Origin: Hyphomonas atlantica corrig.
GTDB taxonomy: Bacteria; Pseudomonadota; Alphaproteobacteria; Caulobacterales; Hyphomonadaceae
Reading direction: 5' to 3'
DNA: 64,000 nt
Assembly: GCF_000682715.1 (NCBI RefSeq)
Contig: NZ_AWFH01000001.1
Location: 558,001 to 622,000, forward strand
The notes beneath the pieces were generated by a model. That model was not told where the DNA came from, ran no database searches, and saw nothing but the letters and a program-made list of their open reading frames with translations. This document shows, in pieces, positions 1 through 64,000 of the stretch; within the stretch, counting starts at the first letter, position 1, and each line of letters opens with the position of its first letter. A program made the translations under genes and the position numbers.

Positions 1-747
1 GCCCAAAGCCCCGTCAATCGCTTCGCGAACACGCCAGATATCGAACGGCTTCGAGATCAGACCATCCGCCTGCGCAGCCTCTTCTGGTGAGACACGCTCT
101 GGATGCGCAGTGATGTAAACCGTCGGAATGCGCCAGCCCACCAAACAGCAGATCTTCTGGACGGCGTCTTTGCCGCTTTCGCTATGATGAAGCTGAATAT
201 CTGAGAGGATCAATTCAAACTGTTTCGAGCGCGCAAGCTCTACAGCTTCGTCCAGCGTGTGAGCGATGCCAGCCACGTGGTGTCCGGACTGCTCAACCAA
301 TACCCCCAACAACTCTGCCATATGCGGCTCATCTTCGATGATTAGCACGCCTGTGCACCGCGCGGCGGAAACTATGGGCCGAACGCGGTTGAGAACATAC
401 TCGACGGTTCCGAGGCTTATCCCGGTAATTCGCGCGACCTGGCACGGTTCAAACCGGCCAATCGCCGTAAGCAACAGGCATCTTCGCTCATAAAGGGTCA
501 GCCCCCGCAACGTTTCCAATGCCGCTCCGCCATCGCTCATCGCCTGCAGGTGGTTCAGCAATCTCGCATCGACCGATTGGAACAAATCCTCTCGGCTTAC
601 TTCCTGGCACTCGGACGTCTCGTCATCGTAAACAAGGTCCTTCAACACATGACCGACGATTTCGTCCCCAGCGACTGTGTCCTCAATGAGCAAGTGCGCA
701 TACGAGCGTAGCGATGGGAGCGCCTCGGATACAGCTTTGAAAATCAA
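1..747 (-). CDS. PhyR-like response regulator (sigma-like domain + receiver), C-terminus cut by window edge
   Basis: Reading the minus strand gives about 249 residues with no stop before the edge. The first ~125 residues resemble a degenerate ECF sigma factor (sigma2-like, then a sigma4-like segment with LTLYERRCLLLTAIGRF). A receiver domain follows, with VLIIEDEP, phosphoacceptor Asp in LILSDIQL, and a Lys in LISKPFD. This is the PhyR architecture, in which phosphorylation lets the sigma-like part bind NepR and free EcfG. The start is probably TTG at 747, because GAGGGG lies 7 bases upstream and no ATG is better placed. A second protein of the same layout is at 31025-31816. Only about 10-20 residues should be missing. 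It could serve a different anti-sigma factor from the second copy. Confidence 0.85.
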   Translation of the reverse strand, partial: MIFKAVSEALPSLRSYAHLLIEDTVAGDEIVGHVLKDLVYDDETSECQEVSREDLFQSVDARLLNHLQAMSDGGAALETLRGLTLYERRCLLLTAIGRFEPCQVARITGISLGTVEYVLNRVRPIVSAARCTGVLIIEDEPHMAELLGVLVEQSGHHVAGIAHTLDEAVELARSKQFELILSDIQLHHSESGKDAVQKICCLVGWRIPTVYITAHPERVSPEEAAQADGLISKPFDIWRVREAIDGALG

Positions 748-1182
748 GAACGGTCCCCTCTTCTTGATATCGGGCCAAGGTTTGCTCGCGAGCACTCAGT
801 GCTTGCTTGGCAATTATTTCCGGTAGGAAGATACGCCTCTAGGCAGCTTGCTTCTACTTGAAAGCGCAGCAAAACTGTCAATTATCCCTCTTTTTGGCGC
901 ATTATATTGCCGAATCTGCCACGCTATCTGGATGTTAACTCTATCAAACAACAATCGATTTCATTCATATTGGTCGCAACGGACGGTTGGCGAGTCGCGA
1001 AGGTATTTCAGACCGGAAATGGTTTGAGCACTTGCTTCGAAAGCACGCGAATCTGAAACTATCCAACAAGATCATACACACTACCTGACTTGGGACACTT
1101 TGCTTATGTTTCGTCTATGCCAGTCTGGCCGCTCATTTCGTGAGGGGACATTCGGTCAGGCGCAGTCGCCGAGACCACTGAA
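748..1182. other. Divergent intergenic region, no gene seen
   Basis: This 435-base gap separates the divergent PhyR-like gene and the hybrid kinase gene. I find no open frame with a ribosome site. I also find no GGAAC-type EcfG promoter on either strand, unlike the stress island at 27-33 kb. Both promoters should lie here, but I cannot point to convincing -35/-10 pairs. Confidence 0.5.
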
Positions 1183-4100
1183 ATGACGGAACAGCCTCAT
1201 TCCAGAAACCTGGTCCTGAAGAACGTGACAGGTACCGGCGCGATTCGATCGCTGACCGTTAGAGCGCTCGCTGTTAGTATCCTCGCATATGTGATCGCAG
1301 TCGCTGCAATCGAATTCACAAGAGGCGCAGGTCAGATCGCCACAATCTGGCCGATCAATGCCATCTTGATCGCCCTTCTACTGAAAAGCCATCGCTCCAA
1401 CTGGCTGTCGCTCCTTGTCGCCACCGGCATGGGCCTGTTCGCCGCGAACTTGACTTCAGGCAATGACATTCCGCGATCCGCCATTCTCACTCTCGCGAAT
1501 CTCGCTGAGATCTGCTGCGTCCTTTACGTTTTTGAGCGCGTGCCTTCCGTTCGCTTCTTCAGTCTGCCGGGAATTTCAGTTCTTGTGGCAGGGTCGACCA
1601 TCGGATGCGCGATTTCTGCTGGATTGGCCGCCATTGGTTTACTGGTAACAGGCGAGGCATTCGTCCTGCGCGAAGCATTGAACTGGTTTTCTGCGGACTT
1701 CCTTGGCATTTTGCTATTCGCGCCAATCACCTGGTCTCTTCTGGAGCGCTCTTCGAAGTACGGCACCAGTGCCCCAGACTTTCAGTATGTTGCAAAGCTC
1801 GGTTTACTTTGCGCAACGACTTTCTTCGTCTTCGCGCAAAGCGCTTATCCATTCCTGTTCCTGGTGCCGCCTGCGCTGGTATTCTTGGCCTTCAGCCGAG
1901 GAGTGAAAGCCGCGGCAGTTGGCCTTCTTATGATCACGGCCATCGCACTCCCCTTTACGCTTGCCGGGTCCGGCCCGCTCGCGCTGATGACAGGGGATAT
2001 GATTGCGCAAATTCTCGCGCTTCAATTGTTCCTAGCGACCAATTCCGTTTTGGGGTTGGCAATCGGCGCAGCAGCATCGGATCGGCGGCGGTTGATGCGA
2101 CAAATCCGGAAATCCCGGGCTCGACTAAGAGACAAGTCGCGGGAACAACAGGAAATGCTGGCCAAAGCCCATCTCGCAGAACGCATGGCCGGCGTTGGGC
2201 ACTGGACGTTGAATCCCGTCACTCAGGAAGTCGCCTGGTCTCCGGAAGTTTACGCTATTCACGGCGTTACGCCGGAAGAGTTCAATCCGATGTATGGCGA
2301 CGCCATTCTATTTTACGCGAAAGAAGATCGTGATCGGATTCGCGACCTCGTCCAACATGCAATTACGGATGCCCAAGGCTGGGAATTCGAAGCCACACTC
2401 ATCCGAAAGTCCGATGGTCAGAAGCGGCGTGTGCGGTCTATCGGTGAAATACTGACCGACAGGGAAGGGAACGTTGAGCGCATCTTCGGTGTATTCAAGG
2501 ACATCACAGATGAGCAACGGGTGATCGAAGCGCTTGCAAGCAGTGAGGCAAATTATCGGACCATTGCTGACAACTCTACCGACATCATTGTTCGCTTCGG
2601 TCTGGATGGCATCATTACCTATGCGTCGCCATCATGCGAAATTCTCGGCGTGACTTCTGAAACCGCTATCGGACTGTCAACCATCGACTTCACTATCCCG
2701 GAAGACAAGGATTTCGCGTCCTCAGTTACGAGGGATTTATTCGAGAACAACTCGGTTGATCCGAGCGTACTCAGGGAATTCCGTGTTCGAGACAAGGACG
2801 GAAACATCATCTGGCTTGAGGGCAATCCGAAGATAATTCGCAGCTCCGATGGGAAGCCAGTAGAAATTATCTCGACCTTCCGCGACATTACGGACCGCAA
2901 GGAGCGAGAAACAGCACTCGCCGAAGCCAGGGCCGAGGCTGAAGCCGCCGAGAAGGCAAAGGCAGAATTCCTGTCGAATATGAGCCACGAGATACGAACG
3001 CCTCTGAACGGCATACTGGGATTCACACAACTGCTCAGCCAGACAGATCTGAATGCTGAGCAAAAACTGTTCGCTCAACGCGCGTTGTCGGCAGGGGGGA
3101 TGCTCCGTGATATCGTCAACGATATATTGGACTATTCGAAGATTGAAGCCGGGCGGGTCGTTCTCGAAGATCGCCCAGTCGATGTTGCAAACACGATACA
3201 GGAAACCATCGAGATTGTTCTCGCGGGGCGGGAAGGAAAAACCGTTCCCATAACGACTTCGGCCGGTACGATTGCCCTGTATACTGATGAGGTTCGACTC
3301 AAGCAGATTTTGACCAACCTACTGAGCAATGCTGCGAAATTTACAGAATCGGGAAGCATCCACATCAGCGCCCACGTGCTTGAAGATGCACTGAATCTGA
3401 CTGTCACCGATACGGGGCCGGGTATACCTGCAGAAAAACTTGAAAGCGTTTTCGAAGGCTTCCGCCAAGCGGACAACAGTATAACGCGCGTCTATGGTGG
3501 CACTGGACTCGGCTTGTCGATCAGCCGGTCGTTGGCACGCCTGATGGGCGGTGAACTCACTCTGGATAGCACGGTGGGCGAAGGAACCTCCGCGACATTG
3601 ATCCTGCCATACCGACCAGCGTCCCAAGACGAAGTATCGGGACGCGCCACACGGGCGTCACCCGGTCAGACAAAACAGATGCGGATCATGGCCGTCGACG
3701 ACGTGCGGATGAACCTCGAACTGGTGAAACTGGGTCTGAAAAAATTTGGTCACACCGTGGAAGTCTTCCAGTCCGCCCAAGAAGCAATTGAGGATCTGCG
3801 CGCCGGGGGCAATTATGACGTCATTCTCATGGATGTTCAGATGCCGGAACTGGATGGTATGACAGCAACCCGCATGATCCGCGAATTGGACGAACCGGCC
3901 AGAAACATACCCATCATTGCCCTGACCGCGAATGTGATGCCCGAGCAGATATCCAATTGCCTGGCGGCGGGCATGAACGCTCACGTCGCTAAGCCAATCG
4001 ACATCACCGAACTGAATAGCCGGATCGCGGAACTTTGTGATGCGACAGCGCGCGCATCGGCGCCAGAACCCGAGACAGACCCCATAGGTGCGCTCACGGA

Positions 4101-4368
4101 CCGATACCGAGAGTATCTCTCAACTGTCCCGGATGAAGTTTCGAAGATCTTCGACATTGAAAATTCAGAGGATGTGCTACGCGAAATCCGCCAACTGGCC
4201 CATTCGATTGCCGGCAGCGCGGGAAGCTTCGGATTCAAGGAAGTCTCTGACGCGGCCTTCTCGCTGGAGTCCGTTGCTTCAAAGCTGGCAGAAGACGGGA
4301 AACCCACGCAAGAACTGGCGGCAGGGCTGAAAAGCTTTCTGCAAGCCACAGAACGGGCTGCCTCGTGA
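1183..4368 (+). CDS. Hybrid sensor histidine kinase (MASE1-PAS-PAS-HisKA-HATPase-REC-HPt)
   Basis: This 1061-residue membrane kinase starts with a multi-helix MASE1-type sensor (about residues 25-310) and a short coiled segment. Two PAS domains with PAC tails follow (about 340-455 and 456-580; DITDEQR and DITDRKE mark their ends). The HisKA box MSHEIRTPLNG puts the phospho-His at 602. The ATPase domain has DTGPGIP and GGTGLGLSI. The receiver Asp is near 884 in LMDVQMPELDG, and an HPt-like domain carries AHSIAGSAG with His near 1007. It is therefore a complete internal phosphorelay. The gene is divergent from the PhyR-like regulator and could be linked to it functionally, but kinases that act on PhyR are usually HisKA_2 or HWE type. 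The signal is unknown. The start codon has no strong ribosome site. Confidence 0.9.
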   Translation: MTEQPHSRNLVLKNVTGTGAIRSLTVRALAVSILAYVIAVAAIEFTRGAGQIATIWPINAILIALLLKSHRSNWLSLLVATGMGLFAANLTSGNDIPRSAILTLANLAEICCVLYVFERVPSVRFFSLPGISVLVAGSTIGCAISAGLAAIGLLVTGEAFVLREALNWFSADFLGILLFAPITWSLLERSSKYGTSAPDFQYVAKLGLLCATTFFVFAQSAYPFLFLVPPALVFLAFSRGVKAAAVGLLMITAIALPFTLAGSGPLALMTGDMIAQILALQLFLATNSVLGLAIGAAASDRRRLMRQIRKSRARLRDKSREQQEMLAKAHLAERMAGVGHWTLNPVTQEVAWSPEVYAIHGVTPEEFNPMYGDAILFYAKEDRDRIRDLVQHAITDAQGWEFEATLIRKSDGQKRRVRSIGEILTDREGNVERIFGVFKDITDEQRVIEALASSEANYRTIADNSTDIIVRFGLDGIITYASPSCEILGVTSETAIGLSTIDFTIPEDKDFASSVTRDLFENNSVDPSVLREFRVRDKDGNIIWLEGNPKIIRSSDGKPVEIISTFRDITDRKERETALAEARAEAEAAEKAKAEFLSNMSHEIRTPLNGILGFTQLLSQTDLNAEQKLFAQRALSAGGMLRDIVNDILDYSKIEAGRVVLEDRPVDVANTIQETIEIVLAGREGKTVPITTSAGTIALYTDEVRLKQILTNLLSNAAKFTESGSIHISAHVLEDALNLTVTDTGPGIPAEKLESVFEGFRQADNSITRVYGGTGLGLSISRSLARLMGGELTLDSTVGEGTSATLILPYRPASQDEVSGRATRASPGQTKQMRIMAVDDVRMNLELVKLGLKKFGHTVEVFQSAQEAIEDLRAGGNYDVILMDVQMPELDGMTATRMIRELDEPARNIPIIALTANVMPEQISNCLAAGMNAHVAKPIDITELNSRIAELCDATARASAPEPETDPIGALTDRYREYLSTVPDEVSKIFDIENSEDVLREIRQLAHSIAGSAGSFGFKEVSDAAFSLESVASKLAEDGKPTQELAAGLKSFLQATERAAS

Positions 4369-4520
4369 TTACAATCCTGATGTAGCACAAGCGATTTGGG
4401 CCGACGCTAACCATACACCCTCGTCAAACATCCGCGAACCTCTAAACGACAGGTTTAATTTTGCCTTGTTCAATCTCGGGTCGGGCTTGAACATAAGCAG
4501 GAAATGCAGTAAGCCATTTC

Positions 4521-4534
4521 TGACACCGGTGTCA
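4521..4534. promoter_or_regulatory. LacI-type operator, perfect palindrome
   Basis: TGACACCGGTGTCA is a perfect 14-base inverted repeat with the central CG typical of LacI/GalR operators. It lies 39 bases before the TonB receptor gene. Near-identical sites stand at 9970, 12597 and 17336 in front of the other units of the pectin locus. The likely ligand-binding partner is the LacI protein at 11503-12552. Confidence 0.8.
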
Positions 4535-4573
4535 TTCCGGTGATAAAAATACCTATCGGGAGGAAAATTCAAT

Positions 4574-7351
4574 ATGCGGGTATCCACTAGAGTCAGAGTC
4601 CTTGCGGGCGCGTCCCTGGCCAGCCTTCTGCTGTCCGGGTCGATAGCTTATGCACAGGAAACACCTGAAGAAACAGCCGTCGACGAGACGGATCGTCGGC
4701 TTGATAGCGTTGTGGTAACCGGTTTCCGGGACTCCCTCGCTGAAGCACTGGACCTCAAGAAAGAGTCGACTGGGGTCGTCGACGCAATCGTTGCAGAAGA
4801 CATTGCTGCATTCCCTGACCTGAACCTTGCAGAATCCCTGCAACGTATTCCGGGCATCGCAATTGATCGTCAGGCCGGCGAGGGTCGTCGCATCACTGTG
4901 CGCGGCCTTTCCGGCGATTTCACACGCGTACGCATCAACGGCATGGATGCCTTGGCGACTGGCGGTGGCTCCGATGCGTCAGGCGGGACAAACAGAAGCC
5001 GCTCTTTTGACTTCAACACGTTCGCGTCCGAACTGTTTAGCCAGCTCGTTGTGCGCAAATCGCAATCTGCTTCGATCGAAGAAGGATCGCTCGGTGCTGT
5101 GGTGGAACTGCAGACCGCCCGTCCGCTCGATTATGATGCTGGCTGGACCTTCTCACTATCCGGGCAGGCACTCTACAATGACCTCGTGGAGGACACCTCG
5201 CCTCGCCTCGCTGGGCTTGCGTCCTACAAGAGCGACAATGGCAGGTTCGGCGCATTATTGTCTGCGGCGTTCCAGGATCGCACAATCCGCGAAGAGGGCT
5301 TCTCATCAGTTCGCTTTGACGATCTCGGCACATTCCGCTCAGTCGACGGCGTTGACTGTATCGGAGCTGACCCGCTGTCTGCGGGATGCGATGAAGTGCG
5401 GAACTCCTATTATGCGCGGATCCCTCGCTACGGCCGCCTGACATATGATCAGGAACGTACAGGTCTGACGGGTGCGGTTCAATTCCGACCGACCGACAAG
5501 ACAACTGTGACCATCGAGGGCCTGTACTCAGAACTCGACGCTCAGCGTGATGAGGAGTTCCTGCAAGTCTTCGTTCGCTCGAACACAGATAATATCGCCG
5601 TCACGGACTACAATGTGAACAGCGATGGCGTGCTTGATTATCTGCAAGGGGACGTGCTTGCCGACGCCAGCAATGGCATCATTCCAATGCGCAGCGAACA
5701 TCGCCGTGACTACTACACGACAGAGTTCAATCAGTTCACGATTGAAGTAGAGCATGACTTCTCTGATCAGCTGAGAGGGTCGTTCTTTGCAGGTCAGTCG
5801 TCATCGAATTTTGACAATCCGGTTCAGGCCACTGTGTTCTTCGATGCCGCCAATCCTGTCGAAGGCTACAGCTACGACTTCCGGAACAATCTTGAGCTTC
5901 CGGCGATCAGCTACGGCAATACTGATGTAACCGACCCGTCGGAGTTCCTGTTCACACAATTCCGGAACCGCCCTCAAGGTTCGGAGAATGACTTTGAGAC
6001 CGTTCGCGCGGATCTGGAGTATGACTTCAGCAACAATTTGACGTTGTCAGGCGGCTTGAGCTTCAAGAAGTATGACTTCTCGACCCGGGAAATTCGTATT
6101 GACGGCAACGTTGCCGATCTCGACGGCTTTACAGAATCCCCAACCGTGAGCGGAGATTTGGTGGGTCTGGTCACTGGATATGGCAATGGCCTCGACTATG
6201 GCTCAAACGACACGTCCTGGATCAGCGCGAATTGGGATGCTGCAATCGCACTCAGCGGCATTTTGGATATTTCAGGTGACATCGCCTCTCGCCCGCAGGA
6301 CAATCGCTCTGTTGAAGAAGAAGATCTCGGCGGCTACGTCCAGCTCGACTTCGAAACTGAACTTTCCGGCATGCTGCTGCGCGGCGACGTGGGGGCCCGT
6401 TATGTTGAAACGACCACCACAGCGTCCGGCTATGTTCCGGGCGATGGCGGACTTGCTCTTCGCACCGTTGAAAATTCGTACAATGACTTCCTGCCATCCA
6501 TAAACGTGGTCCTTGAAGCCAATGATCAGGTGCAATTCCGCGGTGGCATCGCCAAAGTGATGGCCCGCCCTTCACTTGGAAACCTGACACCTGGCGGAAG
6601 CCTGGATACGTTCAGCGGTGAGCCGTACAGTTTCAGCATCGGCAACCCCGATCTGGACCCGTATCGCGCCACTGCCTATGATCTGAGTGCAGAATGGTAC
6701 TTCGCAGAAGAAAGCCTCCTGGCAGTGTCCTTCTTCTACAAGGATGTCGAATCCTTTTTCCTGACTCCGGCCAGCACAGAAGTTGCGTTCAGCACACTGG
6801 GCCTTCCAGCCGGCGTCGCGTCATCCACAAGTCCGCTGGGTGAAGATCTCGCTGATGGTCTTGATCCGATCGTTGCGGTCAGCCAGGTGACCAATGGTGG
6901 GGATGCCTCCATCCAGGGTATGGAATTTGTGTATCAGCAGCCCTTCTTCTTCCTGCCGGGCCTTTTGCAAAATGCCGGATTTGTCGGGAACCTGACTTAT
7001 GTCGATTCAGATGAAATCAGAAACTTCTCGGAAATCTCGCACAACATGACGCTCTACTATGAGACCGATCGGTTCTCTGCACGGATCTCTGGCGCGTACC
7101 GGGATGAATACCAAACCCGCGCACCAAATGGTTCGGGACGTACCGAAGGTCGCGAAGATCGCGGCGTCGCATCGACCTACAATGTTGACCTGTCTGTATC
7201 ATATGCTTTGACGGATCAGCTTGATCTGACCTTCGAAGGCATCAACCTGACCGACGAGTTCGAGCATCAGACATTTGACCAGCTCAACCTGCCGACCCTC
7301 TATCACCACACCGGACGGAACTTCCTGGTCGGTGCACGGTACACTTTCTAG
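4574..7351 (+). CDS. TonB-dependent outer-membrane receptor, probably for pectin oligosaccharides
   Basis: This 925-residue protein has a signal peptide (cleavage after about residue 27, IAYAQ) and a TonB box DSVVVTG near residue 45. The plug domain has DLNLAESLQRIPGIAI and ITVRGL, and a long beta-barrel ends in aromatic ARYTF, as expected for Bam-inserted barrels. It resembles the Xanthomonas/Caulobacter TonB receptor family (TIGR01782 type). The ribosome site GGGAGGAA lies shortly upstream. It carries a perfect LacI-type operator in its leader, is followed by a terminator, and opens a pectin locus, so uptake of oligogalacturonides across the outer membrane is the natural role. Substrate is inferred from context only. 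Confidence 0.9.
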   Translation: MRVSTRVRVLAGASLASLLLSGSIAYAQETPEETAVDETDRRLDSVVVTGFRDSLAEALDLKKESTGVVDAIVAEDIAAFPDLNLAESLQRIPGIAIDRQAGEGRRITVRGLSGDFTRVRINGMDALATGGGSDASGGTNRSRSFDFNTFASELFSQLVVRKSQSASIEEGSLGAVVELQTARPLDYDAGWTFSLSGQALYNDLVEDTSPRLAGLASYKSDNGRFGALLSAAFQDRTIREEGFSSVRFDDLGTFRSVDGVDCIGADPLSAGCDEVRNSYYARIPRYGRLTYDQERTGLTGAVQFRPTDKTTVTIEGLYSELDAQRDEEFLQVFVRSNTDNIAVTDYNVNSDGVLDYLQGDVLADASNGIIPMRSEHRRDYYTTEFNQFTIEVEHDFSDQLRGSFFAGQSSSNFDNPVQATVFFDAANPVEGYSYDFRNNLELPAISYGNTDVTDPSEFLFTQFRNRPQGSENDFETVRADLEYDFSNNLTLSGGLSFKKYDFSTREIRIDGNVADLDGFTESPTVSGDLVGLVTGYGNGLDYGSNDTSWISANWDAAIALSGILDISGDIASRPQDNRSVEEEDLGGYVQLDFETELSGMLLRGDVGARYVETTTTASGYVPGDGGLALRTVENSYNDFLPSINVVLEANDQVQFRGGIAKVMARPSLGNLTPGGSLDTFSGEPYSFSIGNPDLDPYRATAYDLSAEWYFAEESLLAVSFFYKDVESFFLTPASTEVAFSTLGLPAGVASSTSPLGEDLADGLDPIVAVSQVTNGGDASIQGMEFVYQQPFFFLPGLLQNAGFVGNLTYVDSDEIRNFSEISHNMTLYYETDRFSARISGAYRDEYQTRAPNGSGRTEGREDRGVASTYNVDLSVSYALTDQLDLTFEGINLTDEFEHQTFDQLNLPTLYHHTGRNFLVGARYTF

Positions 7352-7446
7352 GGGCATGTAGTTGAATTGGACTGGCGGTCCGACATGTATCGCCAGTCCA
7401 GACCACCTTTTCTGACATTGCGCTCCTCCCAAGACGCATGTTCTGA

Positions 7447-7481
7447 ATGGCCCCGGCGAGACTTCGCAGGGGCCATTTTTT
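7447..7481 (+). terminator. Rho-independent terminator after the TonB receptor gene
   Basis: ATGGCCCC and GGGGCCAT form an 8-base stem around a 14-base loop and run directly into TTTTTT. It ends only about 14 bases before the GH43 start, so read-through from the receptor promoter would be limited, which may keep the enzyme below the receptor. Confidence 0.8.
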
Positions 7482-7494
7482 CAGGATGACAAAC

Positions 7495-9123
7495 ATGAAA
7501 GACCTTTTGACCCGACGCCAAAGCCTGTTGCTCCTTGGCACAACCATCGCAGCTGGAGCCTGCAGCGCGAAGCCAACCGGGCGAGCGCGGCCCGATGCCG
7601 GTAGTCGCCCAACGCCTTCTATGGCGGGATGGGGCGCCGGATTTGAGAACCAGAGAATAGCAGATCGCGGCGATGGCACTTTCCTCAATCCAATATTCTC
7701 TGGCGACCGGCCCGACCCATCCATCATCAAAGATGGAGATACGTACTATCTAACATTCTCGAGTTTCGATGCTTATCCAGGTCTGTTCATCTGGCAGTCA
7801 AACGATCTCGTAAACTGGCAACCTGTCGGTCCAGCGCTAACCCACCCCATTGGGTCGGTATGGGCACCAGACCTTGTTAAACACGAAGAGCGCTACTTCA
7901 TATACATTCCTGCCCGCAGCGCGGACAGGAAGTCCATTTACGTCATCCACGCCGTTCGTATAGATGGGCCCTGGAGCGAACCAGTTGATCTCAACCTTCC
8001 GGACCACATCGATCCTGCCCACGCCGTTGGAGAAGACGGTAAGCGATATCTTTTCTTGTCCAATGGCGATTTGATTCAGCTATCCGAAGACGGACTGTCT
8101 ACAGTCGGCGAAGTTGAACATGTATATGACCCGTGGCGCTATCCTGAAGACTGGGATGTTGAGTGCTTTTGTCCGGAAGGCCCCAAAACATTGAGGAAGG
8201 ACGATTGGTTTTACATGTTGACCGCAGTTGGCGGAACCGCAGGCCCTCCGACTGGGCATATGGTTATTGCGGCGCGGTCGCGTTCTGTGAAAGGACCTTG
8301 GCATCATGCACCGAACAACCCTCAAGTTCGAACCACTGACCGGTCCGAATCGTGGTGGTCACGAGGGCATGCGACATTACTGGAAGGCCCGAACGGTGAT
8401 TGGTGGATGATCTCACACGGTTACGAGAACGGGTTCTGGACACTTGGACGGCAATGTCTTCTCGAGCCAATCCGTTGGAGAGATGATGGTTGGTTCGAGT
8501 CGCTTGGGGGTGATTTGTCCAGACCGTTCCCCAAGCCCCGGCCCGATGAGCACCGACCTCATGGTATTCCCCTGTCAGACGACTTCACGTCTGCATCACT
8601 CGGTCCCCAATGGGCATTTTACAATCCGTCACCTGAAGAATATGGCCGAGTCTCCCTGAATGGCTCGGGACTGGCTCTGGCGGCGAAAGGCAGCACACCA
8701 GCCGATACGTCTCCACTCTGCGTAATCCCCGGTGATCGCGCGTACGAAGTCACTACACAGATTGAACTCGAGGCCGGTGCGCGCGCAGGTCTTCTCTTGT
8801 TCTACAATGCGGGCCTGTACTGCGGAATCAGTTATGGACCGGAGGGTCTTGTCATGCATCGGTACGGCCAGGAGCGGGCTCGCCCCGGTGACTTGAAACC
8901 GGGGCTCACCAAGTTTGATTTAAAGGCTCGCAACGATCATCACGTTGTAACCTTCTTCACCCGGCTACCCGGCGAAAGATGGAAGAAGTTCGACGTACAG
9001 ATGGAGGTATCAGGATACCACCATAATACAGCTTATGACTTTCTGAGTCTTCGCCCTGGATTGATGTCTGCTGGAACCGGGCAGGTCCGCTTCACGCAGT
9101 TTCAGTACAGGTCGCTTTCCTAG
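7495..9123 (+). CDS. Glycoside hydrolase family 43 protein, exported
   Basis: The protein is about 542 residues. It begins with a twin-arginine-like signal (TRRQSLLLLG) and a lipobox-like AGACS, so it may be a lipoprotein or a Tat substrate. The five-bladed GH43 propeller shows the three acidic positions: base Asp in RPDPSI, Asp in VWAPD and acid Glu in CPEGPK. The last ~180 residues form a concanavalin-like beta-sandwich (GH43_C2-like). GH43 enzymes in pectin loci remove arabinose, galactose or xylose side chains; the exact activity cannot be read here. I chose ATG 7495 because AGGA precedes it; an ATG at 7447 lies inside the terminator stem. Its stop overlaps the convergent hydratase gene by four bases. 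Confidence 0.85.
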   Translation: MKDLLTRRQSLLLLGTTIAAGACSAKPTGRARPDAGSRPTPSMAGWGAGFENQRIADRGDGTFLNPIFSGDRPDPSIIKDGDTYYLTFSSFDAYPGLFIWQSNDLVNWQPVGPALTHPIGSVWAPDLVKHEERYFIYIPARSADRKSIYVIHAVRIDGPWSEPVDLNLPDHIDPAHAVGEDGKRYLFLSNGDLIQLSEDGLSTVGEVEHVYDPWRYPEDWDVECFCPEGPKTLRKDDWFYMLTAVGGTAGPPTGHMVIAARSRSVKGPWHHAPNNPQVRTTDRSESWWSRGHATLLEGPNGDWWMISHGYENGFWTLGRQCLLEPIRWRDDGWFESLGGDLSRPFPKPRPDEHRPHGIPLSDDFTSASLGPQWAFYNPSPEEYGRVSLNGSGLALAAKGSTPADTSPLCVIPGDRAYEVTTQIELEAGARAGLLLFYNAGLYCGISYGPEGLVMHRYGQERARPGDLKPGLTKFDLKARNDHHVVTFFTRLPGERWKKFDVQMEVSGYHHNTAYDFLSLRPGLMSAGTGQVRFTQFQYRSLS

Positions 9124-9929
9124 GCCGGTGAGTCGACGAACTTTCCGACGGCTGACAGTCGCAGATCAATGTCACGCGCACCGTGCGTTTTAATCACGGC
9201 TTTTTGTCCCACATGCGCAGCGTGTACGCCGGTCACCGCACCGGTTGTAATTGCCATACCCTTTTTTAAAGGCATGCCTCGGCGCGCCGAATTCTCCAGC
9301 ATGAAGCGGAAGGATTCGATCGGCCCCCCCGGAATTCCACTAGCGTCTCCTGTGCCGACTGTCTGTCCATCAATCAGCGTTTCAAATGGCCAGCGACCAA
9401 ATTCCAGCGTGTCCCAATCCGGTAACTCGTCACCGATGATCAGGCCATAGTTATTGCCGAAGTCAGAAATAGTCACCAAAGGTCCATGATCGTTAATACC
9501 GCTGAATGGACTGCTCGCGATCTCCACCCCCGTATGGACAGACCCGACGAGGGCGATTGCCTCTTGCGTAGAATATCCTGTTTTCGACGGATCAGCGTCT
9601 TCGGCGACGATGATTACACACTCACCTTCGACCGCCGCAAACCCTTCCGCAAATACCGGGCTGTCCATCTCTGATGCTGTCTGATGGCGGATCAGTTTGT
9701 TGAAGACCGGGCCCGCCAGACGATCCGTTCCGAATCGCTCGGCATCTGCACCATTGATCCGCCCCACCTTCCAGCCAGCAACTGCGTCAGGCCAGAGCGT
9801 TATAGCCTCATCCTGAATCGCATACGCGTCCGACAACGTAAGAGGCGCCTCTCCCGGATACTCACTCAGACTGCCAGCTGAAAGCCGCGCCTCAACGAAT
9901 TTTTTTGCAATATTTTCAAAGACGCTCAC
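9120..9929 (-). CDS. 2-keto-4-pentenoate hydratase / FAH-fold enzyme of unknown substrate
   Basis: The 269-residue protein matches the MhpD/HpaH hydratase-decarboxylase branch of the fumarylacetoacetase fold. It has an N-terminal helix DAYAIQDEAI, then AGWKVGR, a metal-site region AVEGECVIIV, and a C-terminal TTGAVTGVHAAHVG. Classical members hydrate 2-hydroxypentadienoates from aromatic meta-cleavage, yet no aromatic pathway gene is nearby. Instead it is transcribed divergently from the pectate lyase, across a shared LacI-type operator at 9970, and is convergent with GH43. I infer a role in handling a keto-deoxy sugar acid or side product of pectin breakdown. It is not one of the standard KduI/KduD/KdgK/KdgA enzymes. 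Confidence 0.8.
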   Translation of the reverse strand: MSVFENIAKKFVEARLSAGSLSEYPGEAPLTLSDAYAIQDEAITLWPDAVAGWKVGRINGADAERFGTDRLAGPVFNKLIRHQTASEMDSPVFAEGFAAVEGECVIIVAEDADPSKTGYSTQEAIALVGSVHTGVEIASSPFSGINDHGPLVTISDFGNNYGLIIGDELPDWDTLEFGRWPFETLIDGQTVGTGDASGIPGGPIESFRFMLENSARRGMPLKKGMAITTGAVTGVHAAHVGQKAVIKTHGARDIDLRLSAVGKFVDSPA

Positions 9930-9969
9930 GCTTTTTCCTCGGCCTGTTCGAACTGGGGTGGACAGTATA

Positions 9970-9983
9970 GGAAACCGGTGTCA
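9970..9983. promoter_or_regulatory. LacI-type operator between hydratase and pectate lyase genes
   Basis: GGAAACCGGTGTCA keeps one perfect half-site (GGTGTCA) of the palindrome seen at 4521, with two changes in the other half. It sits in the divergent promoter region and could control both genes. Confidence 0.65.
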
Positions 9984-10075
9984 TTTTCAAACCTCATAAT
10001 GATAAATTCTAGCGGAAACAGGCTGTCAGCGTCTTTTGGCTCGCCATTTCTGCAGACAAATGCGAGGAATCCGAC

Positions 10076-11452
10076 ATGGCGCAACACACAGCCTCCAGAA
10101 CACTAGCTTTGCTCGCGATCATGTCGCTGGCCGGTTGCGCGACTGCGCAGACAACAACTGCCTCGACTGCGCCTGCAACATTCGAAACCGCAACGCCTGC
10201 TGCGCCCTGGATGGGGCCACTCGGTCCAGCAAGCACAACTGTCGGCGGCAAAGGCGGTCAAATTGTCAAAGTCACAAATCTGGATTCCGCTGGGCCCGGC
10301 AGTCTGCGCGAAGCATTGCAGGCTGAAGGACCGAAGATTATCGTGTTCGAAGTTGGCGGCATCATCGACCTCGACGGCGACAATCTACATGTCGCGACAT
10401 CGAATATCACCATCGCGGGCCAAACGGCCCCCTCCCCCGGCATAACGCTGATAAAAGGCGGCATGGTGATTACCGGCGACGACGTAATCGTTCAGCATCT
10501 TCGCATTCGTCCAGGAGATTTGGGTGAGGCCTATCGCAGTGGTCGGGATATCGACGCCATTACAACGATTTCTGCCCGCAATGTGATTGTTGACCACTGC
10601 TCGCTAAGCTGGGCGACAGACGAAAACCTGTCGGCATCAGGTCCGCGATTCACCGGCGACACGCCCGACGAATGGCGCGACGGCACATCCCATACAATCG
10701 CTTACACCAACAATATCATTGCTGAAGGCCTGTCCCATTCGACCCACGCCAAGGGCGAGCATTCGAAAGGGTCTCTTATCCACGATAATGTGAGCGACAT
10801 CCTGATCTACGGAAACCTGTACGCACACAATTTCGAAAGAAGCCCACTGTTCAAAGGGGGCGTTCACGGCGCGATCGTGAACAATTTCATCTACAATCCA
10901 GGCCAGCGCGGGGTGCACTACAATCTCCAGGGTCTGGAGTGGGGAGATGTCCCTGCTGAAACCGGCCGGATGGATTTGGTCGGCAATGTCATGCGCGCCG
11001 GCCCCTCGACCAGTGACGGCCTTCCCCTGCTGATGATCGGAGGGGATGGGGCGCTGGATCTGCACATGGCCGGCAATATCGCGCAAGACCAATGGGGTTC
11101 AGCCCTGCCAGATGCCGGTAGCTATACGAGCAATTCAGCCTCGGAATTGAACGAGGCCGGACCTTCAAAGATTATAACAGATCTACCTATTCTTGCTGCT
11201 GGTCAGGTAGAATCTTACGTTCTGAAACATGCCGGCGCGCGGCCTTGGGACCGCGACGCGGTGGATGTGCGTATTCTTGCTGACACCGCCGAAGGCCGCG
11301 GAGAGATCATCGACAGCCAGGAACAAGTGGGCGGCTATCCGGAACTGGACGCGACATATCGCGATTTTGATCCGTCTCAATGGCATCTGGACACTATGGA
11401 GCCCGCCACGCAAGACGCACTGGATTCCGGTCTCAAGGCCAAGGGGACTTGA
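10076..11452 (+). CDS. Pectate lyase-like lipoprotein (PL1-type parallel beta-helix)
   Basis: The 458-residue protein has a lipoprotein signal (LLAIMSLAGC, Cys near residue 22), which places it at the outer membrane or periplasmic face. The mature part opens with GGKGGQIVKVTNLDSAGPGS and LREAL, typical of PL1 beta-helix lyases. Rungs rich in Asn and His follow (NVIVDHCSLSWATDENL, NNFIYNPGQRGVHY). Such enzymes cut polygalacturonate by beta-elimination and leave unsaturated galacturonate ends, the substrate of the downstream isomerase and KduD. GAGGAAT before the ATG is a good ribosome site. A LacI-type operator is 93 bases upstream. PL1 is the closest family I recognise, but related PL9/PL10 proteins cannot be fully excluded. 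Confidence 0.85.
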   Translation: MAQHTASRTLALLAIMSLAGCATAQTTTASTAPATFETATPAAPWMGPLGPASTTVGGKGGQIVKVTNLDSAGPGSLREALQAEGPKIIVFEVGGIIDLDGDNLHVATSNITIAGQTAPSPGITLIKGGMVITGDDVIVQHLRIRPGDLGEAYRSGRDIDAITTISARNVIVDHCSLSWATDENLSASGPRFTGDTPDEWRDGTSHTIAYTNNIIAEGLSHSTHAKGEHSKGSLIHDNVSDILIYGNLYAHNFERSPLFKGGVHGAIVNNFIYNPGQRGVHYNLQGLEWGDVPAETGRMDLVGNVMRAGPSTSDGLPLLMIGGDGALDLHMAGNIAQDQWGSALPDAGSYTSNSASELNEAGPSKIITDLPILAAGQVESYVLKHAGARPWDRDAVDVRILADTAEGRGEIIDSQEQVGGYPELDATYRDFDPSQWHLDTMEPATQDALDSGLKAKGT

Positions 11453-11502
11453 AGCTGCCCCAAATCAGGTGAAAAAGGATCGCTGGGCAGCAAGGCTTTC
11501 CT

Positions 11503-12552
11503 ATGAGTGACGACGAACATGAGTCCAAACCGGCACGCGACCGGTCACAGGTAACGATTATCGACATCGCTCGCATGGCGGGTGTCTCGAAGAAGACCGT
11601 GTCGCGTGTAATCAACGAGTCGCCGCTTGTGCGCGAAGAAACTCGGAAGAAGGTCAAGGAAATCATTGCGGAAACCGGCTTCACGCCGAACCCGCAAGCG
11701 CGTGCGCTCGCCTTCCGAAAATCCTTCCTGGTCGGGCTCGTTTATGACAATCCGAGCCCACAATATGTCGTCAACATGCAACGCGGCATCCTTGACACGC
11801 TCGGCGACACCGCATTTCAGCTTGTCTTGCGACCATGCGATCGTGGCGACGAGAATTATCGTGAACGGGTCAGATCCTTTATCGTCCAACACAAGCCACA
11901 CGGCATCATACTGACGCCCTCCGTCTCCGAAGACGAGACTCTCGCGGAAATCCTGCGCGAAGAAGAATGCGATTATGTTCGCATTGCGTCGCTGGAATTG
12001 GACGTTCCGTCGCGCAGCATCCGTACGCACGATGCGCAGGGCGCAGAGATGGCAGCGGCCCACCTTGCCCAACTGGGGCACAAACGTATTGGACACATTC
12101 ACGGTCCCAAAACATTCCGGTCTGCCCATGAGCGTCTGTCTGGATTCAGAAGCGGTTTGGAGAGCTATGGCCTTGAGCTTGCGCCCGAGCTTACCGTCGA
12201 GGGCGCCTACACATTCGATTCCGGCGTCTCCAGCGCGACCCGCTTGCTGAATCGCCGCGACCGACCAACCGCAATTTTTGCTGGCAATGATGAAATGGCC
12301 GTCGGTGTATATGTGGCCGCCCGTAAAGCCGGCCTCAGGATTCCGGAAGACTTGTCCATCGTCGGGTTCGACGACACACCTATTTCTGCGCGCATCTGGC
12401 CGCCGCTGACAACTGTCCGGTCGCCTATCCGGGAGGTTGGACGCGCTGCTGCAGACCTGTTGCTGAAACGCGGAAGCGGCTCTGAGAATCTCGAGGAACT
12501 GCAATCCTTCCAGCTCGAATTGATCGTGCGCGAATCCACACGTTCTGTCTGA
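11503..12552 (+). CDS. LacI-family transcriptional regulator of the pectin locus
   Basis: The 349-residue protein has an N-terminal LacI helix-turn-helix (VTIIDIARMAGVSKKTVSRV) and a hinge region ARALAFRK. The periplasmic-binding-protein-like effector domain ends with SIVGFDDTPISARIWPPLTT. It lies 50 bases after pectate lyase and 145 before the isomerase gene. It is the best candidate to bind the TGACACCGGTGTCA sites at 4521, 9970, 12597 and 17336. In similar systems the inducer is galacturonate or keto-deoxygluconate; that is inferred. A loose inverted repeat (GCTGCCC/GGGCAGC) spans its ribosome-site region and might limit its own translation. Confidence 0.88.
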   Translation: MSDDEHESKPARDRSQVTIIDIARMAGVSKKTVSRVINESPLVREETRKKVKEIIAETGFTPNPQARALAFRKSFLVGLVYDNPSPQYVVNMQRGILDTLGDTAFQLVLRPCDRGDENYRERVRSFIVQHKPHGIILTPSVSEDETLAEILREEECDYVRIASLELDVPSRSIRTHDAQGAEMAAAHLAQLGHKRIGHIHGPKTFRSAHERLSGFRSGLESYGLELAPELTVEGAYTFDSGVSSATRLLNRRDRPTAIFAGNDEMAVGVYVAARKAGLRIPEDLSIVGFDDTPISARIWPPLTTVRSPIREVGRAAADLLLKRGSGSENLEELQSFQLELIVRESTRSV

Positions 12553-12596
12553 ATTGAGGCAAATGATGCGGTTGTCAGTCTCTGGAGCAGATGTTA

Positions 12597-12610
12597 TGAC
12601 ACCGGTTACC
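12597..12610. promoter_or_regulatory. LacI-type operator before the isomerase-KduD-KdgK operon
   Basis: TGACACCGGTTACC shares the left half and central CCGG with the palindrome at 4521 and is identical to the site at 17336. It is 87 bases before the isomerase start. Confidence 0.75.
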
Positions 12611-12697
12611 AAATCTCATTAGCGCGCCTTCCCCATCACCATGTGAAGCGCGCAAGGCCTGACGCAGACAAAATCAGAACCATCAAAGGGAATCCCT

Positions 12698-13339
12698 ATG
12701 AACATCGCACTCATCATCGAAAACAGTCAGGCCGCGAAGAGCGAGATTGTTCACGACGCGCTGAAGACGGTCGTCGAGCCGCTCGGCCACAATGTGCACC
12801 ATTACGGGATGTATAGCCCCGAGGATAACACGCAGCTGACCTACATCATGAATGGTTTGCTGGCCGGCATTCTGCTGAATTCCAAAGCGGCAGATTTTGT
12901 CGTCACAGGGTGCGGAACCGGCATGGGCTCCATGCTCGGCTGCAACGCCATGCCCGGCGTTATCTGCGGCTTGGTGATTGATCCGACTGACGCGTTCCTT
13001 TTCGGTCAGATCAATGATGGCAACGCCATTTCCATGCCCTATGCAAAAGGCTTCGGATGGGCGGCTGAACTGAACCTGCAAGACTGTTACCGCAAGCTTT
13101 TCGAAGTTGAGCGGGGTGTCGGTTATCCCAAAGAGCGCGCAGCCATCATGGCGAAGAACCGCAACATCCTAAGCGAAGTAAAAGCCGCCTCACACCATGA
13201 CATGCTAACGGTTCTGAAATCTGTCGATCAGGACTTGCTGAAAACTGCGATCTCTGGCGAGCGCTTCCAGGAATACTTCTTTGCGAACGCAAAGGATGAA
13301 GCCATCGCAGAATATGTGAAGTCCGTGCTGGCCTCTTGA
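12698..13339 (+). CDS. RpiB/LacAB-family isomerase, probable deoxy-hexosulose-uronate isomerase (DhuI-type)
   Basis: The 213-residue protein has the RpiB/LacA/LacB fold, with VVTGCGTGMGSMLGCNA around the expected active-site Cys loop and a C-terminal extension beyond the ~150-residue RpiB core. It is followed directly by KduD and KdgK, while the classical cupin isomerase KduI is absent. RpiB-type isomerases (DhuI) that convert 4-deoxy-L-threo-5-hexosulose uronate to the KduD substrate are known from glycosaminoglycan-degrading streptococci. The same step is the best reading here. A LacI-type operator precedes it. It is probably cytoplasmic. Confidence 0.75.
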   Translation: MNIALIIENSQAAKSEIVHDALKTVVEPLGHNVHHYGMYSPEDNTQLTYIMNGLLAGILLNSKAADFVVTGCGTGMGSMLGCNAMPGVICGLVIDPTDAFLFGQINDGNAISMPYAKGFGWAAELNLQDCYRKLFEVERGVGYPKERAAIMAKNRNILSEVKAASHHDMLTVLKSVDQDLLKTAISGERFQEYFFANAKDEAIAEYVKSVLAS

Positions 13340-13388
13340 ACCGCCACAACACCAGACTTCACGTACAATAACTTTCTGGGAGAGGTTG

Positions 13389-14150
13389 ATGAGCATCAAT
13401 CCGTTCAGTCTTGAGGGCAAGACAGCCATCGTAACGGGCGCGAATACTGGCCTTGGCCAAGGCATGGCAATTGCGCTCGCAGAAGCTGGGGCCGATGTCT
13501 GCGTTGTCGGGCGAAGCGAGCCCAGCGAGACGCTCGACAAGCTTGCCGCGACTGGCCGCAAGTCGCACTCCATCCTGGCAGACCTCGGCTCTGCAGACAG
13601 TGTCGAGGCGATCGTATCTGACGCCAAGTCTGCGCTCGGCGGCATTGATATACTTGTGAACAATGCTGGTATCATCAAGCGAAACGATTCCATCGACTTC
13701 ACGTTTGACGAATGGGACTCGGTGATGAATGTGAATCTCCGAACTCTCTTCTTTCTCAGTCAGGCCGTTGCGCGGGAAATGATTGCAGCAGACACTGGTG
13801 GAAAGATCATCAATATTGCCAGCATGCTGAGTTTTCAGGGCGGCATTCGGGTGCCATCCTACACGGCATCAAAGAGCGGCGTGGCCGGCCTTACAAAGAT
13901 TCTCGCCAATGAATGGGCCAAGCATGGCATCAATGTGAATGCGATTGCACCAGGATACTTTGCGACCAATAATACAGCCGCCCTTCAAGCTGATGAGACG
14001 CGAAACAAGGAAATTCTTGGCCGAATTCCATCCGGGCGCTGGGGCAAGCCATCTGATTTGGGAGGTGCCGCGGTTTTCCTCGCCTCCAGTGCGTCGGACT
14101 ATGTTCAGGGAATCACGTTGCCGGTCGATGGCGGCTGGTTGGCCAGGTAA
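13389..14150 (+). CDS. kduD: 2-dehydro-3-deoxy-D-gluconate 5-dehydrogenase (short-chain dehydrogenase)
   Basis: The 253-residue SDR has GANTGLGQGMA for the nucleotide, NNAG, catalytic Ser in INIASM, YTASK for Tyr and Lys, and a C-terminal VDGGW. Length and motifs agree with KduD, which reduces 3-deoxy-D-glycero-2,5-hexodiulosonate to 2-keto-3-deoxygluconate (KDG). It sits between the isomerase and KDG kinase genes, exactly in pathway order. GGGAGAGG lies four bases before the ATG chosen; a TTG one codon upstream is possible. Confidence 0.87.
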   Translation: MSINPFSLEGKTAIVTGANTGLGQGMAIALAEAGADVCVVGRSEPSETLDKLAATGRKSHSILADLGSADSVEAIVSDAKSALGGIDILVNNAGIIKRNDSIDFTFDEWDSVMNVNLRTLFFLSQAVAREMIAADTGGKIINIASMLSFQGGIRVPSYTASKSGVAGLTKILANEWAKHGINVNAIAPGYFATNNTAALQADETRNKEILGRIPSGRWGKPSDLGGAAVFLASSASDYVQGITLPVDGGWLAR

Positions 14151-14174
14151 AACGCGAGAACGGACGAACGCGAT

Positions 14175-15173
14175 ATGACTGGTTCAATCATCTGTTTTGG
14201 AGAGCTCCTCTTGCGGATGAGTGCGCCAGGTAACGAGCGTATCATGCAGTCTTCGCAATTCGGGGTTCACGTTGGCGGAGCTGAAGCGAATGTTGCGGTT
14301 TCGCTTTCGCAATTCAAGCACGACACGAAGATGGTCAGCGCACTACCAGACAATGTTCTGGGCGACGCAATTATTCGAGATTTGAAGAGCCATGGCATTC
14401 AAACCGAGCCTGTGCTTCGCGGCCAAGGTCGCGTGGGCCTGTACTTCTTGGAAACAGGTGCCGTGCAGCGCCCTTCCAGGATTGTGTATGATCGGACTGA
14501 CAGCACGTTCACGACCACTCCTGCCGAGTCTTATGATTGGGACAGCCTACTTGATGAGGCAGACTGGTTGCACATTTCCGGCATTACACCCGCAACCGGG
14601 CTGAACGCGGCGAGGGCTGCCCTCGATGCTACGTCGGTCGCGAAGGAGCGGGGCGTCAAAGTATCTTTCGATGGCAATTATCGTGAACAACTCTGGAAGT
14701 CATGGTCCGGAGACGGTCCTCGGATTCTCGCGGAATTGCTCGATAAGGCGACATTGGCGTTCATCAATGAACTCGACATAAATCTCATCCTTGGAACGCA
14801 ATATACGGATCGATCCGACGCAGAACAGGCCGCATTCGAACGGTTTCCAGCCCTGGCCTATATTGCATCGACACAAAGACAGCAGGCCAGCGCCAATCAT
14901 CACATGATTACCGGGCGTCTCGCCACACGGACGGATGTCACAATGTCGGTAGAGATGGATATGCCCAATATCGTGGACCGTATTGGGGGTGGCGATGCGT
15001 TCGCCGCAGGTATCCTTCATGGATTGATTGAAGATATGCCACCTCAACGCATTGTGGATTTTGGCATTGCCGCTGCCGCGATCAAACATTCAGTGCCGGG
15101 GGACTACAACCGAGCGTGTATAGAAGAAGTGGAAGACATGCTTTCGCAAAACGGTCTGGATGTGCGCCGCTAA
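14175..15173 (+). CDS. kdgK: 2-keto-3-deoxygluconate kinase (PfkB/ribokinase family)
   Basis: The 332-residue sugar kinase has N-terminal FGELLLRMSAPG, VHVGGAEANVAVSLS for sugar contact, and the PfkB signature DRIGGGDAFAAGIL with the catalytic Asp. Members of this subgroup phosphorylate KDG to KDPG, which fits the position after kduD. The KDPG aldolase that would finish the route is not in the window and may be encoded elsewhere. Confidence 0.87.
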   Translation: MTGSIICFGELLLRMSAPGNERIMQSSQFGVHVGGAEANVAVSLSQFKHDTKMVSALPDNVLGDAIIRDLKSHGIQTEPVLRGQGRVGLYFLETGAVQRPSRIVYDRTDSTFTTTPAESYDWDSLLDEADWLHISGITPATGLNAARAALDATSVAKERGVKVSFDGNYREQLWKSWSGDGPRILAELLDKATLAFINELDINLILGTQYTDRSDAEQAAFERFPALAYIASTQRQQASANHHMITGRLATRTDVTMSVEMDMPNIVDRIGGGDAFAAGILHGLIEDMPPQRIVDFGIAAAAIKHSVPGDYNRACIEEVEDMLSQNGLDVRR

Positions 15174-15198
15174 GACGCGCACACGAGGAGGAAATTTG

Positions 15199-16791
15199 AT
15201 GGACATGACCCGCCGAGCCTTTGCAAGCGGCGCTGCTGGACTTGCCGCATCCGTGACTCCGCTTATGGGCTTCTCCCGCCACCCATCTGATGATCCAGTC
15301 GCCCAAACCCGCCACGGCGCGGTGCGTGGGGTGCGGAAGGACGGAATCAACATCTTCAAGGGTATTCGCTATGGCACCGATACAGCGCAGACACGCTTTG
15401 CAATGCCCCGCCCCCCTGAACGATGGACAGATACAGAGGAAGCCACCGAGCACGGATCGTCGGCACCGCAATTGGGCCGCAATGAATCCATCAGCGAGGA
15501 CTGCCTGTTTCTGAACGTCTGGACCCCGGGCGTAGCAGATGAGGGAAAGCGCCCAATCATGGTGTACTTCCATGGCGGCGCCTACGCCAGCGGCTCAGGG
15601 TCTTCGCCTCTGTATGACGGTCACAACCTTGCGACAAAGGGCGACGTGGTTGTCATCACCGTGAACCATCGCCTGAACGCCTTCGGATATTTGTCTCTCG
15701 GCCTTCTCAATCCCGACCTTCCGGATTCCGGTAATAGTGGCATGTGGGACCTTGTCCTCGCCCTGCAATGGGTTCGGGACAATGCGGAGTATTTTGGCGG
15801 AGATCCAAACCGCATCTTCGTATTCGGCCAGTCCGGCGGCGGAGCAAAGATTGCGACGTTGATGGCGGCACCCTCTGCCGAGGGCCTGTTTCATTCAGCT
15901 GCGACGATGAGCGGCCAGCAAGTAACCGCAAGTGGTCCGCTCAACGCAAAGGCGCGAGCAGAGAGCTTCCTGGAGGTCGTGGGCATCGATCCGTCTGATA
16001 CGCATGCCCTCCTATCCATCCCCATGGAACGATTGGTCGAAGGCCTCGCAACCAACGATCCGGTGAACCCGTCACGCGGCCTCTATTTCGGTCCGGTCCT
16101 GGATGGGCGCTTCCTGGCTCGCCATCCGTTCTGGCCGAGCGCGCCCAAGCAGTCTGCACATATCCCAATGATTCTTGGGAACACGAAAGACGAAACACGC
16201 AATCTCATCGGGAACAAACTACCCGAAGCGTTTGATCTTAATTGGGAAGATCTGCCAGCGTTGCTGGCCGAACATATGCGCTGTGACATCAGTCCGATCG
16301 AAGTCTTGTCGACCTATCAGTCCCTTTATCCGGACTATTCGCCAAGCGACGTATTCTTTGCCGCGACAACTGCGGGTCGCTCTTGGCGCGGTCAGGTCGA
16401 GGAAGCAGATGTGCGCGCCGCAGAAGCCGGGCCGACCTGGGTGTACCAGTTCGATCTGGGGTCACCAGAAGATGACGGAAAATGGGGCGCGCCTCATACA
16501 ATCGATATCGCGTTCGCATTCGACAATCTCGGCATGTCTGGTGAATACACCGGTACGCGGGTCCCGGCGTCCGATGATTATGCGCGTGTTGCCGATGAAC
16601 TTTCCCGCGCCTTTATCTCTATGGCCCGCTCCGGCCAGCCTAACCATGCCGGAATACCTGAATGGTCGCGGCACACACTGCCCGATCGCAAGACCATGAT
16701 CTTCGATACGACAACTCGTCAGGAGAGCGATCCTCGCCAAGGCGAGCGGGAACTCTTCGCCAAAGTACCTTTTACTCAATGGGGAACCTGA
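15199..16791 (+). CDS. Type B carboxylesterase, Tat-exported
   Basis: The protein is about 530 residues and opens with MDMTRRAFASGAAGLAAS, a twin-arginine signal. The carboxylesterase B hallmarks are SEDCLFLNVWTP, the oxyanion region YFHGGAY, the nucleophile elbow FGQSGGG, and a His in APHTIDIAFAF. AGGAGGAAA precedes the chosen ATG; upstream in-frame starts overlap kdgK and lack a site. In this locus it probably removes ester groups (methyl, acetyl or feruloyl) from pectin fragments in the periplasm. The substrate is inferred. Confidence 0.83.
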   Translation: MDMTRRAFASGAAGLAASVTPLMGFSRHPSDDPVAQTRHGAVRGVRKDGINIFKGIRYGTDTAQTRFAMPRPPERWTDTEEATEHGSSAPQLGRNESISEDCLFLNVWTPGVADEGKRPIMVYFHGGAYASGSGSSPLYDGHNLATKGDVVVITVNHRLNAFGYLSLGLLNPDLPDSGNSGMWDLVLALQWVRDNAEYFGGDPNRIFVFGQSGGGAKIATLMAAPSAEGLFHSAATMSGQQVTASGPLNAKARAESFLEVVGIDPSDTHALLSIPMERLVEGLATNDPVNPSRGLYFGPVLDGRFLARHPFWPSAPKQSAHIPMILGNTKDETRNLIGNKLPEAFDLNWEDLPALLAEHMRCDISPIEVLSTYQSLYPDYSPSDVFFAATTAGRSWRGQVEEADVRAAEAGPTWVYQFDLGSPEDDGKWGAPHTIDIAFAFDNLGMSGEYTGTRVPASDDYARVADELSRAFISMARSGQPNHAGIPEWSRHTLPDRKTMIFDTTTRQESDPRQGERELFAKVPFTQWGT

Positions 16792-16794
16792 TCC

Positions 16795-17307
16795 ATGAAA
16801 CCAGTTATCTACATCACCATCGCTGCGGGTCTCCTAGCCGCCTGTTCTCAAGAGCCCGCTCAAACCCTGCAAAGCCAAGGCGACATCGTGACGGAAGTCG
16901 CCCCAGATGACCTGCCCGGACCAGTCCAGGCAGCCGTGTCAGCCGCCATGCCAGACATGACCGTTCAGGAAGTGCTGCGGAAGGAACGAGACGAACGCGT
17001 GTATTTCGACGTCGAAGGTGAACGCGCGGACGGATCGGAAATTGAACTCGACATCCTGTACGCAGATGGCGTGGCGGAAGTGGTAGAAATCCAGCGCGAC
17101 CTCGCCTGGCCTGATGTTCCAGCGACTGTACGCGAAGCCGCGCAGTCAGCGGGCGCAGGCGAGCCGGTCCGGATCATCGAAAGCGTCCAGACCGATGGAA
17201 GCATCATTTATGAACTATTCGCCGAAGGCCAGCCAAGTGACCCGGCCATGGAGGTCAAAACTTCGGACGGGCAGGTAGAGGTATTGGCGGAACGCTGGCC
17301 CCACTAA
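16795..17307 (+). CDS. PepSY-like periplasmic lipoprotein
   Basis: This 170-residue acidic protein has a lipobox LLAACSQ (Cys at 17). Two repeats of a PepSY-like pattern follow, where helix V..A..P...V is followed by strands with Y.V...DG (about residues 35-100 and 105-165). It begins four bases after the esterase stop and ends before the TRAP operator, so it is the last gene of that unit. Such modules often inhibit peptidases or bind ligands; no specific role in pectin use is known to me. Confidence 0.6.
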   Translation: MKPVIYITIAAGLLAACSQEPAQTLQSQGDIVTEVAPDDLPGPVQAAVSAAMPDMTVQEVLRKERDERVYFDVEGERADGSEIELDILYADGVAEVVEIQRDLAWPDVPATVREAAQSAGAGEPVRIIESVQTDGSIIYELFAEGQPSDPAMEVKTSDGQVEVLAERWPH

Positions 17308-17335
17308 ATCCGGCGGTGCCCTCTTGCGGAATAAA

Positions 17336-17349
17336 TGACACCGGTTACC
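17336..17349. promoter_or_regulatory. LacI-type operator before the TRAP transporter genes
   Basis: TGACACCGGTTACC is identical to the site at 12597. An in-frame ATG of the TRAP gene lies inside this site, which argues that translation starts further down. Confidence 0.75.
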
Positions 17350-17413
17350 ATAGACAAATGTTGCGCGAGCTGCCCCATTGAATGTGGGCGAGATAATTGC
17401 CGCGGGGAGGAAG

Positions 17414-17467
17414 ATGATGAGACGCGTTCGAGTGGCGAACACACAGCCGGACCGGTGCGCCGGATGA
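17414..17467 (+). CDS. Possible 17-residue leader peptide coupled to the TRAP binding-protein gene
   Basis: GAGGA is followed by ATGATG and a short frame reading MMRRVRVANTQPDRCAG. Its TGA overlaps the ATG at 17464 as ATGA. The ribosome site is better than any at the TRAP gene itself, so translation of the short frame could deliver ribosomes to the TRAP start. It may equally be chance. Six of 17 residues are Arg or charged/polar, with no obvious attenuation codon run beyond Arg-Arg-Val-Arg-Val. Confidence 0.35.
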   Translation: MMRRVRVANTQPDRCAG

Positions 17468-18471
17468 GCGGAACGACGTTCCATATGACGCGTAGGCAGT
17501 CTCTGCTTGCTATCGGAGCCACTGCCGCACTCACCGCATGTGGCGAACGCTCTGGCAGGGATCTGCTCAGCGCAGATTCTCATCCGGACGGTTATCCAAC
17601 TGTCGAAGCCGTACGGGAAATGGGCCGCCTGCTGAATGAGCGCAGTGGCGGTCGCCTCCGCATCAAAATGTATGCTGGCGGTCAGTTGGGGTCAGAGCGG
17701 GATACTCTGGAAATCACGACGTTTGGCGGATTGGACTTGAATCGGGTCAACCTTGCACCGCTAAACTCAATCGAGCCACTGACGACCGTTCCTGCCCTCC
17801 CCTTCCTGTTTTCTTCGACCGCGCACATGCGAGCAGCGCTCGATGGACCAGTGGGGGATCGCATTCTAGACTCCCTCGCTCCCCACGACCTGATCGGACT
17901 GTGTTTTTATGATTCCGGGGAGCGCAGCTTTTACAATACTCGAAAACCAATCCTGACGCCGGACGATATGCTCGGCCTGAAAATACGGGTGCCGAACTCA
18001 GACTTGTACGTCGCAATGATCAAAGCGCTGGGCGCAGATGCCACGCCGATGTCGCTTGGCGAAGTCTACCAAGCGCTCGTGCAGGGGGTGATCGACGGCG
18101 CTGAAAATAACTGGCCATCATTTGAAAGCGGGCGCCACTTCGAAGCGGCGCCCTACTACAGTTTGACCCGGCACATCATCGCGCCGGAAGTTTTGGTAAT
18201 GTCGGCGAGCCGTTGGAGAAAACTGTCGGACGCTGACAAGACCCTTGTGAAACAAGCCGCCCGGGACTCCGTTCCCTACATGCGCCAGCTATGGGATGCA
18301 CGCGTCGAACAATCCCGCGCCACGATCATGGCGTCCGGCGTTGAAGTAAATGAAGTCTCGGATCTAAGCGCTTTTCAGGAACAGATGCGCCCAGTGTGGG
18401 ACCGTTTTGTCAAAACTGATGCGCAAAAGGAACTGGTCGCAGCAATCGAGAAGATGAGGCCAGCCTCGTGA
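17464..18471 (+). CDS. TRAP transporter substrate-binding protein (DctP family)
   Basis: The protein is about 335 residues with an export signal MTRRQSLLAIG and lipobox-like LTACG, so it is Tat-exported or a lipoprotein. It has the DctP fold with GLKIRVPNSDLYVAMIKALG, TPMSLGEVYQALVQGVIDG and AENNW around the acid-binding Arg (KIRVP). The small and large membrane subunits follow with overlapping ends. Given the operator and locus, the ligand is probably galacturonate, a digalacturonate or a keto-deoxy acid. The start is 17464 (ATGA coupling) or 17485. Confidence 0.87.
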   Translation: MSGTTFHMTRRQSLLAIGATAALTACGERSGRDLLSADSHPDGYPTVEAVREMGRLLNERSGGRLRIKMYAGGQLGSERDTLEITTFGGLDLNRVNLAPLNSIEPLTTVPALPFLFSSTAHMRAALDGPVGDRILDSLAPHDLIGLCFYDSGERSFYNTRKPILTPDDMLGLKIRVPNSDLYVAMIKALGADATPMSLGEVYQALVQGVIDGAENNWPSFESGRHFEAAPYYSLTRHIIAPEVLVMSASRWRKLSDADKTLVKQAARDSVPYMRQLWDARVEQSRATIMASGVEVNEVSDLSAFQEQMRPVWDRFVKTDAQKELVAAIEKMRPAS

Positions 18472-18977
18472 TACACCTTTTGACGAAAACCACTCACATT
18501 GCAGCCGACTGGTTGGTACGCATTGCGGCTGTGGGCCTTATCCTCATGACACTGATTATCGGCTGGCAGGTGTTCGGGCGTTACGTCCTCAACTCTACGC
18601 CCTCCTGGTCTGAACAGGCATCGCTTGCCTTGATGATCTGGTATGTCTCGCTTGCCGCAGCGGCCGGCGTGCGCGAGGGCTTCCACATACGCATCGTCGC
18701 CCTCGAAAATGCTGTCGGCCCCAGAACGCGTCTGTGGATGCGTATCGCGTCCAACATCGTCGTCGGCGCCTGCGGGGTTGCGATGCTGGTCTGGGGTGGT
18801 CAGCTCGTCACCAAGACTTGGGGGCACGTCATACCATCGCTCGGCATTCCACGTGGTTTGGCCTATCTGGGACTTCCCATCGCGGGGGCGTTGATGGCCC
18901 TCTTCTCGGTGGAACGGGTGCTGGAAGAGATATCCGGCGAGAAAATCGAAGACGAGGAGGATCCGAGATGGAGCTGA
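18468..18977 (+). CDS. TRAP transporter small membrane subunit (DctQ family)
   Basis: The 169-residue protein has four predicted membrane helices. It has the family pattern VFGRYVLNSTPSWSEQ and REGFHIRI. It overlaps the binding-protein gene by four bases (GTGA) and the large subunit by ten, which indicates tight translational coupling. Confidence 0.88.
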   Translation: MIHLLTKTTHIAADWLVRIAAVGLILMTLIIGWQVFGRYVLNSTPSWSEQASLALMIWYVSLAAAAGVREGFHIRIVALENAVGPRTRLWMRIASNIVVGACGVAMLVWGGQLVTKTWGHVIPSLGIPRGLAYLGLPIAGALMALFSVERVLEEISGEKIEDEEDPRWS

Positions 18978-20245
18978 TTATTCTGGTCAGTGTACTTGTT
19001 GTCCTGCTCGCGCTTGGTGTGCCAGTGGCCTATTCGCTACTGGGGTCCGCTATGGCGACGTTCCTGGCACTGGATATTCCCCTTGTCGTCGTATTCCAGC
19101 GCATGGCGGCGGGCGTCAGTGTTTTCACACTGATGGCAATCCCCTTCTTCATTTTCGCAGGAGACCTGATGTACCGATCAGGCATCGCGAAGCGACTGGT
19201 AGAGGTGGCAGAAGGCGCATTTGGACGAACGCGAGGCGGACTTGGGCTCGTCAACGTTGGCGCGTCCACCATGTTCGGAGCTGTTTCCGGGTCTGCGATC
19301 GCCAGCGCATCCGCGATGGGCTCAACTCTCATGCCGCTAATGCGCGAGCGTGGTTATGAGGGTGACTACACCGTGAACGTAACGGTCACAGCCGCAATCG
19401 TTGGCCTCCTTGTTCCGCCATCGCACAACATGATCATCTACTCCGCAGCGAGTGGAATAGGTGTCTCTATCGGCGACCTGTTCCTTGCGGGCATCATCCC
19501 CGGCATCATGACAGCAGCCTTGCTGATGTTTGTTGCATGGCGCGTGGCTGTAAAACGCGGCTATGCCAGCGGCGCGTTTCCGGGCTGGCGCAGTTTCTTG
19601 CGAGCCCTCTTGTTTGCTGTACCAGGATTGCTCACCGCCATTATCATCATGGGTGGAATTCTGTCTGGCATCTTCACTGCAACAGAATCGTCTGCAATCG
19701 CGGTAATCTACACAATTGCGGTCGGCGCATTCGTCTATCGCACTCTGGGCTGGCAGCGGTTTTCAGAGGCTGCGATGCAGTCTGTGAAGATTACGGCCAT
19801 GGTATTGTTGATAATCGGCGCGGCGACAGCTTTTGGCTATGCGCTTGCAATCCTTGAAGCGCCCGCACAGCTCGCCGACATGATCACATCAGCGACTAGT
19901 AACCCGATCCTCGTACTGTTGATCGTCAACGTAATCCTGCTCGTACTCGGCACATTCATGGATATGTCGCCTCTAATCATCATAACGACCCCGATCCTGT
20001 TGCCTGTCGTTATGGAAGTGGGCGTGGATCCCGTTCACTTTGGTATCGTCATGATGCTGAATTTGGGGATTGGCTTGGTGACACCGCCCGTGGGATCAGT
20101 CCTCTTTGTCGGATCCGCAGTTGGCAAAGTACCGGTAGAAGAGGCCGTCAAAACGATCTGGCCATTTTATGGCGCGTTACTGCTGGCGCTGATGATCATC
20201 ACATTCATTCCCGCGATCTCACTGGCCCTGCCAAATTTGTTCTAA
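18968..20245 (+). CDS. TRAP transporter large membrane subunit (DctM family)
   Basis: The 425-residue protein has about 12 membrane helices. DctM signatures are FFIFAGDLMYRSGIA, FGAVSGSAIASASAMG, LLVPPSHNMIIYS and GIGLVTPPVGSVLF. It works with the two preceding genes as a sodium-driven uptake system for an acidic sugar. The ATG at 18968 is preceded by GAGGAGG, better than earlier frame-matched starts inside dctQ. It converges on the LacI gene with a 2-base gap. Confidence 0.9.
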   Translation: MELIILVSVLVVLLALGVPVAYSLLGSAMATFLALDIPLVVVFQRMAAGVSVFTLMAIPFFIFAGDLMYRSGIAKRLVEVAEGAFGRTRGGLGLVNVGASTMFGAVSGSAIASASAMGSTLMPLMRERGYEGDYTVNVTVTAAIVGLLVPPSHNMIIYSAASGIGVSIGDLFLAGIIPGIMTAALLMFVAWRVAVKRGYASGAFPGWRSFLRALLFAVPGLLTAIIIMGGILSGIFTATESSAIAVIYTIAVGAFVYRTLGWQRFSEAAMQSVKITAMVLLIIGAATAFGYALAILEAPAQLADMITSATSNPILVLLIVNVILLVLGTFMDMSPLIIITTPILLPVVMEVGVDPVHFGIVMMLNLGIGLVTPPVGSVLFVGSAVGKVPVEEAVKTIWPFYGALLLALMIITFIPAISLALPNLF

Positions 20246-20247
20246 GT

Positions 20248-21255
20248 CTATTCGCCGCAAATGTTCTGAACACTGCTTCGAATAACCAATTCGGTTGGCA
20301 GCATCTCGTGGACAACAGGCATGTCCTGTCCCGTCAGCATGTCCGACATCAGAGCCATGGCAACCTCTCCAATCTTTTCGGCCGGCTGCATCACTGTCGT
20401 CAGCGGCGGTGTGCAGTATTTTCCGAACTCGATGTTGTCGAACCCGGAAATCGAAAGGTCTCCTGGCAAATCATAGCCGAGGTCATGGGCTGCGCGGATC
20501 GCCCCAATCGCTATCTCGTCGCTCATGCAGAACAATGCCGTCAGGTGTCGCGCTCGAGAGAGCAATCGCTGCGCCGCCTGCTCTCCCCCGCCCATGGAGT
20601 ATGGCGCGTACTCAACGATCGTATCATCGAAATCCAGGCCCGCATCTGCGATAGCATCCTTAATCCCCTTCAATCGCTCTTGCGTGACGAGGCGGTTTTG
20701 AAGACCAGCAATCACCCCAATGCGACGATGTCCTTGTGCGATGAGATGACGTGCCATCATGGCAGAGGATGATCGGTCATCAATTCCCACGGTCGGATAC
20801 GCGCCACGGGGATCAGCGCTAATCGCCTGCACAAATGGTATCTGAGCATGCTCTTCATTGGGTAGAAGTTCGTTCAATGGTCGCTCCCCCAACTGGATCA
20901 AGCCATCGGCGCGATAAGTCTGCACCATTTCGATTCCGACCCGCTCAATATCCATATCGTCTCCAGTGTCAGAGACGACAAGATTGAGCTTTGACTCGAC
21001 CGCGCCACGTTCGATTCCGGATACCACTCGCGCGAAAAACACGTTGGCAATGTCTGGTACCATGACCAAAACTGTGTTGGTCCGCTTTTCTCGGAACAGC
21101 TGCGCTAGTGAACTTGGTTTGTATTTGAGATCGGTTGCTGCCGCCAATACGCGCGCCAATGTATCCTTTGACAGTTTTGCCGGATCAGAAAACGCCCGCG
21201 ATACCGTCGCCGGGGAAACCCCTGCACGTCGGGCCACATCTCGAATCTGTGCCAT
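20248..21255 (-). CDS. LacI-family transcriptional regulator of the GH3/symporter genes
   Basis: The protein is about 335 residues with HTH AQIRDVARRAGVSPATVSRA. The hinge SLAQLFREKRT lacks the usual Arg-x-Leu-Ala spacing but keeps Leu-Ala. The effector domain has the ending SISGFDNIEFGKYCTPPLTT. It is divergent from the SSS symporter, with one operator-like site between them at 21359. I chose the ATG at 21255 because GGGGGAGGG precedes it; a start nine codons upstream is possible. The inducer is probably a glucoside handled by the GH3. Confidence 0.87.
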   Translation of the reverse strand: MAQIRDVARRAGVSPATVSRAFSDPAKLSKDTLARVLAAATDLKYKPSSLAQLFREKRTNTVLVMVPDIANVFFARVVSGIERGAVESKLNLVVSDTGDDMDIERVGIEMVQTYRADGLIQLGERPLNELLPNEEHAQIPFVQAISADPRGAYPTVGIDDRSSSAMMARHLIAQGHRRIGVIAGLQNRLVTQERLKGIKDAIADAGLDFDDTIVEYAPYSMGGGEQAAQRLLSRARHLTALFCMSDEIAIGAIRAAHDLGYDLPGDLSISGFDNIEFGKYCTPPLTTVMQPAEKIGEVAMALMSDMLTGQDMPVVHEMLPTELVIRSSVQNICGE

Positions 21256-21358
21256 GCGCGCCCTCCCCCGGACACCATTCAATTACCCACGCTCTATCGC
21301 GGAAACTGGCGTGCCGCGTGCAGAGCCAGCCTCCATCAAACACTATCAATCCTTGCAA

Positions 21359-21372
21359 TGAAACCGGTTGTA
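21359..21372. promoter_or_regulatory. LacI-type operator-like site between lacI and the symporter
   Basis: TGAAACCGGTTGTA keeps the ACCGGT core and left half of the pectin sites but has a different right half. It is placed to control both divergent genes. It could be recognised by the neighbouring LacI or cross-talk with the pectin regulator. Confidence 0.55.
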
Positions 21373-21502
21373 TAGAATGCTCTGTCGTAAAGGTGTTCAC
21401 AGAATGATGCCGTAGGCAGTCCATCGGACTGGAAGAAAGAAAGAGATCGCGGTGTCTGCCCTGAAAGAAAGCGGGGCTGGTCTGCACTCGGGGGAGCAAC
21501 AG

Positions 21503-23446
21503 ATGGCTCTGCATGCGATCGATATCGCTGTAATTGCGGCCTATATCGGTTTGACATTGATCCTCGGATTCTGGATTTCCAGCCGCGCCAAGGCTGGCAT
21601 GCGGAGCTATTTTCTTGGCGGAAACCGCCTGCCCTGGTATGCGCTCGGCTTATCGAACGCCTCAGGAATGTTCGATGTCGCTGGCACAATGTGGCTCGTC
21701 TCCATCCTGTTTGTATATGGCCTTAAGAGCATATGGATCCCCTGGCTGTGGCCAGTTTTCAATCAGATCTTCCTGATGGTCTTCCTGTCGATATGGCTCA
21801 GGCGCTCGGGCGCCATGACGGGGGCAGAATGGATTACGTTTCGCTTCGGAGACGGAACTGCCGCGCGGCTTAGCCACCTCATCATCGTCCTCTTCGCTCT
21901 TATTCTGGTTTTGGCTTACATGGCGTACGGATTTCTTGGCATCGGAAAGCTCGCCGCCCAATTCATCCCGTTTGATCTAGCCACCACGCTGCATCTCGAT
22001 GTCTTTTTGCCGCGGTCTCTTCAGGTAGCGGGACTTTCCGGCGACGACTTGCTCCAGCGAAACGCCATGATGAGCGGGCTGAACGAGAAAGCCTACGGCG
22101 TCTGCTTCATTATCCTGACCTCACTCTATGTCATCAAGGGTGGGATGTATTCGGTGGTCTTCACAGAGGTTCTTCAGTTCGTCGTGATGACACTGGCGAG
22201 TATCGGCGTTGCGGTGATCGCGATGATGCATGTTTCGCCAGATATGCTGGCAGCCGCCATTCCCGAAGGCTGGACGAGTCCGTTCTTTGGTTGGGAACTT
22301 GGCCTGGACTGGGCAGAGTTGATGCCATCAGCGAACGCGAAGATCGCAACGGAAGGCTACTCCCTTTTTGGGATATTCTTCATGCTGGTTTTGCTGAAAG
22401 GCGTCTTCACATCGCTCGCAGGGCCCGCGCCAAACTACGACATGCAAAGAATTCTATCCGCACGCTCTCCCGTCGATGCAGCCAAAATGAGCGCGCTCGT
22501 AAGTGTGGTCCTGAACTTGCCTCGATATCTTTTCGTCACCGGCCTAACGGTTCTCGCGCTTGTGTATTTCAGTCCGTATCTGAGAGAAATGGGGCCAGAT
22601 GCAGATTTCGAATCTGTCCTGCCCTTTGCTCTGAAAGAGTTTATCCCGGCTGGTCTGTTAGGCCTAACGCTTGCCGGCCTCCTGGCAGCATTTATGTCTA
22701 GCTTCGCGGCGCCGCTGAACGCTGCTCCCGCATACATCGTCAACGACATTTACAAAAAGTATTTCCGTCCGAACGCCCCGGAGAAGACTTATCTGAGGAT
22801 GAGCTATATCACGTCCACGATATTCGTCATTCTCGGGACAGTTTTCGGCTTCTTTCTAACCAGCATAGATATGTCCATCAAATGGATCACCGCTGGCCTG
22901 TATGGCGGGTACACCGCTGCAAATGTCGTCAAATGGTATTGGTGGCGAATGAACGGGTACGGCTATTTCTGGGGAATGCTGACCGGAATTATTGCTGCGC
23001 TCGCGTTGGGCCTTCCTCAGATCGACATTAACCCGCTCCACGCCTTCCCATTCTTCTTTGCCGCCTGCTTGGTTGCTGTGATCGTCGGATCCTTAATGAC
23101 ACCTGCAACCAATATGGAAACTCTGGAAGAGTTTTATCGAAAGACCCGCCCTTGGGGTCTCTGGAAACCCGTTTCAGATTCACTTGCCGCCAAGGGCCAG
23201 TCCGTACCCGAGAACTCGAACATGGGAAGAGACCTTCTGAACGTAGCCATTGGCATAATCTGGCAAACAGCGTTGATCTGCACACCGATCTTCCTGGTGA
23301 TTCAGGATTGGACGAAACTCTCCATCTCAGCCCTCATCGTCATTGTGACCAGCTTAATCCTGAAAGCAAACTGGTACGATCGGCTGGAAGATGACGCTAC
23401 GCCCCCAGAGAGCCCGGTAACTTCACTCTCTGAGGCTCAAGCATGA
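21503..23446 (+). CDS. Sodium:solute symporter (SSS family), sugar-type
   Basis: The protein is about 647 residues with about 14 membrane helices. It has SSS features such as FLGGNRLPWYALGLSNASGM near the start, GMYSVVFTEVLQFVVM, and a long C-terminal cytoplasmic tail with a final helix pair. It is coupled by ATGA to a glycoside hydrolase, which implies uptake of a di- or oligoglucoside that is cut inside the cell. GGGGAG precedes the ATG chosen; a GTG at 21452 is an alternative. Confidence 0.85.
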   Translation: MALHAIDIAVIAAYIGLTLILGFWISSRAKAGMRSYFLGGNRLPWYALGLSNASGMFDVAGTMWLVSILFVYGLKSIWIPWLWPVFNQIFLMVFLSIWLRRSGAMTGAEWITFRFGDGTAARLSHLIIVLFALILVLAYMAYGFLGIGKLAAQFIPFDLATTLHLDVFLPRSLQVAGLSGDDLLQRNAMMSGLNEKAYGVCFIILTSLYVIKGGMYSVVFTEVLQFVVMTLASIGVAVIAMMHVSPDMLAAAIPEGWTSPFFGWELGLDWAELMPSANAKIATEGYSLFGIFFMLVLLKGVFTSLAGPAPNYDMQRILSARSPVDAAKMSALVSVVLNLPRYLFVTGLTVLALVYFSPYLREMGPDADFESVLPFALKEFIPAGLLGLTLAGLLAAFMSSFAAPLNAAPAYIVNDIYKKYFRPNAPEKTYLRMSYITSTIFVILGTVFGFFLTSIDMSIKWITAGLYGGYTAANVVKWYWWRMNGYGYFWGMLTGIIAALALGLPQIDINPLHAFPFFFAACLVAVIVGSLMTPATNMETLEEFYRKTRPWGLWKPVSDSLAAKGQSVPENSNMGRDLLNVAIGIIWQTALICTPIFLVIQDWTKLSISALIVIVTSLILKANWYDRLEDDATPPESPVTSLSEAQA

Positions 23447-25848
23447 CGGATGCTCATCCCGCATCGCTGGATCTCTCTCTCTGGCCGCCATCCGGAGCGC
23501 CGAATCTGAAATGTCCACGAACCGAACGACTGATAACAAGTATTGTTGAATGGCTGACTCCAGCCCAGAAAGTGGGTCAAATCATTCAGGCCGACATCGC
23601 GTCAGTCTCACCGGACGATGTGGCAAAGTATCATCTGGGGTCAGTACTGAACGGAGGAAACTCCGCACCCGGTCGAAGGCAGAACACGCCCCTTTCGGAT
23701 TGGCTCAATCTGGCCGATGAATTCTGGGAAGCTTCCATGAGCGCCGACGGCCCTAGAATACCGATTCTATGGGGAACCGACGCCGTTCACGGACACAACA
23801 ACATTGCAGGGGCGACCATATTCCCTCACAACGTCAATCTTGGTGCGGCTAGAGATCCGGACCTTGTTGAAAGAATTGGTGCCGCCACCGCATTGGATGT
23901 TCGCGCGTCCGGCATGGACTGGACCTTTGCGCCTTCCATCGCGGTGGCTCAAGATATCCGGTGGGGACGAACGTATGAGGCCTATTCTGAATGTCCCCAG
24001 CTTTGTGCCGACTTGGGGGCTGCTCTTGTGCGCGGACTTCAGGGTCTGCCCAATCAATCTGAATTTCTCGGTCCTGAGAAAATCATTGCGACAGCAAAGC
24101 ACTTTCTGGGAGATGGCGGCACTCGGAATGGGACTGATCAAGGCGAAACAATAGCAACGGAAGCAGAGCTGAGAGATGTGCATGCCAGGGCCTACTATTC
24201 TGCGCTTGAGGCGGGCGTGCAAACAATCATGGTATCGTTCTCCAGTTGGGGCGGACGAAAGATGCATGGCCACAAGCCCCTTCTAAGCGACCTACTAAAA
24301 GCGCATCTGGGCTTCGATGGAGTCATCATAGGTGACTGGAACGGTCACGGACAGATTGTCGGAGCAACTCCCACCAATTGTCCCGACGCATTAATGGCTG
24401 GCCTCGATATCTACATGGCGCCTGACAGCTGGAAGGAACTTCATGCATCGCTTCTGCGCCAGCTGAATTCCGGTGAGATCAGCATGGAGAGACTGGACGA
24501 TGCTGTTCGGAGAGTTCTCCGACTCAAGTTTCGGGCTGGCATTTTCTCGGCCCCTAAACCCAGCGCACGACCCGGCGCTGCGATGGGACGTCGCCCAACA
24601 TTGGCGAACCACGCAAAGCTTGCTGCCGAGGCCGTTCAGAAGTCTGCCGTGCTCCTGAAGAACCGGCACCAAACACTTCCACTGAATCCCGTGAAACATG
24701 TTCTGGTTGTCGGCAAAGCTGCAGACGACTTGGGAACACTTTGCGGCGGCTGGACACAGTCATGGCAAGGTGGACGCCTTCAACAATCCGACTACCCTCA
24801 CGCCGAAACTCTGCTCAACGGAATTCGGCGAGTCGTAAAGGCCGCTGGAGGACACGTTACGTATGCAATCGGCGGCGAATTTTCAGAACGCCCGGATGTT
24901 GCGATATTCGTTTTCGGTGAATCTCCCTATGCTGAGTTTCGGGGCGACAGGAAAAGTCTGGAATACTCTGCGCCTGATAGTCGAGAGTTAGAGATCCTGA
25001 GACAGTTGAACCAAGACGGCATACCCGTGGTATCGGTGTTCATCTCCGGGCGCCCCCTCTGGACCAACCATCACCTGAACGCTTCTGATGCGTTTATCGC
25101 CGGATTTCTCCCAGGCACACAGGCTGGCGCCTTGGCCGATCTCATTTTCTCCAATGGCGTTCTCGACTTCACAGGAAAGCTACCCTTTGCGTGGCCTACT
25201 GACACAAATCGGCCTGCGTATCGCGACGGTCAGAAGGACTCATTTTTCACGTTCCCTTGGGGCTACGGCCTCGGCCTGCGTGAACCCGGCGACATCCCGA
25301 GTTTGAATGAACACAGCGGGCTCTCCACCGCCGATGACCTGACTGTGTTTCAGAAAGGCGTAACAGGTCCGAATTGGTCTATCAAACTCGGAAAGGACGG
25401 CTCAGCCCAAGCGTGGACCGGCGGCGAAAGAACAAGTGAAGATCAATCCCTAACAGCAAAGACCACAGATGTCGGACAACAGGAAAACGCCATCAATTGC
25501 ACGTGGCACGGGTTCGAATCCTGCCTGTCATTCTATCATTCACCGCTGGATCTCTCACGTGAATTGAATGCAGGGTTTGGCTTCACTCTGATCGCATCGC
25601 GCGACTCGACTAATTATGAGAGTATTCGACTTCTAGCCTTGTCTGGAGATAGATGGTCTGACATCGGCCCATTGGGCGAACTCATGGTCTGGTCTGACGA
25701 TGAAACACTTATCGTATTCGAAATATTGCTTCAGCATCTTCAAAAGGCCGGCACAGATTTGACTTGCTTGCAGGCTTTGGCGTTCTCAGGACGCGATGGC
25801 GCACATTTGACCATGCTCCATTTAGCCGTAGAAATGCCGCGCACCTGA
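23443..25848 (+). CDS. Glycoside hydrolase family 3 protein (beta-glucosidase/exoglucanase type)
   Basis: The 801-residue enzyme has an N-terminal barrel with WGTDAVHGHNNI, a KHFLGDGGT loop and the nucleophile Asp in VIIGDWNGHG. A second alpha/beta domain has VFGESPYAEF and FLPGTQAGALADLIF. A C-terminal ~150-residue beta domain like that of ExoP-type exo-1,3/1,4-glucanases completes it. No signal peptide is present, so it should be cytoplasmic, unlike most enzymes with this layout. Its ATG overlaps the symporter stop (ATGA). Cleavage of imported beta-glucosides to glucose is inferred. Confidence 0.88.
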   Translation: MTDAHPASLDLSLWPPSGAPNLKCPRTERLITSIVEWLTPAQKVGQIIQADIASVSPDDVAKYHLGSVLNGGNSAPGRRQNTPLSDWLNLADEFWEASMSADGPRIPILWGTDAVHGHNNIAGATIFPHNVNLGAARDPDLVERIGAATALDVRASGMDWTFAPSIAVAQDIRWGRTYEAYSECPQLCADLGAALVRGLQGLPNQSEFLGPEKIIATAKHFLGDGGTRNGTDQGETIATEAELRDVHARAYYSALEAGVQTIMVSFSSWGGRKMHGHKPLLSDLLKAHLGFDGVIIGDWNGHGQIVGATPTNCPDALMAGLDIYMAPDSWKELHASLLRQLNSGEISMERLDDAVRRVLRLKFRAGIFSAPKPSARPGAAMGRRPTLANHAKLAAEAVQKSAVLLKNRHQTLPLNPVKHVLVVGKAADDLGTLCGGWTQSWQGGRLQQSDYPHAETLLNGIRRVVKAAGGHVTYAIGGEFSERPDVAIFVFGESPYAEFRGDRKSLEYSAPDSRELEILRQLNQDGIPVVSVFISGRPLWTNHHLNASDAFIAGFLPGTQAGALADLIFSNGVLDFTGKLPFAWPTDTNRPAYRDGQKDSFFTFPWGYGLGLREPGDIPSLNEHSGLSTADDLTVFQKGVTGPNWSIKLGKDGSAQAWTGGERTSEDQSLTAKTTDVGQQENAINCTWHGFESCLSFYHSPLDLSRELNAGFGFTLIASRDSTNYESIRLLALSGDRWSDIGPLGELMVWSDDETLIVFEILLQHLQKAGTDLTCLQALAFSGRDGAHLTMLHLAVEMPRT

Positions 25849-25857
25849 CGCCAGAAG

Positions 25858-27018
25858 TTAGCTCTGGTCTGGTACGGAGTCCTTCTTCTGCCTGAACACA
25901 AATTTCATCAAACGAGAATCCGAACTGGATAGATCATCCCGGTCGCCGAGAAACTTTCCGAAGCTCTCCAGCCCCTCGACGTTGTCTGACACAACTTTCG
26001 CCATGAGAAGTATTGGCGTCGACAGCAGCATGCCCATGAAAGACCAGACCCACGCCCACAACGCGAATGAAATGAATACAACAACCGCGTTGAGTTTCAG
26101 ACGCTTTCCGACCAGTATGGGAGTAAGCAACTGGCCTTCGATTGTATTGAGGACCCAATACATAAATGCTGGCAGCAGAGCTTGAGCGGTGTTGTCGAAA
26201 GTTACAAGTCCCGTCACGAGCGTCACTGCGATGCCACCGATTGAACCAATGTACGGAATGTAGTTCAGCAAGAATGCACCGAGACCGAATAATACCGCGT
26301 TCGGCATTCCAAGAGCCCACATAACGCAGCCAATGAGAACTCCGAGAGCGGCGTTAATGGCTGTTATTGTGAATAGATAAGTTGAAAGCTGGTTCTCTAT
26401 TGTACGCGCCGCCGCAAGAGCTCTACGTTTATCCTTCAGCTTTGGCATCACCTGAACCAGCTTTTCGTAGAACATGTCGCCTGACGCGATGAAAAAGAAG
26501 CACAGCGTTATGGTAATGACCAGCTGACTGATTACTGCTGGAGTCGCCTGCGTCATTACACTGACGAACCCAGGTTCGCGCAACGCAACAGTCTGCTGCT
26601 CTCCCTGCTTTGTCAGGGCCTCAATCTGATCTCCGGCTTTCAACACCGGCTCTATCGTTCCGAAAAGACCACTAAGCTCTCGACGAACTTCTTCCGCGAA
26701 CGTCGGCGCATCGCTGACATATTCTTGCAAGGCTTCGGATATAAAGAAAAACAGCGTTCCAAGTATGATCATGAGACTTATCATGATGATACCCGCCGCA
26801 GCGCTCGGCGGAATACCAATCCCTCCCAAGGCTCTCCTCACGGGAGAGAACGTCAAGGCCAAGACCAATGCGGTGATGATCGGCACAAAGACGCCTTGCG
26901 CTACGCTGAGGGTTCCGAGCGCAAGAATCCAAAAAATTCCGGTAACAGCCCAATTGCGAACAACGTCGTGTTTGCCATCGGCGCCAGACCGGTCGAGTTT
27001 GTTGTCGTTTGCCGGCAC
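25858..27018 (-). CDS. AI-2E family membrane transporter
   Basis: The 386-residue protein has about eight membrane helices in two groups separated by a helical periplasmic segment, plus GIGGIAVTLVTG-like and YWVLNTIEGQLLTPILVGKRLKLN family patterns. AI-2E (PerM/TqsA) proteins export small molecules or ions; the substrate is rarely known. It is the first gene on the edge of the stress island and has an EcfG-like promoter about 30 bases upstream, so it may be part of the stress regulon. Confidence 0.85.
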   Translation of the reverse strand: MPANDNKLDRSGADGKHDVVRNWAVTGIFWILALGTLSVAQGVFVPIITALVLALTFSPVRRALGGIGIPPSAAAGIIMISLMIILGTLFFFISEALQEYVSDAPTFAEEVRRELSGLFGTIEPVLKAGDQIEALTKQGEQQTVALREPGFVSVMTQATPAVISQLVITITLCFFFIASGDMFYEKLVQVMPKLKDKRRALAAARTIENQLSTYLFTITAINAALGVLIGCVMWALGMPNAVLFGLGAFLLNYIPYIGSIGGIAVTLVTGLVTFDNTAQALLPAFMYWVLNTIEGQLLTPILVGKRLKLNAVVVFISFALWAWVWSFMGMLLSTPILLMAKVVSDNVEGLESFGKFLGDRDDLSSSDSRLMKFVFRQKKDSVPDQS

Positions 27019-27045
27019 TCGCGTCTCCTCGGGATACGAATAAGC

Positions 27046-27071
27046 TACGCGTCAATGCCTGCCAAAGTTCC
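27046..27071 (-). promoter_or_regulatory. EcfG-like promoter before the AI-2E gene
   Basis: On the minus strand GGAAC is followed by 17 bases and CGTA, one mismatch from the EcfG consensus GGAAC-N16/17-CGTT. The -10 part is 27 bases before the start codon. Confidence 0.45.
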
Positions 27072-27088
27072 TCAGCTGAGCGACATAT

Positions 27089-27118
27089 AAAAAAAGGCGC
27101 CACAACTGTGACGCCTTT
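27089..27118 (-). terminator. Rho-independent terminator of the DUF1328 gene
   Basis: On the minus strand AAAGGCG and CGCCTTT form a stem followed by TTTTTTT. It separates the DUF1328 gene from the AI-2E promoter. Confidence 0.75.
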
Positions 27119-27138
27119 CTACTCTATCTCGCACTCCA

Positions 27139-27312
27139 TCAGGTTACGTTTCGACCACGCACAGCCCTTGCAACGAATGACAGCACGAGAAGCACAAGGA
27201 ATACGAAGAACAGAATTTTGGCGATACCTGCTGAAGCGCCGGCAATTCCGCCGAATCCCAGAACAGCAGCAATAAGTGCCAGAACGAAAAATGCTATAGC
27301 CCAACCGAGCAT
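27139..27312 (-). CDS. DUF1328 small membrane protein
   Basis: The 57-residue, two-helix hydrophobic protein starts [20 protein letters not shown] and ends in Arg-rich RAVRGRNVT. This is the DUF1328 (YtjA-like) family, often induced by envelope or general stress. AAGGAGGT stands right before the ATG. An EcfG-type promoter lies about 60 bases upstream and a terminator follows, so it is a single-gene stress unit. Confidence 0.88.
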
Positions 27313-27370
27313 GATGACTACTCCTTCTTTGTAGAAACAGATCGGCGCGTTGCCGATACGATGCCTAACC

Positions 27371-27396
27371 AACTTGGAAAGCGCGAGATAAGTTCC
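27371..27396 (-). promoter_or_regulatory. EcfG-type promoter of the DUF1328 gene
   Basis: Minus strand GGAAC-N17-AGTT, one base off CGTT. It is back to back with the plus-strand EcfG promoter at 27420. Confidence 0.65.
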
Positions 27397-27419
27397 ACAC
27401 TATTTTTTCGACCGGATGC

Positions 27420-27444
27420 GGAACCCGTATCGCAAATCGACGTT
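27420..27444 (+). promoter_or_regulatory. EcfG promoter of the entericidin-like gene
   Basis: GGAAC-N16-CGTT matches the EcfG consensus exactly. It ends 33 bases before the ATG at 27478, a normal leader length. Confidence 0.8.
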
Positions 27445-27477
27445 GTTTGACTGTTCGAATTAGAAAGGACACAGATT

Positions 27478-27639
27478 ATGAGAAATACAATGAAAATCGC
27501 TAGCGTCGGCGCTCTCGGCGCACTCGCAACCCTCCTTGCAGCTTGCAACACGGTCGACGGGGTTGGCAAAGACGTTGAAGCAGGTGGAGAAGTGATCCAA
27601 GATGCTTCCAATGAAGTTAAAGAAGACATCAACGACTAA
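27478..27639 (+). CDS. Entericidin-like small lipoprotein, 53 residues
   Basis: The frame reads MRNTMKIASVGALGALATLL then AACNTVDGVGKDVEAGG, ending in Asp-rich EVKEDIND. The lipobox LLAAC and CNTVxGxGxDVxxxG pattern are those of the EcnA/EcnB entericidin family, small outer-membrane lipoproteins linked to stationary phase and stress. AAGGA precedes the ATG, an exact EcfG promoter is upstream and a strong terminator follows, so it is a self-contained stress-induced gene. It is short and easily missed by gene finders. Confidence 0.88.
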   Translation: MRNTMKIASVGALGALATLLAACNTVDGVGKDVEAGGEVIQDASNEVKEDIND

Positions 27640-27661
27640 GTTGGTTCTTAACTACCTGAAT

Positions 27662-27689
27662 AAGCGCGCTCCTAGGGGCGCGCTTTTTT
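27662..27689 (+). terminator. Rho-independent terminator of the entericidin-like gene
   Basis: AAGCGCGC pairs with GCGCGCTT around an 8-base loop, followed by a T run and C. It is 22 bases after the stop codon. Confidence 0.85.
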
Positions 27690-27735
27690 CGTACTTTCAT
27701 AAGAATCCTGAACCGAAGTTTTCCGACAATGGGCG

Positions 27736-27963
27736 TTACTTGCCAGACGGCAGCAATAGGACGCGGGATGCTCTTCGACACTGAAGCCGGCCGCATTTGT
27801 TCCAGGCACAGGAACAAACCTGACTGAGCGCCACGATCACCATAGACAACACCGCGCTTACCTTACCGATCCCAATGAGTCGGAACAGCACTTTCAGGTT
27901 TGCAGAAAGACCTTGATTGGCACAAGGAGCATCAATTATCAGGCGGGGCATATTGGAACTCAT
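27736..27963 (-). CDS. Doubtful small ORF under a minus-strand EcfG promoter
   Basis: A 75-residue frame (from ATG 27963, or 71 from ATG 27951) contains one hydrophobic stretch GKVSAVLSMVIVALSQVC and an Arg-rich end. I do not recognise it. Its support is positional: an exact EcfG promoter on this strand ends nine bases upstream of the first ATG. That leaves a leader of only a few bases, or about 15 to the second ATG, and there is no clear ribosome site. The transcript may instead be a non-coding stress RNA. Confidence 0.3.
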   Translation of the reverse strand: MSSNMPRLIIDAPCANQGLSANLKVLFRLIGIGKVSAVLSMVIVALSQVCSCAWNKCGRLQCRRASRVLLLPSGK

Positions 27964-27971
27964 ACCCTTCA

Positions 27972-27996
27972 AACGCCGCCCTTCGCTGACGGTTCC
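27972..27996 (-). promoter_or_regulatory. EcfG promoter, minus strand
   Basis: Minus-strand GGAAC-N16-CGTT, an exact consensus match. It is divergent from the exact match at 28011 with only 14 bases between their -35 elements. It reads toward the doubtful ORF at 27736-27963. Confidence 0.7.
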
Positions 27997-28010
27997 CATC
28001 TCAGCTCGAC

Positions 28011-28035
28011 GGAACATGCGATCAACTACTGCGTT
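28011..28035 (+). promoter_or_regulatory. EcfG promoter of the acidic lipoprotein gene
   Basis: GGAAC-N16-CGTT, an exact match, 29 bases before the ATG at 28065. Confidence 0.8.
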
Positions 28036-28064
28036 GAACCCTCAGCTACCGAGGACGAAGAAAT

Positions 28065-28328
28065 ATGAGAAACTCCATTTTTGCCGCCGCTGCTCTATCA
28101 GCAAGCATGTTAAGTGCATGTAATTACGATAGCCAATCACATGGTGTGGAAACACCAGACGCAGAGGTATCGAACCCAGTTGAGGAAGAAATGCAAGAGA
28201 CAGGCGAAAGCCTGCGGGACGCTGCAGATAATGCAGCCGAGGAGATCGAAGCAGCCAGCGAAGAAGCTGAGAATGCGGTCAACGAGGCTGGTGAATCGAT
28301 GACTGAATCTACCGATATTCCACAATAG
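28065..28328 (+). CDS. Small acidic lipoprotein of the stress regulon
   Basis: The 87-residue protein has a lipoprotein signal ALSASMLSAC (Cys at 19). A very acidic helical tail follows, with heptad-like repeats rich in Glu, Ala and Asp (AADNAAEEIEAASEEAENAV). I do not recognise a family beyond entericidin-like or coiled-coil lipoproteins. An exact EcfG promoter is upstream and a hairpin terminator is downstream. Confidence 0.8.
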   Translation: MRNSIFAAAALSASMLSACNYDSQSHGVETPDAEVSNPVEEEMQETGESLRDAADNAAEEIEAASEEAENAVNEAGESMTESTDIPQ

Positions 28329-28351
28329 TTTCGAACTACCGCCAAAATCGA

Positions 28352-28372
28352 AGCCCGGACATGGTCCGGGCT
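28352..28372. terminator. Hairpin between convergent lipoprotein and kinase genes
   Basis: AGCCCGGAC pairs perfectly with GTCCGGGCT around a 3-base loop. The T run after it on the plus strand is interrupted (CTCTTT), so it may act weakly or in both directions. Confidence 0.6.
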
Positions 28373-28385
28373 CTTTGCTAAGATC

Positions 28386-30080
28386 TCAAAGGTCCATCAC
28401 CAAGCGGTGAGAACATCCTTGACCTGGTTTGGCTTCCGTCGTGAACTCCGCCGAAAGCTGTCTCGCAAAAGCAACCATCAGCTTTGACCCAAGACCAGAG
28501 CTCCCATCCTTCACCTCATATCCGAGCCCTGTATCCCTTATCTCAAGAGTAACAGTTTCGGAATCAGCGGTCAGATTTACTGCAACTTCGCCGCCATCTT
28601 CCTCAAATGCATACTTCATCGCATTTGTGACCGCCTCGACAATGAACAAAGCCATCGGAATTGCATCATCTGCGTCACGCTGAATATCATCATAGGTCTG
28701 AACAAGATTGATACCAGATTCGGTCATTCCCAACGCATCCGAAAGATGGTTCAGCAGCCCGGTCAAGAATGGGCGCATGTCAACGCTCTCCAGTCGCTCG
28801 TTCTGGTAAAGTGTCTGATGCACAATTGCCAAGGCATCGATTCTATGTCGCGTTGCGGAAATAGCTTCTTTGGCTTGCGGATCTTTTAGCTGGCGCCCTT
28901 GAAGGTTCAAGAAACTCGTTACGATCTGGAGGTTGTTTTTCACCCGATGGTGAATCTCTTTCACCGCTGCATCGCGGGTCGCAATCGCTTCTTTCAGATC
29001 CCGGTCCCGGTGATCGATATCCTGCGCCATCACTTCCATCGCGCGGGCCAGGCTTCGGATTTCAGAGGGCGCATCAGAGAACGAGTTGCCCGCTTTGAAC
29101 TGATATCTACCCGCACCGTATATACGGACCGTGCGCGTCAGTCTGGAAATCCAGCGAAGTACAAGCCCGTCAATCGCCAGCCACGCCGACAAGAGCGTTA
29201 CGGCAAAGGCGAGAAGGGGCAAACCGAAGGATGTTGCAGGGCGTACAAAAAGGTCATTCCATAAGCCATATGACGGTCTCGCTATCACCGCGTAGATGTT
29301 CGAGTCTCCGACGGGTCGAAGGGCTACGTCAACGGTGCTTACGTCAGTCTCGTCCGCCCGGAACAATTGTGCATCGCGAGTTTCGTTCACCGCTTCGATC
29401 CATTCTTCCGGAATGGACGTAATGGGCGTATCTCCGAACACACGTCCTGTTTCGTCGGCAATCGCGAGCGAAACGGATTCTGGCAAATACCCCGTGCGGA
29501 CAAGGTTTGCCAGATCGACTGCACCCAGCGCAAATGTGTTTATTCCAGTGAACTCGCCCGTTTCGTTTTCGACGCGCTTGTTCAAGGCGAACAACCATTC
29601 TTCACTTGCGGATCCAAAGAAGGCATCACTTCGCGCAAAAGAATCTCCGCCAGAGCGGAGACGATCATGCAAGACCTGATTCTCACGACTTAGTTTGGGA
29701 GAACCGACGGCGGCGCAGATCACGTCACTCTTTTCGTCGAATGCGACAACATTCGTGAGAGACGGAATATACTCGATCAGCTCGTTATACACCCCACTAC
29801 ATTCTCCGGCTGATAGCCGCGGCTCGTAGAGAGATAGCAACAACTCCGCCTGCTGAAGCGATTGATTCACGCCATCAATTGCTGCGCCAGCCACGATCAC
29901 CAGGTTCTGAGCCTGGCTCTCCCGTACGTCGCTGGCGTCGATGTAGGCTTTAAAGGCGGACAAGAGCAGGACAGGCGTTAGCGCCGCGGCAAGCGTCAGG
30001 ACGAGCTTGTTCCGGAGCGGCGCTGCACTTGGGGGTGCGCTATCTGACTCTATTACTTCTTGATCATCCGACACCGGCAA
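28386..30080 (-). CDS. HisKA_2-family sensor histidine kinase of the general stress response
   Basis: The 564-residue protein has a membrane helix at about 27-45 and a ~230-residue periplasmic sensor. A second helix with HAMP-like linker follows, then the HisKA_2 box IHHRVKNNLQIVTSFLNLQG and an ATPase domain with DTGLGYEV and GLGSKLM. HisKA_2 kinases of this kind (PhyK/PhyP/PakF types) control PhyR. It is the third gene of nepR-ecfG-kinase and overlaps ecfG by 17 bases, starting at TTG 30080 or GTG 30074. It probably phosphorylates, or dephosphorylates, the divergent PhyR. Confidence 0.87.
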   Translation of the reverse strand: MPVSDDQEVIESDSAPPSAAPLRNKLVLTLAAALTPVLLLSAFKAYIDASDVRESQAQNLVIVAGAAIDGVNQSLQQAELLLSLYEPRLSAGECSGVYNELIEYIPSLTNVVAFDEKSDVICAAVGSPKLSRENQVLHDRLRSGGDSFARSDAFFGSASEEWLFALNKRVENETGEFTGINTFALGAVDLANLVRTGYLPESVSLAIADETGRVFGDTPITSIPEEWIEAVNETRDAQLFRADETDVSTVDVALRPVGDSNIYAVIARPSYGLWNDLFVRPATSFGLPLLAFAVTLLSAWLAIDGLVLRWISRLTRTVRIYGAGRYQFKAGNSFSDAPSEIRSLARAMEVMAQDIDHRDRDLKEAIATRDAAVKEIHHRVKNNLQIVTSFLNLQGRQLKDPQAKEAISATRHRIDALAIVHQTLYQNERLESVDMRPFLTGLLNHLSDALGMTESGINLVQTYDDIQRDADDAIPMALFIVEAVTNAMKYAFEEDGGEVAVNLTADSETVTLEIRDTGLGYEVKDGSSGLGSKLMVAFARQLSAEFTTEAKPGQGCSHRLVMDL

Positions 30081-30660
30081 TATCGTCCGCCTGCCGCATG
30101 ATGTCGTTGAATGCGTCCTCTGCCTTCATGTTGGAATCATCGCTGAAACCTGCGCCATTCGTCTCAAGGATCTCAACGATCGCCTTGCGCGCACGAGAAA
30201 CACGGCTCTTGATAGTTCCGACAGCAACACCACAAATTTCCGCAGCCTCTTCGTAAGGCAGCCCGCCCGCTCCAACGAGAATCAGCGCCTCCCGCTGGTC
30301 GATCGGCAACATGCCCAGCGCATTGCGCATGGCCAAAAGGTCTATCGAGTCTGAAGGATTGCTGTTGGAGACCAGTGTAGCTTCTGCGACTTCGGGGTCG
30401 AGCGGCGTTCGCCGCCAGGAACGGCGCTTTTCGGAATAAAACACGTTGCGAAGAATGGTGAAGGCCCACGCCTTCATGTTCGTCCCGGCCTGGAAGGATT
30501 CACGCGCATTCCACGCTTTCAGCATTGCATCCTGGGCCAAGTCGTCGGCGAGGGTTGCATCACCGCACAGGCTGCGGGCAAATGCGCGCAAGTGCGGGAT
30601 CAGCTCGGCCAGCTCGCGCTTGAATTCCGCGTCGCTCAGCTTTTCCTTATTGTCTGTCAT
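30064..30660 (-). CDS. ecfG: EcfG-type sigma factor of the general stress response (copy 1)
   Basis: The 198-residue ECF15-group sigma factor has region 2 LRAFARSLCGDATLADDLAQ then DAMLKAWN and region 4 ALILVGAGGLPYEEAAEICG and GTIKSRVSRARK. It directs RNA polymerase to GGAAC-N16/17-CGTT promoters. The ATG at 30660 starts 10 bases after the nepR stop; longer frames would run through nepR. It is paired with NepR, its anti-sigma factor, and the kinase. A paralogue is at 34404-35003. Confidence 0.92.
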   Translation of the reverse strand: MTDNKEKLSDAEFKRELAELIPHLRAFARSLCGDATLADDLAQDAMLKAWNARESFQAGTNMKAWAFTILRNVFYSEKRRSWRRTPLDPEVAEATLVSNSNPSDSIDLLAMRNALGMLPIDQREALILVGAGGLPYEEAAEICGVAVGTIKSRVSRARKAIVEILETNGAGFSDDSNMKAEDAFNDIMRQADDIAGVG

Positions 30661-30670
30661 GGCCGCCCCC

Positions 30671-30883
30671 TCAGGATTTGTCTGAGGTTGAAGATGGGCG
30701 AGCCTTGTCAGCTTCTTCGAGAAGCCGAAGAAACTCGTCCGGAACATCTTCTTGCGCAACTTCGTCGTACACGCGCCGCAATTGTTCACCAATGCGCTGC
30801 GTCCGCCTCTTGCTTCCGAGGTCGGATTTGACGGCGTTTGTGCGTCCGGTCTTGTCCATTCCGTCTAAACTATCCTGATTCAC
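30671..30883 (-). CDS. nepR: NepR anti-sigma factor (copy 1)
   Basis: The 70-residue protein has the NepR core IGEQLRRVYDEVAQEDVPDE followed by FLRLLEEAD, two helices that hold EcfG. Phosphorylated PhyR competes for it. It starts at GTG 30883 or ATG 30859, and an EcfG-like promoter lies 35 bases upstream, so the operon is autoregulated. It heads nepR-ecfG-kinase and is divergent from phyR, the standard alphaproteobacterial layout. Confidence 0.9.
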   Translation of the reverse strand: MNQDSLDGMDKTGRTNAVKSDLGSKRRTQRIGEQLRRVYDEVAQEDVPDEFLRLLEEADKARPSSTSDKS

Positions 30884-30917
30884 GATCCAAATACCTACTA
30901 TATGAGTCTAATCCATA

Positions 30918-30942
30918 AACCTACAGGCAGCGTAAAAGTTCC
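30918..30942 (-). promoter_or_regulatory. EcfG promoter of nepR-ecfG-kinase
   Basis: Minus-strand GGAAC-N16-GGTT, one base from consensus; it gives positive feedback by EcfG. Confidence 0.75.
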
Positions 30943-31024
30943 AACAAAGTGCAGTTTTTTGCACTATGGTGGAACCTAGACGGGTTTCAGGAATTATTAA
31001 TGCGGTCCCAGAAGAGAGGTTCCC

Positions 31025-31816
31025 ATGAGTTTGGTACAATCCTTCGCCCCCCATTTGCCGTTTCTTCGGCGATACGCGCGGGCACTAACCGGCAGTCAAG
31101 ATAGCGGCGACGCTTACATTCGCGCATCCCTGCAGGCACTCGTCGAAAATCCTGATATTGTTGAGGATTCTGAAGATCCGAGACTTTCCCTGTATCGTTT
31201 CTTCCATGTTATCTGGGGAACGACAGGCGCACAATTGGAAGGCAAAGCTGCTGCGTCCAGTGACCCGGCGGACACACGCCTTCAATCGCTAGCCCCAATT
31301 CAGCGTCAGGCTTTCCTGCTGACAGCACTCGAAGGCTTTTCTGCCTCCGAAGCGGCCTACATTCTCGGAATTTCCGATGATGAGCAGCGCATGCTTGAAC
31401 AAGACGCGCAAAAAGAGATCGAAAGCGAACTGGCCACGAAGGTCCTCATCATCGAGGATGAGCCGATCATTGCGGCAGACCTAGAAAGCCTTGTCGAAGA
31501 TCTCGGTCACACCGTCACCGGCATTGCCACGACCCACCGTGAGGCGCTTTCTCTCTTCGGCGCCGACCTGCCTGGGCTCGTGCTTTGCGACATCCAATTG
31601 GCCGATGGGTCCTCAGGCATTGATGCGGCCCACGATATTCTTGCCGACCACGATGTTCCAATCATCTTCATTACAGCCTTCCCCGAGCGACTGCTCACCG
31701 GCGAACGTCCAGAACCAACCTATCTGATTCCAAAGCCGTTCCAGGAGAATACTGTGAAGGCCGCGATCGGCCAGGCGCTCTTTTTCCATCCTGCACACAA
31801 CAAGGTGGATGCTTGA
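31025..31816 (+). CDS. phyR: PhyR response regulator (anti-anti-sigma) of the general stress response
   Basis: The 263-residue protein has an ECF-sigma-like N-terminal half (sigma2-like about 10-80, sigma4-like about 85-135 with FSASEAAYILGISDD). The receiver domain follows with VLIIEDEPII, phospho-Asp in LVLCDIQLADG, Thr in FITAF and Lys in PKPFQ. It is divergent from nepR. AGAGAGG lies just before the ATG. A second PhyR-like protein is at the left edge of the window. No good EcfG promoter is seen before it: a GGAAC at 30971 lacks the CGTT. Confidence 0.92.
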   Translation: MSLVQSFAPHLPFLRRYARALTGSQDSGDAYIRASLQALVENPDIVEDSEDPRLSLYRFFHVIWGTTGAQLEGKAAASSDPADTRLQSLAPIQRQAFLLTALEGFSASEAAYILGISDDEQRMLEQDAQKEIESELATKVLIIEDEPIIAADLESLVEDLGHTVTGIATTHREALSLFGADLPGLVLCDIQLADGSSGIDAAHDILADHDVPIIFITAFPERLLTGERPEPTYLIPKPFQENTVKAAIGQALFFHPAHNKVDA

Positions 31817-31837
31817 TCCCAACATCTGGCGATCAAC

Positions 31838-31876
31838 AAAAGGCCGCTCCCGACAAGTCTGGAGCGGCCTTTTTTG
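31838..31876. terminator. Bidirectional terminator between phyR and the 47-residue gene
   Basis: AAAAGGCCGCTCC and GGAGCGGCCTTTTTT form a strong stem with A and T tracts on the two sides. It can serve phyR on the plus strand and the small gene on the minus strand. Confidence 0.85.
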
Positions 31877-31894
31877 TATGTGATTGGAGATCGT

Positions 31895-32038
31895 CTAGGC
31901 CGTAATAGCGAAGGCGAGCAACATTCCGATAAGAGCGATCACGATGCCAATCGCCATAACATTCAACAGGCCTGTTCGGCGGCGGCCCTGACGGGCTTCT
32001 GTTGTTGATACTTCTTTTTCTTTGTGAGTAGTTTGCAT
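31895..32038 (-). CDS. Small membrane protein, 47 residues
   Basis: The frame reads MQTTHKEKEVSTTEARQGRR, then a helix NVMAIGIVIALIGMLLAFAI. A charged N-terminus and a single C-terminal membrane helix suggest a tail-anchored inner-membrane peptide. GGAGAA precedes the ATG. It lies 57 bases after the Crp/Fnr gene on the same strand and before a terminator, so it is probably the second gene of that EcfG-driven unit. I know no named family. Confidence 0.7.
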   Translation of the reverse strand: MQTTHKEKEVSTTEARQGRRRTGLLNVMAIGIVIALIGMLLAFAITA

Positions 32039-32095
32039 CTTATTCTCCAGTAATTGAAATCGGGACTATTGGCGTCGAGCAGGGCTTTTGAATCT

Positions 32096-32878
32096 TCAGC
32101 GGACGACACCATTCTCCATTCGAGCTCCATTCAGCGCGCGTTCCGCCAGCTCAGGTTGAGCTACAAAATCCAGCTTCCGCATGTGCAGATAGTCTGTATC
32201 GAACTGCGACAGGGCGGTGAGGCGATCCCGGTCCAGAATCGTTATTTGTCCCCGCGATTCATCGATCAGCCCCGCGCGGCGGAGCGCAGACATGGTTCGA
32301 GATACATGCACAGGTGTCAGTCCCAGCGCATCTGCCATGTCCGTGCGCGTAAGGGGCATCGGCAAGTGAACTTCAGAACCGCCCATCGCCGCATGCATGC
32401 GCCGCTGTAGCTCCAGCAGAAGATGCGCAATGCGTTCTTTGGCTGATCGGCGACCGATGCGGACAATCTGCTCCCTGAGGATCGACTCCTCCTGGACCGA
32501 CGCCCACCAGAAAGCGGATGCTATATCCGCATTGCTTCTCAGACAGTGAATAAATTGCTCTGCGCTTACGGCCTGCACCGCCATCCGAGTCAAGGCAGTC
32601 ACGGAATGATCGGCTTCCACACCCGCCACAACCTGCAAGTCAAAGACATCTCCAGGCAGCATGAAGTTGACAATTTGCCGGCGACCGTCGTCCAGGGTTC
32701 GGTACCGGATCGCCCAGCCATCTTTCACGAAGTACATGTTGCGGGGTTTCTCCCCCACGCGAATGATGTCCTCATTCGCGTGGAAGACGCGCGACCGTAG
32801 ATCAAGATGGTCAAACCGCTCCCACACATCAGGCGGGAGGGTAACATACCGGGACAATCTGTTTCTGAAAGCATCCAT
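32096..32878 (-). CDS. Crp/Fnr-family transcriptional regulator
   Basis: The 260-residue protein has a cyclic-nucleotide-binding-like beta-roll (MYFVKDGWAIRYRTLDDGRR, FMLPGDVFDLQ), a long dimer helix and a Crp-type winged helix LTRTDMADALGLTPVHVSRT. No N-terminal cysteine cluster for an Fe-S centre is present. An exact EcfG promoter ends 8 bases before the ATG, so the transcript may be nearly leaderless. It would then make a secondary regulator in the stress response. The following 47-residue gene is likely co-transcribed. Confidence 0.87.
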   Translation of the reverse strand: MDAFRNRLSRYVTLPPDVWERFDHLDLRSRVFHANEDIIRVGEKPRNMYFVKDGWAIRYRTLDDGRRQIVNFMLPGDVFDLQVVAGVEADHSVTALTRMAVQAVSAEQFIHCLRSNADIASAFWWASVQEESILREQIVRIGRRSAKERIAHLLLELQRRMHAAMGGSEVHLPMPLTRTDMADALGLTPVHVSRTMSALRRAGLIDESRGQITILDRDRLTALSQFDTDYLHMRKLDFVAQPELAERALNGARMENGVVR

Positions 32879-32886
32879 GTGATCAG

Positions 32887-32911
32887 AACGTAGATGTGGT
32901 GTAATTGTTCC
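32887..32911 (-). promoter_or_regulatory. EcfG promoter of the Crp/Fnr gene
   Basis: Minus-strand GGAAC-N16-CGTT, an exact match. The start codon begins only 8 bases after the -10 element. It is divergent from the promoter at 32937 with 25 bases between. Confidence 0.78.
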
Positions 32912-32936
32912 TCTTCACAAAACTGATCCAGTTGGA

Positions 32937-32961
32937 GGAACAAACTCGGCGTCTGGTCGTT
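32937..32961 (+). promoter_or_regulatory. EcfG promoter of the DUF883-holin-like operon
   Basis: GGAAC-N16-CGTT, an exact match, 32 bases before the GTG at 32994. Confidence 0.8.
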
Positions 32962-32993
32962 TGTATTATGTATCCCAATACAGGAGATTAATC

Positions 32994-33293
32994 GTGAATA
33001 CCAAGACGGCGAGTACGCTCAAAGCTGGAACCGAAAATGACTACGCAGCCCTGAAAGACGACATCGCGATGCTGCGCAGTGACCTCAAAAATGTCATGGA
33101 GGACGTCCGTGGACTTGCAAAAGTCAAAGCTCAAGCAGGAGTGGAGAAAGGCACGGAGTTTGCCGAGAAGGCATCTGGACAATTCAAGGAGACACGGGGC
33201 GAAGTTGAAGCTGAAATTCGCAAGAACCCGTTTGCTGCTGTTGGAATCGCCTTCGGTGCTGGACTGATCCTCGCGATGATGCGAGGCAAATAA
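32994..33293 (+). CDS. DUF883 (ElaB/YqjD-like) membrane-anchored protein
   Basis: The protein is about 99 residues: a helical, charged N-terminal ~70 residues (YAALKDDIAMLRSDLKNVME) and a C-terminal anchor RKNPFAAVGIAFGAGLILAM, typical of ElaB/YqjD proteins that tether ribosomes or other partners to the membrane in stationary phase. The start is GTG, 7 bases after AGGAGA. An upstream TTG would overlap the promoter -10. It is first of three co-directional genes. Confidence 0.85.
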   Translation: MNTKTASTLKAGTENDYAALKDDIAMLRSDLKNVMEDVRGLAKVKAQAGVEKGTEFAEKASGQFKETRGEVEAEIRKNPFAAVGIAFGAGLILAMMRGK

Positions 33294-33296
33294 TCT

Positions 33297-33695
33297 ATGG
33301 ATGCGACCAAGCTCAGGCTGTTCGCGGCAGTCGCCGGAATCGTCAGCGGTTTCGGCGGCATGCTTGCACTTTCCGTTGCAGGCGTGCTCGCCTTATCTTC
33401 CGTCATCGGACTGATCGCGGCTTGCTTTACGGTCGCGGCCCTTCTGATCGGCATAGCCGCCCTCATGCTATATATCTTTCTCCTGCCATACCGGAAATCC
33501 TCCGAGGAGATTGATGATCTGGAAGAGACGACAGCGAACGCCCTGGCAGATCTTCCATTCGACACCTTGAAGTCACTCGTTCAAAAATATCCCGTATCTG
33601 TGTCGGCTGGCGCAATGTTGCTTGGGTACACCCTCGTGAGGGATCCCAAAACAGCGACTCGGCATGCGCAACGACTTCTGCTCGGATTGCTATAG
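33297..33695 (+). CDS. Holin-like (YqjE-type) membrane protein
   Basis: The 132-residue protein has two long hydrophobic helices (about 8-35 and 38-65) and a basic C-terminus. In enterobacteria YqjE follows YqjD (DUF883), and the same order is seen here three bases apart, so a joint envelope function under stress is likely. No lysis genes are nearby, hence this is not a phage holin. Confidence 0.75.
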   Translation: MDATKLRLFAAVAGIVSGFGGMLALSVAGVLALSSVIGLIAACFTVAALLIGIAALMLYIFLLPYRKSSEEIDDLEETTANALADLPFDTLKSLVQKYPVSVSAGAMLLGYTLVRDPKTATRHAQRLLLGLL

Positions 33696-33750
33696 AAGAT
33701 CGCTCCCATAAATCTCAGACAAGCTGCCGAATTCTTCCTATATTGGAGAG

Positions 33751-34398
33751 ATGAGATCATTCTTCCTCATAGCTTCTGCCGTTGGCGCAGGCTTGGCATT
33801 CGGACGCCGCTACCTTGAAAAAGGAGTGTCGTCGCAGAAAAATCAGGCAATCGAAGCTGCCGCAATCGAAACACGCCGACGCATCAAGCGTCATGCTGAC
33901 GACTTCCTGAAGAGGAGCTTTCGGGCATTCGCAATTGCCACAGGTATCAAGCTCACGCTGCTGATCGCACTGTGGGGGCTCGCGCACTATGGAGCGCTGG
34001 AGCGTCAGCACTTTGTCTTGAGCGTCTCGGTCGTGCTCGGGCTGTTCCTTATCAGGGACATCTGGGTGTCGTGGCCGTTTGTTCGTCTGGGCCTTACGGA
34101 GTTAGCGCGCTATGGATGGCGACCCAAGCTGGCCTTGAGCGAGGTTGTCGCGGGACATGTATTTCAGCAGGTACTGACTGAAGCCCAAGCCGCGCCCGCG
34201 ACTCGCACTTCGAAAATCATGCTGATGCTGGCGGGGCAATCGCGAGAAGGTCTGGAGCAGGATATTGCAAGCTCAGTCGCCGCAATTGCGCGGAATACTA
34301 CCTGGTCGGATTTGCGTCCGTTCCTGATTTCGGCCGGCATAAAGACCGGGGCGCTCATGGCACTTTATTCGGTCAGCGTCTTCTTGCTACTCGCTTGA
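33751..34398 (+). CDS. Membrane protein of unknown function in the stress operon
   Basis: The 215-residue protein has an N-terminal helix, a basic stretch ETRRRIKRHADDFLKRSF, two central helices and a C-terminal helix (GALMALYSVSVFLLLA). I do not recognise a family. It follows the DUF883 and holin-like genes by 55 bases without a visible promoter, so it is probably read with them. It ends 5 bases from the convergent second ecfG. Confidence 0.65.
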   Translation: MRSFFLIASAVGAGLAFGRRYLEKGVSSQKNQAIEAAAIETRRRIKRHADDFLKRSFRAFAIATGIKLTLLIALWGLAHYGALERQHFVLSVSVVLGLFLIRDIWVSWPFVRLGLTELARYGWRPKLALSEVVAGHVFQQVLTEAQAAPATRTSKIMLMLAGQSREGLEQDIASSVAAIARNTTWSDLRPFLISAGIKTGALMALYSVSVFLLLA

Positions 34399-34403
34399 GC
34401 TCA

Positions 34404-35003
34404 CTAGGCCGCACGAGCCATCAGGCCTTCAGCATACATTACCAACCCGTTGAGCGTCGAGCGATCCATATCATCTTGGCCCCCATCATTGGAAATGACC
34501 GGTATGAGACCATTGAGACCGTCCATCAGTACAGCACGAGCTCTGTTCACCCGGCTTTTGATCGTGCCCGGGGAACAATTCATTATCGCGCCGGCTTCCT
34601 CATAGGTGAGACCAGCCGCGAGAACCAGAATGACGGCATCCCGCTGCTTCAGCGGTAGCGCGTAGATAGCCTGAATTGCATGAGACGCTTCGCTTTGAAG
34701 TTCGGCAGACGTGTAGTCCACGAGCGTCTCTTCCAGGAATTCAGACTCCACGTCCACATTCCGCCACGCACGGCGACAATGCTGAAGGTATTCATTTCTG
34801 ACGATCCGCAGGATCCAGGGCCTCATCTGCGCAGTGCGGTCGAACGTATCCGCAGCGCTCCACGCCTTTAGACAGGCCGATTGTACAATGTCATCGGCAA
34901 GCGTTGCATCATTGCACAGGCTACGCGCGAAGGCTCGCATCTGCGGCAAGAGCGCTTCCAGCTCATCCACGAAAGACCAGGATTCGTTGATTGTCTCTGT
35001 CAT
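34404..35003 (-). CDS. EcfG-type sigma factor, second copy
   Basis: The 199-residue protein is clearly related to the sigma factor at 30064 (shared MRAFARSLCNDATLADDI, LTYEEAGAIMNCSPGTIKSR). It differs in region 2.4 (NEYLQHCRRAWR) and linker, so promoter choice could differ. It lies 22 bases after a second nepR on the same strand, forming a full second anti-sigma/sigma pair about 4 kb from the first. No clear EcfG promoter precedes the pair. Confidence 0.88.
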   Translation of the reverse strand: MTETINESWSFVDELEALLPQMRAFARSLCNDATLADDIVQSACLKAWSAADTFDRTAQMRPWILRIVRNEYLQHCRRAWRNVDVESEFLEETLVDYTSAELQSEASHAIQAIYALPLKQRDAVILVLAAGLTYEEAGAIMNCSPGTIKSRVNRARAVLMDGLNGLIPVISNDGGQDDMDRSTLNGLVMYAEGLMARAA

Positions 35004-35025
35004 TAGCGTAGTCCCACCCGCGCGA

Positions 35026-35211
35026 TTATTTCTTTCTGGATTTTTCCGCTTGTCGCATTGTCTCTATCAAGTGCTGCAGCCTCAGCGGCACCGGCTCTGA
35101 GAGCACATCGGAGTAGAGACCGCGCAGCTGTTGTCCGAAGACGTGAGCCGACCTGCCGCCTGGCGATAAAGGCTTGCGGTCTCGCCGACGTTTCGAAGGT
35201 TTCGAGCTCAT
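35026..35211 (-). CDS. NepR-like anti-sigma factor, second copy
   Basis: This 61-residue protein has a basic N-terminus and the NepR core FGQQLRGLYSDVLSEPVPLR followed by LQHLIETMRQAE. It diverges from copy 1 in charge (Arg/Lys-rich ends) and in the second helix. Its neighbour is the second EcfG, which it should sequester. Whether PhyR at 31025 or that at 1-747 displaces it is open. Confidence 0.82.
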   Translation of the reverse strand: MSSKPSKRRRDRKPLSPGGRSAHVFGQQLRGLYSDVLSEPVPLRLQHLIETMRQAEKSRKK

Positions 35212-35407
35212 GGGAAGCGTTTATCCCGTCAGCTGCATAATAAACCATGAACGTGTCCCCTCATCCCAAGACGGGATACTTCCCCTAGAGTAAAGCACTC
35301 CGGGGTTAAGGAAACGAAAATAGATATCTCATTTTTTCAAGGTACTAAACAGCGCCTTGATGTTCCCTGGCCTGTAGTATTTGCTACAGAACTCGACCTT
35401 CAGGCGG

Positions 35408-36286
35408 TTAACGCGTCGGGACCGGCACATCTCCGGAATAGTCGTAGAAGCCCTTACCGACCTTCTTGCCGACCCAACCCGCCTCGACATATTTCACGAG
35501 AAGTGGGCACGGGCGATACTTCGTGTCAGCCAGACCATCATGCAGCACCTGCATGATGGACAGACACGTATCCAGACCAATGAAGTCCGCGAGGGTCAGC
35601 GGCCCCATCGGGTGGTTCGCCCCCAGGCGCATGGCCGTATCAATGCTCTCGACAGTGCCTACGCCCTCATACAGCGCATAAACGGCTTCGTTGATCATTG
35701 GCACGAGAATGCGGTTCACAATGAAAGCCGGATAGTCTTCGGCATTCGTCGTGGTTTTTTCCAGGCGTTCAGCAAATCCAATGGCCATGTCATAGGTCTG
35801 CTGATCTGTGGCCAGACCGCGAATAACCTCGACCAACTTCATCAGTGGCACTGGATTCATGAAGTGCAGGCCGATGAAGCGCTCGGGGCGATCCGTGACA
35901 GAAGCAAGTCGTGTAATGGAAATGGAGGACGTGTTGGTCGCGAGAAATGTACTGGCTGGCACAATCTCGCAAAGAGACTTGAAAATCTGTTCCTTGACTT
36001 CACGGCGCTCGGTCGCGGCCTCGATGACCAAGTCTGCAGCTTCATGATCCTTGAGAACAGTTGTTGGCTTGATGCGCGCGATTGCAGCAGTCATTGCGTC
36101 CGGCTCGAATTGCCCACGACTGACTTGGCGGGCCATGTTGCGCTCAATGGCCTGCATGCCGTTTGCCAGCGCGTCTTCCGAAATGTCGCTCAGGACAACA
36201 TTATAGCCTGCAAGCGCACTGACATGGGCAATACCGTTGCCCATCTGGCCCGCGCCAATCACACCAATCGTCTTCAGGTCTGTCAT
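35408..36286 (-). CDS. 3-hydroxybutyryl-CoA dehydrogenase
   Basis: The 292-residue protein has an N-terminal NAD fold TIGVIGAGQMGNGIAHVSAL and catalytic GLHFMNPVPLMKLVEV (His) and NTSSISITRLA. The C-terminal helical domain has NRILVPMINEAVYALYEG and GKGFYDYS. It matches PaaH/Hbd in length. It oxidises (S)-3-hydroxybutyryl-CoA in fatty-acid or butanoate metabolism. It is downstream of etfBA on the same strand with a GtrA gene between, an order common in alphaproteobacteria. Confidence 0.9.
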   Translation of the reverse strand: MTDLKTIGVIGAGQMGNGIAHVSALAGYNVVLSDISEDALANGMQAIERNMARQVSRGQFEPDAMTAAIARIKPTTVLKDHEAADLVIEAATERREVKEQIFKSLCEIVPASTFLATNTSSISITRLASVTDRPERFIGLHFMNPVPLMKLVEVIRGLATDQQTYDMAIGFAERLEKTTTNAEDYPAFIVNRILVPMINEAVYALYEGVGTVESIDTAMRLGANHPMGPLTLADFIGLDTCLSIMQVLHDGLADTKYRPCPLLVKYVEAGWVGKKVGKGFYDYSGDVPVPTR

Positions 36287-36422
36287 CTATCTCGTCCGGA
36301 ACGTCGTAAAAGTCTGCAGTCATATCCTGTTTGTGCAGTGCGTCAAACACAAGTGCGACACGCAGTCAGACTAACATGGATTTCCGGCGCTTCTCCAACG
36401 CCGCTGCAAAACACGAACCTTG

Positions 36423-36839
36423 CTAATCTCGAAAAACAACGAACCTGTTGAGCACGAAATTGGCAGTGAAAGAGCAAGCGACACCGGCCAAGAAGTAGAG
36501 CGTCACCCAGATCCCCTCTGGGGCGCGCCATATCTCCAACGCGAAGATAACTGCGACCCTCAGGGCCCCCGATATCACCAGTACGACCAGATTTGCCACC
36601 AGCCGCCTTACGGACAGAGCGGAGGAACTTCGTCGGAAGGTCCAGAACTCGTGCACAAAGTAGAAAATCAGACCGACGACAAGAAACGACAATCCGGCAG
36701 CGACTGACAGAGCGAGGCCGAGCCCATGATGCAGGAAAAGCGTAGCGAGATAGTCAATCACCAGCGCAACGAGGCTGGCCAGAAAATATCTGACGCCTGC
36801 TTTCGCCGTTGACGATGTTTCCTGCTCAGCCGGTGTCAC
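36423..36839 (-). CDS. GtrA-like membrane protein
   Basis: The 138-residue protein has four membrane helices. FLVVGLIFYFVHEFWTFR and FVLNRFVVFRD repeat the GtrA pattern twice. GtrA-family proteins are thought to flip polyprenyl-linked sugars for wall or O-antigen decoration. No glycosyltransferase is adjacent. Confidence 0.8.
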   Translation of the reverse strand: MTPAEQETSSTAKAGVRYFLASLVALVIDYLATLFLHHGLGLALSVAAGLSFLVVGLIFYFVHEFWTFRRSSSALSVRRLVANLVVLVISGALRVAVIFALEIWRAPEGIWVTLYFLAGVACSFTANFVLNRFVVFRD

Positions 36840-36935
36840 GATGCCCCTCGAGCGATTGTCCGATACGCGTGCGGCACGCCCACCGCACTCATCACACGTC
36901 TATAGAGCGGTTCGGCCTCGGCACCAGACATGAAA

Positions 36936-36968
36936 AAGCCCGCAGATCCATCTCGGAACTGCGGGCTT
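36936..36968 (-). terminator. Rho-independent terminator of etfBA
   Basis: On the minus strand AGCCCGCAG and CTGCGGGCT form a stem followed by TTTTT, 24 bases after the etfA stop. Confidence 0.8.
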
Positions 36969-36991
36969 GTTGTCATGAGTGAGACGAGCGC

Positions 36992-37921
36992 CTAGAGGGC
37001 GTCTGTCAGTTCGGGCACAGCCGAGAAAAGGTCTGCGACCAGGCCGTAATCGGCAACCTGGAAGATCGGGGCCTCTTCATCCTTGTTGATCGCCACGATG
37101 ATCTTGGAGTCCTTCATGCCAGCAAGGTGCTGGATCGCGCCGGAGATACCAACAGCAACATAAAGTTCCGGAGCAACGATCTTGCCCGTCTGGCCGACCT
37201 GATAATCGTTTGGTGCGTAACCAGCATCCACTGCAGCGCGGGATGCACCCACAGCCGCTTCCAGCTTGTCAGCCAGTGGCACGATCAGGCGATCAAACTC
37301 TTCCTTCGATCCGAGAGCGCGGCCACCGGACACGACGCGCTTGGCGCCTGCCAGTTCCGGACGGTCAGATTTGACCATTTGCTCCGACACGAATTCGGAT
37401 TTGAAAGGACCAGCTGGCGCTTCGGTTGTTTCCACCGATGCGGAACCATCTTCGCCTGCCGCGTCAAACGCCGTTCCGCGAACGGTAACGACTTTCTTCG
37501 CGTCGGAAGACTTCACGGTCAGGATCGCGTTGCCAGCATAGATTGGGCGCTCGAATGTCTCGGAGTCGATCACGTCGGTGATGTCGGACAATTGCATCAC
37601 ATCCAGCTTTGCAGCGATACGCGGCGCGACGTTCTTGCCCATCGTCGTGGCGGGAATGAACACGGCGTCATAGCCATCCATCATCGGAACCACGAGTGCT
37701 TCCATGGCTTCCGCCAGTTGTTTGGCAACCGACGCACCATCAGCGTGGACCACCTTGCGGACACCGGAGATTTTCGCAGCCGAAGCCGCAACATCGCCAG
37801 CGCCTTCACCGGCAACCAGGACATCAACGTCGCCGCCAAATTTGGCAGCAGCCGTCACCACCTTATGGGTGGCGTCGTTCAGGGCCGCATTGTCATGTTC
37901 AGCAATAACCAGAACAGCCAT
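36992..37921 (-). CDS. etfA: Electron transfer flavoprotein alpha subunit
   Basis: The 309-residue protein has an N-terminal alpha/beta domain and a C-terminal FAD domain with [16 protein letters not shown] and [20 protein letters not shown] then GAIQHLAGM. It passes electrons from acyl-CoA dehydrogenases to ETF-ubiquinone oxidoreductase. The start overlaps the etfB stop (TAATG), so the two are coupled. Confidence 0.95.
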
Positions 37922-38667
37922 TAGATCGCTCCTGCTGATTTGAGTTTCGAAACAAGCGTCGCAACGTCTTCGACCTTTTCACCGGCTTCACGGACCGGCG
38001 GCTCGGTGACTTTCACAACCGACAGACGTGGCGAGATATCGACGCCATAATCACCAGGCGCCTTCTCATCGATCGGCTTTTTCTTGGCTTTCATGATGTT
38101 TGGCAGCGATGCATAGCGCGGTTCGTTCAGACGAAGGTCTACCGTGACAATCGCTGGCGTTGCCAGCTTCACTGTCTGCAGACCGCCATCGACCTCACGA
38201 GTCACCGTTAGGGCGTCGCCGTCCTTCTCGATCTTGTAAGCGAAGGTGCCTTGCGGCCAATCCAGCAGAGCGGCCAGCATCTGGCCTGTCTGGTTGGAAT
38301 CGTCGTCAATAGCTTGCTTGCCGAGAAGAACGAGATCCGGGCTTTCGTCGGCAACGACTTTTGCAAGAATTTTCGCGACAGCCAGCGGCTCAACGGTTTC
38401 GTCGGTGTTGATCAGGATTCCGCGGTCGCCGCCCATGGCCAGTGCGGTGCGGATAGTTTCCTGAGCCTGTTTCGGGCCGATAGACACGATAACGACTTCA
38501 GTTGCCGTTCCGGCTTCCTTCATGCGAACCGCTTCTTCGACCGAAATTTCGTCGAATGGGTTCATCGACATTTTGACATTGGCGAGATCGACGCCCGTCT
38601 GATCGGGCTTTACCCGAACCTTGACGTTATAGTCGATCACGCGTTTGACGGGCACCAGGACCTTCAT
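37921..38667 (-). CDS. etfB: Electron transfer flavoprotein beta subunit
   Basis: The 248-residue protein starts [20 protein letters not shown] and has the ETF-beta AMP-site region [40 protein letters not shown] and VKVTEPP. Upstream in-frame ATGs lack family similarity. It forms the ETF heterodimer with etfA. Confidence 0.95.
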
Positions 38668-38922
38668 ACAACCGCTCCAGACATTTGTTGGAATTAAACT
38701 AGCGTGGGGTGTGCCTAACGCCGACAAATCAAAGACGCAAGGTTGACGTTGACGTAAGTGTCAATTTGGCGCGGAAAAATTTGCAAAAGCCTCTGTGTTC
38801 CGTCGCCGCACCGCAAATCTTTGCCCTGGATCACCCTCTGCACAAGGGGAGCTTGGCCGAAATGCAAACCTGCGCTAAACGCCTCCCTTCTCCTGAACCA
38901 GACCAAATTCGACGAGGGCGCC

Positions 38923-39681
38923 ATGGCAGGCCACAGTAAATGGGCAAACATCCAGCACCGCAAAGGCGCACAGGACAAGAAGCGCGCCGCGCTGTTTTCC
39001 CGACTGTCCAAGGAAATCACGATCGCATCCAAAATGGGCGGGCCAGATCCGGACGCCAATCCACGCCTGCGCCTGGCCATTCAGAACGCCAAGGGCCAGT
39101 CGATGCCCAAGGACAATATCCAGCGCGCGGTCGATAAGGGCCAGGGCGGCGGCGGCGAAGATTATGTCGACATTCGTTATGAAGGGTTTGGCCCTGGCGG
39201 TGTCGGCATCATTGTCGAGGCCTCCACCGACAACAAGAACCGGGCGGCAACCGAAGTCCGTACAGCTTTCTCCAAGAATGGCGGCAATCTTGGTGAGACG
39301 GGATCAGTCTCTTTCAGCTTTGATCAGGTTGGCGAGATCCACTATTCGCCAGAGGCCGGCTCCGACGATGAAATCATGGAAGCTGCCATCATGGCTGGCG
39401 CGCAGGACGTTGAGTCCGATGATGACGGCCACTGGATCTACACTGCTCGCGAAGACCTGCAGACGGTCGCGGACGCACTGGTCGAACATTTCGGGGAAGA
39501 GGTCGAAGCCAAGTCGACCAAACTGATCTGGAAACCACAGAATACCATCCCGGTCGAAGGACAGGCCGCTGACACGCTGATGAAGCTGTTGGACGTGCTC
39601 GACGATCTCGATGATGTCGCCAACGTTTACGACAATTCGGAATTATCCGAAGCGGAAGTTGCTCGCCTCGCCGAGAGCTGA
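38923..39681 (+). CDS. YebC/TACO1-family protein
   Basis: The 252-residue protein has the signature [40 protein letters not shown] and [14 protein letters not shown]. YebC proteins help ribosomes on difficult proline stretches, and some were described as transcription regulators. The start is the ATG before AGHSKW, with GAGG six bases upstream. Usually linked to ruvC; here it is alone, divergent from etfB across about 255 bases. Confidence 0.93.
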
Positions 39682-39795
39682 TCCCACCAGTTCTGCCACA
39701 GGATAATCATTAAAGCCGCAAGCTATCATGGCCTGCTTGACTTTTCTGTTTATCAATATACTTTGTATTTTAAAGTTATTTGTGGAGACAAAAAA

Positions 39796-40416
39796 ATGAG
39801 CCCTCAATCTCTGACTGATGATCTCGCTTACGTGCGCGACCTTGCCGAAGCGGGCCAGAAAGCCCCTCTGCTAGGTGGACGCTTCCTGGCGTGGTGGGGC
39901 GGCCTGACGACGTTCGCTTATTTGGGTCATTACGCGATTTCGACGGGCATGTTCGGTTTGCAACCCGTCGCCTTCGCCGCGCTCTGGGTCGGCTATATCG
40001 TGATCGGTATGGGGGGCATGTTCCTGATGCAAATGCGGTTCTCCGGCCATAAGCCAGGCGCCGCTTCGGTCGGCAATCAGGTGTCGCGTATTGTATGGCA
40101 GGCGTCGGGATGCTTCCTCGGCGCGTACTTCACAGGTGCATTTCTCGCCGCTCTGCTGGGGCAAGGGACTGGCGCCTTCATGTGGTCCGTTCCAATGGTG
40201 ATTGGTCTATATGGGCTTGCGCAATTCGTGTCTGGCGAGATGGCGCAGAACAGGGTTCTGTCCATCAGCGGCACCGCAGCCATCGCGAGTACGGTGCCGG
40301 CCGTCCTGCTTATGAATACGCCTTACATCGTGCTGCTCGGCTCAGCCGTCGCCGCCATCAGTGTGTTCCTGCCAGGCATATTGCTGATGCGGAATGAACC
40401 GTCGGAGACGGTGTAA
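39796..40416 (+). CDS. Membrane protein of unknown function paired with an HTH gene
   Basis: The protein is about 206 residues with about six membrane helices (FLAWWGGLTTFAYLGHYAIS, YIVIGMGGMFLMQM and later pairs). TGGAGA lies before the ATG. It is followed six bases later by a winged-helix regulator. Such membrane-protein/regulator pairs are common and may be self-regulated. I know no function. Confidence 0.65.
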   Translation: MSPQSLTDDLAYVRDLAEAGQKAPLLGGRFLAWWGGLTTFAYLGHYAISTGMFGLQPVAFAALWVGYIVIGMGGMFLMQMRFSGHKPGAASVGNQVSRIVWQASGCFLGAYFTGAFLAALLGQGTGAFMWSVPMVIGLYGLAQFVSGEMAQNRVLSISGTAAIASTVPAVLLMNTPYIVLLGSAVAAISVFLPGILLMRNEPSETV

Positions 40417-40421
40417 ACGCA

Positions 40422-40733
40422 ATGTCAGGCGAAAACCCCTTCGATCATAATGACATTGATGACGTCATTCACGGCCGTTTGCGGCTTGGCATCATGGCCT
40501 ACCTCTCAAGTGTAAGTCCGGCGATCTTTGGCGAACTTCGCGACAAGGTCGGCGCGACAGATGGAAACCTCTCTACACATCTGCGGAAGCTGGAAGAGGC
40601 GGGATACATCGAACTGGAAAAGCGTTTCGTCGGCCGGAGGCCGCAGACCCGTATTCATCTGACGAAGTCCGGCCGAGCCGCATGGCTTGCCTGGCTCGAC
40701 AGGATGCAAGCCCTGATGCGGGCGGCGGAATAG
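40422..40733 (+). CDS. Winged-helix transcriptional regulator (ArsR/MarR-like)
   Basis: The 103-residue protein is one winged-helix domain: VIHGRLRLGIMAYLSSV, then FGELRDKVGATDGNLSTHLR as the recognition helices and a wing KRFVGRRPQTRIHLT. It lacks metal-binding cysteines. It follows the membrane protein in one unit and may regulate it. Confidence 0.82.
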   Translation: MSGENPFDHNDIDDVIHGRLRLGIMAYLSSVSPAIFGELRDKVGATDGNLSTHLRKLEEAGYIELEKRFVGRRPQTRIHLTKSGRAAWLAWLDRMQALMRAAE

Positions 40734-40736
40734 GTC

Positions 40737-41180
40737 CTACGGCCCGATCAGGCGGATCTGTTCTGCGCTTGCCTCACCCGCGCGGGCGAAGACTTTCCAG
40801 CCCAGCTTTTCATACGCGTCCCGCGCCGCTGTGTTCTGGGCGTCCACATCCAAGATCAATGCCTGCCCCATCCTGTCGCGGCCAACATGTAGCAAGCCTC
40901 GAGCGACACCGCACAAGCGCCAGTCATTCGCGACGAACAAATGGTCCACATAGCCAGTATCCGGACGCAATGTCATGAACCCGATCACGCCAGCTTGCGG
41001 CTCTTCCGCGACAAGGGCCATGGCCGTCGGCAGGGTATTGAACAATTGTCGTAAATAGGGCGCGGCAGGCCCGCGCCACGGGAACTCCCTCAAACACTCC
41101 CGAAACACCTGATAGCACGGACGATAGTCCCTGCGCTCGAAGTCGCGGATATGCCAGCCAGCTCCAGAATGTGTGTACAT
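40737..41180 (-). CDS. GNAT-family N-acetyltransferase
   Basis: The 147-residue single GNAT domain has an N-terminal IRDFERRDYRPCYQVFREC, central VDHLFVANDWRLCGVARGLL for acetyl-CoA binding and a C-terminal LDVDAQNTAARDAYEKLGWK. The acceptor is unknown. Its ATG is directly next to the lpd terminator and has no ribosome site, so the true start could be a little further in. Confidence 0.8.
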   Translation of the reverse strand: MYTHSGAGWHIRDFERRDYRPCYQVFRECLREFPWRGPAAPYLRQLFNTLPTAMALVAEEPQAGVIGFMTLRPDTGYVDHLFVANDWRLCGVARGLLHVGRDRMGQALILDVDAQNTAARDAYEKLGWKVFARAGEASAEQIRLIGP

Positions 41181-41182
41181 GC

Positions 41183-41222
41183 AAAAAAGGGTGGGCCCGA
41201 ACAGCAGCCGGGTCCACCCTTT
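41183..41222 (-). terminator. Rho-independent terminator of lpd
   Basis: On the minus strand AAAGGGTGGACCCG pairs with CGGGCCCACCCTTT (one G-U) and runs into TTTT. Confidence 0.85.
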
Positions 41223-41255
41223 AATTCAGATCCAATCTGACGAAATGCCAGTTGC

Positions 41256-42662
41256 CTACATTTGCATCGTCCAGCCCTCAATGCCCATTGCAGCCTGACG
41301 GACCGCTTCGGAAAGGGTGGGGTGCGCATGACAGGTGCGGGCGATGTCTTCGGACGCCGCGCCGAATTCCATCGCAACGCAAACCTCGGCGATCAGTTCG
41401 CCGACACCTACGCCAACCATGTGAACACCGAGGATCTTGTCGGTTTTCTTGTCGGCCAGCATTTTGACGAAACCGTCCGTCTCGTGGTTCGTCCGCGCGC
41501 GCGAATTGGCCATGAAGGGGAACTTGCTCTTCACATAGTCCACGCCAGCCTCTTTCAGCTGTTCCTCGGTCTGACCGACCCAGGCCATCTCAGGTTTCGT
41601 GTAGACCACGCTTGGAACAAGCTCGTAATTCACATGACCGGCCTTGCTAGCGATCAGCTCGGCAACCGCGACACCGTCATCTTCTGCCTTGTGGGCCAGC
41701 ATTGGTCCGTGGATACAGTCACCAACCGCCCAAACGCCGTCAGCCACCTTGAAATGGCCGTCTGTGGTTTGCACCACACCGCGCTTGTCAGTTGTTCCAC
41801 CGACTGCCTCCAGGCCCAGGCCTTCGGTATATGGCTTGCGACCAATTGCGACGATTACAACGTCCGCATCCAGCGTCTCGCTGTCGCCACCTGCTGCAGG
41901 CTCCATGCTGAGCTTCAGCTTGGACTTCAGCTTTTCAACGCCAGTCACTTTCATGCCAAGTCGGAAATTGAGACCCTGTTTCTTGAAGATCTTCTGCGCT
42001 TCCTTTGCCACATCGGCATCGGCGCCGGGCATGATGCGATCCAGATATTCGACAACTGTCACCTCAGAGCCCAAACGCGCCCAGACGGACCCCATTTCGA
42101 GGCCGATCACACCGGCGCCAATCAGAACCAGGCGCTTCGGAATGGAGGTCAGCGACAGCGCGCCGGTATTGGTAACAACACGCTCTTCATCAATCTCGAT
42201 GCCCGGTAGATTGGTCGGCTCAGACCCGGTCGCAATTACGATGTTCTTCGTGTCCAGCGTCTGGGTCTTGCCATCAAGACCTTTGACCTCGACCTTGCCT
42301 TTTCCAAGGATCTTGCCGCGGCCCTTGATGTAGTCGACCTTGTTCTTCTTGAAGAGGAATTCGATTCCCTTCGTCAGACCGTCCACAGCCTCGGTTTTCT
42401 GGGCCATCATCTTGTCGAGATCGATCTCCAGCTTGCCGGTCTTGATGCCCATCGCTTCGAATTCATTCTGCGCTGTGGCGTAGAGTTCAGACGCGTGAAG
42501 CAGCGCCTTCGACGGGATGCATCCAACGTTCAGGCATGTACCGCCCAGAACACCGCGATCTTCGATGCAGACCGTTTTCAGGCCAAGTTGGCCAGCGCGG
42601 ATTGCGCAATTGTAGCCGCCGGGGCCGCCACCGATAATGACGACGTCGTATGTCTCAGCCAT
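41256..42662 (-). CDS. lpd: Dihydrolipoyl dehydrogenase (E3)
   Basis: The 468-residue flavoprotein has VVIIGGGPGGYNCAIRAGQL for FAD, redox disulfide GGTCLNVGCIPS, NAD site GAGVIGLEMGSVWARLG and C-terminal His-Glu AHPTLSE. It reoxidises lipoamide for 2-oxoacid dehydrogenases. No E1/E2 gene is next to it, so it is probably the shared E3, as is often seen downstream of sucAB elsewhere. Confidence 0.95.
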   Translation of the reverse strand: MAETYDVVIIGGGPGGYNCAIRAGQLGLKTVCIEDRGVLGGTCLNVGCIPSKALLHASELYATAQNEFEAMGIKTGKLEIDLDKMMAQKTEAVDGLTKGIEFLFKKNKVDYIKGRGKILGKGKVEVKGLDGKTQTLDTKNIVIATGSEPTNLPGIEIDEERVVTNTGALSLTSIPKRLVLIGAGVIGLEMGSVWARLGSEVTVVEYLDRIMPGADADVAKEAQKIFKKQGLNFRLGMKVTGVEKLKSKLKLSMEPAAGGDSETLDADVVIVAIGRKPYTEGLGLEAVGGTTDKRGVVQTTDGHFKVADGVWAVGDCIHGPMLAHKAEDDGVAVAELIASKAGHVNYELVPSVVYTKPEMAWVGQTEEQLKEAGVDYVKSKFPFMANSRARTNHETDGFVKMLADKKTDKILGVHMVGVGVGELIAEVCVAMEFGAASEDIARTCHAHPTLSEAVRQAAMGIEGWTMQM

Positions 42663-42759
42663 GGGGAATTCTGCCTTGCTTAGAGGGCCCAGTAGGAATG
42701 AGCCGCCAAACTAGGCATTTTGCCCCTGAAATCAATGCGGCGGGGTCTGCAAGTTTGGT

Positions 42760-43125
42760 TTAGCTGCGTTTCGTTATCACAAGGCCCAGAAAGAGCGCCC
42801 ACAGCACCGCGCTGATCACGGCCTCATCGGCCCACATCACCGAATCCGCACCCGCAAGGATCATAAGGCCGCCCAGAAGGCTGAATAACAAGATGCCGAT
42901 CAGGGCGATCCAGCGCCCCATGCCCTTGCCCGCCAGAACCGCCAACCCGCCAATCAAAACCAAACCCGTCGCCAGCAGCCTCAACAGGCTGGTGGGGGGC
43001 TGCATCAAGGCATCCGACAGGCTGCTGCCCCGATTCACCAAGATATTGACTGCGGACACGCCGCCCCAGAATAGCCAACCGCCAATCAGTGCCAGTATCA
43101 ATCCAATAGCACGCCTCACGCTCAT
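42760..43125 (-). CDS. Small membrane protein, unknown
   Basis: The 121-residue protein has four hydrophobic helices (GLILALIGGWLFWGG, LLATGLVLIGGLAVLAG, IALIGILLFSLLGGLMIL, VISAVLWALFLGLVI). GGAGG precedes the chosen ATG. No family is recognised. It is the next gene after a second membrane protein on the same strand. Confidence 0.65.
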   Translation of the reverse strand: MSVRRAIGLILALIGGWLFWGGVSAVNILVNRGSSLSDALMQPPTSLLRLLATGLVLIGGLAVLAGKGMGRWIALIGILLFSLLGGLMILAGADSVMWADEAVISAVLWALFLGLVITKRS

Positions 43126-43187
43126 CCCATTTCCTCCCATTCTGTTTTCAACAGAGGGTATGGCGGGCAGGACGCTGCAGCAAATGA

Positions 43188-43811
43188 TTAGTGCTCAGCC
43201 GCGCGCCGTCGCTTTTCCTGAATCTTGCGGCCATGCAGTGCAAAACTGGCACGTTGGCGAGCTATTGCGGCGGGAACACGAGTGGGCTTCATCGGCATAG
43301 GCCTCTGGATTGCCTGTGGTGTCGGATCGCTCACCAGGATCGGTTGAGACAGAAGCACGGGCGCACTCTCTGCCGCGGCATCCTGTGGGCGCACTCGGCG
43401 CAATCTCAATTCCCAAACCGCGAGCATCAAAAGGAACGCCCCCGCACACACACCTGCAATTGCGCCTTCGGCGGCGCTCGGGTCATTCCACCAGCCCGGC
43501 TCAAAGGTCACGAGGTACAGGCACGGGATGCCCGCAAACAGGCCCATGACATACCAGAGCACACCGCCGGGGCGTTTCGCGGCGATCATTGCAGCTGAAC
43601 AGTAGAAACAGAGCGCGGCCAGCAGGTAAGGCCCTCCATGCGCGATACCAAGCTCTCGCCAGTCGACGCTTTCCAGACCGCCCGCAATGTCATCCTGAAC
43701 AATCCAGCTCATCGCCATCATGATCGAAGGCCAGCGCACAGCCGTCAGCGCGCCAAACGCAAAGGCGATCGCGTAAACTGTCAGCAGGATTGCGATAAGT
43801 CGGCGAAGCAT
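43188..43811 (-). CDS. Membrane protein, unknown, with basic tail
   Basis: The protein is about 207 residues with four membrane helices in the first ~140 residues and a Pro/Arg-rich cytoplasmic tail ending QEKRRRAAEH. A TTG at 43862 could extend it by 17 residues. No family is recognised. It is transcribed with the protease gene side by side on the minus strand (gap about 90 bases). Confidence 0.6.
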   Translation of the reverse strand: MLRRLIAILLTVYAIAFAFGALTAVRWPSIMMAMSWIVQDDIAGGLESVDWRELGIAHGGPYLLAALCFYCSAAMIAAKRPGGVLWYVMGLFAGIPCLYLVTFEPGWWNDPSAAEGAIAGVCAGAFLLMLAVWELRLRRVRPQDAAAESAPVLLSQPILVSDPTPQAIQRPMPMKPTRVPAAIARQRASFALHGRKIQEKRRRAAEH

Positions 43812-43899
43812 TCCTTCGCGTAGCACGCGTACGGTAACCGCCCGCTGAACACGTTGTTGCAAATTTCATCGATTATTGTCGCAGTGTGTCGCCCGGTGT

Positions 43900-45552
43900 C
43901 TACTCGCTGTCGCTGCCGCAAATGCGGGAGTCGATACAATAGTTCAAAACGCCCATGGCCAGATGGGATTCGATCGGCGGCTGTTCATCGATTTCTTCAA
44001 CTTCGGACGGCTCGGCCTCTGGCGCGGCAGTGGCCGCAGCGATCCGGAACAAGCCGCGCACGGGTTGCTGTTGTCGCAAGGCGGTGCGCACGAGTCGCGT
44101 GATGTAGTCCACCGGCGCATCTATCTGTTGAAATCCCTGCTGCGGAGAAACCGGCAGTTTCGCATCTTCGGGTACGACCATCGCGATCATGGATTGAGGG
44201 CCGAGCGGCGGGCCAGCCTTAAGCCCCGGTTCGCCGAATATGTCCCGGGCCAACAACACCGTCTCACCTGCCTCTCGGACCGGCCAGCGTCCCGCCGACT
44301 CAATCGGATTGGGATAAAGCTGGGTAAGGATCTGGTCGGCATTATAGTCAAACAGGACGAGCTTGCCGCGCACTGGCAGCGTGACTTTCAGATCCACCAT
44401 CTGGCCGTTTTCCACCACGCTGACAGTGTCCCCCGCCGGTGTGACCAGCGAGATGGGCATATCTTTCACCAGCGTGTCGAAATCATGCTGAACGCTCGAG
44501 ACCAGATCTGGGACACCGCGAGTAGGCGGCGGAACATCTGCGTAGGCGATGAAGTTCGCGTCCGGCACGTAAGAGCGTACCCAGTCGGCATAGGCAGAGA
44601 CGCGTGTGTATGCGCCCGGACTGGCGGAGCGACCGCAACCTACGCCCCAGCTGACAACACCGATCTGGTAGGCGCAGCCATTCTTGTCGTACTTGACCAA
44701 CGGGCCGCCGCTATCACCCTGACAGGCATCCTGGCCGCCTTCTTCCAGACCGGCACACACCAATGTTTCGTCGACGATCAGCGACTGGTACTCCGCCGGA
44801 TAGCCTTCCAGCATCGACGCCCGCCGCAAGCGGGATTCACACACCGATGCGTTCACGGTCGGCGCTGATGTCTCCTGCAGAACGAGACTTGGCGCGGCGA
44901 GGGCGAAATTGCGCGCATTCTGCCACTTGGTGCGCTGACCGGGCTCGAGTTCTGCAAGATTGCCGAATCCTGCAACCCATGCCTCTTCGCCGGCCTGTGA
45001 CAGGCGATCTGTCGTGGCATCCGCGGACAGTGTCGCGAGCGGCCCCTCCCAAGGCGTGTCGAGCTTCAACAGTGCAATGTCGGCGCCCTTGTAGATCTCT
45101 TCCGCGCCTTCATAGGCGGGGTGGGTGATGACCTCGGTGACAAAAGCGGCCTGTGAACCGTCCGGCGTGCGCCCCAGGTCTCCCGTTCCCAACTGAACGC
45201 GAATTGCAGCGACTTTCCGCTCTGATCCGCCATCCCCAGCCGGTTCATAGGCGAAGACCCGCCCACTCTCTTCGGATACGCGAAAGCCTTCGACACAATG
45301 GGCTGCCGTCAGCACCCATTCCTTCGAAATGGCCGCGCCCCCACAGACGTGGAACGTACCGCGCTGCATGCGCAGCTGAATAGACGCGATTCCGGGCCAG
45401 TTTGCGAGGTGGGCATTTACGCCGCCAACCACTTTCGCGCCGGTGGGCGTGTCCTCAACGCGGCACACCCGCTCCTGCGCTGTGGCGGTGAGGCCGCATG
45501 CCAGAGAGAGGGCGAAACTGCCCGCAACGATACTGGAAACTCTACGCAACAT
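43900..45552 (-). CDS. Secreted trypsin-like serine protease (S1) with C-terminal extension
   Basis: The 550-residue protein has a signal peptide to about residue 25 (LTATAQ). The S1 domain begins VVGGVNAHLANWPGIASIQL, with His in LTAAHC, Asp in DIALLKL and Ser in DACQGDSGGP. The Asp six residues before that Ser (QDACQGDSGG) predicts trypsin-like specificity for Arg/Lys. Cysteine pairs match chymotrypsin-fold enzymes. Residues about 340-550 form an extra domain with beta-rich prediction (ISLVTPAGDTVSVVENGQMV), unlike typical trypsins, ending in acidic EPSEVEEIDEQP. Activation by an N-terminal cut before VVGG is expected. Confidence 0.88.
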   Translation of the reverse strand: MLRRVSSIVAGSFALSLACGLTATAQERVCRVEDTPTGAKVVGGVNAHLANWPGIASIQLRMQRGTFHVCGGAAISKEWVLTAAHCVEGFRVSEESGRVFAYEPAGDGGSERKVAAIRVQLGTGDLGRTPDGSQAAFVTEVITHPAYEGAEEIYKGADIALLKLDTPWEGPLATLSADATTDRLSQAGEEAWVAGFGNLAELEPGQRTKWQNARNFALAAPSLVLQETSAPTVNASVCESRLRRASMLEGYPAEYQSLIVDETLVCAGLEEGGQDACQGDSGGPLVKYDKNGCAYQIGVVSWGVGCGRSASPGAYTRVSAYADWVRSYVPDANFIAYADVPPPTRGVPDLVSSVQHDFDTLVKDMPISLVTPAGDTVSVVENGQMVDLKVTLPVRGKLVLFDYNADQILTQLYPNPIESAGRWPVREAGETVLLARDIFGEPGLKAGPPLGPQSMIAMVVPEDAKLPVSPQQGFQQIDAPVDYITRLVRTALRQQQPVRGLFRIAAATAAPEAEPSEVEEIDEQPPIESHLAMGVLNYCIDSRICGSDSE

Positions 45553-45622
45553 GTCACGTCCTCCCGTGTGGGAAGATTAACCATGCCTGCGCGAAACCGC
45601 CAAGATGCGGCTTTCGGAAGAG

Positions 45623-46438
45623 CTAGCCGGCGAACGCCTTCTCGATCACGAATTGTGCCGGCGATGCATTCGACCCTTCGGTCAGGCCTGCCTTCAGCAT
45701 CAGATCCTTCACGTCCTGGATCATTTCCATGGAGCCACAGATCATGACGCGATCCGTTTCCGGATTGAGCGGCGGCACGCCGAGATCCTCAAACAGTTTC
45801 CCGCTTTCTATCAGATCCGTGATGCGGCCCTTGTACTCATAGTCTTCCCGCGTGCAGCTGCCATAGCGGCGCAGCTTGCCTTGAGCGAGTTCGCCGAGGA
45901 ATTCGTGGTTCAGCGTCTCTTCGACAATCTCCTTGGAATAATCGAGTTCAGCAGCTTCACGGCAGGTGTGTGTGACGATGACTTCGTCGAATTTCTCATA
46001 GGTTTCCGGGTCGCGCACAACGCTGGCAAACGGTGCGAAGCCTGTACCGGTGGAGAAACAATAAAGCCTTTTGCCTGGTACGAGTGCGTCATGCACCAGT
46101 GTGCCAGTCGGCTTTTTGCCGAGCAGAACCTTGTCTCCCGGTTGAATGGCCTGAAGGCGCGACGTCAGAGGACCATCCGGCACTTTGATCGAATAGAACT
46201 CCAATTCTTCATCCCAGCTCGGGCTGGCGATTGAATAGGCGCGCAGAAGCGGACGGCCGTCATCCTTGTAAAGCCCAATCATGACAAACTCACCAGACCG
46301 GAAACGGAAGCTCGACGGACGGGTCAGCCGGAACCGGAAAAGCCGGTCGGTATAGTGCTTCACCTCCAGAACCGTTTCTTCGGTCGGGGCGTTGGGGCTT
46401 ACCTTTTTGGCGGCAACAGGCGTCGCATCTGCAGTCAT
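45623..46438 (-). CDS. fpr: Ferredoxin/flavodoxin-NADP reductase
   Basis: The 271-residue protein has FAD motif PLLRAYSIASP, NADP motif FSTGTGFAPFASVVRD, and VMICGSMEMIQDVKDLML near the C-terminus, ending in aromatic-less FVIEKAFAG. Fpr of this bacterial subclass supplies or drains electrons between NADPH and ferredoxin, often under oxidative stress. It has an N-terminal ~30-residue extension compared with E. coli Fpr. Confidence 0.9.
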   Translation of the reverse strand: MTADATPVAAKKVSPNAPTEETVLEVKHYTDRLFRFRLTRPSSFRFRSGEFVMIGLYKDDGRPLLRAYSIASPSWDEELEFYSIKVPDGPLTSRLQAIQPGDKVLLGKKPTGTLVHDALVPGKRLYCFSTGTGFAPFASVVRDPETYEKFDEVIVTHTCREAAELDYSKEIVEETLNHEFLGELAQGKLRRYGSCTREDYEYKGRITDLIESGKLFEDLGVPPLNPETDRVMICGSMEMIQDVKDLMLKAGLTEGSNASPAQFVIEKAFAG

Positions 46439-46540
46439 ATCAGGGCATCTCGCTCTTGCATTTCGTTCGCAGCGTCACATGACGTGTGGTTGCGAAGAAT
46501 GCAATGCTGCACATGAACTATTGAGTTTTACTGAAGAGTC

Positions 46541-47074
46541 TCAGCGCTGCGATGTCTGGAATGATGTGTCACCAGCGACCCACGCAATCTTTGGATCAGA
46601 CAGCGAATACGCACCCTCAAGCTCATAGATATCTTGATACCCGTAGCCGTAGAGGTTGATGAATGTGGGAACATTCAGTGCAAGTTCGATCCGCTTCACA
46701 GGAACGGGTGCCACATTGTCGGTGAAGTTGTTATTGCAATAGATCAGGATGCGCGTGTCCCTCGATGGAATAATCTTGGCGAGCTTGTCGTCCGTGAAAT
46801 CAGAAAAGTTCAGATGGATCGCGCCGTCGATGTGACCCATTTCGAACGCGTCAGCGCTGCGCGTGTCCAGAATGATTGTGTTCTGATCGGTCTTCATCTC
46901 ATTGAACGTATCGAGATTAACCAGACGCGAGGCGCGGTACTCGGAGACCTCAGCAGTCAGGCCGAGGAAACCGTCATAGTCGACCTGGCTTTCCTGTGCT
47001 TGCGCCATCAGCCCACAGCCAATGAACGCTGCAAGCGTAATCAGGCCGAGAATTGCATTTCCTTTGACACCCAT
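46541..47074 (-). CDS. Exported rhodanese-like domain protein
   Basis: The protein is about 177 residues with a signal peptide (ITLAAFIGCGLMAQAQE). One rhodanese domain follows with TIILDTRSADAFEMGHIDGA and an active loop IYCNNNFTDNVAPV, where Cys is present in a longer, Asn-rich loop than usual. It is periplasmic. The loop is not the CRxGxR form of thiosulfate transferases, so substrate is open. Confidence 0.8.
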   Translation of the reverse strand: MGVKGNAILGLITLAAFIGCGLMAQAQESQVDYDGFLGLTAEVSEYRASRLVNLDTFNEMKTDQNTIILDTRSADAFEMGHIDGAIHLNFSDFTDDKLAKIIPSRDTRILIYCNNNFTDNVAPVPVKRIELALNVPTFINLYGYGYQDIYELEGAYSLSDPKIAWVAGDTSFQTSQR

Positions 47075-47172
47075 GGCGCCAATCCTTTCCGCATACCTCC
47101 CCACACTACACGAACAGGATTACCGCGAATTAAGGCGGGAATGGGCAATTTGAATGAGTTTACTAAGGCTAT

Positions 47173-48072
47173 TCAGGCCCGAGGGTGCGCCGCAGAGTGC
47201 ACATCCCTCAAGCGGGTCGCATCCACACCCGTATACACTTGCGTGGTAGACAGCGACGCGTGCCCGAGCAGCGTCTGGATCGCGCGAAGGTCCGCCCCCG
47301 CCGCAAGCAGGTGTGTCGCGAAAGCGTGACGCAGGGCATGCGGGGTCGCCGTCGATGGCAGCCCGAGAACAGCGCGAAGCTTCTGGACCAGTCCCTGAAT
47401 GAGACGTGGATTGAGCGCACCTCCCTTCGCCCCGCGAAACAGAGCATCGCTGCGCCCCAGATTGTAGGGACACAAACCGGCATACGCGTCCACGGCTTCC
47501 CTCACGGCTGGGATAAGTGGCACGATACGCACCTTTCCGCCCTTGCCTGTGATCCTCAAACGCTCCGGCAGGGGAATGTCTGCCCCCGTCAGGCTGAGGG
47601 CCTCAGAAATGCGGAGCCCGGCCCCGTAGAGCAGAGACAGCACGGCCGCATCACGCGCATTGATCCAGGCTTCGGAATCCGGATCAGTTCCCGCCTCTGC
47701 GATCAGGTCCTTAGCCGCCTCAACCGACACCGGACGGGGCAGGCGCTGCGGACGTTTCGGACCTTGCAGATAGGCGATCTCCGCATTCTCGATATCATAC
47801 GTTCTGCCGAGCCAGCGATAGAGCGCCTTGATAGACGACAGCAGCCGCGCAATGGAGGCATCTGACAGACCATCCCGGCGGCGATGCGCCAGAAACGACC
47901 GCACATCGCGCGCCCGCAATTTGTCCAGCCGCTGCGGCGTTGGCGGCTCCCCAAGATGTTGCGTCAGAAAGCCGAAAAAGCCTGCAAGGTCGCTTTGGTA
48001 GGCTTCGACGGTCTTTTCAGCCATCCGGCGTTCATCCGTGAGATAGGCGACGAAGGCAGCAAGCGTTTCCAT
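47173..48072 (-). CDS. xerC: Tyrosine recombinase XerC
   Basis: The 299-residue protein has an N-terminal SAM-like domain and catalytic residues Arg in GAGLRISEAL, Lys in TGKGGKVRIVP, His-Arg in HALRHAFATHLL, His in LLGHASLSTTQ and Tyr in VYTGVD. It resolves chromosome dimers at dif with XerD. No integron or phage context is present, and the position among housekeeping genes supports XerC rather than a mobile integrase. Confidence 0.92.
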   Translation of the reverse strand: METLAAFVAYLTDERRMAEKTVEAYQSDLAGFFGFLTQHLGEPPTPQRLDKLRARDVRSFLAHRRRDGLSDASIARLLSSIKALYRWLGRTYDIENAEIAYLQGPKRPQRLPRPVSVEAAKDLIAEAGTDPDSEAWINARDAAVLSLLYGAGLRISEALSLTGADIPLPERLRITGKGGKVRIVPLIPAVREAVDAYAGLCPYNLGRSDALFRGAKGGALNPRLIQGLVQKLRAVLGLPSTATPHALRHAFATHLLAAGADLRAIQTLLGHASLSTTQVYTGVDATRLRDVHSAAHPRA

Positions 48073-48126
48073 ACGAGCAGTGTGCCCGCACGATCTTAAC
48101 TTTGCCTTTCGCGGGGGAGACGCCCT

Positions 48127-48837
48127 TCAGGGCTCGATGCGCTTCCCTGCCCAGTCGAACACATGCCCGCTGTCACGCGCGCGCAAGCCTTCGATGACAT
48201 CAAGCAAATAGCTTGCGCACTGTTCCGGTGAAAATAGTTGCGTGTCCGGCACGTTCGACTGGAACGGTTCGGAAAGTCCGGTATCGACCGTACCCGGATG
48301 CAGCCCGACACAGATGGACTCGTCATTCTTTCGGGCGCTCTCGATCGCATAGTTCCGGATCAGCATGTTCAGAGCCGCTTTCGATGCTCGATAGGCATGC
48401 CAGCCTCCCAGGCGATTATCGCTGATGGAGCCGACGCGTGCAGACAAAGGCGCAAACACCCATCGCCCCGACCGCGGCATCTCGCCCAGCACATGCTTGG
48501 CGATGAGCGCTGGCGCAATCGTGTTTGCGGCGAATATCTTCTCGAACGCATCGCGGCTTTGATGGCGGTAGGATTTTTCAGGCTGGAGCCCCTCCCCGGC
48601 ATGAAGCAGGCCAATCGCGACAATACAGAGTCGAATGTCACCTGCGCCTGCAATCTCCTTGAGGGCTGTCCTCAGGGAGCCTTCGTCCAGCGCGTCAGCC
48701 GTCACCCCGAGCGCCCCATCCGGCGCGGTGCCTGTGCGGGACACGCCGAATACCGTGTCGTGCTGACCTCGATGAACAAGCTGTTCTGTCAGGGCGCGGC
48801 CGATCCCGCCATTCGATCCGAATACAATTGCGTTCAT
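48127..48837 (-). CDS. Short-chain dehydrogenase (CsgA-like)
   Basis: The 236-residue SDR has a nucleotide motif FGSNGGIGRALTEQL, Ser in APLSARVG and Tyr-Lys in YRASKAALNML. Overall it is like the CsgA/YciK-type cytoplasmic SDRs. The substrate is unknown. It lies between mscL and xerC on the same strand. Confidence 0.82.
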   Translation of the reverse strand: MNAIVFGSNGGIGRALTEQLVHRGQHDTVFGVSRTGTAPDGALGVTADALDEGSLRTALKEIAGAGDIRLCIVAIGLLHAGEGLQPEKSYRHQSRDAFEKIFAANTIAPALIAKHVLGEMPRSGRWVFAPLSARVGSISDNRLGGWHAYRASKAALNMLIRNYAIESARKNDESICVGLHPGTVDTGLSEPFQSNVPDTQLFSPEQCASYLLDVIEGLRARDSGHVFDWAGKRIEP

Positions 48838-48870
48838 GCAGTCGGATCTAGAGTGCGAAGGCGTGGAGGC

Positions 48871-48903
48871 AAAAAAGAAGGGCGACCAATCAGGCCGCCC
48901 TTC
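48871..48903 (-). terminator. Rho-independent terminator of mscL
   Basis: On the minus strand GAAGGGCG and CGCCCTTC form a stem and run into TTTTTT. Confidence 0.8.
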
Positions 48904-48982
48904 ACTACTCTACCTGTACTCTACTATCCATGAAGATAAGCATACTGAGCTTAACCCTTCATGAATGAGATAACGCGAACCC

Positions 48983-49393
48983 TTAGCTCTGTTTGGCGAG
49001 CAGGTTGCGAATTTCTTCCAGAAGCACTTCCTGGCGCGGTGGCGCAGCCGGTGCAGCTTCCTCTTCCTTTTTCTGCATGCTGTTCATGCCCTTGATAATA
49101 AGGAACATGACGAACGCAACGATGATGAACGAGATCAGCGCGGCGATGAATGCGCCTAGCTCAACAATCGCGGCCTCTTTGACCACTTCGCCAGCTTCGT
49201 TCAGCTCGGCCGGGGAAATCGTGTAGGTCAGAGCCGACAGGTCGATGCCGCCCATGACCGGCGCCAGAATCGGCAGAAACACGCCCTGAATGAAAGCTGT
49301 GACAACCGTAGCGAATGCACCGCCCATGACGAAGCCAACCGCCATGTCGACCAGATTGCCTTTCATGGCAAACTCTTTGAATTCCTTAAGCAT
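48983..49393 (-). CDS. mscL: Large-conductance mechanosensitive channel
   Basis: The 136-residue protein starts MLKEFKEFAMKGNLVDMAVG and has two membrane helices and a C-terminal helix EEIRNLLAKQS. It opens under high membrane tension to release solutes at osmotic downshock. Motif FVMGGAFATVV forms the pore helix. Confidence 0.96.
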   Translation of the reverse strand: MLKEFKEFAMKGNLVDMAVGFVMGGAFATVVTAFIQGVFLPILAPVMGGIDLSALTYTISPAELNEAGEVVKEAAIVELGAFIAALISFIIVAFVMFLIIKGMNSMQKKEEEAAPAAPPRQEVLLEEIRNLLAKQS

Positions 49394-49499
49394 TGTGCGC
49401 CCCTTTCCCTTGCCTTGGATATTTCAGCGTAGACGCAAATAGGCAGAGAATTTGCCGGGCGCGTCAAGACGCCACACTCAGTTAACGCTGCTATGGGGC

Positions 49500-49799
49500 T
49501 TAGCGCGCTTCGGGGTCTTCGCCGCCATTCACGCGGGCGCGAAGCTCCTTGCCAGCCTTGAAGAACGGGACCGATTTCGCCGGCACTTCGACAGACTCAC
49601 CCGTGCGGGGATTACGCCCCTTGCGGGCCTCTCGTTGCCGGACCGAGAATGCACCAAAGCCCCTCAGCTCGACACGATCCCCCCGTGCGAGCGCAGAGCC
49701 GATCTCGTCAAGAATAACATTGACCACCCGCTCCAGATCTTCCTGGCGCAGGTGACTGTATTCGACAGCGAGTTTTGCAATCAATTCGGACTTCAGCAT
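49500..49799 (-). CDS. ihfB: Integration host factor beta subunit
   Basis: The 99-residue DNA-bending protein has the HU/IHF fold with [40 protein letters not shown] and [14 protein letters not shown]. The start is ATG 49799; upstream frame-matched codons have no similarity and cross stem-loops. It follows rpsA on the same strand, the usual order in proteobacteria. Confidence 0.93.
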
Positions 49800-49818
49800 G
49801 TCGTTGATATTAAACGCA

Positions 49819-49851
49819 TTTGCGGCGGGAGCGCTAGGCCCCCGCCGCAAA
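49819..49851. repeat. 11-base inverted repeat in the ihfB leader
   Basis: TTTGCGGCGGG and CCCGCCGCAAA pair perfectly around an 11-base loop, 20 bases upstream of ihfB. There is no T run on the minus strand, so it is more likely an mRNA stem-loop than a terminator. Confidence 0.6.
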
Positions 49852-49873
49852 CATTTCATCAATTTTAGATTAT

Positions 49874-49890
49874 GATCCGACGGTCGGATC
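49874..49890. repeat. Perfect 17-base inverted repeat after rpsA
   Basis: GATCCGAC and GTCGGATC flank a single base. It sits 8 bases after the rpsA stop. As RNA the loop would be too tight for the whole stem, so a protein-binding site is also possible. Confidence 0.5.
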
Positions 49891-49897
49891 AATCACC

Positions 49898-51898
49898 TCA
49901 GCTGTCAGCCAGTTCAGCGGATTGAGCTTTCCACTCAGCGCCTTTTCCAGACGTGCCAACTTCCTCTTCGAGGGTCGCCAGCTGAGCGTCTGTCAGCGCA
50001 GCGATCTGCCAGAAATGGTAGATGCCAGCTTCGTTCAGCTTCTTCTCGAAGGCCGGTCCGACGCCTTTGATCTGCTTCAGATCGTCAGCATCGCCCTGGG
50101 CTGCGGACAGGCGGCCATTCTCGTCGAGCGCAGACGCGTCGGCAGTTGCCTTGCCATCTGTGCTTGGCGGAGTTGGCGTAACCTTCTCGGAAGTTTCCTT
50201 GGCACCGCCGGACGAAGCCAGGGCTGCGCCGAGGATGTCGCCGAGCGACGCACCGGCGTCTGCCGATCCGTATTGTGCAACGGCTTCTGCCTCTTCCGCG
50301 ATTTCGAGGGCCTTGATCGACAGGGATACGCGGCGGGACGAACGGTCCACCGAGATCACTTTTGCGTCGACCTTGTCGCCTACAGCGAAGCGTTCCGGAC
50401 GCTGGTCCGCGCGATCACGGGACAGGTCAGAGCGACGGATGAAGGATTTCATCGCCGGGGAGCCGAATTCGACTTCGACACCGCCAGAGGTGACTTCCGT
50501 AACCGTACAGGTGACGGTCGAACCGCGTTTCACGCCTGCACCGCCATCTGCCGGGGCCTCGATCGGGTCACCAGACAGTTGCTTGATGCCGAGCGAGATG
50601 CGCTCTTTGTCAACGTCAACGTCGAGGACTTTCGCCTTGACGATGTCGCCCTTGTTGAAGGCTTCGATGGCTTGCTCGCCGGATTTGTCCCAAGCGATGT
50701 CGTTGATGTGCACCATGCCGTCGAGGTCCGGGCCGAGGCCAACGAACAGACCGAATTCGGTGATGCCACGAACTTCGCCTTCGATTTCCGTGCCGACCGG
50801 ATGCTCTGCAAGGAAGGCGGTCCACGGGTTGTCCATGGTCTGCTTCAGGCCGAGCGAGATGCGGCGCTTCTCGGAATCGACGTCCAGGACTTCCACATCG
50901 ACTTCCTGAGAGGTCGACAGGATCTTGCCCGGATGGACGTTTTTCTTGGTCCAACTCATTTCGGAAACGTGGATTAGGCCTTCGACACCATCTTCCAGCT
51001 CCACGAAGGCGCCGTAATCGGTGATGTTGGTGACCTGGCCCTTGAGGCGTGCGCCGACCGGATAGCGGACGTCGATGCCGTCCCACGGGTCGGAACCGAG
51101 TTGCTTCATGCCAAGCGAAATACGCTGGGTTTCCGGGTTGATCTTGATGATCTGGACTTCAACTTCCTGACCAACTTCCACAACCTGGCTCGGATGGTTG
51201 ATGCGCTTCCAGCTCATGTCCGTAACGTGCAGCAGGCCATCGATGCCGCCGAGATCAACGAACGCACCGTAATCGGTGATGTTCTTGACGATACCCTTGC
51301 GAACGTCGCCTTCCGCCATGTCGGAAACGATTTCTGCGCGCTGTTCGGCGCGGCTCTCTTCGAGGATGGCGCGGCGGGAAACAACGATGTTGCCACGTGC
51401 GCGGTCCAGCTTGAGGATCTGGAAGGGCTGAATTTCGCCCATGAGCGGACCTACGTCGCGAACCGGGCGGATGTCCACCTGGCTGCCCGGCAGGAACGCA
51501 TTCACGCCGCCCAGGTCGACCGTGAAGCCACCTTTGACGCGGCCAGAAATTGCACCTTTGACGGGCTCTTCGGCGTTGAAGCTCTTCTCGAGCTTGATCC
51601 AACGCTCTTCGCGGCGAGCCTTGTCACGGGACAGGACAGCGTCGCCAAGGGCGTTTTCGATGCGATCAAGGTAGACATCGACGATGTCGCCGGGGGCCGG
51701 CTCCTTGTCTTCCATCGAGAATTCTTTGACCGGAATACGGCCTTCGGTCTTCAGACCGATATCAACCAGCACCGCGTCATTATCGATACGAATAACGGTT
51801 GCCGGGATGACCTGACCTTCCTGCATTGCGCTGGCGGCCGTGGACGATTCGAACATCGCTGCGAAATCGTCGGTCGTTGGATTGAAACTATCAGACAT
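49898..51898 (-). CDS. rpsA: 30S ribosomal protein S1 with helix-hairpin-helix C-terminal tail
   Basis: The 666-residue protein has six S1 RNA-binding repeats between about residues 25 and 550 (for example [33 protein letters not shown]). After an acidic linker, the last ~62 residues form a helix-hairpin-helix-like domain ([20 protein letters not shown] then [16 protein letters not shown]). Typical alphaproteobacterial S1 is about 560-570 residues without this tail. The same type of tail is known on L21 and NuoE of alphaproteobacteria. S1 is essential for mRNA recruitment. The start at 51898 gives [16 protein letters not shown]. Confidence 0.92.
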
Positions 51899-52047
51899 TT
51901 GGGTTCCTTCGGGCGGGTCGAACGGCTCAAGGCAGACGTGCACTATTGCAGCCTGCTCAGAACGACCCGAGAGCGTGGTCTCTTTGAATTTGAAGTGGTG
52001 CGGCCTGTTTGGATTTGAGGTGCCCCCAATTTGGAGGAGCAGCCCCT

Positions 52048-52686
52048 TCAGGCGCGGTTTCCACGGGCAATCGCTGCCTCAACAGCCGCAATCGCCTTTT
52101 CCACTGCGGCCTCTATAGTCAGGTCGCTTGTATCGATCAAGACAGCATCTGCCGCCATTTCCGCAGGGGCGTCCTTGCGGGACTGGTCTCGCTGGTCGCG
52201 CGCGCGCAACTGTTCGATGACTTCTTCGAGAGTCAGGTCACTTCCCTGCCCCTGCAATTCCTTCCAGCGCCGCTCTCCACGCACTTCAACGCGGGCATCC
52301 ACCCAGAGCTTTGCATCGGCCTCCGGCGCAATCACTGTCCCGATGTCGCGGCCATCCAGAAGCGCCCCGATGGGCTGGGTGGCGAATGCCCGTTGCAGTT
52401 CGAACAATGCCTGTCTTACATCCGGAATTGCGGCAACCACACTCGCTGCCTTGCCCGCGTCAGCCGTACGCAGATCCGCTTCGTCGAAGCTGGCAAGATC
52501 CAGATGGCGCGCAACATGAGCGACTGCGTCCGGGTCCGTGAGATCGACGCCAGCGCGAAGCGCGGCGACGCCCGTCGCCCGGTACAGCCGTCCGGTATCC
52601 ATGTGCGGCAAACCGTAATGAGCCGACAGACGCTTGGAAATAGTGCCCTTGCCTGAAGCGGTAGTTCCATCAATCGCAATAATCAT
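52048..52686 (-). CDS. cmk: Cytidylate kinase
   Basis: The 212-residue protein has P-loop AIDGTTASGKGTISKRL, MDTGRLYRA, and DGRDIGTVIAPEADAKLWVD. It phosphorylates CMP and dCMP. The cmk-rpsA-ihfB order is conserved in many proteobacteria, supporting the call. Thr-Thr replaces the more usual Pro-Ala before SGKGT. Confidence 0.94.
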   Translation of the reverse strand: MIIAIDGTTASGKGTISKRLSAHYGLPHMDTGRLYRATGVAALRAGVDLTDPDAVAHVARHLDLASFDEADLRTADAGKAASVVAAIPDVRQALFELQRAFATQPIGALLDGRDIGTVIAPEADAKLWVDARVEVRGERRWKELQGQGSDLTLEEVIEQLRARDQRDQSRKDAPAEMAADAVLIDTSDLTIEAAVEKAIAAVEAAIARGNRA

Positions 52687-52719
52687 GGGGGCGGGAAGTG
52701 AGCGATCCCGCCAGTCAAG

Positions 52720-53814
52720 TCAAGCAGGCTCAGCCGCTGGCGCTTCCACAAAGCCTTTCCAACCGCTCATATAGTCAATGAAGCTTTCCCCAAGCCCCTC
52801 GCGGCGGAGATGATCACGTGACACCGGAAGCGTTGCAGGCTCAAAATCCGGATCCGCGGCGACTTTCTCTGGAAAGTCATGATGCAGGATCGCGCCGCGA
52901 CCAATCACGACGAAATCCAGTCCTGCCTCTATCGCTGCGTGACATTTCGCGCCGGTCAGCAGCTTTCCAGCTGCGCCAAGGCGAACATTTCCGCGCGGCA
53001 AATCCGTGAACCAGTCCACAAGACGGCGCTCCTGATACGCCTCGTCAGCCGGCATCTTGAAGACATCCCACAAGGACATGTCGAGATAATCGATCTTTCC
53101 ATCTGCCATCACGCGGCGCGCCACTTCGCGCACCTCGCCGAGATCCATACCGAACCGCTCCGGCGACAGGCGCAGGCCCAACGAGAAATTCTCACCGCAA
53201 GCGGCGCGGATGCCATCAATAATCTCGAAGGTGAGCCGGGCACGATTATCCAGGCTGCCGCCATAGGCGTCATCGCGCTTGTTGATCTCGGCGCTCAGGA
53301 ACTGGCACAGCAGGTACCCGTGGGCACCATGCACCTCAACGCCGTGGAACCCAGCAGCTTCACAGCGCACAGCCGCCGCAATGAAATCATCGCGAACTTT
53401 CTCGACCTCAGCGAGGGTCATCGCCCGAGCATCGAACTCTTCATTGTCCGACGGACAAACCGGCTTGCCCTCAATCAGATCGTGCGGCGTGCGCATACCT
53501 GCATGGTGAAGCTGGACGACCGAGTGACTGCCTTCCGCGCTAATCCTGGCCGCAAGCTCCCGCAGGCCGGGAAGGTGGGCGTCATCAAAACATCCAAGCT
53601 GGCCCGGAAAGCCGATTCCGTGCGGATCAATCTGGGCCGCTGCGGTCATGGTCAGACCAAAGCCGCCCTCAGCCCGCATGGAGAGCCAGCGGATCTCGTC
53701 TGCACTGAGCGTGCCGTCGGCATGGCTCTGCTGGTTGGTGAGAGGAGCAAGTACGAAACGGTTCTTGAGGGCAGGCCCCAGAGAAAACGCGAGGGGAGAA
53801 GTCAGATCAGTCAT
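52720..53814 (-). CDS. NADH:flavin oxidoreductase, Old Yellow Enzyme family
   Basis: The 364-residue TIM barrel has FMN contacts FVLAPLTNQQSHADGTLS and VVQLHHAG, and HGAHGYLLCQFLSAEINKRD with the His-(Ala)-His substrate pair. VVIGRGAILHHDFPEKV closes it. OYE enzymes reduce activated double bonds; the physiological substrate is unknown. Confidence 0.87.
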   Translation of the reverse strand: MTDLTSPLAFSLGPALKNRFVLAPLTNQQSHADGTLSADEIRWLSMRAEGGFGLTMTAAAQIDPHGIGFPGQLGCFDDAHLPGLRELAARISAEGSHSVVQLHHAGMRTPHDLIEGKPVCPSDNEEFDARAMTLAEVEKVRDDFIAAAVRCEAAGFHGVEVHGAHGYLLCQFLSAEINKRDDAYGGSLDNRARLTFEIIDGIRAACGENFSLGLRLSPERFGMDLGEVREVARRVMADGKIDYLDMSLWDVFKMPADEAYQERRLVDWFTDLPRGNVRLGAAGKLLTGAKCHAAIEAGLDFVVIGRGAILHHDFPEKVAADPDFEPATLPVSRDHLRREGLGESFIDYMSGWKGFVEAPAAEPA

Positions 53815-53866
53815 GACCCGCACTTTGCCGCCCCGCGCTCTCTCGTCAATTTTGACCTAGCGGAAA

Positions 53867-55189
53867 TCAGCCTTCCGAAATATCCGCGCCAAGCTCTGCC
53901 ATGTGACTGAGGAAGTCCGGATAGCTGGTCGCGATCATGGAGATATCGTCCACGCTGACCGGGTTCTGTGAGGCTGTGCCCATGACCAGCGCGCTCATGG
54001 CGATCCGATGGTCGTGCCGCGTTTCCACAAGGCCACCCCCTGGCGGAGGGCCACCACAGCCCTGAACGGCAAATCCATCCGGGCGCTCTTCGGCGTCAAC
54101 GCCATTGGCCCGCAGCATGGCGACCACAGCGCCAATGCGGTCGGATTCCTTTACGCGCAATTCCTCCGCGCCGGTAACAACCGTCTCACCTTCAGCAAAG
54201 GCAGCCAGCACACCAAGGATCGGGAATTCGTCGATCATTGAAGGGACCAGACGCTCAGGCACGGGTTTTCCGCTCAATTGCGCTGATCCGGCATGCACAT
54301 TGATCAGCCGCTCCCCTGCCGCATCGCCCATCTCTTCTGCGCCCAGATGTGCGCCCATCAGGTTGACCACATCATAGAAACCCGACCGGGTCGAATTGGA
54401 CATGATGCCCTCGACCATGACGTCCCCTTGCGGTGACAGAATGCCCGCCGCGACAAGAAATGCTGCGGAGGAGGGATCGCCGGGGATGGCAGCGTCAATC
54501 GCAGTCAGCTTTTGCCCACCTTCCAGGGACACGCGAACGCCTTCGGCCCCCAACCGCTCTGTTCCCACAGTGACACCAAATCCGCGCAGCATGCGTTCCG
54601 TATGGTCTCGGGTCTGACGAGCCTCTTCAACAATCGTTGTGCCATCTGCGTTCAGGCCCGCAAGCAACACGGCCGATTTCACCTGAGCAGATGCGACCGG
54701 CGGTACATAGGTGATCGCCTTCAGGCTTTCTGTGCCAACAATTGCGAAGGGCAACTGGCCATCCGGTCCTGCCGTATCGAGCCCGCGCATCATGCGCAGC
54801 GGTTTCAGGATCCGATTCATCGGGCGTGAGCGAAGGCTTTCGTCTCCGGTCATCTCGACATTGATGGGATAGCCAGACACCAGGCCCATCATCAGGCGAG
54901 AGCCTGTGCCTGAATTGCCGAAGTCGAGATCTTTTTCCGGCTGGCTCAGTCCTTTTTCGCCCACACCGATCACTTCCCATGCACCGGGGCCAGTCTGCTT
55001 TACAGTCGCGCCGAGCGCTTCCATGGCCCAGCCTGTACGCAGGACATCTTCGCCTTCGAGAAGGCCGGTAAATCGGCTGGTTCCTGCTGCAAGTCCGCCA
55101 AAGATGAGGGCACGATGTGAACAAGATTTGTCACCCGGCGCGCGGATGTTGCCTTTGAGAGCTTTAACGGGTCGGCTGGTCCAGACCAT
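53867..55189 (-). CDS. aroA: 3-phosphoshikimate 1-carboxyvinyltransferase (EPSP synthase), class II type
   Basis: The 440-residue enzyme has APGDKSCSHRALIFGGLAAG, DFGNSGTGSRLMMG, SAQVKSAVLLAGLNADGTT and ELRVKESDRIGAVVAMLR. The pattern is closest to class II EPSP synthases of Agrobacterium CP4 type. The position that is Ala in the CP4 NAATG motif is Gly here (NSGTG). It makes EPSP from shikimate-3-phosphate and PEP. Start ATG 55189; a GTG at 55219 would add ten residues. Confidence 0.93.
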   Translation of the reverse strand: MVWTSRPVKALKGNIRAPGDKSCSHRALIFGGLAAGTSRFTGLLEGEDVLRTGWAMEALGATVKQTGPGAWEVIGVGEKGLSQPEKDLDFGNSGTGSRLMMGLVSGYPINVEMTGDESLRSRPMNRILKPLRMMRGLDTAGPDGQLPFAIVGTESLKAITYVPPVASAQVKSAVLLAGLNADGTTIVEEARQTRDHTERMLRGFGVTVGTERLGAEGVRVSLEGGQKLTAIDAAIPGDPSSAAFLVAAGILSPQGDVMVEGIMSNSTRSGFYDVVNLMGAHLGAEEMGDAAGERLINVHAGSAQLSGKPVPERLVPSMIDEFPILGVLAAFAEGETVVTGAEELRVKESDRIGAVVAMLRANGVDAEERPDGFAVQGCGGPPPGGGLVETRHDHRIAMSALVMGTASQNPVSVDDISMIATSYPDFLSHMAELGADISEG

Positions 55190-55307
55190 TTCAGGTACAT
55201 TCCCTGCTTGATTGATCACGTGAAATGGGGCTTTGACAGCGTGCGGCGTTCATGGCAAGCGCCCGCCCATATCAAAATCAGAGAAGACCATAAGGAGGCT
55301 GTCTCCC

Positions 55308-55820
55308 GTGTCGAAAGACAAACTTGGAACCAAACAGGTCTGCCCTTCCTGCGAGGCACGCTTCTACGACCTGAACAAGCGCCCCTGCGTCTGCCCGAAA
55401 TGCGGCGAGGAATTTGATCCGGAAGACGAAGTCATCCGCACCACCATCACCAAGGTAAAAGCCAAGGCCGCAAAGGCCGCGGTCAAGACCGAGGATGATG
55501 ATGAAGATGACGACGAAGAGGATGCCGCCGCCCGCACCAATGACGACATTGATGATGAGGACGACGAATCCGACGAGGAAGAAGCCAAGGAACTTGGTGG
55601 CGACGAGGAAGAAGTTATCCTCGAAGGTTCGTCCGATGAGGACGAAGACGGCGATACGCCAGCGAAAGTCCCGGCCGGATTCAATGAAGACGGCGTGGAT
55701 GACGATGATGATGACGACATCCTGCTGGATGACGATGATGACACTGACTTCGAAATCGATGCAGACGCCGACGATGACGACGACGATCTGACTCTCGATG
55801 ATGAGGAAGATGAAAAATAG
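55308..55820 (+). CDS. FYDLN acid domain protein (TIGR02300 family)
   Basis: The 170-residue protein begins VSKDKLGTKQVCPSCEARFY then DLNKRPCVCPKCGEEF, a four-cysteine zinc-ribbon-like head with the FYDLN motif. A ~120-residue tail is almost wholly Asp and Glu. AAGGAGG precedes the GTG start. This family is nearly confined to Alphaproteobacteria and usually sits beside aroA, as here, on the divergent strand. Its function is not established. Confidence 0.9.
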   Translation: MSKDKLGTKQVCPSCEARFYDLNKRPCVCPKCGEEFDPEDEVIRTTITKVKAKAAKAAVKTEDDDEDDDEEDAAARTNDDIDDEDDESDEEEAKELGGDEEEVILEGSSDEDEDGDTPAKVPAGFNEDGVDDDDDDDILLDDDDDTDFEIDADADDDDDDLTLDDEEDEK

Positions 55821-55866
55821 ACTTGAAACCCGGAAGCGGCGGATGTAACTGCGTCGCTTCCGGTTC

Positions 55867-55945
<79 letters not shown>

Positions 55946-56162
55946 CCTGCACATTCAACGAATTTCTGTCGTTATCGTCATTCCTGAACCTTGCCTGAAT
56001 ACACGCGCCATCTGGTGCACATAAACGTGACTATGTGCCCCGAAGATGCCCCAATCCGGTCCTTGAACCGGAACCTTTGTTCCCCACCTTTATTATGAAC
56101 AGTGGAACACATGCTTCCCGCGTTCGGCATGTCTGTCTCTTGTGACGGAAAGGATTGGAACG

Positions 56163-56402
56163 ATGACTACAGACCTGAAAACGAACCCGTTTGAAAGCGA
56201 CGCCTTCGTGTATATCCGCCATCTTGATGCCGGAGAGCTTTCGGGAATTCTTCCCGAGAATGCGATTGATCAGATCGACGAACCCGACGATTTGTTCGTT
56301 GTGGCGTCGGTCGACGGCGTGCGCCTGGCTGTGGTACAAGGCCGCGAAGCCGCCTTTGCCGCTGCCCGGTCTCACGATCTGAAGCCGCTCAGCGTACACT
56401 GA
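56163..56402 (+). CDS. DUF1150 family protein
   Basis: The 79-residue protein reads FVYIRHLDAGELSGILPENA and VASVDGVRLAVVQGREAAF, the DUF1150 pattern. In rhizobia and relatives this gene normally follows an Hsp20 small heat-shock gene, but none is nearby here. AAAGGA precedes the ATG. A terminator follows. Confidence 0.82.
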   Translation: MTTDLKTNPFESDAFVYIRHLDAGELSGILPENAIDQIDEPDDLFVVASVDGVRLAVVQGREAAFAAARSHDLKPLSVH

Positions 56403-56430
56403 TACGCTTTCAAACAGGCCCCATTGGAAA

Positions 56431-56462
56431 TCCCCTTCGAACTCGGTTCGGAGGGGTTTTTT
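56431..56462 (+). terminator. Rho-independent terminator of the DUF1150 gene
   Basis: CCCCttCGAAC and GTTCGgaGGGG (one internal mismatch pair) are followed by TTTTTT, 29 bases after the stop. Confidence 0.85.
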
Positions 56463-56565
56463 CTGATCCAGCTTGTTGCGCCTGCAGGAACCAGCCATCC
56501 GGCCTTGCCCTTGGGGGGGCGCAGGCATAGGGTGCGCGCGTTTTCACCCCCCGGACCCCCACATT

Positions 56566-57792
56566 ATGCCCGACACACACACATCCGACCTGCCCGTGAC
56601 CCTGGACGATATCAAAGCTGCCGCTGAAGTGCTGGATGGCCAGATCGTTCATACGCCGATGAACAAGTCACGGACGCTGTCGAGCATTACGGGCGCAGAA
56701 GTCTGGGTGAAGTTCGAGAACCAGCAATTTACCGCTGCGTTCAAGGAACGCGGCGCTTTGAACCGGCTGTCGAAACTGACGGATGACCAGAAGAAGCGCG
56801 GGGTTATCGCCGCTTCCGCCGGCAACCATTCGCAGGGCGTCGCCTACCATGCGCGCCGCCTTGGCATTCCGGCCACGATCGTGATGGCCAAGACCACCCC
56901 TTTCAGCAAGGTCGAGCATACCCGCAGTCACGGCGCACGTGTCCTGTTGGAAGGGCTGATCTTCGACGAAGCCAAGAGCTATGCGATGGAAGTGTGTGAG
57001 CGGGACAATCTCACCTTCCTGCACCCGTTCGACGATCCTGACATCATCGCCGGGCAAGGTACGATTGCGCTGGAAATGCTGGAGGCCAATCCAGAGCTCG
57101 ACACGCTGGTCGTGCCGATTGGTGGTGGCGGCCTGATCAGCGGCATCGCGATTGCGGCCAAGACCCTGAAGCCTGAAATCAAGATCATTGGCGTCGAGGC
57201 GGCAATGTATCCCTGCATGCACGCCGCCCTGCGCGGTGAAACACCAAAAACCGGCGGTGCAACAATCGCTGAGGGCATTGCCGTGAAAGAGGCGGGGGAG
57301 CTGACCCGCCAGATTTGCGCTGAGCTGGTTGATGACATCGTCCTGGTAGAGGAAGAGCATCTGGAGCGCGCCATCACGCTATATGCGGAGGTCGAGAAAA
57401 CCATCGCCGAAGGCGCGGGTGCAGCTGGGCTTGCTGCCCTTCTGGCACATCCCTCGCGCTTTCAGGGCCGCAATGTCGGCCTTGTCCTGTGTGGCGGCAA
57501 CATCGATACGCGCTTGCTATCTTCAGTGCTCACACGGGCACTTGTTCGCGAAAACCGCCTGACCTCCATCCGTATTATCGGCGATGATCGGCCCGGCCTC
57601 CTGGCGCTTGTTTCCAAGATCATCGGCGATCAGGGCGCCAACATCATGGAAGTCGCCCACAATCGCATCGCGCTGGATGTACCCGCAAAAGGCGCAGAAT
57701 TCGATATTCTGATCGAAACGCGCGATGCCCAGCACACACAGGAAGTCATCGATGCACTCGCCCAAGCTGGCTATCCGCCACGCTCACTCTGA
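56566..57792 (+). CDS. Threonine ammonia-lyase (threonine dehydratase), catabolic-type core with ACT domain
   Basis: The 408-residue PLP enzyme has Lys in FTAAFKERGALN, SAGNHSQGVAYHARRLGIPA, and the phosphate loop VVPIGGGGLISGIA. A C-terminal ACT domain (SIRIIGDDRPGLLALVSKII) completes it. The length agrees with the ~400-residue class (TdcB core plus single ACT) rather than the 514-residue IlvA. It converts threonine to 2-oxobutyrate for isoleucine synthesis or catabolism. The start ATG has only a weak ribosome site. Confidence 0.9.
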   Translation: MPDTHTSDLPVTLDDIKAAAEVLDGQIVHTPMNKSRTLSSITGAEVWVKFENQQFTAAFKERGALNRLSKLTDDQKKRGVIAASAGNHSQGVAYHARRLGIPATIVMAKTTPFSKVEHTRSHGARVLLEGLIFDEAKSYAMEVCERDNLTFLHPFDDPDIIAGQGTIALEMLEANPELDTLVVPIGGGGLISGIAIAAKTLKPEIKIIGVEAAMYPCMHAALRGETPKTGGATIAEGIAVKEAGELTRQICAELVDDIVLVEEEHLERAITLYAEVEKTIAEGAGAAGLAALLAHPSRFQGRNVGLVLCGGNIDTRLLSSVLTRALVRENRLTSIRIIGDDRPGLLALVSKIIGDQGANIMEVAHNRIALDVPAKGAEFDILIETRDAQHTQEVIDALAQAGYPPRSL

Positions 57793-57873
57793 CCGCTGCG
57801 TCAGCTGCCGAGGTGACTTTGCTGCTTGTCCTGCTTAAACGAGACTGATCCCACCTGATCACTGGAGAGACAC

Positions 57874-58752
57874 ATGATCCGGACTATGCTCGCGGCTCTT
57901 ACCGCTACAATCCTCGCCACAGCGTGTAGCAGCGGCACCGATACCGCTGACCTCGACGCAACGTTCGACAAGCATCTACCCTGGAACTCAGAAAGTGCGG
58001 ACGTCGAAACTGGGCTTGCCGGCCTCGAATATATCGTCCTGAAGGAAGGACCAGAGGACGGCGCGAGCCCTGTGCCAACCGATATGGTCCGTGTCCACTA
58101 TGAAGGTCGTACCGCGGACGGCGAGAAATTCGACTCCTCCTATGATCGCGGATCTCCCTCAATGTTTCGCCTGAATCAGGTGATTCCGGGCTGGACGCAG
58201 GGGCTCCAATTGATGAGCGAGGGCGACACCTACCTCTTCTATATTCCAAATGCTCTCGCCTATGGAAATTCCAATCGCGGCGACGTCATCAAGGCGGGCG
58301 ACGATCTCGTTTTCCAAGTGGAGCTGGTTGAAGTGATGGAGCCGAAATCGGCTGATGCGGAAGCCTGGGAGAAATACACGCCGTGGAATTCAGACCTTCC
58401 GGAAGTCCAGAAAACTGAGTCCGGACTGCAATATGTTGTTCTGGAAAGCGGCGATGCATCTGGCGCCAGCCCCGTAAACGGACAAATGGTTGCTGTCTAT
58501 TATGAAGGCCGGCTCGCAGAGAATGGCGAAATGTTCGACAGCGCCTTCCAGCGGGGCCAACCGGAACTCTTTCCCTCAGACCGCCTGATCCCGGGCTGGG
58601 TCGAAGCGCTTGCCATGATGAAGCCGGGAGATCGCTGGCTGATGTATATTCCATCGGACATTGCCTATGGTGCCCAAGGCACGCCGGGCGGCCCCATTCC
58701 TCCGAATGCGGATCTGATGTTCGAAGTCGAACTTCTGGACGTGATGAACTAG
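57874..58752 (+). CDS. Double-domain FKBP-type peptidyl-prolyl isomerase lipoprotein
   Basis: The 292-residue protein has a signal with lipobox LATAC (Cys near 18). Two FKBP domains follow in tandem (about 45-155 and 180-290), each with VHYEGR or VYYEGR, FDSS/FDSA, VIPGWTQGL or LIPGWVEAL, and IPNALAYG or IPSDIAYG. Such periplasmic isomerases help fold outer-membrane and secreted proteins. Its stop overlaps the convergent caspase-like gene by four bases. Confidence 0.9.
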   Translation: MIRTMLAALTATILATACSSGTDTADLDATFDKHLPWNSESADVETGLAGLEYIVLKEGPEDGASPVPTDMVRVHYEGRTADGEKFDSSYDRGSPSMFRLNQVIPGWTQGLQLMSEGDTYLFYIPNALAYGNSNRGDVIKAGDDLVFQVELVEVMEPKSADAEAWEKYTPWNSDLPEVQKTESGLQYVVLESGDASGASPVNGQMVAVYYEGRLAENGEMFDSAFQRGQPELFPSDRLIPGWVEALAMMKPGDRWLMYIPSDIAYGAQGTPGGPIPPNADLMFEVELLDVMN

Positions 58753-60371
58753 CGTTTCTTGTACCGGCGTGGAGAGTTCGGCGACGAATCCTCCGCGCTC
58801 GGTTCGCCTGCTTCTTCGGGAAGCAAATCGGCCCTGAAGTAGATTGGCAGGTCCAGTGACGTTTGAAACCACGGGCGCTGCTGACCCTCAGACGCATGCA
58901 TGACATCGTCATTCACCCGGCGCAGCACAGATTGAATGCTTATCCGGTCTGGCGTCACGACATTCCGGGCAAACGCGTCCGCGAACAATGACGGGGCTTT
59001 GCCGTCTGGATGATACGTTCCCGGCGCATCCGCATAGGCAATAACGACCCGATCTTTGCCGAAGCTCTCTGAAAAACCGCGATCCTCTCCCTTTTCGCCG
59101 CCAAGCGAAAATGGCCTGCCGCAGTCGACCAGCATCATGATCGCTTGTGACGACGCTGCTTCCATCTGCGCCACAAGATCAGAAATCCAGATTCCCTGGT
59201 CTCGCAACTCAGATTTGGACCGGGGGATCGGGCCCTGCGGCAACAGCACATTCTCTCCGTCCAGGGCTGTTCCATATCCTGCGAAATAGACCAACCCGAC
59301 AGATGCCGGACCCGCCGCGTCGAGACGCTGCACGAAAAGGTCGACCTGATCCCGGGTTTCGCGATCATTTCCGTCTGGGAGATAAACGGTCTCATAGCCT
59401 GCAGAAGCCAGCGCACTTCGAACAATCTCCCCGTCATGATGGACATTTGGCAGGCTGAGGTCTCGGGCATCGGAATAGGAATTCGCAATAATGAGGGCAT
59501 GCCTGAGTGGGTAGCGTGACGTCTCGGCGCTCGATTCCGACGGATCCCTGGTCCAGGAACCAATCTTGATGTCGGAAGACCTGCGCTGAAGCCGGGAGAG
59601 ATTCATGGGCTCCTGCCGTTGAAGCGTTTGTTCAAGTACATCCAGACGTACCTGCTCGAACATGTCACGGACAGTGGTCGCAGGCTCATTGAGACGAATG
59701 CCAAGTGCCCGTGCGTAGGGTCCGTTCCCGTCATCGGCACGGCCATCGCTTGCCGTCTCCCCTTCCCAGGTTGCGAAGGAGAGGAACATGTTGCGCTCGC
59801 CAGCGCCGCCCGCCGTGCGCCTGAGGCCCCGGAAAGCCTCTCCTCCGCCAAGCGAGCGTTGGGCCTCTGGCAGTTTTAAAACGTTCCGACAGGCGTCGAT
59901 GGCGACAACGCTTGGAGCTTCCAACGCGTCCAGCCGTTCCATCACCCAATCCAGTTCCACAGAATCGTCCCAGAGTGCTTCGTTCAGTTCATCTGCTTCA
60001 CCTACCGGGATCAGGTAATTTCCGCCGGTCTCTCGCGCTGCGCCGTGTCCGGAATAGTAGAAAAATCCCATGGCCTCAGGCCCGGCGGCCTTCAACTCTG
60101 CCACATAATCTCGGATCGCGCTCATCATGGCAGATCGCCCGGCATTCTGAACGATGTCGCCAGAAACGAGCCGGAACCCGCAATTGCGCACGCCTTCGGC
60201 CACCACAGTGGCGTCATTGATCGGATTGGAAAGCGTTCCGATGCCCTCTGAATAGGACGCATTGCCGATGATCAGCGCAATTCGCTTTTTTGCAGGTGTC
60301 TGTTGTGCGCGGCCGGGCCAAGGCATGGCCGCCGCGCCACCGATCAGCAGCATATGGCGACGTGAGATCAT
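58749..60371 (-). CDS. Exported tandem caspase-fold protein (peptidase C14), second domain degenerate
   Basis: The 540-residue protein has a Tat-like signal SRRHMLLIGG. Domain 1 (about 28-230) starts KRIALIIGNASY and has the dyad His109 in YYSGHGAA and Cys161 in IDACRN. Domain 2 (about 288-510) starts RHALIIANSYSD and keeps Cys417 in LVDCGRP. The His position is Tyr366 in YFAGYGTA, so it should be inactive. A basic tail ends PRRYKKR. Bacterial metacaspase-like proteins may act in stress or regulated death; the pseudo-domain could be regulatory. Confidence 0.87.
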   Translation of the reverse strand: MISRRHMLLIGGAAAMPWPGRAQQTPAKKRIALIIGNASYSEGIGTLSNPINDATVVAEGVRNCGFRLVSGDIVQNAGRSAMMSAIRDYVAELKAAGPEAMGFFYYSGHGAARETGGNYLIPVGEADELNEALWDDSVELDWVMERLDALEAPSVVAIDACRNVLKLPEAQRSLGGGEAFRGLRRTAGGAGERNMFLSFATWEGETASDGRADDGNGPYARALGIRLNEPATTVRDMFEQVRLDVLEQTLQRQEPMNLSRLQRRSSDIKIGSWTRDPSESSAETSRYPLRHALIIANSYSDARDLSLPNVHHDGEIVRSALASAGYETVYLPDGNDRETRDQVDLFVQRLDAAGPASVGLVYFAGYGTALDGENVLLPQGPIPRSKSELRDQGIWISDLVAQMEAASSQAIMMLVDCGRPFSLGGEKGEDRGFSESFGKDRVVIAYADAPGTYHPDGKAPSLFADAFARNVVTPDRISIQSVLRRVNDDVMHASEGQQRPWFQTSLDLPIYFRADLLPEEAGEPSAEDSSPNSPRRYKKR

Positions 60372-60508
60372 CTTGACCCTCCGACGAAAGCAACGCCCAT
60401 TTCTTGCCTATGCAATCCTACCTCGTCAACACAACCCAATCGTATGGGTTGTCATCCCATGAGAGCGCTGACAGGAAGAGCCTCGGAATTACACAAAGGA
60501 TCGCACAC

Positions 60509-61297
60509 TTGACCATTTCCGCCGACCAACTCGCCCGGATTGCCCTCGACGCCGGAAAACTCATCATGGAGATCTATGAAAGTGATTTCGATGTGGACCG
60601 GAAAGGCGACGCCTCTCCGGTAACAGAAGCGGACCAACGTGCCGAAGTCCTGATCCTGAAAGGCTTGGCCGAAGCTGAGCCAAGCCTGCCGGTCGTCGCT
60701 GAGGAATCCTTCAGCGATGGAAAAGTGCCCGAGCACGGTCATCGGTTCGCACTGGTCGATCCGCTGGATGGCACAAAGGAATTCGTAAACAAGAATGGTG
60801 AGTTCACCGTAAACATCGCGATTATCGAACACGGCCGCCCGGTCATGGGGGTTGTGTACGCTCCAGCGCGTGATCGCCTGTTCGTGGCTGAGAGCCACAA
60901 TTCAGCCTGGCAGGCCACGGTCGAGCCAGGTGGGGATGTACCAACCGAACGCACCGCATTGAAAATCCGCCCTGCCCCTGAAGCGGGCCTGACAGCTGTC
61001 GCCTCAAAATCGCACCGGTCCGCGGAAACAGATGACTGGCTCGGCAAGTTCGACGTCGCCGAAACCGTCGGGGCCGGTTCGTCGCTGAAATTCTGCCTGA
61101 TCGCTGCAGGAGAGGCAGACCTCTACCCTCGCATGGGCCGCACCATGGAATGGGATACAGCGGCAGGTCATTCGGTCGTGGAGGCTGCAGGTGGCCGCGT
61201 ACTGACAGAAGAGGCAAAACCTCTTCTCTACGGCAAGAAAGAACGCGGCTACGACAATCCCCATTTCATCGTTTATGGCGATGTCACCCCCGCCTGA
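60509..61297 (+). CDS. cysQ: 3'(2'),5'-bisphosphate nucleotidase
   Basis: The protein is about 262 residues of the inositol-monophosphatase fold with VAEES, DPLDGTKEFVNKNGEFTVNI for metal binding and MEWDTAAGHSVVEAAGG. CysQ removes phosphate from PAP and PAPS to protect sulfate assimilation. AAAGGA eight bases before TTG 60509 supports that start; an upstream ATG frame to 60404 has no similarity. Confidence 0.9.
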   Translation: MTISADQLARIALDAGKLIMEIYESDFDVDRKGDASPVTEADQRAEVLILKGLAEAEPSLPVVAEESFSDGKVPEHGHRFALVDPLDGTKEFVNKNGEFTVNIAIIEHGRPVMGVVYAPARDRLFVAESHNSAWQATVEPGGDVPTERTALKIRPAPEAGLTAVASKSHRSAETDDWLGKFDVAETVGAGSSLKFCLIAAGEADLYPRMGRTMEWDTAAGHSVVEAAGGRVLTEEAKPLLYGKKERGYDNPHFIVYGDVTPA

Positions 61298-61356
61298 GGC
61301 ACGATCTCGATTTTTTCGCTAAGTCCTGCCACAAGCATGTGAGGAGGATGTAGCGT

Positions 61357-62697
61357 ATGGCACGGCAGTACTTTGGAACGGACGGCATTCGTGGCCGGGT
61401 AAACGCACACCCGATGACGGCAGAGACCGCCCTTCGGCTGGCAATTGCGGCTGCCCGGACATTCGCACCAAATGGCGGGCGTGAAGTGGTCATTGGCCGC
61501 GATACCCGTCGGTCTGGAGAAATGATCGAAGCTGCCCTGATTGCTGGCCTGACCAGTATGGGCCTCAAACCTGTCTTGCTTGGCGTTGTCCCAACACCGA
61601 ATGTCGCCCTGATGACAAGAGAAACCGGCGCTGCGCTTGGCCTGATGGTTTCTGCCTCTCACAACAAGGCAGATGACAATGGCGTCAAACTCTTCAGCCC
61701 CGAAGGCATCAAGCTGACAGATGAAACCGAGGAGGCGCTTGAATCCGCCATGGCGTCGGCCTTCGAGGGAGATTATCCCGCTCCTTCCACGGTTTCGACG
61801 CCCCACTCACTCACCGGCGCGACAACGCTCTATCTGGACCGCTGCCTGCAAGCGGTTGGCACAGACATGGACCTGTCCGCGCTGAAGATTGTGCTGGATT
61901 GCGCTCACGGTGCCGCGTTCGAAGTAGGGCCCGCAGCGCTACGCCAGCTCGGCGCGAACCTGACGATCATTGGCGATCAACCGGACGGTCTGAATATAAA
62001 TGCTGGTGTTGGCTCTACCGCAACGGACCTTCTGAAAACGACAGTCGTCGACACCGGGGCTGATATCGGAATCGCATTTGATGGCGATGCCGACCGGGTC
62101 GTCGTGGTGGATGAAACCGGAGAGGAAGTTGACGGCGACCAGGTCATGGCGCTCATCGCTGGCGAATTGCACCGGGCCGGAAAGCTGACTGGCGGGGGCA
62201 TGGTTGCCACTGTCATGTCGAATATGGGTCTGGCAGAATACCTCAAGGAACTTGATCTGACGCTGGCGCGCACGAAAGTTGGCGACCGCTATGTCGGCGA
62301 GCACATGCGCCAGCACGGTTTCAATCTGGGCGGCGAACAATCCGGGCACATCATTCTGTCGGATGTATCCACCACCGGCGATGGCCTGCTGGCAGCCCTT
62401 CAGGTTCTGAAAACACTCTCAAACAGCGATCGCCCTGCCTCTGAATTGTTGCATGTCTTCGACCCAGCTCCGCAAAAACTGGTCAATATACGTTTCAACG
62501 GATCAAACCCGCTGGACGCAGACACTGTGAAAGCTGCGCTGTCGGACGCAGACGACATGTTGGGCAAACGCGGACGCATGGTTGTCCGCAAATCCGGCAC
62601 CGAGCCATTGATCCGCGTCATGGCGGAAGCATTGGAAGAAGACCTGATGTTGCGTGCTCTGGCCCATGTGGTCAGCGCGGTAGAAGCGGCCGCCTGA
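61357..62697 (+). CDS. glmM: Phosphoglucosamine mutase
   Basis: The 446-residue enzyme has FGTDGIRGRVN, active Ser in MVSASHNKADDNG, metal loop DGDADRVVVVDETG, and the sugar loop GEQSGHII. The phosphate site RKSGTEPLIRVMAE is near the end. It converts glucosamine-6-phosphate to glucosamine-1-phosphate for wall synthesis. GGAGGA lies upstream of the ATG. Confidence 0.96.
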   Translation: MARQYFGTDGIRGRVNAHPMTAETALRLAIAAARTFAPNGGREVVIGRDTRRSGEMIEAALIAGLTSMGLKPVLLGVVPTPNVALMTRETGAALGLMVSASHNKADDNGVKLFSPEGIKLTDETEEALESAMASAFEGDYPAPSTVSTPHSLTGATTLYLDRCLQAVGTDMDLSALKIVLDCAHGAAFEVGPAALRQLGANLTIIGDQPDGLNINAGVGSTATDLLKTTVVDTGADIGIAFDGDADRVVVVDETGEEVDGDQVMALIAGELHRAGKLTGGGMVATVMSNMGLAEYLKELDLTLARTKVGDRYVGEHMRQHGFNLGGEQSGHIILSDVSTTGDGLLAALQVLKTLSNSDRPASELLHVFDPAPQKLVNIRFNGSNPLDADTVKAALSDADDMLGKRGRMVVRKSGTEPLIRVMAEALEEDLMLRALAHVVSAVEAAA

Positions 62698-62752
62698 TAA
62701 GGCTTTGTCAGGAATTGTCCTCCACACTTTCGGGTGAAATGGGGGGCAGACC

Positions 62753-63637
62753 ATGACGTTTGACGCACGAGGTGGCAGTAAACCGAAAGATGGCAACACG
62801 CTGACCTTCGGCGCGATCACAATTCTTGTCGTCGCTGGCGCCTTCTTTGCGGTGCTTAACCTGCCAAAGAAAAGCGCTTCTGATGGGCCGTTTCCGATTG
62901 CTTCCGCTCAAGTAAATTCGGTCCAGCATGCAGGTCTTGAAGGTAAATCAGCCAAAGCCTTCCTCTCTGCACTTGGGCGAATTGACCCGAATGCACGCGC
63001 TGATCTGGACCGCCGCCTTTCGAAGTCGGATCAGCACGATCATGCCCGAATAGCGCTGGCGGCCGCAGGCAAAGTGCTTAGCCAGCATCAGACCACGCTC
63101 GCCAATGCCAATACGCGCCATGTGGACGACTGGCTGGACATGACCCGCAAGGAATTGCGAAGCGCATCACGCCGCAATCACCGTTGGTGCTCTGGAATTC
63201 GCTATCAGAACTTCGACGCGGCCTCCGGATTATCCAGCCAGATGGCCGCAGCTTCAGACCTTGCGGATCTTGGTAGCGAACTGACCGACTATTCATTCGC
63301 CTCTATCAGCATCGCGTTCGCCGCCATTGAAGATGCGCGAACCAGCCCGGTAAACCACGGAAAGCTCACCCATCAGGATGAATCGGCCCTGCAGGGCGTC
63401 GCCATGTCGATTATCTCCGATCCGCAGATCATGCCGCTCATGCTCGCCGCGAACTCGGGCGGGCCGTCGCCGACCATGCTGGAATCTCTGGATATGTGCG
63501 ATTTGGGCGTTACGGCTGTGACCGCACTGAAAACTCTGCCTCAGGGGACGAAAGGACGTGCTTTCTCGGAATTCGTGATGTCCGCCGACTTTGATTCTGG
63601 GGATCTCAGCCAATTGGAAAAACTATCCCGCCTCTGA
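62753..63637 (+). CDS. Membrane-anchored protein of unknown function
   Basis: The 294-residue protein has a short cytoplasmic N-terminus, one membrane helix (FGAITILVVAGAFFAVL) and a ~250-residue periplasmic domain that is mostly helical, with two cysteines (RWCSGI, LDMCDL). I recognise no family. It follows glmM by 55 bases on the same strand and might be read with it. Confidence 0.65.
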   Translation: MTFDARGGSKPKDGNTLTFGAITILVVAGAFFAVLNLPKKSASDGPFPIASAQVNSVQHAGLEGKSAKAFLSALGRIDPNARADLDRRLSKSDQHDHARIALAAAGKVLSQHQTTLANANTRHVDDWLDMTRKELRSASRRNHRWCSGIRYQNFDAASGLSSQMAAASDLADLGSELTDYSFASISIAFAAIEDARTSPVNHGKLTHQDESALQGVAMSIISDPQIMPLMLAANSGGPSPTMLESLDMCDLGVTAVTALKTLPQGTKGRAFSEFVMSADFDSGDLSQLEKLSRL

Positions 63638-63640
63638 CAA

Positions 63641-64000
63641 TCAACGTCGCGCGATGCCGGATTCTCCAAGCCGCCATTCCAGCACGTCCAGCCGATCCTG
63701 CCCGAAGAACGCCTCTCCCTCGAACACCATGAGCGGAACGCCCCAATGATGCGGATCCTGGGCCGCCTGGTTTTCGGCGATGACTGCTTCCAGCCGGTCA
63801 GCCTCGGCCTCTTGCCGAACATCCAAATCGGCAAGATCGAATCCGGCTCGCGCCGCCGCATCGGCCAGCGCAGTGCCCTCTGTCCATGCCCCGCCGGACC
63901 AGATCAGGGTTGAAACTTCATCCATGAAAGCCCAGCCCGCATCATCGCCGGCCTCGCAGGCCAGAATGCCGAGCCGTGTCAGACGACCGATATAGGGCTG
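63641..64000 (-). CDS. DsbA-family / 2-hydroxychromene-2-carboxylate isomerase-like protein, N-terminus outside window
   Basis: At least 119 residues are open to the right edge. The C-terminal half shows RLTRLGILACEAGDD, then LAVAR-type helices and WGVPLMVFEGEAFFGQDRLD, the cis-Pro loop (GVPLM) and ending of HCCA isomerase/GST-kappa proteins. The N-terminal active-site region lies beyond the window. Substrate unknown. Confidence 0.8.
   Translation of the reverse strand, partial: QPYIGRLTRLGILACEAGDDAGWAFMDEVSTLIWSGGAWTEGTALADAAARAGFDLADLDVRQEAEADRLEAVIAENQAAQDPHHWGVPLMVFEGEAFFGQDRLDVLEWRLGESGIARR

Follow-up and report, generated by a model that had tools for sequence, protein, structure and literature searches.

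Does a bacterium that carries two nepR-ecfG pairs 4 kb apart run one general stress response (GSR) or two? The question is raised by a 64,000-nucleotide stretch of the Hyphomonas atlantica genome (3.60 Mb), hereafter the window (G000:C1:558001-622000), in which a first-pass annotation had noticed both pairs and suggested a two-input stress switch. Our literature search found no study of the GSR in Hyphomonas. The features of the window considered below are the following.

1..795, minus strand: phyR3, a fast-diverging PhyR paralogue (Pfam, PhyR tree)
27420..27444, plus strand: EcfG-type promoter 5' of an entericidin-like gene (27478-27639)
28011..28035, plus strand: EcfG-type site 5' of a small putative lipoprotein gene (28065-28328)
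28386..30080, minus strand: HisKA_2 sensor histidine kinase, PhyK-like, 564 aa (HisKA_2, 89 bits)
30064..30660, minus strand: ecfG1, canonical EcfG (ECF15-type) sigma factor (Pfam, EcfG trees)
30671..30883, minus strand: nepR1, class 1 NepR anti-sigma factor (PF18557, 54.9 bits)
30918..30942, minus strand: EcfG-type promoter GGAAC-N16-GGTT, 5' of nepR1-ecfG1 (pattern search)
31025..31816, plus strand: phyR1, canonical PhyR, divergent (sigma-like and receiver domains; NF006623, 365 bits)
32096..32878, minus strand: Crp/Fnr-family regulator, putative EcfG target
32887..32911, minus strand: EcfG-type promoter 5' of the crp/fnr gene, kept in 8 genomes
32937..32961, plus strand: EcfG-type promoter 5' of the DUF883-like gene, kept in 8 genomes
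32994..33293, plus strand: DUF883-like small protein, putative EcfG target, start codon assumed (below Pfam cutoff)
33297..33695, plus strand: Phage_holin_3_6-like membrane protein (below Pfam cutoff)
34404..35003, minus strand: ecfG2, second EcfG sigma factor, of a family-restricted clade (Pfam, EcfG trees)
35026..35211, minus strand: nepR2, class 2 NepR (PF18557, 27.7 bits; cutoff 25.7)
35212..35407, minus strand: region 5' of nepR2-ecfG2, containing a block shared by five genomes (CGTTAACC ... TTTACT)

Two GSR loci and the parts found elsewhere in the genome

The genes listed in the first-pass annotation are present, and the window contains a canonical GSR locus (28386-31816; Pfam), in which nepR1 lies directly upstream of the ECF15-type ecfG1 in one operon, accompanied by a HWE/HisKA_2 kinase gene, a divergent phyR encoding sigma-like and receiver domains and an EcfG-type promoter (GGAAC-N16/17-NGTT) upstream of nepR1-ecfG1. 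The start of the kinase gene overlaps the end of ecfG1, and its product gave a weak dCache match below the cutoff and 369.8 bits with the PhyK model NF051872 (equivalog cutoff, 750). The second pair at 34404-35211 was also correctly seen: both frames are open, have Pfam matches and form an intact operon 4 kb from the first locus, with nepR2 directly upstream of an EcfG-type sigma factor gene. The pairs have diverged as noted, EcfG1 and EcfG2 being 45.7% identical over 151 aa and the two NepR cores 40% identical over 35 aa. With a NepR model built from the family, whose seed included nepR2 itself, nepR2 scored 53.8 bits, and the NepR core is retained in nepR2 of the window and in that of G084 (52.0 bits with the same model). 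The best solved relative of EcfG2 is 5uxx_A, and chain B of 5uxx is a NepR. Chance is excluded as an explanation for the domain matches.

The description of two full sets needs trimming: the second nepR-ecfG stands, but no divergent phyR and no kinase gene adjoins it in the window. In many relatives, a phyR does adjoin ecfG2 (for example, in L044, L047, and L048). Nor is there only one kinase, as had been stated, because the genome encodes four HisKA_2 kinases above the Pfam cutoff, together with three PhyRs and three NepRs plus a weak fourth. The nepR3 gene is on contig C23, away from both ecfG genes of the window, and the third PhyR gene is on contig C45, adjoining a gene for a GAF/HisKA_2 kinase. 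The weak fourth NepR-like frame (L253:3689-3949; G000:C56:132703; core KAPPSQRLEDLMRELRKKE) is near a response-regulator gene, and similar matches occur in G093, G099 and perhaps G055 and G058.

The PhyR-like gene placed at 1-747 is present, although it actually occupies 1-795 on the minus strand and extends ∼30 bases beyond the left window edge (it is complete in L020). In its receiver, the residues D, T, and K are all present. The sigma-like domain gave a weak Pfam match, as if degenerate (25.9 bits; cutoff 27), and with NF006623 the protein scored 165.9 bits (cutoff 240). It had been read as the PhyR of the second set, and we considered whether it could be the displaced phyR of that set. 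The PhyR tree puts it elsewhere: phyR3 did not group with the phyR2 that adjoins ecfG2 in G055 and G058 but with fast-diverging PhyRs encoded 18-34 kb from ecfG2 in G028, G093, G099, and G084. This group is sister to the C45-type PhyRs; the branches are long, and its exact placement is uncertain. Divergent from phyR3, positions 1183-4368 encode a large MASE1/PAS hybrid histidine kinase with an Hpt domain. In another genome (G049:C25:156284-157395), a PhyR gene directly adjoins a weak NepR-like match, away from that genome's EcfG genes.

Age and spread of the second pair

A survey of 101 genomes of the Hyphomonas family revealed that carrying two EcfG genes is the rule in the genus of the window and common in the family. 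In a tree of 80 EcfG proteins, the EcfG2 of the window fell into a clade of 22 rows that contains family members only (support, 100/100) and stands apart both from the EcfG1 proteins and from the second EcfGs, SigU-like, of f2, a sister family in the same order which, from its NepR sequence, would be the Caulobacter family. The same split was recovered in another tree (58 rows; SH-aLRT 98). The possibility that EcfG2 is a SigU orthologue was rejected because the NepR-less second EcfGs of f2 form a separate clade. Across most of the genus, the two loci are not linked, and the second often has its own divergent phyR (as in the three loci named above); the distance between them is 4 kb in the nearest relatives of the window and in G040, G055, and G058. 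The ecfG2 gene is under purifying selection, with a dN/dS of 0.10 for G093 against G099, which is the only informative pair because synonymous sites are mostly saturated between the window and its relatives.

The first-pass annotation had asked whether phylogeny would expose a recent inactive duplicate, and we regard this outcome as highly improbable. That the two loci are closely linked (4 kb) and that nepR2 has diverged fast would fit it, but EcfG2 forms one family-only clade with 100/100 support and is therefore an old copy, so that the phylogeny already contradicts a recent origin, and the purifying selection on ecfG2 (dN/dS ∼0.1), the intact reading frames and the unlinked position of the pair in most relatives also count against it. 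The doubling had further been called unusual, which does not hold. In f109, another family of the same order, whole phyR/nepR/ecfG cassettes were doubled independently (G252, G267, and G283; L233, L234, and L235); with this, the prevalence of two EcfG genes in the genus and the 100/100 clade, the doubling is neither recent nor unique. Second or multiple EcfG/NepR/PhyR sets have been published for Sphingopyxis (PMC7083833), Methylobacterium and Sinorhizobium (PMC4814048), and Rubellimicrobium (PMC12148442), and paralogous GSR parts also occur in R. etli; at least two EcfG copies are present in about half of the complete alphaproteobacterial genomes, generally with one PhyR/NepR pair (PMC3892343). 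Overall, the doubling of the GSR set is genuine and ancient, and its kind is already known.

The arrangement resembles that of Sphingopyxis granuli TFA, which has two EcfG, two NepR, and two PhyR proteins per genome, both ecfG genes at one locus and one ecfG without an EcfG-type promoter (PMC7083833). However, ecfG2 of S. granuli TFA is the master and lacks its own NepR gene (PMC7083833), whereas the ecfG2 of the window comes with a linked nepR, and NepR1 and NepR2 belong to separate sequence classes. Rubellimicrobium thermophilum likewise has two loci (GSR and GSR'), with phyR and ecfG duplicated and with kinases, but it has a single NepR, and its loci lie apart (PMC12148442). Methylobacterium extorquens AM1 also has several EcfGs (six) and NepRs, and its paralogues are not redundant; its expansion, unlike that here, is lineage-specific, with none at the phyR locus, and two of its NepR homologues bound PhyR, with no binding to any EcfG seen (PMC4814048). 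Sinorhizobium meliloti shares the paralogous NepR (RsiA1/RsiA2) and PhyR (RsiB1/RsiB2) proteins but has one sigma factor, RpoE2, for both NepRs (as described in PMC4814048). Caulobacter SigU (described in PMC4814048) is a second EcfG in the same order, but no NepR gene adjoins the SigU-like genes of f2. Among the published paralogous GSR systems compared here, none was described with a second NepR that is linked, belongs to a distinct class and is kept family-wide.

NepR classes, EcfG-type promoters and nepR2 loss

We aligned 96 NepR cores from the family (44 EcfG1-linked, 21 EcfG2-linked, and 31 unlinked). The EcfG1-linked and EcfG2-linked NepRs could be separated in 65/65 cases (leave-one-genome-out; also with the core columns alone). 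Two residues past the core proline (VP/PVP), all class 1 NepRs have D/E (44/44) and all class 2 NepRs have R/K (21/21), and the last core position is D/E in class 1 and R in class 2. All 31 unlinked NepRs, including nepR3 of the window genome, scored as class 2 (those of G009 and G017 weakly). Because outgroup NepRs mostly carry an acidic residue (D/E) after the core proline, class 2 is derived. Two other genera of the family have also retained EcfG2-linked NepRs. New here, as judged from these alignments, is that two NepR classes track the two sigma factors, with the charge reversed at two core positions. Other full charge reversals are R33 to E in PhyR (PhyR2 and C45-type) and K159 to E/D in EcfG. 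We also considered whether EcfG and PhyR had swapped charges in parallel, at homologous positions, and rejected this, as the changes fall on columns that do not match and the shifts go both ways; R33E and K159E are only suggestive. EcfG2 differs from EcfG1 in sigma region 2 (K63R, A64P, T68R, and S76Q; EcfG1 numbering), and the recognition core of sigma region 4, GTIKSRV-RAR, is common to both.

Five strict GGAAC-N16/17-CGTT sites were found in the window, all in a 5.5-kb stretch (27420-32961), compared with 1.0 expected per 64 kb under a Markov model; the whole 3.6-Mb genome has 53. All eight genomes examined that have the same arrangement (the window and seven relatives) carry the divergent crp/fnr-DUF883 promoter pair and a site 5' of nepR1. 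Likely EcfG targets are therefore present, as the first-pass annotation had proposed, but the block is not shared in position: the sites flank the first locus, and none is at the second, where a pattern search 5' of nepR2-ecfG2 found no EcfG-type promoter even with a relaxed -10. Across the family, an EcfG-type promoter is upstream of 24/44 EcfG1 operons and 0/34 EcfG2 operons (Fisher p ∼3e-8, which overstates the evidence because the operons are related and not independent samples); the searched pattern is absent from 20/44 EcfG1 operons. This asymmetry, with an EcfG-type promoter on nepR1-ecfG1 and on no ecfG2 operon in the family, is also new and implies that set 2 is not autoregulated through an EcfG-type promoter, as GSR loci typically are.

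Close relatives share 33-38% identity in nepR2, and such very fast evolution could reflect relaxation. G093 and G099 have a common internal deletion that takes out the nepR2 core, and in G055 and G058 no NepR frame adjoins ecfG2. Despite this, ecfG2 is intact in all four genomes, which have class 2 NepRs elsewhere (nepR3 in G093 and G099). G066, G078, and G098 have EcfG2, but a search for class 2 NepRs found none in them. The deletion or absence of nepR2 in several relatives in which ecfG2 is still under purifying selection is a further new observation.

A proposed two-armed switch and its alternatives

We give about an even chance (∼0.5) to the reading that the alphaproteobacterial GSR has two arms in this bacterium. 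Arm 1 would consist of the PhyK-like kinase, PhyR1, the class 1 NepR1 and EcfG1, a canonical autoregulated switch that would drive the EcfG-type promoters clustered nearby. Arm 2 would be an old, family-wide paralogous switch made up of EcfG2 and class 2 NepRs (nepR2 in cis and nepR3 in trans), would not be EcfG-autoregulated, and would have its NepRs released most likely by non-canonical PhyRs, namely the C45 PhyR (encoded next to the GAF/HisKA_2 kinase gene) and possibly phyR3. The two NepR classes probably hold the arms partly separate, and the NepRs of arm 2 appear partly interchangeable, so that the linked nepR2 could be lost. The gene content, the phylogeny, the promoter asymmetry, the NepR classes and the nepR2 losses beside a retained ecfG2 were observed; who binds whom, which PhyR pairs with which NepR and whether there are EcfG2-specific targets we infer from these patterns; a two-input switch is possible, and we hypothesize about insulated arms versus cross-talk from sequence. 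The EcfG2 clade, the 65/65 separation of the NepR classes, the promoter asymmetry, the clustered and conserved sites and the retention of ecfG2 in G093 and G099 argue for two arms. Against them count the EcfG2/SigU paralogues of Caulobacter and Sphingomonas, which do not bind NepR, and the binding of one sigma factor by both S. meliloti RsiA proteins (PMC4814048), as well as the three genomes without a class 2 NepR, the fast evolution of nepR2 and the EcfG1 operons that lack the promoter pattern.

A stricter form of separation, which we entertain tentatively, would place two parallel and mutually insulated partner switches in each cell, with NepR, EcfG, and PhyR each in two charge-reversed specificity classes (NepR D/E to R/K, PhyR1 R33 to E, and EcfG1 K159 to E/D) and with orthogonal arms that have different inputs and possibly different -10 preferences. 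Conversely, every NepR might bind both sigma factors and all PhyRs, so that the extra copies would tune the threshold or dynamics of one GSR. This is rather doubtful, but it would be consistent with the S. meliloti RsiA proteins, which bind both RpoE2 and both RsiB proteins (PMC4814048), with the single promoter consensus of the Sphingopyxis EcfGs (PMC7083833), with the shared sigma region 4 core and with the retention of ecfG2 where nepR2 is lost (G093 and G099) or absent beside it (G055 and G058); a charge reversal at two positions that is kept across genera, in NepR classes that separate completely, and the EcfG2-specific changes in sigma region 2 speak against it. We consider it unlikely that EcfG2 is a constitutively made accessory sigma factor or amplifier over which NepR has effectively no control, with nepR2 decaying. 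Such freedom from NepR has been described for SigU and the Sphingomonas EcfG2, ecfG2 lacks an EcfG-type promoter upstream, nepR2 scores near the Pfam cutoff and is deleted in relatives, and some genomes have EcfG2 without a detected class 2 NepR; yet the NepR core is kept in nepR2 of the window and of G084, EcfG2-linked NepRs are retained in two other genera, and EcfG2 lies outside the SigU-like clade.

Many alphaproteobacteria carry extra EcfG, NepR, and PhyR copies of unclear role. In the Hyphomonas family, a second arm kept since before its genera split, together with a NepR class signature, would offer a concrete test of whether paralogous switches are insulated or pooled and of which residues decide.
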